Below, in pieces: positions 1 through 20,368 of a stretch of 20,368 nucleotides of DNA. Numbering within the stretch: position 1 is the first letter of the stretch; the number at the start of each line of letters is the position of its first letter. This stretch comes from Candidatus Naiadarchaeum limnaeum (GTDB lineage Archaea; Undinarchaeota; Undinarchaeia; Undinarchaeales; Naiadarchaeaceae). The notes beneath the pieces are model-generated. The model did no database searches, had not been told where the DNA came from, and worked only from the letters and a program-made list of their open reading frames with translations. The translations under genes and the position numbers were made by a program. The stretch spans positions 1 to 20,368 of the forward strand of contig DVAB01000006.1 of assembly GCA_014189685.1 (NCBI GenBank). Reading direction: 5' to 3'.

Positions 1-97
1 TAACTGAATTAACCTCTGTTTTTACATACTTCTGGAGCCAACCAACAGTTCTTAATTGCTTATCGATTAGCTCATCTCTTGTTTGTTTTTCATCCAT
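1..97 (-). CDS. hsdR: Type I restriction enzyme R subunit, N-terminal fragment (runs off window)
   Basis: An open frame of 32 codons starts with ATG at 97 on the minus strand and continues past base 1. It begins MDEKQTRDELIDKQLRTVGW. The pattern TRxELIDxxLxxxGW is the characteristic start of HsdR, the translocase/nuclease subunit of type I restriction-modification systems, where an endonuclease domain follows. A purine-rich stretch (GGGGTCAAGA) directly precedes the ATG. A minus-strand TATA box at 138-145 would start transcription about 16 nt upstream of the codon. No S or M subunit can be seen because the operon lies outside the window. The family call rests on about 20 residues, so another protein with the same N-terminal helix is possible. 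Confidence 0.55.
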   Translation of the reverse strand, partial: MDEKQTRDELIDKQLRTVGWLQKYVKTEVNSV

Positions 98-137
98 TCT
101 TGACCCCTGCCTTAAAATCTCCTTTATCCCAATTCCC

Positions 138-145
138 TATAAAAA
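138..145 (-). promoter_or_regulatory. TATA box for the minus-strand restriction gene
   Basis: The minus strand reads TTTTTATA here, about 41 bp before the ATG at 97. That spacing fits archaeal TBP-directed initiation around 113 and a short leader. A second copy of the same block lies at 255-262. Confidence 0.5.
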
Positions 146-153
146 CATTCCCA

Positions 154-231
154 CCGCGGCACATGATTTATTTCACACATGCCGTGGGTAGCAAAGCCTC
201 AATTATTTAACCAGCTTTGCCTGACCGCGGC
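154..231. other. Two mutually exclusive hairpins sharing one arm
   Basis: GCCGTGG at 181-187 can pair with CCGCGGC at 154-160 (loop 161-180) or with CCGCGGC at 225-231. In the second form the stem is extended by GCAAAGC (191-197) pairing with GCTTTGC (214-220) around a 16-nt loop, giving an almost continuous stem of about 17 bp with one bulge. Each form uses one G-T wobble. This could be a structured transcript, a regulatory switch or a protein-binding palindrome; the sequence alone does not decide. Confidence 0.45.
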
Positions 232-348
232 AACAAAATAAAATTCTCGCTCCCTATAAAAACCCTTCCCAATTTCCCCCTAAATTGTCTCCACTTATAT
301 CACCTGACTTTTGCTGGCATTAAATTTCACTGATTCCCAATGACAACG

Positions 349-357
349 CTTAAATAT
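349..357 (+). promoter_or_regulatory. TATA box for the 1900-aa surface protein gene
   Basis: CTTAAATAT lies about 45 bp before the ATG at 398. Transcription would start near 380 and leave a leader of about 15-20 nt. No strong Shine-Dalgarno is seen; the bases before ATG read GTAAGAG. Confidence 0.45.
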
Positions 358-397
358 CGTTCAGTACACCGGTTTTTAAGTGAATGCTTTGTAAGAG

Positions 398-3300
398 ATG
401 GATTTGAAAAAGGGAGGCATATTATTGGTAGTATTAGTGCTAGCTGTATTGCTAGTTAGTGCACCAGCTCTTGCTTCGCACACTAAAAAAGTTATCTCGA
501 AAAGCACTGCTCCCCAAATTTCTATTTCTAAGGGCAAGCTTGAATCTGATGAGACAATTTTGCAGAAAAGAAAAGCGCTGAGCAATATTCAGGAAATTTT
601 AAACGAGCGCAAAAAAATAAAGCTTACAATTGAACAAAAACCACTCTCAAAAGGGCCGCAGCCTTTGAGCTCCCACTGCGTTGATTTAACTGGATTAAAT
701 GAGTATGTTGTAACTGCTAACACGGTTATCTGCCCCGGATATTATGAAATGAACGACACTGATATAGATGGGGCGATTATTTTTAATACAAACAATGTTC
801 AGTTAGATTGCGATGAAGCAATTATAAATGGAAGCGGAAGCGGATTTGGAATTTACGCAAACGGCAGCAGCGGAATTCAAGTTTTAAATTGCAATATTCG
901 CAATTATAGAGAGGGGATTTATTTTGATACTGTAACAAATGCATTAATTTCAAATTCAAATTTAAGCAATCATATTAGAGAGGGAGTTTTGCTTTTAGAT
1001 TCAAACACAAATACAGTTTCAAATAATAACATTTCAAACAATGCTTACCACTCTGTTCTGGATATAACCGGAAATGGAAACAAAATTCTCAGCAATTTAA
1101 TGACTTATGACACACTATGGGCGATGTACACCGCTGTTAGTAGCGCAAATGCAAACATTTCCGGGAATAATATTACTAATAGTGATTCAGGAGTTTGGCT
1201 TGGGGAATCAACCAATTCAGTTGTTGAAAACAATTTAATTCAGGCAAACACTTTGGAAGGAATCATAATTGAGGACGATGGCGGCCACGCAATAAAGGGA
1301 AATACAATTTTAAATAGCGGCCAAAATGGAATTCAAATCTTCAGTAATTCAAATTCAAACACAATTCAAAATAACACAGTAAGAAATAGTGGCTGGTTTG
1401 GAGTGCGCATATTTAGCGGCGCGAACACGGTAAAAGATAACAATATAAGTCAGAATTCGCTTGCAGGAATAAATGCAAGCTCTTCCGGAAATTTAATTTA
1501 TAACAATTATTTCTCAAACTCTTTGAATGCTTATTCTGCTCTTTCGAATAAATGGAACACAACTCAAACATCTGGGGCAAACATAATCGGCGGTCCATAT
1601 CTTGGAGGAAATTTCTGGAGCGATTATACAGGGGTTGATAACAATGTGGATGGATTAGGAGATACTTTAATTCCTTACAACTCAGGCGGAAAAATCCAGA
1701 CAGGAGGAGACTTTTTGCCTTTAGTAGTTCCTGGTGGCGGAGGAGGGCAGCAAAACACAGTTCCAACAATTTTCTTAGTAAGTCCTGCAAATGAAACAAC
1801 AACAAGCGATAACACTCCTGACAATGTGTTTTATTTTACAGACCCTGAAAATTTAACTGCTTCTTGTACACTTTATTATAACGGAACTTCAAAGGCATCA
1901 AATTCTGCTGTTCCAAACAACACGCAAACAACTCTAACTGCTTCTTTAACAGCAAATGGAATTTACAGTTGGTATGTAACTTGTAATGATGGAGTGGGAA
2001 GCGGCACAAGCTTACCATACACAATTACAATTAATGCGCCGCCTGATACAACTCCGCCTGTAATAACAATTGTTCCTCCAACAGATTCAAATTTAAGTGT
2101 TTTAAGAAATTGGTTTTACGTTAACATAACTTTAAACGAACAAGGAAGTTCTGCAAATATGGAAGTGAATGGAACTAATTACTCTATGTCACAAGGAACA
2201 ACTAATTTAGAATGGTTTGTAAATCGAACAGGACTTTTAGAAGGAAATTACACTTGGAGAGTATTTGCAAATGACCTGGCTGGAAACACTGGCCTAACAG
2301 GATATTCATGGGTTAATATAACCGTTCCTCCCGTTCCTCCGCAAATAAACACGATTCCAACAATTTTCCTTTTGGCGCCTGCAAATAATACATTAACAAC
2401 AGATGCAACACCAGTGCACCAATTCTATTTCACAGACCCTGAAAATAGCACGATTCCAACCTGCAGCCTCTATTATAATGGAACTTTCAAGGGCGGATGG
2501 TCAAATGTTGCAAACAATACTTGGTTTTTGCTTGAGGCTTCGCAAACTCAGAATGGAATTTATAGTTGGAATGTGGTTTGCAATGATGGAGTAGGAAGCA
2601 ATACATCTGAAACAAGAAGAATTTTAATAAACGCTGTAACTATTCCGAACACAGCTCCAACTATTTTCATAACTGCCCCTCTAAATAATACTGTAACAAA
2701 TAATAGAACATTACAGGTTGATTTCTACTTCACTGATAATGAGCAATTCGCTGGAACTTCAAGGTTTTACACAAATGGAACTCTGAGGGCAACAAACACA
2801 ACTACTTGGAATAACACCCCAACAAGTTTAATCTATGGAAATCTTTCAGACGGAATTTATAATTTCTGGATAAATGTTTCAGACGGCGGATTGCAAAACA
2901 GAAGTGAAATATACACTATTGCAATTGATGGAACAACTCCAGTGCTAACTTTTGTAAGTCCAACTCCGAGCAATCAGACAATTGCACAAAACTGGGCTTA
3001 TGTAAAGGTGAGCTCAAGTGAAAATCTGATTTCTGCAACTCTGGAATGGAATGGGGTAAATGAGTCCATGAGTGGAAGTGGAACAAATTGGTTTAAGAAC
3101 AAAACTTCGCTTGTGGATGGGAATTACACATTTAGAGTTTATGGAAACGATTTTCTGCCAAATACAGGAAAAACAGAGGGGAGGTGGGTAGTGATTGATA
3201 TAACTCCTCCTAGCCCGGTTACAAATCTGGGAGAAACTGCAACTGGAACAACTTGGATCTATTGGCAGTGGACAAATCCAAGCAATACTGATTTTAATCA

Positions 3301-6100
3301 TGTGGAAGTTTGGTTAAACGGAACGTTCATAGCAAATACAAGCGGCACCTCTTACAATGTAACAGGCTTAACTCCAAACACAGGATATCAAATTCAAGTC
3401 CGGCCAGTTGATAATGTTGGAAATAAAGGAGTGTGGACAAACGATACTGCATTTACCCTAGTTGCGCCTGATGTAACTCCGCCGCTAATAACAATCATTC
3501 CACCAACAGATGTAAACATTTCTGTAAATAGAAACTGGACATACTTTAACATAACTTTAAATGAATCAGGAAGCGGGGCTAATGTCGAGGTGAATGGCAC
3601 TAATTTCACTATGCTGCAAGGCTTGACTAACCAAGAGTGGTTCTTTAATTTAACTCAATTGGATACTGGAAATTACACTTATCGTTTCTTTGCAAATGAT
3701 CTTCCAGGAAATACAGCATTTACAGGATATTCATGGGTTAACATAAGCTGGAGTTCTACAGATACAAATCCCCCGGGAAGTGTAACTAATTTAAGAGACA
3801 CACAAAATGATACAACTTGGATTTTATGGAATTGGACAAACCCAACGGATTTAGATTTTAATCATGTAGAGATTTGGATTAATGGGACATTCAATGCGAA
3901 TGTTTCAACTGATTACATAAATGTAACTGGTTTGCTTCCAGATACAGGATATGAGATACAGACAAGAACAGTTGATAATTCTGGAAACATAAATCCAACT
4001 TGGGTTACAGATATGGGATGGACAAAGGCCCTTCCTGGTCCAGATTTAACACCTCCAACAGTAACATTTGAGAGTCCAACTCCTAACAACACAACTGTAA
4101 ACCAAAACTGGGCATACATAAATGTAAGCTTGAATGAGACAGGAAGCTCAGCAAATCTTGAATGGAACGGAGTGAATTACAGCATGTCCGGAAGCGGAAT
4201 GAATTGGTTTAGAAATATGACAACCCTTGCAAACGGAAATTACACTTTCAAAGTTTACGCAAGTGATTTGGCTGGAAATATTGGAGTTTCTGAGGAAAGA
4301 TGGGTTGAAATTTTTGTTCCACCGCAGTTAAACACAGTTCCAACAATTAACATTTTGTTCCCGCCAAACAACACTTTAACAACAGATGATACTCCTTCAA
4401 TCTGGTTTAGCATAACTGATCCTGAAAACGCAACAACACAAGCAACAATTTTCTTTAACGGAACAAACATGAGCTATAATCCCTCTGTAATAAACAATAC
4501 AGCAACAAAATTCACAGTTGGGCCGCTAGCACTTGGATTATGGACCTTCTATATTTACGCATTTGATGGAGTAGGTAGCGGCACAAGCTTGGTATATAAT
4601 ATTATAATTGCTCCATCTGGCGGCGGAATAGGAGCATTTGATGGGCCAACAATTTTCTTGGTAAGCCCGCCTGATAATGCAGTTACAAGTGACAATACTC
4701 CTGAGCATGTTTTCTATTATTTAGATAAGCAGCAGCCAACTTTAGCTTGTGCATTGAATTACAATTTATTACAACTTGCAGACAATTCAACCACACAAAA
4801 TAATACAAACACCTTACTTACCCCTCCAAGCCCGGTTGCTCTTGGAACTTATGAGTGGAACATCCTCTGCAACAATGGAACAGCTTGGATATTGAGTAAC
4901 TCTTCCACAATAGCAATAACTACTCCATCAATTCCAGGAGGCGGGGGAGGAGGGGGCGGGGGAGGAGGGGCACTGGGCACTTTTATTTCAGTTCCAAACG
5001 CAACTCTTGAACTTCCAACCTTGGAGCTCAGGCCACCTGCAACTCCTTCAGAACAAACCATAGGCATATCCGGACCAGTGGCTGTTGATGTTAGAGGATT
5101 GGGTTTTGCTGGACCAACAGGACTTGCAATTCTTGCAGGAAACCCATCTTTGTTCGCAGCATTGATTGGATTGGCGTTATTGTTAGCCTTACTATTCTTA
5201 TATTATAGAAGCAAGAAAAAGGGAGAGAAGAAGGAAGAAACTGAAGTTCCAAAACCGGCTGAGCCTTCTTTGCCAACATTACCTCCTGCTCCTACTACTG
5301 CTGAAACAGCACTGCCTAAGACTGAAAGTACTGAAAAAGTTATTGCAACAGCTGTTATTATTTTATTTGCTCTTACTTTGCTTCCGTTTGCATCAGCACA
5401 AACTGTAAATCTAAGTGAAGGGCAGCAATTAGGGAGCATCAACATAACTCCAGCAACTTTTACTAAAACAATATTACTAAATGTAACAAATAAGGGGAGC
5501 GTCCCAGAGGCATTTTATATCTCACTTTTTAGCGGCCCAAATTGGGCAGCAGTTCAGCCAGCAAGAGTCTCACTGAATATAAATGAAACAAAGAATATCA
5601 CTTTAACTTTAAAACCGCCTCTTGGTATATTAGGAGAGTATACTGTTAGGGTAAAGGCAGAATCCGTAAACAACCCAGAACTTTTTGCAACATATGATTT
5701 AAGAGTAATAGGCCCGACTCCCCTTGAACAAGGATTATCAGGAATGTTTTTGTTAGCAGGCACTAGGGCAGGCGCTTCAATTATGGGGGCGCTTATTTTA
5801 TTTGCACTAATGTTTGCATATTGGCATGAGCTTCCAGAGGAGAGAAAGAAAGAGAGTAGAAATAAAATGAGGAAATTAATCGGAAGAAAGCCATTGCCGG
5901 AGCCTGTTGTTGAGGTAGAGAAAAGGCCTGCTCCCCCGGATATTGAGAAAATTATAAGCGAAGTTTTTAAAGGAGTAGAGATAAAAGCGCCTTCTGTAAT
6001 TTCTATTGTTAAAAGAGCAGAAACAAAAATTGAACAAAAAATTCCTGTGCGGCTAATTCCATTTGAGAAAAGGCCTGGTAAATTGCTATGGGAGGTATAG
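398..6100 (+). CDS. Giant surface protein: NosD-like beta-helix, Ig/FN3 modules, two anchors and an internal signal sequence
   Basis: This 1900-aa envelope protein starts with a signal peptide (residues 1-26, hydrophobic core then ALAS). Residues about 92-440 form a parallel beta-helix of Asn-rich coils (many NNxI/ISNN repeats) ending in the NosD/PbH1-type cap GGNFWSDYTGVDNNVDG. About 11 Ig-like modules follow at roughly 452, 550, 651, 750, 846, 936, 1026, 1123, 1218, 1311 and 1415; those at 936 and 1123 are FN3-like (TGLTPNTGYQIQV). The ectodomain is packed with N-x-S/T sequons and poor in lysine. A run of 11 glycines near 1515 precedes the first membrane helix (about 1586-1606) and a KKKGEKKEE tail. 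A second signal-like helix (1648-1668, ending ASAQ), another beta domain (1669-1780), a third helix (about 1785-1808) and an 89-residue cytoplasmic tail follow. Likely an S-layer-associated, adhesin-like or glycan-binding protein; its ligand is unknown. Confidence 0.85.
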   Translation: MDLKKGGILLVVLVLAVLLVSAPALASHTKKVISKSTAPQISISKGKLESDETILQKRKALSNIQEILNERKKIKLTIEQKPLSKGPQPLSSHCVDLTGLNEYVVTANTVICPGYYEMNDTDIDGAIIFNTNNVQLDCDEAIINGSGSGFGIYANGSSGIQVLNCNIRNYREGIYFDTVTNALISNSNLSNHIREGVLLLDSNTNTVSNNNISNNAYHSVLDITGNGNKILSNLMTYDTLWAMYTAVSSANANISGNNITNSDSGVWLGESTNSVVENNLIQANTLEGIIIEDDGGHAIKGNTILNSGQNGIQIFSNSNSNTIQNNTVRNSGWFGVRIFSGANTVKDNNISQNSLAGINASSSGNLIYNNYFSNSLNAYSALSNKWNTTQTSGANIIGGPYLGGNFWSDYTGVDNNVDGLGDTLIPYNSGGKIQTGGDFLPLVVPGGGGGQQNTVPTIFLVSPANETTTSDNTPDNVFYFTDPENLTASCTLYYNGTSKASNSAVPNNTQTTLTASLTANGIYSWYVTCNDGVGSGTSLPYTITINAPPDTTPPVITIVPPTDSNLSVLRNWFYVNITLNEQGSSANMEVNGTNYSMSQGTTNLEWFVNRTGLLEGNYTWRVFANDLAGNTGLTGYSWVNITVPPVPPQINTIPTIFLLAPANNTLTTDATPVHQFYFTDPENSTIPTCSLYYNGTFKGGWSNVANNTWFLLEASQTQNGIYSWNVVCNDGVGSNTSETRRILINAVTIPNTAPTIFITAPLNNTVTNNRTLQVDFYFTDNEQFAGTSRFYTNGTLRATNTTTWNNTPTSLIYGNLSDGIYNFWINVSDGGLQNRSEIYTIAIDGTTPVLTFVSPTPSNQTIAQNWAYVKVSSSENLISATLEWNGVNESMSGSGTNWFKNKTSLVDGNYTFRVYGNDFLPNTGKTEGRWVVIDITPPSPVTNLGETATGTTWIYWQWTNPSNTDFNHVEVWLNGTFIANTSGTSYNVTGLTPNTGYQIQVRPVDNVGNKGVWTNDTAFTLVAPDVTPPLITIIPPTDVNISVNRNWTYFNITLNESGSGANVEVNGTNFTMLQGLTNQEWFFNLTQLDTGNYTYRFFANDLPGNTAFTGYSWVNISWSSTDTNPPGSVTNLRDTQNDTTWILWNWTNPTDLDFNHVEIWINGTFNANVSTDYINVTGLLPDTGYEIQTRTVDNSGNINPTWVTDMGWTKALPGPDLTPPTVTFESPTPNNTTVNQNWAYINVSLNETGSSANLEWNGVNYSMSGSGMNWFRNMTTLANGNYTFKVYASDLAGNIGVSEERWVEIFVPPQLNTVPTINILFPPNNTLTTDDTPSIWFSITDPENATTQATIFFNGTNMSYNPSVINNTATKFTVGPLALGLWTFYIYAFDGVGSGTSLVYNIIIAPSGGGIGAFDGPTIFLVSPPDNAVTSDNTPEHVFYYLDKQQPTLACALNYNLLQLADNSTTQNNTNTLLTPPSPVALGTYEWNILCNNGTAWILSNSSTIAITTPSIPGGGGGGGGGGGALGTFISVPNATLELPTLELRPPATPSEQTIGISGPVAVDVRGLGFAGPTGLAILAGNPSLFAALIGLALLLALLFLYYRSKKKGEKKEETEVPKPAEPSLPTLPPAPTTAETALPKTESTEKVIATAVIILFALTLLPFASAQTVNLSEGQQLGSINITPATFTKTILLNVTNKGSVPEAFYISLFSGPNWAAVQPARVSLNINETKNITLTLKPPLGILGEYTVRVKAESVNNPELFATYDLRVIGPTPLEQGLSGMFLLAGTRAGASIMGALILFALMFAYWHELPEERKKESRNKMRKLIGRKPLPEPVVEVEKRPAPPDIEKIISEVFKGVEIKAPSVISIVKRAETKIEQKIPVRLIPFEKRPGKLLWEV
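4943..4970 (+). other. G-quadruplex-capable G-run inside coding DNA
   Basis: Four runs of 5, 5, 5 and 4 guanines (4943-4947, 4952-4956, 4958-4962, 4967-4970) are separated by loops of 4, 1 and 4 bases. They sit on the coding strand in a very AT-rich context and encode part of the glycine run before the first membrane anchor. The sequence fits the standard G4 pattern; folding in the cell is inference. Confidence 0.5.
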
Positions 6101-6104
6101 GTGT

Positions 6105-6122
6105 CACTACTTGAAAGTAGTG
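6105..6122. other. Short perfect inverted repeat between two surface-protein genes
   Basis: CACTAC (6105-6110), a 6-base loop TTGAAA, then GTAGTG (6117-6122). It lies just after the upstream stop codon and 13 bp before the TATA box of the next gene. It could be an operator or a weak terminator hairpin. No T-run follows on the plus strand, which argues against intrinsic termination. Confidence 0.4.
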
Positions 6123-6134
6123 AAAATCGAAAGA

Positions 6135-6142
6135 TTTATATA
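6135..6142 (+). promoter_or_regulatory. TATA box for the 883-aa surface protein gene
   Basis: A perfect TTTATATA lies 37 bp before the ATG at 6172, giving an expected start near 6163-6168. The gene is therefore probably almost leaderless and transcribed independently of the upstream gene. Confidence 0.6.
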
Positions 6143-6171
6143 GGTAAAGTTACCATTATATAGTAGCGAAA

Positions 6172-8823
6172 ATGGATAGGATATTTGGCAAGGGAGTTGT
6201 GGGCATAATTGTAGGATTAGTTCTACTGGTAGCGCTTCCCGCTCTAGCTTCTGCTGCGCCGGATGTAACTATCACAGGAATAACTGTTTCACCATCTACT
6301 ACAGATGTTAATGAAGTTTCTACTGTTACTGCAACAGTTCAAAACATTGGGGATGTAACATCCACAGGAACATGGGTTGAATTCCTAATCACAAGGGGAA
6401 CCTCTATAATTGACAGGCAGAATATAACTGGATTGGCTTTAGACCCAATGGAAGTTCAGCCAGTTAGCATTCAGTGGACTCCTTTTGCAACAGGAACTCA
6501 TACAATACTTGTTACAGCAGGTGTTCCTGCAGATCCAAACACAGCAAATGATGCAACAAGCACTAATGTTAATGTTGGTGCAGGGGGAATTGTTCAGATT
6601 AAAAATTACTTTGTAACTCCAACTTTAGTTGTGGATTCAAATGGATGCCCAACACTAAGCCCGCTTGAGATAAGCGGATTTGTTCAGGAGGATAATGTTG
6701 GAACTTCTGATGGTGTTTTAATTTATGTTGATAATGATTTAGTTGATTTTGTTAGAGCAAGTTCTGCGCAGGATGGATTATTCGAGAGCTCAGTAAATGA
6801 TGTTTGCTTTGAGGAACCTGGAACTTATAATGTAACTGCAAATGTTGATCGCGGAAGCGGAACTATTGCAACAGCAACAGATACTGTAAATGTTCTCTTT
6901 TTAGATGAAGATGGAAGCGGAACAACTCCAACTCAGCAAAATCTTGTTGATGTTGAGGCTCTTCCAAGAATTTTAAGAGTTGGGGCAGGAGAGTTTTCAG
7001 AGTTCTTACTTTCAATTGAAAACTTAGGAAGAACAACTGATACTTACGAGATTAAAGTAAATGCTCAGTCTGAGATTGATCCATGGATTGATTTAGAAAC
7101 AAATCTGGTTACAGTTTCTCCTGGGCAGACAAAGTTTGTTTCATTATTCGTTGATGTTCCAAGAAATACAAGCGATGATTCTCATCCAATAAACGTTATA
7201 GTTCAGGGAAAATCAACAGATATTGACCGCTTGTACTTAGTTGTTGAGAATGCACAGTCAACTTCTTCAACAGCAGGCGGGGTAAAGCCTGACTATGCTG
7301 TGGATGTTGAGATTGCACCGCAGGGCCTTAGCCTTGAAGCAGAGGACTCTGGACAATATGTTGTAACAGTTGAGAATGTTGGACTGAAAACAGATACTTA
7401 TGAGTTAAATGTTTTGACCAGTGCAAAAATTGCAAGCTGGTTTAGACTTGAGAAAAGCAAGATAACACTTGCAACTGGGGAAAAGCAGCAAATAAAGTTA
7501 TTTGTTGATGCCCCGGAAGATGCACCTTCAAAATCCTATCCAGTAACTATTGAGGCAGACGGAGTTGCAATTGATCTAGACCGCGCAAGTTTAACAACTG
7601 TAAGAAAGGTTAGCGGATTTGATGTTGAGGTTGGAAAAGCTTCTGTAAGCCCGCAAAAAGTTCCTTCTGAGCCATCTCGTGGAGTTGCTGTAAAGGGAAT
7701 GGTAAGCTTTTTTGATTTAACAGGAGAGAGCGCAGGAGAGAGCGTTTTTGTTCGCTTGTATGTAAATGGGCAGCAAGTTGAATCGCAAAGCGTTTTCATT
7801 CCAAGCGGAGACTCAAAGCAGGTTTCATTTACTCTTGATACTGAAAATGACCCTGTAAGCTCTGAGCCAGGAGTTTATGATGTTTACTTAGTTGGATCTG
7901 TTGGACAAGAGGTTGATCGCGGAGCTTCTGCAACTTTAACACTTGTACAGCCAGGGGCGGCTGTGATAACTGGAATAACTCCAGTTGACTTAAACACAAG
8001 CGCAAACAAAGATGTTAGCCTTACTTTAACAATTAAAAACACAGACCTTCAGGACAACACTTATGTTATAACTGCTGATTCAATCGGAGGACTTGCAGGA
8101 AGAGTTGATGTCTCCCCAGGATTAATGAGTGTTGCAAAGAGCGAGACAAGAACTCAGGAACTCAAATTAAGCATTGGAAATGCTCCAGATGATTCCTATC
8201 CAGTGACAATAAGAATTGGAACAATTGGAACAACTGCAGAGAAAACTGTTACGGTAAATGTTAAGGGCGGACAGATAGCAGAGCCAGTTATTCCAACTGG
8301 TGGAAATCAAACTGGTGGCGGGGGAGTGCCAACAGGTTTCATATCCTTAACTGTTGGAGGAATATTTGCAGCAATAGTTGGAGCAATGTTACTCGCATTC
8401 TTATATGCACAGTATTACAAAACAAGAAAATTAGAGGAAATTGCAAAAGAGCCAGTAGAGGGAGCAGAAGAGGCAATGGAAGAGGTTCTTGGAAAAGAAG
8501 AGGTTGCAAAACCAGTAAAAATTGAGAAAGCAAAACCAAAGAAAGAAAAGCCATTTGTCTGGGAAGGCGCTGAGCCTCATGCAACTATTTCAAAATATGA
8601 AAAAGTAAAGGGAGAATGGCCAGCAGAGGAAGCTGAGAAAGTTTTGCTCAATCTAGAAAACATTAAAGATCAATTTAAGAAAACCGCAGAGGAAGCAGGA
8701 AAAGTTAAGGAAAAACTCTCCTCATTAGCAAGTGAGACAGCAACTTCTGTTAAGAAAAAAATCGCAAAAGTTGCAGATGCAGGATTGCTCGAGCCTTTAA
8801 AAGGCGCTGAAAGAGCAAAGTAA
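6172..8823 (+). CDS. CARDB-type surface protein with C-terminal anchor and long cytoplasmic tail
   Basis: This 883-aa protein has a signal peptide (about 1-28, VLLVALPALASA) followed by a classic CARDB-like beta domain (about 30-136: VTITGITVSPSTTDVNE, then VQNIGD). A cysteine-containing module follows at about 140-245. Two tandem related beta modules at about 257-365 and 373-480 share the patterns VENVGLKTDTYEL / IENLGRTTDTYEI and SLFVDVP / KLFVDAP. More beta modules run to about 700. A short Gly/Pro linker leads to one membrane helix (about 721-745) and a roughly 138-residue tail rich in Lys, Glu and Ala, likely coiled coil, containing KPFVWEGAE. Such modules usually act as spacers or in protein-protein contact on the cell surface. 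It follows another giant surface protein and precedes a MinD-like ATPase. The function is not recognisable beyond architecture. Confidence 0.85.
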   Translation: MDRIFGKGVVGIIVGLVLLVALPALASAAPDVTITGITVSPSTTDVNEVSTVTATVQNIGDVTSTGTWVEFLITRGTSIIDRQNITGLALDPMEVQPVSIQWTPFATGTHTILVTAGVPADPNTANDATSTNVNVGAGGIVQIKNYFVTPTLVVDSNGCPTLSPLEISGFVQEDNVGTSDGVLIYVDNDLVDFVRASSAQDGLFESSVNDVCFEEPGTYNVTANVDRGSGTIATATDTVNVLFLDEDGSGTTPTQQNLVDVEALPRILRVGAGEFSEFLLSIENLGRTTDTYEIKVNAQSEIDPWIDLETNLVTVSPGQTKFVSLFVDVPRNTSDDSHPINVIVQGKSTDIDRLYLVVENAQSTSSTAGGVKPDYAVDVEIAPQGLSLEAEDSGQYVVTVENVGLKTDTYELNVLTSAKIASWFRLEKSKITLATGEKQQIKLFVDAPEDAPSKSYPVTIEADGVAIDLDRASLTTVRKVSGFDVEVGKASVSPQKVPSEPSRGVAVKGMVSFFDLTGESAGESVFVRLYVNGQQVESQSVFIPSGDSKQVSFTLDTENDPVSSEPGVYDVYLVGSVGQEVDRGASATLTLVQPGAAVITGITPVDLNTSANKDVSLTLTIKNTDLQDNTYVITADSIGGLAGRVDVSPGLMSVAKSETRTQELKLSIGNAPDDSYPVTIRIGTIGTTAEKTVTVNVKGGQIAEPVIPTGGNQTGGGGVPTGFISLTVGGIFAAIVGAMLLAFLYAQYYKTRKLEEIAKEPVEGAEEAMEEVLGKEEVAKPVKIEKAKPKKEKPFVWEGAEPHATISKYEKVKGEWPAEEAEKVLLNLENIKDQFKKTAEEAGKVKEKLSSLASETATSVKKKIAKVADAGLLEPLKGAERAK

Positions 8824-8848
8824 TTTCTTCTTATTTTAGATATTTTTA
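8822..8848 (+). terminator. T-rich stretch after the 883-aa surface protein gene
   Basis: Several T-runs (TTTCTTCTTATTTT, then TATTTTT) start right at the stop codon, as expected for archaeal T-rich termination. There is no hairpin. Confidence 0.4.
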
Positions 8849-8860
8849 GGGATTAAAAAA

Positions 8861-8871
8861 GTATAAATATA
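8861..8871 (+). promoter_or_regulatory. TATA box for the MinD-like gene
   Basis: GTATAAATATA lies 33-43 bp before the ATG at 8904, giving an expected start near 8892-8896. Confidence 0.55.
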
Positions 8872-8880
8872 CTATTTTCT

Positions 8881-8898
8881 AAGAGAAAGAATTCTCTT
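8881..8898. other. Inverted repeat just before the MinD-like start codon
   Basis: AAGAGAA (8881-8887) and TTCTCTT (8892-8898) form a perfect 7-bp inverted repeat with a 4-base spacer. It overlaps the predicted transcription start and ends 5 bp before the ATG, so it could be an operator. Confidence 0.35.
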
Positions 8899-8903
8899 CA
8901 GAC

Positions 8904-9659
8904 ATGAGCGCTAGATCTATTGCTATATTAAGCGGAAAAGGTGGAGTTGGAAAGACTACTACAACAATTAACTTAGGCGTTGCACTCACACAATTGGGAA
9001 AAAATGTTGTTGTTGTTGATGTAAATTTAGTTACTCCGAATGTTTCTCTGCAATTAGGCCTGCCGCCAACTCCTGCAAATTTAAACTCTGTTCTAAAGGG
9101 GAAGGCATCAATAAGGGATGCTATCTGCACTCATGAAAGTGGAATAAGAGTTATTCCGGCAGGGCTTTCAATTCTTGAATCTTCTGAGCCGCTTTTAGTA
9201 GAGTATAGCGATGTTCTTGCTCCGCTAAGCGAATTTCATGATATTATTTTGCTCGACTGCGGTGCAGGGCTTTGGGGAAATATAGCAAAAGCAGTTAGAG
9301 CTGCTGATGAGGTTATTGTTGTTACGAATCCTGAATTGCCTGCGCTTATAGATGCATTAAAAAGCATACAGATGGTGGAGAAGCTCAGAGTTCCGTTAAG
9401 GGGCGTTGTTTTAAACAGGTCTAATGGCTCGAATTATGATGCAAGCACAGAGGTAATTGGAGGAATACTAAACGGCTACAAAATACTTGGCAATATCCCC
9501 TATGATAAAAGTGTTTTGAAAAGCGCGGCTGTAAGAAAGCCTGTTGTTTATTATAAACCATATTCAAAAGCTGCGCAGGCTTATAGAAAATTAGCTGCTG
9601 ATATTGCAGGAATTGAATACAGAAAGAGTTTTCTTGAGTTAATCTTTGGCGCTTTTTGA
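8904..9659 (+). CDS. minD: MinD/ParA-family ATPase with C-terminal membrane-targeting-like tail
   Basis: This 251-aa protein begins almost directly with the deviant Walker A motif SGKGGVGKTTTTINLG (Lys residues of the KGGxGKT type around 11-17). The switch I region VDVNLVTPNVSLQLGL follows, with the MinD-type Asp conserved. Switch II/Walker B is IILLDCGAGLWG, and GVVLNRSN matches the base-recognition loop. The last residues, FLELIFGAF, resemble the short amphipathic membrane-targeting helix that ends bacterial MinD proteins. The family uses ATP-driven dimerisation to position complexes at membranes or poles. No MinC, MinE or ParB partner is visible. Its own TATA box implies separate transcription from the upstream surface-protein gene. 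Other MinD-like roles (archaellum or chemoreceptor positioning, iron-sulfur carrier) are possible; the Cys pair of the Fe-S carrier branch is not seen. Confidence 0.85.
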   Translation: MSARSIAILSGKGGVGKTTTTINLGVALTQLGKNVVVVDVNLVTPNVSLQLGLPPTPANLNSVLKGKASIRDAICTHESGIRVIPAGLSILESSEPLLVEYSDVLAPLSEFHDIILLDCGAGLWGNIAKAVRAADEVIVVTNPELPALIDALKSIQMVEKLRVPLRGVVLNRSNGSNYDASTEVIGGILNGYKILGNIPYDKSVLKSAAVRKPVVYYKPYSKAAQAYRKLAADIAGIEYRKSFLELIFGAF

Positions 9660-9664
9660 AAGAG

Positions 9665-9672
9665 TATAAATA
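9665..9672 (+). promoter_or_regulatory. TATA box for endA
   Basis: TATAAATA lies 37-44 bp before the ATG at 9709 and overlaps the first bases after the MinD-like stop. The expected start is near 9695. Confidence 0.5.
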
Positions 9673-9708
9673 GGTGTTTATCTGTTTTTATTCAGCACAA
9701 GTGATACA

Positions 9709-10239
9709 ATGGAAAAAGTAATCGCAACTGGTATCCTTGCTGGGGGCAATGTTATTGTCTCAAATCAAGAAGAGGCAAACGCCATATACAGCAAAGGATA
9801 CTTTGGGGAAATGCTCAAGGGCGGGAAGTTAAACCTTGCTCTAGTTGAGGCTCTTTTTTTAGTTAATCGAGAAAAGTTAAAAGTTTTTGAGGGAAAGAAG
9901 GAATTAACTTTTGATGATTTGCTGAAAAAGGCAAAGAAAGAGGACAAAACTATTTTTGGCCAGTATGTTGCATACTCTGATTTAAGGGACCGCGGATATA
10001 TTGCAAAAACTGGCTATAAATTCGGGGCGCATTTTAGAATTTATAAAAGAGGAGACCAGCCAGGGCAGGCACACTCTGCATTTTTAGTTCATACTATTCC
10101 AGAATACTATCCAATGACAATGACAGATGTTTCCAGATTTGTAAGGCTTGGGCATTCTGTTAAAAAAAGGATGTGGCTTGCGGTTGCTGATGCTGAAGGG
10201 GACTTAACTTATTATGAAGTGCGCAGAATTAAACCATAA
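9709..10239 (+). CDS. endA: tRNA-splicing endonuclease, homotetramer type
   Basis: This enzyme cuts introns at bulge-helix-bulge sites in pre-tRNA (and rRNA). At 176 aa it has the length of the single-domain homotetrameric form such as the Methanocaldococcus enzyme. The C-terminal nuclease domain carries YSDLRDRGYIAKTGYKFGAH, then FRIY with catalytic Tyr112, the RG-PG-AHS block with His122, and SVKKRMWLAVAD with Lys153. The Tyr-His-Lys spacing (10 and 31 residues) equals that of the methanogen enzyme (Tyr115, His125, Lys156). The N-terminal part (1-75) is the usual small alpha/beta domain. A T-run follows the stop. The gene converges on and overlaps the glycosyltransferase gene by 11 bp. No intron-containing tRNA is present here to serve as a local substrate. 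Confidence 0.95.
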   Translation: MEKVIATGILAGGNVIVSNQEEANAIYSKGYFGEMLKGGKLNLALVEALFLVNREKLKVFEGKKELTFDDLLKKAKKEDKTIFGQYVAYSDLRDRGYIAKTGYKFGAHFRIYKRGDQPGQAHSAFLVHTIPEYYPMTMTDVSRFVRLGHSVKKRMWLAVADAEGDLTYYEVRRIKP

Positions 10240-12046
10240 CTTTTTTATTTTTGGACAAAATTTTGTTGCCTGCGTTATCTAACCATGCGACTGGTTCGGC
10301 ATTAAAAGAAGTTGTTATTTTTTGGGCATCTCCAATTTCATTTAATTTTACCTTATAAAGAACATTTTCGTATCCTTGTGTAAACTCAACTGAACTGATA
10401 GCAGAAGGCAACCGATTGTCTAAAATTCTTTTTGCGCAACTATCAAGTGTAATATAACGCACATTATAAGTTCTCATTACTACAACTATTTCTTCTAAGC
10501 TAGCAGCAGGAAATTCAACAAACTTTCTCTCTGTCTCATAGCGCAAACCTATCACATTACATGCCATTATAACTGAATCATTTTCAGTGGCCATATTGAT
10601 GAGTTCGGATATGGGGCGAGTTTCTTTTTTATTTACCTCTTCATGATAATAGTTGTATATCTGCAAGAAATTAAATGAAATAAACAGTATTAGAATAAGT
10701 GCGATAACTTTGCCTGCATATTCTACCTTGAATTTTTTGTATCTTTCAGGAATTAATTCTAAAATATGTTTTATGCCAATCCAAGCAAAAATAAATAAGA
10801 AGGGTAGCAATGGAAGGAAAAATCTTTTCTCGGGGTCGACATAAAGTGAGTGCAGTAATGTAAACGCCGTCCAGAGAAGAGCAAAAATTCTAATTTTTTC
10901 ATTTTCTTTTGCGAGTATGAAATTGATAATAATTAACATTATCAGATAAGGTAAAACAAGCAGCATTACATAAGAGTACATTTTAAAATAATAAACAAAC
11001 AATGTGTACGAAAACAAAGAAAAAATTACTATAAAAATAGTTAAAAGAAGCAATGGTTTTTCGATCTTTTTCCTACTAGTTACTAGAAGCCCCACAAATG
11101 CCGTGAGATTTAAAATTAAGAAGTTTTCTAATTGCACCCCTAAGTCTTGTATAGTCTTTCTTAAAAAGACAATATGAAATGGCTGAGGGTACTGGCTGGC
11201 CAACCATGAAAGAGATGGTTTTTGCGCGCCCCAATAAATCTGATACCCTAAAGGCTCATAATCTGTAAGCCATCTAAATAGTACGTGAGCATATTTGTTT
11301 GCGGTAAAAAGTGGGTCTCCAAAAATTAAATAATTCCTTACAAGCCAAGGACTTATTACTAAAATTGCTACTAAAAACCCTTTAACAAAACCAAAATCAA
11401 TTTTTCTCTTTACTAAATAGTATACTAAAAGTAGAGTTGGAAAAATTATCAGAGTTGTGGGCTTTATCAAATATGATATCCCTAAAACCACGCCCATAAG
11501 ATAAAAGTATTTCGGTCTATCCTCTTTCATACCCTTATAAAAGAAATAAATGCTTGCTAACGTAAAAAACGCAAACGCCATATCGCGCTGGCCGCTAATA
11601 GTTAGTTCAAAAATAGTGGCATAAAACAATACAGAAATAGCAGCTAAAAAACCTATTTTTCTATCAAAAAACTCTTTCCCAAGATAGTAAGTAAGAATAG
11701 GGAAGAAAATTGTTCCTATAATTATTGTAGGCAATTTAGCAGCAAATGGAATTTTTCCAAAGAAGTAGATAAAAGGCGCAATTATCATGCCCATCATAGG
11801 ATAGTCCCATTCCAAGGGGTGTGGGATCTTATCAAACTTTATATAATATTGGTCAATGTAATTAAGCACAAATCCTTTACCTTCCAACAGATTTTTTGCA
11901 AGCTCAGAATATTCAGCAGCGCGATCGCTAAAGGAAGTCATTCTTGAAACATAATAAAGTTCTGCGACAAAAAAAGATATGCTTATTAGTAGAAGCACAA
12001 TAAAAAAGATGTCATATTTTTTGTTTCTTGTGTCTTTTTCATCCAT
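10229..12046 (-). CDS. GT-C membrane glycosyltransferase (PMT/ArnT/RgtA-like)
   Basis: This 605-aa polytopic protein has about 12 hydrophobic helices. The family (PF13231/GT39-like) uses polyprenyl-phosphate-linked sugars on the outer face of the membrane. Evidence is helix 1 (about 12-32) followed by the family's first-loop acidic motif, FSDRAAEYSELAKNLLEGKG (Asp41, the expected catalytic base). EWDYPMMGMIIAPF follows near 79-92, then ISGQRDMAFAFFTLASIYFF (about 150-169), matching the second conserved Asp region. A soluble beta-rich C-terminal segment (about 480-605) follows the last helix. The ATG at 12046 lies 2 bp after the stop of a putative 30-codon ORF, suggesting an operon. Inferred role: glycosylation of envelope proteins, fitting the sequon-rich surface proteins nearby. 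Donor, acceptor and linkage cannot be read from sequence. The 3' end overlaps endA by 11 bp. Confidence 0.85.
   Translation of the reverse strand: MDEKDTRNKKYDIFFIVLLLISISFFVAELYYVSRMTSFSDRAAEYSELAKNLLEGKGFVLNYIDQYYIKFDKIPHPLEWDYPMMGMIIAPFIYFFGKIPFAAKLPTIIIGTIFFPILTYYLGKEFFDRKIGFLAAISVLFYATIFELTISGQRDMAFAFFTLASIYFFYKGMKEDRPKYFYLMGVVLGISYLIKPTTLIIFPTLLLVYYLVKRKIDFGFVKGFLVAILVISPWLVRNYLIFGDPLFTANKYAHVLFRWLTDYEPLGYQIYWGAQKPSLSWLASQYPQPFHIVFLRKTIQDLGVQLENFLILNLTAFVGLLVTSRKKIEKPLLLLTIFIVIFSLFSYTLFVYYFKMYSYVMLLVLPYLIMLIIINFILAKENEKIRIFALLWTAFTLLHSLYVDPEKRFFLPLLPFLFIFAWIGIKHILELIPERYKKFKVEYAGKVIALILILFISFNFLQIYNYYHEEVNKKETRPISELINMATENDSVIMACNVIGLRYETERKFVEFPAASLEEIVVVMRTYNVRYITLDSCAKRILDNRLPSAISSVEFTQGYENVLYKVKLNEIGDAQKITTSFNAEPVAWLDNAGNKILSKNKKVMV
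10241..10252 (+). terminator. T-run terminator of endA
   Basis: TTTTTTATTTTT begins two bases after the endA stop. It lies inside the last codons of the opposite-strand glycosyltransferase gene, where it encodes Lys/Asn-rich KNKK. Confidence 0.5.
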
Positions 12047-12048
12047 AG

Positions 12049-12141
12049 TTAAGAGTTACTAAAATCAGCTCCAAATGAAGCTTCGTTGTAAAGAATTAGA
12101 ATGCATATTACAATTAAAAGGATAATTTTTTTACTTGCCAC
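12049..12141 (-). CDS. Putative 30-aa signal-peptide-like small protein upstream of the glycosyltransferase
   Basis: A GTG at 12141 opens a 30-codon frame ending TAA at 12049. The peptide starts MASKKIILLIVICILILYNE: two lysines, a hydrophobic core of about 12 residues, then a small polar tail with SFGAD. A good Shine-Dalgarno-like GAGGT lies on the minus strand at 12150-12154, 8 bases before the GTG. The stop is separated from the glycosyltransferase ATG by two bases (TAACTATG), an arrangement typical of translational coupling. It could be a small membrane protein, a secreted peptide or a leader that couples translation. Length alone cannot exclude chance; the start site, spacing and hydrophobicity together make it credible. 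I do not recognise a family. Confidence 0.45.
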   Translation of the reverse strand: MASKKIILLIVICILILYNEASFGADFSNS

Positions 12142-12165
12142 AACTCCCTACCTCAAAGTGAGCTA

Positions 12166-12186
12166 CAAAATATATATTTAAATACC
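12166..12186. promoter_or_regulatory. Shared divergent TATA region
   Basis: The A/T block CAAAATATATATTTAAATAC serves as a TATA box in both directions. Read plus, it lies about 25-40 bp before the ATG at 12208. Read minus, it lies about 25-45 bp before the GTG at 12141. Only 66 bp separate the two start codons, so the two promoters must overlap. Confidence 0.5.
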
Positions 12187-12207
12187 TTTCTGTTTATTCT
12201 TCTTATA

Positions 12208-12687
12208 ATGGCTAAGATAGATAGAAGCGAACAAGAAAAAACATTTCAGATCGGCCCCTGGAAATTAAAGATGGGGACTATTTGTATATTAGGCCTAGTT
12301 GTGATTATGTTGGGGAGCAGCCTTGGTTATATAGCAAGCCAAATTGGGCAGCCGCAAAATCCAAATCCGCAGGAAAATGAAAATTTAATTCAGGCGCAAG
12401 TAGTAATTATTTTTGATGTGAATGACACAGTTGAGAAAGTTGCAAGTGTTGACCAAGGACAAACTGCTTTTGATATTTTGAAAAAAGTTGCTGATATAAC
12501 AACAGATAATACCACTAATGGAAAAGTTGTGACTGGGATAACATATAAAAATTTAACCGCCTCAAACACAAACACAGAACAGTGGGCTTTTTATATTAAC
12601 GGAAGATTAAATTTGCTCGGAGTAGAGAGGCATACGATCAGAAATGGTGATCAAATTGTGCTAAAATACGAGCGCAAACCTTTCTAA
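12208..12687 (+). CDS. Membrane-anchored DUF4430-like (transcobalamin C-terminal-like) protein
   Basis: This 159-aa protein has a short cytoplasmic N-terminus (about 1-22), one membrane helix (about 23-45, MGTICILGLVVIMLGSSLGY), a Pro/Asn/Gln-rich linker and a small extracytoplasmic beta domain (about 62-159). In that domain QTAFDILKKVAD, EQWAFYINGRLN and IRNGDQIVLKYE match the DUF4430 fold (PF14478, related to the transcobalamin/intrinsic factor C-terminal beta-grasp domain): W-x-(F/Y)-x-(V/I)-N-G followed by G-D-x-(I/V)-x-(L/W)-x-Y. Family members are often small surface domains; ligands are mostly unknown. The helix is probably an uncleaved anchor since no signal-peptidase site follows it. 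The gene is divergent from the glycosyltransferase and has a very short leader. Confidence 0.7.
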   Translation: MAKIDRSEQEKTFQIGPWKLKMGTICILGLVVIMLGSSLGYIASQIGQPQNPNPQENENLIQAQVVIIFDVNDTVEKVASVDQGQTAFDILKKVADITTDNTTNGKVVTGITYKNLTASNTNTEQWAFYINGRLNLLGVERHTIRNGDQIVLKYERKPF

Positions 12688-12696
12688 TATATAAAT
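12688..12696 (+). promoter_or_regulatory. TATA box for the unknown gene/dys pair
   Basis: TATATAAAT begins right at the stop codon of the DUF4430-like gene, about 28-36 bp before the ATG at 12724. The transcript would start near 12718-12722 and be almost leaderless. Confidence 0.5.
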
Positions 12697-12723
12697 AAAC
12701 AATACAACATACTAAAAGCGAAT

Positions 12724-13194
12724 ATGGAACTGGCGCGGAAGTTTTTAGAAAAAGTCTATTCAGAAGAACTGAAATTTCTAAAGGACATGCTAGACAATTC
12801 AAATTATAGAGATTACTTGTATGTTGGCCCTCTTTCTTTGGAGAGCATAATTCAGAAATTTGAGCATATGCACAATGATATAGCTGATGAAGCAAAGTGG
12901 GATGAGATGCTAATTGAGAATATTCAGTTCAAGGACCAGAGCGACTTGAAAAAACAAATTGATTATCTCGAAGCTTCGATTCAGGCAGAGATGATGCAGG
13001 ATATTAAACTCGCGTATAATGCAATAACAGAGCAATTGATTTTTGATGGAGATGATTTTATTTTCACGGATTACATGCAGCGCGCGCGGACAATTAGGGA
13101 TGATTCGAATTATTCAACAAAAGAAACTGACTTAATCAATTTCGTTTTGGGAAAGGATGAGGATGCGAGCAGATTAAAAGAGTTACTTCAATGA
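12724..13194 (+). CDS. Unknown acidic, mostly helical protein
   Basis: I do not recognise this 156-aa protein. It has no signal peptide, no membrane helix and no cysteines. It is rich in Asp, Glu, Leu, Ile and Met and looks entirely alpha-helical, with amphipathic stretches such as LARKFLEKVYSEELKFLKDM at the N-terminus and SRLKELLQ at the end. Its stop codon overlaps the dys start in the arrangement ATGA (4-bp overlap, 13191-13194), implying translational coupling. A role near hypusine modification or aIF5A is therefore conceivable, but it is inferred from position only. Translin and other helical RNA-binding families were considered, but no diagnostic motif was found. Confidence 0.7.
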   Translation: MELARKFLEKVYSEELKFLKDMLDNSNYRDYLYVGPLSLESIIQKFEHMHNDIADEAKWDEMLIENIQFKDQSDLKKQIDYLEASIQAEMMQDIKLAYNAITEQLIFDGDDFIFTDYMQRARTIRDDSNYSTKETDLINFVLGKDEDASRLKELLQ

Positions 13195-14138
13195 AATTAA
13201 AAAATCCTGTAAAAGACCTAGATTTAGGCAAAGCAAAAACCCTAAACCAATTAGTTAAACAATTCTCCTCAGCCGGCGGATTTTCAGCGAAAAAAGTTGG
13301 GGCCGGAGTTGATGTTTTAGAGGGAATGATGAAGAGCAATGATTGCACAAAATTCCTTTCCTTTCCGGCTGCAATTGTTTCAACAGGCACACGCGGAGTT
13401 ATAAAAGAATTAGTGAAGCAAAAACTTGTGGATGTTTTAATTACAACAAGCGGCACAATTGACCATGATTTTGCGCGGGTTTTTAAGGATTACTATGCGG
13501 GTGAATTTGAATTAAACGATTTGGAGTTGAGAAAGAAAAAGATTAACAGACTTGGAAATATTTTAATTCCATACGCAAATTATGGAAAAATTATAGAAGA
13601 TAAAATGCAGCCGATTTTAAAACAAATTTATAAAATTAAAAGCGAATGGGCGCCAAGCGAGGTAATTTTTGAGCTTGGAAAAAGTGTTAATGGAAAAAAA
13701 GCAAAGGATTCAATAATTTATCAAGCTGCAAAAAATAAAATTCCAATTTTCACCCCAGGATTTGAGAGTGGTGCATTCGGAAGTCAGTTGTGGCTTTTCA
13801 GACAAACACATCCGCAATTTAAAGTGGATGTTTTAACAGATGAGCAAAAATTAAATCAAATTGTTCAAAATTCTAAAAGCACAGGCGCATTAATGATTGG
13901 CGGAGGAATTTCAAAGCATCACACAATCTGGTGGAATCAGTTCAAAGGCGGATTGGATTATGCTGTTTATATAACAACAGCGCCTGAGTGGGACGGTTCT
14001 TTAAGCGGAGCGCGGGTAAGAGAGGGAATTTCTTGGGGCAAAGTTTCAGAGCGCGCAAAGCAGATTACAATTGAAGGTGAGGCAACTGTTTTATTGCCTT
14101 TAATGATAGCGGCTGTTTTGGAAAGAATTAAAAGATAA
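13191..14138 (+). CDS. dys: Deoxyhypusine synthase
   Basis: This enzyme transfers the aminobutyl group of spermidine, using NAD, to a lysine of aIF5A, the first step of hypusine formation. The 315-aa protein has the normal archaeal length. Family signatures are STGTRGVIKELV (about 64-75), a VDVLITTSGTIDHDFAR block, IFTPGFESGAFGSQLW, and MIGGGISKHH, which contains the active-site His region. DYAVYITTAPEWDGSLSGAR is followed by ISWGKV, with Lys284 as the lysine that forms the covalent intermediate (equivalent to human Lys329). The ATG overlaps the preceding unknown gene by 4 bp. trpS begins 26 bp after the stop. The aIF5A gene itself is not in the window. Confidence 0.95.
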   Translation: MKLKNPVKDLDLGKAKTLNQLVKQFSSAGGFSAKKVGAGVDVLEGMMKSNDCTKFLSFPAAIVSTGTRGVIKELVKQKLVDVLITTSGTIDHDFARVFKDYYAGEFELNDLELRKKKINRLGNILIPYANYGKIIEDKMQPILKQIYKIKSEWAPSEVIFELGKSVNGKKAKDSIIYQAAKNKIPIFTPGFESGAFGSQLWLFRQTHPQFKVDVLTDEQKLNQIVQNSKSTGALMIGGGISKHHTIWWNQFKGGLDYAVYITTAPEWDGSLSGARVREGISWGKVSERAKQITIEGEATVLLPLMIAAVLERIKR

Positions 14139-14142
14139 ATAC
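14133..14142 (+). promoter_or_regulatory. Possible TATA box for trpS
   Basis: AGATAAATAC spans the dys stop codon, about 23-32 bp before the trpS ATG, and would give a leaderless transcript. Read-through from dys is the alternative. Confidence 0.35.
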
Positions 14143-14164
14143 TCTCTATTTCTAATAAAATCTA

Positions 14165-15289
14165 ATGGCTCAAGAATTCAAAGTCACTCCTTGGGAAGTA
14201 AGTGGAATTGTTGACTATGATAAATTAATGAAGGAATTTGGGACTCAGCCTTTAACTGATAGCTTGCTTGAGAGAGTAAAAAAATTCGCAAAAGGAGACC
14301 TTCACTATTTGTTCAGAAGAAAAATCTTTTTTTCGCACCGCGATTTTGATTGGATTTTAAATGAGTATGAAAAAGGGAACAAGTTTTTTCTCTATACCGG
14401 CCGCGCGCCTTCAGGGCACACCCACTTAGGGCATTTAATTCCCTGGATAATTACTAAGTGGCTTCAGGATAACTTTAATGCTGAACTTTATTTCCAGATG
14501 TCGGATGATGAGAAATTTTATTTTAAGGAGGAACTTACCCTAGATGATACAACTAGGTTAACAAAGGAAAATATGCTAGATATTATTGCCCTTGGGTTTG
14601 ATCAGAAAAAAACGCATTTTATCATAAACACGCAACACGCAAAAATAATGTACAGGGAAGCTGCAAAAGTTGCGAAAAAACTTACAGTTTCAACAGCAAA
14701 GGCAGTTTTTGGATTAAGCGACAGAAATAACATTGGAGAATTTTTCTACACCTGCATGCAATCTGTTCCTGCTTTCCTTCCCTCAATCTTAAAGGGAAAG
14801 AATATTCCATGTTTAATCCCACTTGCGATTGATCAAGACCCGCATTTCAGAATTGCGCGCGATATTATTCCAAAATTAGGCTATTACAAGCCATCAATTC
14901 TCCACTGCAAATTCCTTCCTGCTTTAACAGGTCCTGATAGCAAAATGTCTGCTTCAGAGGAACAAACAGCTGTTTATACAACAGACACACCAGAAACTGT
15001 TGAGAAAAAAATAAAAAAATACGCATTTTCTGGAGGTCGCGATACAGTTGAGGAGCACAGAAAGCTTGGGGGAAATCCGGCTATAGATGTTAGCTATCAA
15101 TGGCTAACCTTTTTTGAGGAAGATGATAAGAAATTAAAGAGAATCTATGAGGATTATAAATCGGGGAAAATGCTCACAGGAGAATTAAAAGAAATTTTAA
15201 TTCAAAAACTTACTAAATTTTTAAAAGAACATCAGAGAAACAGGGAAAAGGCAAAAAAAGTTCTCAATAAATTTATTTTAAAGGATTGA
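14165..15289 (+). CDS. trpS: Tryptophanyl-tRNA synthetase, archaeal/eukaryotic type
   Basis: This class I enzyme charges tRNA-Trp. Its 374-aa sequence begins with the archaeal/eukaryotic N-terminal signature VTPWEVSG-IVDYDKLMKEFG. The ATP-binding HIGH-like motif is HLGH at 87-90 (preceded by YTGRAPSGHT). The tryptophan pocket and dimer region include FQMSDDEKF and AIDQDPHFRIARD. The KMSKS-like loop is KMSAS at 260-264. The C-terminal lysine-rich helices complete the anticodon-binding domain. The last 12 bp overlap the opposite-strand surface-protein gene, so the stop codons interlock. It probably shares a transcript with dys or uses a weak promoter at 14133-14142. Confidence 0.95.
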   Translation: MAQEFKVTPWEVSGIVDYDKLMKEFGTQPLTDSLLERVKKFAKGDLHYLFRRKIFFSHRDFDWILNEYEKGNKFFLYTGRAPSGHTHLGHLIPWIITKWLQDNFNAELYFQMSDDEKFYFKEELTLDDTTRLTKENMLDIIALGFDQKKTHFIINTQHAKIMYREAAKVAKKLTVSTAKAVFGLSDRNNIGEFFYTCMQSVPAFLPSILKGKNIPCLIPLAIDQDPHFRIARDIIPKLGYYKPSILHCKFLPALTGPDSKMSASEEQTAVYTTDTPETVEKKIKKYAFSGGRDTVEEHRKLGGNPAIDVSYQWLTFFEEDDKKLKRIYEDYKSGKMLTGELKEILIQKLTKFLKEHQRNREKAKKVLNKFILKD

Positions 15290-17332
15290 TGGCTCTTCTT
15301 CAGAAGGTACGACTGGAATTTCTTCCTCGCCGTCGCCGTATTTTTTCTTTGTATAGTATCTGTAAGTTACATATCCTAAAACTAGCGCAACAATTAACGC
15401 TCCAATCCAGCTTGCTCGCGCAAATGTGAAAAGTCCTGTTGGGCCAGCAGGAGTTTCAAGAACCACCTGAGGAGCTGCTTCTTCCCCTGAAGGCTCAACA
15501 ACTAAAATAAATGATGCAGAAGTTTCAAGCTTTCCGTCTGAAACAGTTATTGTTATTTTATGTGAGCCAATATCAGCCTCTTTTGGAACAAAGGCAATTA
15601 ACCCTGTTTCTTTTCCTATTGCAAACAAAGGAGTATCATCTTTAAATGTTAATGGGTCATCATTTGGATCGTCTGCGCTAACTTGATATGTAAATAATTT
15701 TCCTACTTTTGCAAACAGAGTTGGGATTGTTTCAATTGAGGGCGGAGCGTTAACATACACTTTACCACCTGTTGGAAGACTTCCTCCACCACCAACACTA
15801 GTACCACCTAATGGAGGCGGCGGGGGCGGAGGTTGGATTGTGAAGGTTGTGGTTGCGTTTGCCCAATTAAAAGCAAAATCACGGCAAGAGAGATAATAAG
15901 TGTAAGTCCCATATGGAAGCTCCAATTGTTGTTCATGATAGAAGCCTGTTGAATTTGCAAAGCTTGACATATTGCTGTAGGAACTTGTTGTTATATTGCT
16001 CCATAAGCATGTGGAAAAGTCGTTTGAGTTATCAGCGGTATTCAAGCTCAAAATTGGAGTTGTATCGCCTATTGTTCCGCTCGGCTGAATGTTTGAGAGA
16101 ATGGGAGGGGTATTATCAAGGAATATTGGAGGATAATTGGAAACGGAGTAGTTCACATTTCCTGCTAAATCTGTAACTGAGAAATTGTAAGTATAGTTTC
16201 CTTCTGGCATCATTGTTCCATTTATATTTGTCCCATTCCAAATCCAGTAAGCCCATGTGCCAGACTCGCTAACATTAGCAAAAATTATTGGATTACCGCT
16301 TGAAGTGACAAAATTATTTGCTGAGTCATAAACTGTGAAAAAGTAAGAAAGTGTGGGGGATAGGCTGTCGTTTGCAAACACGCTTAGGTTAGCAGTGTCC
16401 TGCCAGCCATCATTTACACCTGGAGAGAATGAGCCTGTCCATCCTAAATATTGAATTCCAGGAGCAACTGTATCATAAGTAACATACAACCATTGACCAC
16501 AACAAAGTGCTGCTGAGTTATTTAAGTTATCAGTTGCGCTGCTTGTTATGTTATATAGATTATTGTTAGTTGGGGTCCAGCTATAGGTCCAGCTTGTTGT
16601 TCCAGTAGCATTTACACAGGTTATACCAACTCCGTCTTCAAAGAAGCAGAATTGAACATATTGAACTCCGCTCTGCGGGTCAGAAGCAGTGCCATTTACA
16701 ATAATCGGATTTCGCCAGTGTGTATTGTTTAGAGGAGCTGTTATTGTTGAGGTTGGAGGGATATCGTCATTTATAATTGTTGAAGGCCGAGTTGCTGAGC
16801 CTGTTCCATTTACATTATCTAGTGTTTCAACAAGCCAGCTTGCTGTTGTGTTAGCTGAAACAAGAGGCGCCTGCGCATCAAACCAAAATGAAAGCTGCTC
16901 TCCGGTATCAATTGGATTGGCTGATGTGTTCCACATTATAATTAATATATTTCCACTCCCATCCTGTATTGTTGTATGGCTCCAATCTACTGGATCAGAA
17001 ATTGTTGAGTTATTAACTGTAAATTGAGCAACAGTTCCGTTCCAAACTGTTACATTTATTGCTACTATGGAATCTGGACCAAAAGGATTGGCCACTGTAA
17101 AGTTAAAATTCTCAACAAAAGTCTCGACAGTCCAGTTGTCATTTCCAGTTGTAAGTAGATTAATGGCGGGGTCGTGTGAATTCTCACTAACACCACCATC
17201 AGCAAAAACCACAATAGCTGAAAGAACAACAAAGAAACTAAAAGCTAAGGCCACCCCCCATAATGGCACTTTTTTATTTTCAAATTTCAGCTCTAAACAC
17301 CTACTTATTTTTGTGAATTTTTTACCTTTCAT
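15278..17332 (-). CDS. Ig/cadherin-like surface protein with Pro-rich stalk and C-terminal anchor
   Basis: This is a surface protein of 684 aa from ATG 17332 (690 aa if the in-frame GTG at 17350 is used). A minus-strand TATA box at 17351-17359 would start transcription at about 17330, so the leaderless ATG is preferred. A basic N-terminus (about 1-25) precedes one hydrophobic helix ending IVVFADGG, acting as signal peptide or anchor. The ectodomain has several Ig-like modules with sequons: a PPTSTITAPLNNT-type module, a DTVAPGIQYLGW module and a DNTPPILSNIQPS module. A seven-proline/glycine stalk follows, then a cadherin/He_PIG-like module (FTYQVSADDPNDDPL, then KITITVSDG). A membrane helix (WIGALIVALVLGYVTYRYY) and an acidic cytoplasmic tail end the protein. 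Its organisation and repeats resemble the 1900-aa protein. Partner unknown. Confidence 0.85.
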   Translation of the reverse strand: MKGKKFTKISRCLELKFENKKVPLWGVALAFSFFVVLSAIVVFADGGVSENSHDPAINLLTTGNDNWTVETFVENFNFTVANPFGPDSIVAINVTVWNGTVAQFTVNNSTISDPVDWSHTTIQDGSGNILIIMWNTSANPIDTGEQLSFWFDAQAPLVSANTTASWLVETLDNVNGTGSATRPSTIINDDIPPTSTITAPLNNTHWRNPIIVNGTASDPQSGVQYVQFCFFEDGVGITCVNATGTTSWTYSWTPTNNNLYNITSSATDNLNNSAALCCGQWLYVTYDTVAPGIQYLGWTGSFSPGVNDGWQDTANLSVFANDSLSPTLSYFFTVYDSANNFVTSSGNPIIFANVSESGTWAYWIWNGTNINGTMMPEGNYTYNFSVTDLAGNVNYSVSNYPPIFLDNTPPILSNIQPSGTIGDTTPILSLNTADNSNDFSTCLWSNITTSSYSNMSSFANSTGFYHEQQLELPYGTYTYYLSCRDFAFNWANATTTFTIQPPPPPPPLGGTSVGGGGSLPTGGKVYVNAPPSIETIPTLFAKVGKLFTYQVSADDPNDDPLTFKDDTPLFAIGKETGLIAFVPKEADIGSHKITITVSDGKLETSASFILVVEPSGEEAAPQVVLETPAGPTGLFTFARASWIGALIVALVLGYVTYRYYTKKKYGDGEEEIPVVPSEEEPSIL

Positions 17333-17343
17333 TTTGCTTATGA

Positions 17344-17384
17344 TGAACACTATTTAAGTATTATTGTGAACAGTTTTGAACAGT
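17344..17384. promoter_or_regulatory. Possible operator: phased TGAACAGT repeats
   Basis: TGAACAGT occurs at 17367-17374 and 17377-17384, exactly 10 bp apart. The related TGAACACT is at 17344-17351. They flank the minus-strand TATA box in the region between two divergent genes. One-helical-turn spacing suggests cooperative binding by a regulator; the regulator is unknown. Confidence 0.4.
17351..17359 (-). promoter_or_regulatory. TATA box for the 684-aa surface protein gene
   Basis: The minus strand reads ACTTAAATA here. A start 25-28 bp downstream falls on the ATG at 17332, which is the basis for choosing that start. Confidence 0.5.
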
Positions 17385-17430
17385 GCATCATAGTATATAA
17401 AAGCTTTTTTAAGTGCGAATGAATTCATAG

Positions 17431-17439
17431 TTATAAAAG
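17431..17439 (+). promoter_or_regulatory. TATA box for glyS
   Basis: TTATAAAAG lies 31-39 bp before the ATG at 17470, so the start would be near 17460-17465. A second candidate, TATATAAAAG at 17394-17403, could give an additional longer leader. Confidence 0.5.
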
Positions 17440-17469
17440 TTAATAAATAAAGAATCATAAAGTGACTGC

Positions 17470-18957
17470 ATGGCAGAAAGAAAATATGATAAAATCTCGG
17501 CAATCGCACGCAGGCGGGGCTTTTTTTGGCCTAGCTCTGAGCTGTATGGCGGGCTTGCAGGATTTTATGATTACGGACCAATTGGAGCGCTTTTAAAGCA
17601 GAACATTGAGAAAGTGTGGAAAAAAATTTTTATCGCGCAGGAGGGGATGCTTTTGCTTGATACTCCAAATGTTATGGCTGATTCTGTTTTTCAGGCAAGC
17701 GGGCATTTGGAGCATTTTGCCGACCCTTTAGTTACCTGCACAGATTGCAACACAAATTTCAGGGCAGACAAGCTTGTTGAGGAAAAATTAAAAATAAAAA
17801 CAGAAGCAATGGGAGTTGATGAATTAAACGGGGCAATAATTGCAAATGGAGTTGCCTGCCCAAAATGCAAAGGCAAACTAGGAGAGGTTTACAAATTCAA
17901 CTTAATGTTTGGAACAGAGGTTGGCCCTGGAGAGGAAAAAAGAATTGCTTATCTGCGTCCCGAGACTGCGCAGGGAGCTTTTGTTTCTTTTGAAAGATTG
18001 TGGGAAGTTGCGCGAAAAAAACTTCCATTTGGGGCTGCGCTTGTTGGGCGCTCATATAGAAATGAAATTTCTCCAAGACAGGGGATGATTAGATTAAGAG
18101 AATTTTCACAGGCAGAGGCAGAGGTTTTCTTTAATCCAAGCGATAAAAAGCATCCGTGCTTTAAAGAGGTTGAAAAAGAAGAATTGAATTTGCTAACAAT
18201 TGAGGAACAGAAAAAAGGAAAATCTGAAAAGGGGGAAAAATTTACTGCAAAAGAGGCAGTGCACAAAAAAATAATCAAATCAGAGTTGCAGGCTTATTAC
18301 TTAACTCTTGCAAAACAATTTTTCAACAGAATTGGATTTCCAGATAGTTCAATGAGGTGCAGGCAACAACTTTCCGAGGAAAGAGCGCATTACTCAATAG
18401 ATACGTGGGATATTGAAATCCATTCAGAAGATTTTGGGTGGATTGAAGTGGCAGCAATTGCTGACCGCGCGGATTATGATTTGAAAAGGCATTCAGAAAC
18501 TGCAAAAAAGGATTTATCAGTTACAATTGATGGAAAAAAATTTTTGCCGCATGTGATGGAGGCTTCTTTTGGAATTGACAGGCCGTTTTATCTTTTGCTT
18601 GAGCATTCGCTTAAAGCAGAGGGAAAAAGAACTCTTTTCAAATTCAAAAAAAAGGTCGCGCCGTTTGAGGCTGCGGTTTTTCCGCTAGTGGATAAGGACA
18701 AATTGCCGGAAAAAGCTCTGGATATTTACAATATGCTCTTAGAAAATAATGTGATGGCTCAGTATGATAACTCTGGGAATATTGGAAAAATGTATGCACG
18801 CGCTGATGAGATTGGAATTCCGATTTGTGTAACAATTGATCATCAGACTTTAAAGGATGATACTGTAACCGTGAGATACAGAGATACAACAAAACAAAAG
18901 CGAGTTCATGTTAAAAAGAACTACGAAATACTTCATGAGATTTGGGAAAAAGATTGA
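17470..18957 (+). CDS. glyS: Glycyl-tRNA synthetase, class II alpha2 type
   Basis: This 495-aa enzyme charges tRNA-Gly as a homodimer. Motif 1 lies around YGGLAGFYDYGPIGALLK. A zinc-type insertion carries CTDCNTNF and, about 45 residues later, CPKC, giving four cysteines. YLRPETAQGAFVSFERL, then GRSYRNEISPRQGMIRLREF, forms motif 2, the ATP-binding arginine region. Motif 3 is VMEASFGIDRPFYLLL. The C-terminal anticodon-binding domain begins near VAPFEAAVFPL and ends at the stop TGA at 18955-18957. The length is slightly short for the archaeal family (usually 500-580), which fits a streamlined genome. The DUF4145/HEPN-like gene starts within a few bases of or inside its 3' end, so the two are probably co-transcribed. 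Confidence 0.96.
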   Translation: MAERKYDKISAIARRRGFFWPSSELYGGLAGFYDYGPIGALLKQNIEKVWKKIFIAQEGMLLLDTPNVMADSVFQASGHLEHFADPLVTCTDCNTNFRADKLVEEKLKIKTEAMGVDELNGAIIANGVACPKCKGKLGEVYKFNLMFGTEVGPGEEKRIAYLRPETAQGAFVSFERLWEVARKKLPFGAALVGRSYRNEISPRQGMIRLREFSQAEAEVFFNPSDKKHPCFKEVEKEELNLLTIEEQKKGKSEKGEKFTAKEAVHKKIIKSELQAYYLTLAKQFFNRIGFPDSSMRCRQQLSEERAHYSIDTWDIEIHSEDFGWIEVAAIADRADYDLKRHSETAKKDLSVTIDGKKFLPHVMEASFGIDRPFYLLLEHSLKAEGKRTLFKFKKKVAPFEAAVFPLVDKDKLPEKALDIYNMLLENNVMAQYDNSGNIGKMYARADEIGIPICVTIDHQTLKDDTVTVRYRDTTKQKRVHVKKNYEILHEIWEKD

Positions 18958-18965
18958 GGGGACTG

Positions 18966-19724
18966 GTGGCAAATGTTCTTGAAATGTTTAAGAAAAGAAT
19001 TAAAGAAGTAGATGATTCTGTAAAAAGTTTAGAATCCGGGAAAGAAATAAATTTTGCAGTTAAAAATGAATTTATGGATTATGGAAGCGGCCGCGCCTCG
19101 TATATGCGCGCAAATGTTGATTCTAATTTATTTAGGCTAAAAGAAAATTCCTGGGAATTAGTGGAACTTGGAGTAAATCCAAACAACAGGCAAATTATTT
19201 TGCAGATTTTAGGAAAAGCTGAAAGTTTTAAAAAAGGCGCGCAGCCGCCTGAGATAAGAAAAATAATTTCTGAGTTAACAAGCTTAACAAACAAATTAAG
19301 TTATATAAAAACAGTTGAGGATGACATTTCATTTATACAAATTCCGAAACTGCCAGAGGTGATTGCAGAGGAAATCGCAGCAGATTTAAATGAATTGAGA
19401 AAATGCTTTGTTTCAGGAGCTTACAGGGGTTGTGTTGTTCTCTGTGGCCGCGTAATGGAAACAGCATTGCACAGAAAATATTTTGAAGTTGCGGGCCAGG
19501 ATTTGCTTGAAACAGCCCCTAATATTGGGCTGGGGAATTTAATTGCAAAATTAAAAGAGCAAAATGTAAAAATTGACCCTGGATTGACACAGCAAATCCA
19601 CTTAATAAATCAAGTGCGGGTTTTTTCTGTTCATAGCAAGAAAGAGGCTTTTTACCCGAGCAAGGAGCAGGCGCAGGCGACAATTTTATTTACCTTAGAT
19701 GTTTTGAAGAAACTATTCGAATAG
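18966..19724 (+). CDS. DUF4145/HEPN-like protein
   Basis: The protein is about 252 aa from GTG 18966, preceded by GAGGGG; an in-frame TTG at 18942 or ATG at 18984 are alternatives. The N-terminal half (to about residue 125) is lysine-rich and helical with an unknown role. The C-terminal half matches a DUF4145-type helical domain: LNELRKCFVSGAYRGCVVLC, then GRVMETALHRKYFEV, GLGNLIAKLKEQ and QIHLINQVRVFSVHSKKE. That last segment carries R-x4-H (codons 19617-19634), the signature spacing of HEPN ribonucleases. HEPN domains with this motif often cut RNA, for example tRNA, while others only bind it. The gene sits directly behind glyS and overlaps the opposite CheD-like gene by 12 bp. No obvious antitoxin gene is adjacent. 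Cellular function is unknown. Confidence 0.7.
   Translation: MANVLEMFKKRIKEVDDSVKSLESGKEINFAVKNEFMDYGSGRASYMRANVDSNLFRLKENSWELVELGVNPNNRQIILQILGKAESFKKGAQPPEIRKIISELTSLTNKLSYIKTVEDDISFIQIPKLPEVIAEEIAADLNELRKCFVSGAYRGCVVLCGRVMETALHRKYFEVAGQDLLETAPNIGLGNLIAKLKEQNVKIDPGLTQQIHLINQVRVFSVHSKKEAFYPSKEQAQATILFTLDVLKKLFE
19713..19724. other. Palindrome shared by two stop codons
   Basis: CTATTCGAATAG is a perfect 12-bp palindrome. Read on either strand it gives the final codons Phe-Glu-stop of the two convergent genes, so both proteins end in LFE. Confidence 0.7.
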
Positions 19725-20168
19725 GTGATCAAGCCGTAAGGCCTTAAGAGCAAAATTTGAAGTGTCTTTTGAAAAAGAAGGTTCTCCCTTCTTAAGATCA
19801 AAATCCACAACAAGTGGGATATATTGCGAGTGGCCATAAGGGGCATTTGGGGTAATGCCATTCCTTGATAAAAAATCTTTAAGAATTTTTATAGTAGGCT
19901 TTATCGCAAGTTTTAGCCTTACCATCCAATTTGCATTATAATAAATATATGCCCTTACTTCACTTAAAGGAATTTTTTCCTTTTGAAACCACTTTAGTGC
20001 CTTCTCTAAACCAGCCCTTGTGCCACCCAAGCCATACTTAATATGTCCCATTGCACCAAATTTCTGCGTAGGAGAATAAAGAACTAGGACAACACATTCA
20101 ATAACAAATTCTGTGTGCAAAATTTGGGGGGCATATCCCTTCCCCCAGCCTCCAACTCCGATACGCAC
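19713..20168 (-). CDS. cheD: CheD-like deamidase-fold protein
   Basis: This 151-aa protein starts from GTG 20168, chosen because GGAGAAGG lies just upstream and a TATA box is suitably placed; the longer frame to ATG 20267 would read through promoter repeats. The sequence follows CheD from end to end. It starts IGVGG, then Thr19-x5-Cys25 (TEFVIECVV), LVLYSPTQKFGAMGH with His42, and a helix AGLEKALKWFQKEKI. YYNANWM sits where CheD has GGASM. A helix IKILKDFLSRNGI and a terminal strand VVDFDLKKGEP complete the fold. From memory of Thermotoga CheD, its putative triad Thr21, Cys27 and His44 has identical spacing. CheD deamidates chemoreceptor glutamines and partners with CheC. No chemotaxis gene is present here, so the substrate is unknown and the symbol marks family only. 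Confidence 0.7.
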   Translation of the reverse strand: MRIGVGGWGKGYAPQILHTEFVIECVVLVLYSPTQKFGAMGHIKYGLGGTRAGLEKALKWFQKEKIPLSEVRAYIYYNANWMVRLKLAIKPTIKILKDFLSRNGITPNAPYGHSQYIPLVVDFDLKKGEPSFSKDTSNFALKALRLDHLFE

Positions 20169-20179
20169 AATCCTTCTCC

Positions 20180-20241
20180 TAAATATATTTAGTGCCCAAA
20201 ACCTTTTTCTCATAAATATATTTAGTGCCCAAAACCTTTTT
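20180..20241. repeat. Perfect 29-bp tandem direct repeat carrying a TATA box
   Basis: Bases 20180-20208 and 20213-20241 are identical over 29 bp (33-bp period, 4-bp spacer). Each copy contains the near-palindromic AAATATATTTA, GTGCCCAAAACC and a T-run. The duplication lies entirely between the divergent CheD-like gene and pheS. Confidence 0.9.
20213..20224. promoter_or_regulatory. Bidirectional TATA box for pheS and the CheD-like gene
   Basis: TAAATATATTTA in repeat copy 2 lies about 46-57 bp before the pheS ATG (20270) and 45-56 bp before the opposite GTG (20168). Either direction would give leaders of about 20 nt. The copy-1 box (20180-20191) is too close to 20168 to serve that gene but could give an upstream pheS start. 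Confidence 0.5.
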
Positions 20242-20269
20242 ATTCTTTCCTTTGCTAGTTTATGCAACT

Positions 20270-20368
20270 ATGGATCTCCATCCTTTAGAAATCAAAGTAA
20301 TCGAAGGCCTGAAAAAGCTCGGCGGAAAAGGTTCTGCAAGCGTTGTTGCAGAGACGGCAGGAATTGAA
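20270..20368 (+). CDS. pheS: Phenylalanyl-tRNA synthetase alpha subunit, N-terminal fragment
   Basis: The frame opens with ATG at 20270 and runs off the window after 33 codons. MDLHPLEIKVIEGLKKL followed by GSASVVAETAGIE is the typical start of archaeal PheRS alpha: an LHPLExKVL helix, then a winged-helix AExxGI segment. The catalytic class II core is outside the window. The leader is about 20 nt with no strong Shine-Dalgarno. It is the third aminoacyl-tRNA synthetase gene within about 6 kb, after trpS and glyS. Confidence 0.8.
   Translation, partial: MDLHPLEIKVIEGLKKLGGKGSASVVAETAGIE

What the first reader, a model, noticed from the sequence alone, without database searches (positions are those of the whole stretch)
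19713..20168. Solitary CheD-like protein with intact Thr-Cys-His triad and no chemotaxis neighbours
Seen: Thr19, Cys25 and His42 with gaps of 6 and 17 residues, a GAMGH motif, an IGVG start and a collinear layout to the end. Known (from memory): the Thermotoga CheD triad Thr21/Cys27/His44 has the same gaps. Inference: an active glutamine deamidase or related hydrolase with a non-chemoreceptor substrate. Its nearest genes are HEPN-like, glyS and pheS. A stand-alone archaeal deamidase acting on translation or envelope proteins would be new.
Basis: partly seen in the sequence, partly recalled or inferred. Interest (0 to 1): 0.6.

Follow-up and report, generated by a model that had tools for sequence, protein, structure and literature searches.

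The report
Stand-alone CheD-like hydrolase in an archaeon
A small archaeon with no detectable chemotaxis receptors carries a 151-residue protein with the fold and the catalytic Thr-Cys-His of the chemotaxis deamidase CheD but none of CheD's other signature motifs; it belongs to a scattered, little-described set of archaeal enzymes that lie near both CheD and the eukaryotic N-terminal asparagine amidase NTAN1.

Summary
The minus-strand ORF 19713-20168 encodes 151 residues with Thr19, Cys25 and His42 at CheD spacing. No Pfam family matches, but profile-profile comparison with 26 archaeal CheDs (score 40.8; best of 300 shuffles 25.2) and fold comparison (T. maritima CheD, Z 14.3; human NTAN1, Z 11.8; YfiH, up to 9.4; [quoted passage not shown] It is not an ordinary CheD: GGA..F, IGxxN, EDxGG and GR motifs are gone, and the 98%-complete genome has no Pfam CheD, no CheW domain (hence no CheA or CheW) and no chemoreceptor above threshold. 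It is not unique: profile searches of 394 archaeal genomes found about 17 further sub-threshold CheD-like proteins, mostly in genomes of about 1 Mb, nearly all keeping Cys and His; one also passes Pfam's NTAN1 cut-off. The neighbours carry no functional hint: four same-order genomes keep glyS-HEPN-pheS without this gene, so it was inserted here or lost in the others. Most likely it is an active thiol amidohydrolase (protein deamidase) with a non-chemoreceptor substrate.

The parts
19713..20168 (-). CheD-like protein, 151 aa, GTG start; overlaps the 3' end of the convergent HEPN gene by 12 nt
20112..20114 (-). codon of Thr19, counterpart of CheD Thr21 and NTAN1 Ser69
   Evidence: residue numbers of CheD and NTAN1 from PMC7022378
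20094..20096 (-). codon of Cys25, predicted nucleophile, counterpart of CheD Cys27 and NTAN1 Cys75; invariant in the 13-row orphan alignment
20043..20045 (-). codon of His42 in GAMGH, predicted general base, counterpart of CheD His44 and NTAN1 His92; invariant in the 13-row orphan alignment
20174..20239 (.). tandem duplication of a 33-bp unit holding the palindromic AT-rich core TAAATATATTTA, between the CheD-like gene and pheS; probably promoter DNA for one or both divergent genes (inference)
18942..19724 (+). neighbour: HEPN (DUF4145) protein, conserved next to glyS and pheS in four related genomes; not part of the CheD-like unit
17470..18957 (+). neighbour: glycyl-tRNA synthetase
20270..20368 (+). 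neighbour: start of pheS (phenylalanyl-tRNA synthetase alpha subunit), cut by the contig end

Best explanation
The gene encodes a small stand-alone cysteine amidohydrolase of the CNF1/YfiH-like superfamily, in the CheD/NTAN1 part of that superfamily. Cys25 would act as nucleophile on a carboxamide (or other acyl) carbon, His42 would activate the thiol, and Thr19 would orient His42, giving an acyl-enzyme that water resolves with release of ammonia: deamidation of a Gln or Asn side chain. Because the protein lacks the conserved non-catalytic motifs of CheD, including the segment that bears CheC-binding residues, and because no chemoreceptors were found in the genome, the substrate is not a chemoreceptor. 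Because it is only 151 residues long and lacks the C-terminal region by which NTAN1 restricts itself to N-terminal Asn, an internal side chain on some folded protein is the more likely target. Shown: fold relation (on a predicted model), triad, absence of detectable chemotaxis genes, absence of the gene from the same place in relatives, existence of similar stand-alone proteins in other small-genome archaea. Inferred: that it is active, that the reaction is deamidation, that the substrate is a protein.
For: hhalign to archaeal CheD, score 40.8, E 3.5e-6, 133 columns, above all 300 shuffles. An AlphaFold2 model from the window protein plus one relative (pLDDT 61.7, pTM 0.64) has T. maritima CheD first (Foldseek E 2e-5; Z 14.3 over 132 residues), then human NTAN1 (Z 11.8 over 140), then YfiH proteins (Z 7.5-9.4), and nothing else above Z 5.4. 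Even the model from the single sequence had CheD first by Z (Z 8.3; Foldseek probability 0.98). Cys and His are invariant in 13 divergent archaeal orphans, as expected of an active enzyme family. A profile of these orphans without any CheD retrieves most of the archaeal CheDs seen at E 1e-16 to 1e-5. No PF03975, PF01584 or above-cut-off PF00015 in the genome, while the same searches ring in control genomes. Mechanism of the Cys/His/(Ser or Thr) triad and role of the NTAN1 C-terminal region: PMC7022378.
Against: No substrate, partner or operon is known. The residue before Cys, Ser in 23 of 23 archaeal CheDs, is Glu24 here, and only 12 of 35 strongly conserved CheD positions are kept, so activity could be altered or lost. 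Two orphans show that the triad can decay (G333 lacks Cys; G002 has Glu in place of Thr). Model confidence is moderate. The coding score is the weakest of the window's genes. CheC, CheY and archaellum genes were not searched for.
Confidence: 0.62

Rival explanations
1. An archaeal NTAN1-type enzyme: it deamidates N-terminal Asn (or Gln) of proteins and so makes N-terminal Asp/Glu, possibly as a degradation mark.
For: Second-best fold match is human NTAN1 (Z 11.8, 140 residues), whose Ser69/Cys75/His92 have the same 6/17 spacing (PMC7022378). The loop after His is short as in the orphans that lean to NTAN1; one of these (L064) passes the PF14736 cut-off (35.2 bits against 24) and another is near it (L061, E 0.011).
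Against: The window protein itself has no PF14736 match, its match to the NTAN1-leaning orphans covers only 30 columns, CheD scores higher in sequence and fold, and it lacks the C-terminal region that gives NTAN1 its N-terminal specificity (PMC7022378).
Confidence: 0.13
2. A CheD relic: a laterally acquired or inherited CheD drifting after loss of chemotaxis, with no function or only a binding role.
For: No chemotaxis genes found, lost CheD motifs, absent at this place in four relatives, weak coding score. In B. subtilis, CheD works mainly by binding CheC rather than by deamidation (PMC3513319), so non-catalytic roles exist in the family.
Against: An uninterrupted frame with all three catalytic residues while 23 of 35 conserved CheD positions changed suggests that selection has kept the active site. 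Orphans of other lineages share this pattern and group apart from CheD in the tree (85/92 support).
Confidence: 0.13
3. A YfiH/LACC1-like purine nucleoside phosphorylase or peptidoglycan-editing amidase acting on small molecules.
For: YfiH proteins are the third group of fold matches (Z 7.5-9.4), and the same-order orphan L060 matches PF02578 weakly (E 0.0069).
Against: The window protein has no PF02578 match, CheD and NTAN1 score clearly higher, and YfiH proteins (234-272 residues in the matched chains) are much longer.
Confidence: 0.07
4. A translation-linked deamidase acting on GlyRS, PheRS or the HEPN protein.
For: Adjacent to glyS-HEPN and pheS.
Against: Opposite strand to those genes, and absent from the same block in four related genomes where HEPN and pheS are only about 40-160 nt apart; the other orphans sit beside unrelated genes.
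Confidence: 0.03

Closest known systems
CheD chemoreceptor glutamine deamidase (PF03975; T. maritima 2F9Z chain C)
   Same: Fold over nearly the whole length (Z 14.3, 132 residues); Thr/Cys/His with identical spacing; order of strands and helices; full-length profile alignment
   Different: Below Pfam and NCBIfam thresholds; lacks the LGSC context, the LP..KYxD insert, AKxxGGA..F, IGxxN, EDxGG and GR motifs; no chemoreceptor, CheA/CheW or Pfam-level CheD found in the genome
NTAN1, protein N-terminal asparagine amidohydrolase (PF14736; 6A0E)
   Same: Fold (Z 11.8, 140 residues); Cys/His with a hydroxyl residue six before Cys; not a chemotaxis protein
   Different: No PF14736 match for the window protein; half the length; no C-terminal specificity region
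YfiH / DUF152 / LACC1 family (PF02578)
   Same: Superfamily fold, Cys and His
   Different: Lower fold scores, no sequence match, shorter
CNF1-type Rho-activating domain
   Same: Same superfamily by fold (Z 4.3-4.6)
   Different: Much weaker fold match than CheD and NTAN1, and no sequence match found
Archaeal stand-alone CheD-like orphans found here (e.g. L028/L078 of a DPANN archaeon, WAMD01000032.1)
   Same: Same triad spacing, no Pfam family over cut-off in most; L028 protein is 31% identical in the pairwise alignment
   Different: Very divergent from each other (14-26% identity to the window protein); different neighbourhoods; some lean to NTAN1

Membership tests
CheD (PF03975) | Score above the curated Pfam cut-off (25 bits) | tested here: not met
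   No match for the protein; family search of the own genome finds nothing; NCBIfam PRK13495 11.5 bits against 243
CheD (PF03975) | Thr-x5-Cys-x16-His catalytic residues | tested here: met
   T19, C25, H42
CheD (PF03975) | Conserved non-catalytic motifs (LGSC, LP, AKxxGGA..F, IGxxN, EDxGG, GR) | tested here: not met
   12 of 35 positions conserved in at least 80% of 23 archaeal CheDs are kept; the motif glycines, Asn and Arg are not
CheD (PF03975) | CheD fold | tested here: met
   2F9Z_C: Foldseek E 2e-5, Z 14.3, 132 residues, rmsd 3.1; model pLDDT only 61.7
CheD (PF03975) | Chemoreceptor substrate and CheA/CheW pathway in the genome | tested here: not met
   PF01584 none; PF00015 best 13.8 bits against cut-off 34.6; genome 98% complete, so absence is strong but not absolute
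CheD (PF03975) | Glutamine deamidase activity on chemoreceptors | not testable with these tools
   needs biochemistry
NTAN1 (PF14736) | Score above the curated Pfam cut-off (24 bits) | tested here: not met
   No match for the window protein or own genome; one orphan relative, L064, passes with 35.2 bits
NTAN1 (PF14736) | Cys/His plus Ser/Thr six residues before Cys, NTAN1 fold core | tested here: met
   Spacing as Ser69/Cys75/His92 (PMC7022378); Z 11.8 over 140 residues
NTAN1 (PF14736) | C-terminal region that selects N-terminal Asn | tested here: not met
   Protein ends at 151 residues; alignment spans NTAN1 51-230 of 310
YfiH/LACC1 (PF02578) | Score above Pfam cut-off | tested here: not met
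   No match
CNF1/YfiH-like cysteine hydrolase superfamily | Alpha-beta-beta sandwich fold with Cys and His | tested here: met
   The top 18 fold matches by Z are members (CheD, NTAN1, YfiH/YlmD/DUF152); CNF-type domains follow at Z 4.3-4.6

The most novel reading that the evidence does not exclude
Small-genome archaea carry a rapidly diverging family of stand-alone protein amidohydrolases that links CheD with eukaryotic NTAN1, so that protein deamidation as a regulatory or quality-control mark exists in archaea without chemotaxis, and NTAN1 may descend from such an archaeal enzyme.
Probability: 0.2. Interest if true: 0.72.

Novelty: new variant of a known kind. Interest (0 to 1): 0.45.

Why it matters
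CheD is known as a chemotaxis enzyme, and NTAN1 was described as having no sequence similarity to known proteins (PMC7022378). Finding divergent triad-bearing relatives of both in archaea with tiny genomes, at least one of them without detectable chemotaxis genes, suggests that protein deamidation has an unknown use there, and gives a handle on where NTAN1 came from. No paper in the searched library describes them, although that library is not complete.

Tried and rejected
(1) Single-sequence searches for close homologues: none in GTDB r220 genome contigs, IMG/VR, phages, plasmids or related genomes at E 0.001; only profile searches worked. (2) A first hhalign run was spoiled because minus-strand loci had been read on the wrong strand; repeated correctly. 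(3) Weak hits L031, L034, L035, L038, L048, L054 and L089 are other proteins or chance. (4) A link to translation through the neighbours was rejected by synteny. (5) A defence or phage role: no PADLOC or PHROG match. (6) The tree separates orphans from CheD (85/92) but cannot place the window protein (end branch 4.39); not used to claim kinship inside the orphans. (8) Naming the organism: not possible with the genome handles; it is archaeal (deoxyhypusine synthase in the window, and its same-domain kin include archaea), in a sparsely sampled phylum (6 genomes held).

Full report
Observation. The minus-strand frame 19713-20168 translates to 151 residues from a GTG start. The six-frame coding score favours this frame, though it is lower than for the other genes of the window. 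Upstream lies a 33-bp tandem duplication with an AT-rich palindrome, so starts further upstream, which would translate the duplication, are unlikely.

Is it CheD-like? Pfam has no match; NCBIfam gives CheD at 11.5 bits, E 0.25, in the right register. Against a profile of 26 archaeal CheDs collected, hhalign scores 40.8 (E 3.5e-6, 133 columns) while 300 shuffles reach at most 25.2. AlphaFold2 with the single sequence is poor (pLDDT 49.5) yet has CheD first by Z (8.3). With one relative added it improves to pLDDT 61.7 and pTM 0.64, and fold comparison gives T. maritima CheD Z 14.3, human NTAN1 Z 11.8 and YfiH proteins Z 7.5-9.4, with all other folds at 5.4 or less. [quoted passage not shown] CheD is the closest branch, NTAN1 the next.

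Is it CheD? Of 35 positions conserved in at least 80% of 23 full-length archaeal CheDs, 12 are kept, among them Cys and His; the residue before Cys is Glu instead of Ser, and the GGA..F, IGxxN, EDxGG and GR motifs are lost. The GGA..MF segment contains, by my reading of the alignment, the residues (M101, F102) whose change in B. subtilis CheD affects deamidation or CheC binding (PMC3513319). The genome (984 kb, 98% complete) has no PF03975, no PF01584, hence no CheA or CheW, and no MCP above threshold. It is thus not a chemotaxis CheD. CheC, CheY and the archaellum were not tested.

Is it alone? Single-sequence searches find nothing. With a mixed profile and a profile of orphans only, 394 archaeal genomes yield about 17 further CheD-like proteins below Pfam's CheD cut-off in 14 genomes (counting the truncated G227 and the Cys-less G333), mostly of about 0.3-1.3 Mb. 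Most keep hydroxyl-x5-Cys-x16-His; Cys and His are invariant in the 13 rows of A4. Exceptions are G333, where Cys is lost, and G002, where Thr is Glu. One domain sits in a 1335-residue open frame (L062). L064 passes the PF14736 (NTAN1) cut-off with 35.2 bits and L061 is just below. The orphan-only profile retrieves true CheDs at E down to 1e-16; since the orphans had been chosen with a profile that held CheDs, this is consistent rather than independent evidence. In a tree orphans and CheDs fall on two sides of a branch (85/92), with the window protein on a very long branch whose place is unsure. The nearest named relative is a protein of a DPANN archaeon (WAMD01000032.1).

Surroundings. In four genomes of the same order the block MinD-EndA-DHS-TrpRS-glyS-HEPN-pheS is kept in whole or large part, with HEPN and pheS about 40 nt (three genomes) or 159 nt (G002) apart and no CheD-like gene between. 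G002 has its own CheD-like gene elsewhere, beside a CTP synthase-like gene (L060, named by eye). The window gene is on the opposite strand to its neighbours. It was inserted in, or lost from, this place without disturbing the block, and the neighbours say nothing of its substrate. The other orphans have unrelated neighbours. No PADLOC or PHROG match.

Mechanism. In NTAN1 and CheD, Cys attacks the amide, His activates it and Ser/Thr orients His; loss of Cys or His abolishes NTAN1 activity, and loss of Ser lowers it five-fold (PMC7022378). The same residues at the same spacing here make a thiol amidohydrolase the best reading. NTAN1's N-terminal specificity comes from a C-terminal region that this protein lacks, so an open, CheD-like active site acting on internal side chains is more likely. 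This last step and the protein nature of the substrate are inference.

Novelty. Fold, triad and reaction type are known; the stand-alone setting, the loss of CheD motifs and the bridging towards NTAN1 in archaea do not appear in the literature searched. I rate it a new variant of a known kind.

Noticed in passing
window 18942-19724 and L090, L091, L092, L093: A HEPN (DUF4145) protein is conserved beside glyS and next to pheS in four related genomes (46-51% identical), which hints at a function linked to tRNA or aminoacyl-tRNA synthetases; it also matches phrog_1305 (E 2.7e-5).
   Followed up: partly
window 15278-17350: A surface protein gene with Ig-like repeats on the minus strand sits between the TrpRS and GlyRS genes, where related genomes have other small genes: a second lineage-specific gene in the same conserved block.
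   Followed up: partly
window 20174-20239: Tandem duplication of a 33-bp unit (97% identical) with palindromic TAAATATATTTA between divergent genes; perhaps a doubled TATA promoter.
   Followed up: partly
L064:3538-4581 (minus strand): Archaeal protein whose C-terminal part passes the Pfam cut-off of eukaryotic NTAN1 (35.2 bits against 24).
   Followed up: partly
L062:1213-1842 (minus strand): CheD-like domain with intact triad spacing inside a 1335-residue open frame that fills the contig.
   Followed up: no
L067:1384-1998: CheD/NTAN1-like protein that has lost the catalytic Cys but kept the rest: a possible pseudoenzyme.
   Followed up: no
L065:8219-8686 and L066:7668-8165: In two small genomes the CheD-like gene has similar neighbours (by eye cobalamin adenosyltransferase-like and succinyl-CoA ligase-like genes), the only shared neighbourhood seen.
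   Followed up: no
L068, L069 (genome G064) and L063, L085, L086 (genome G123): Two and three CheD-like paralogues in one small genome each.
   Followed up: no
window 398-6100 and 6172-8823: Very large predicted surface proteins with repeats and a C-terminal membrane segment (by eye).
   Followed up: no
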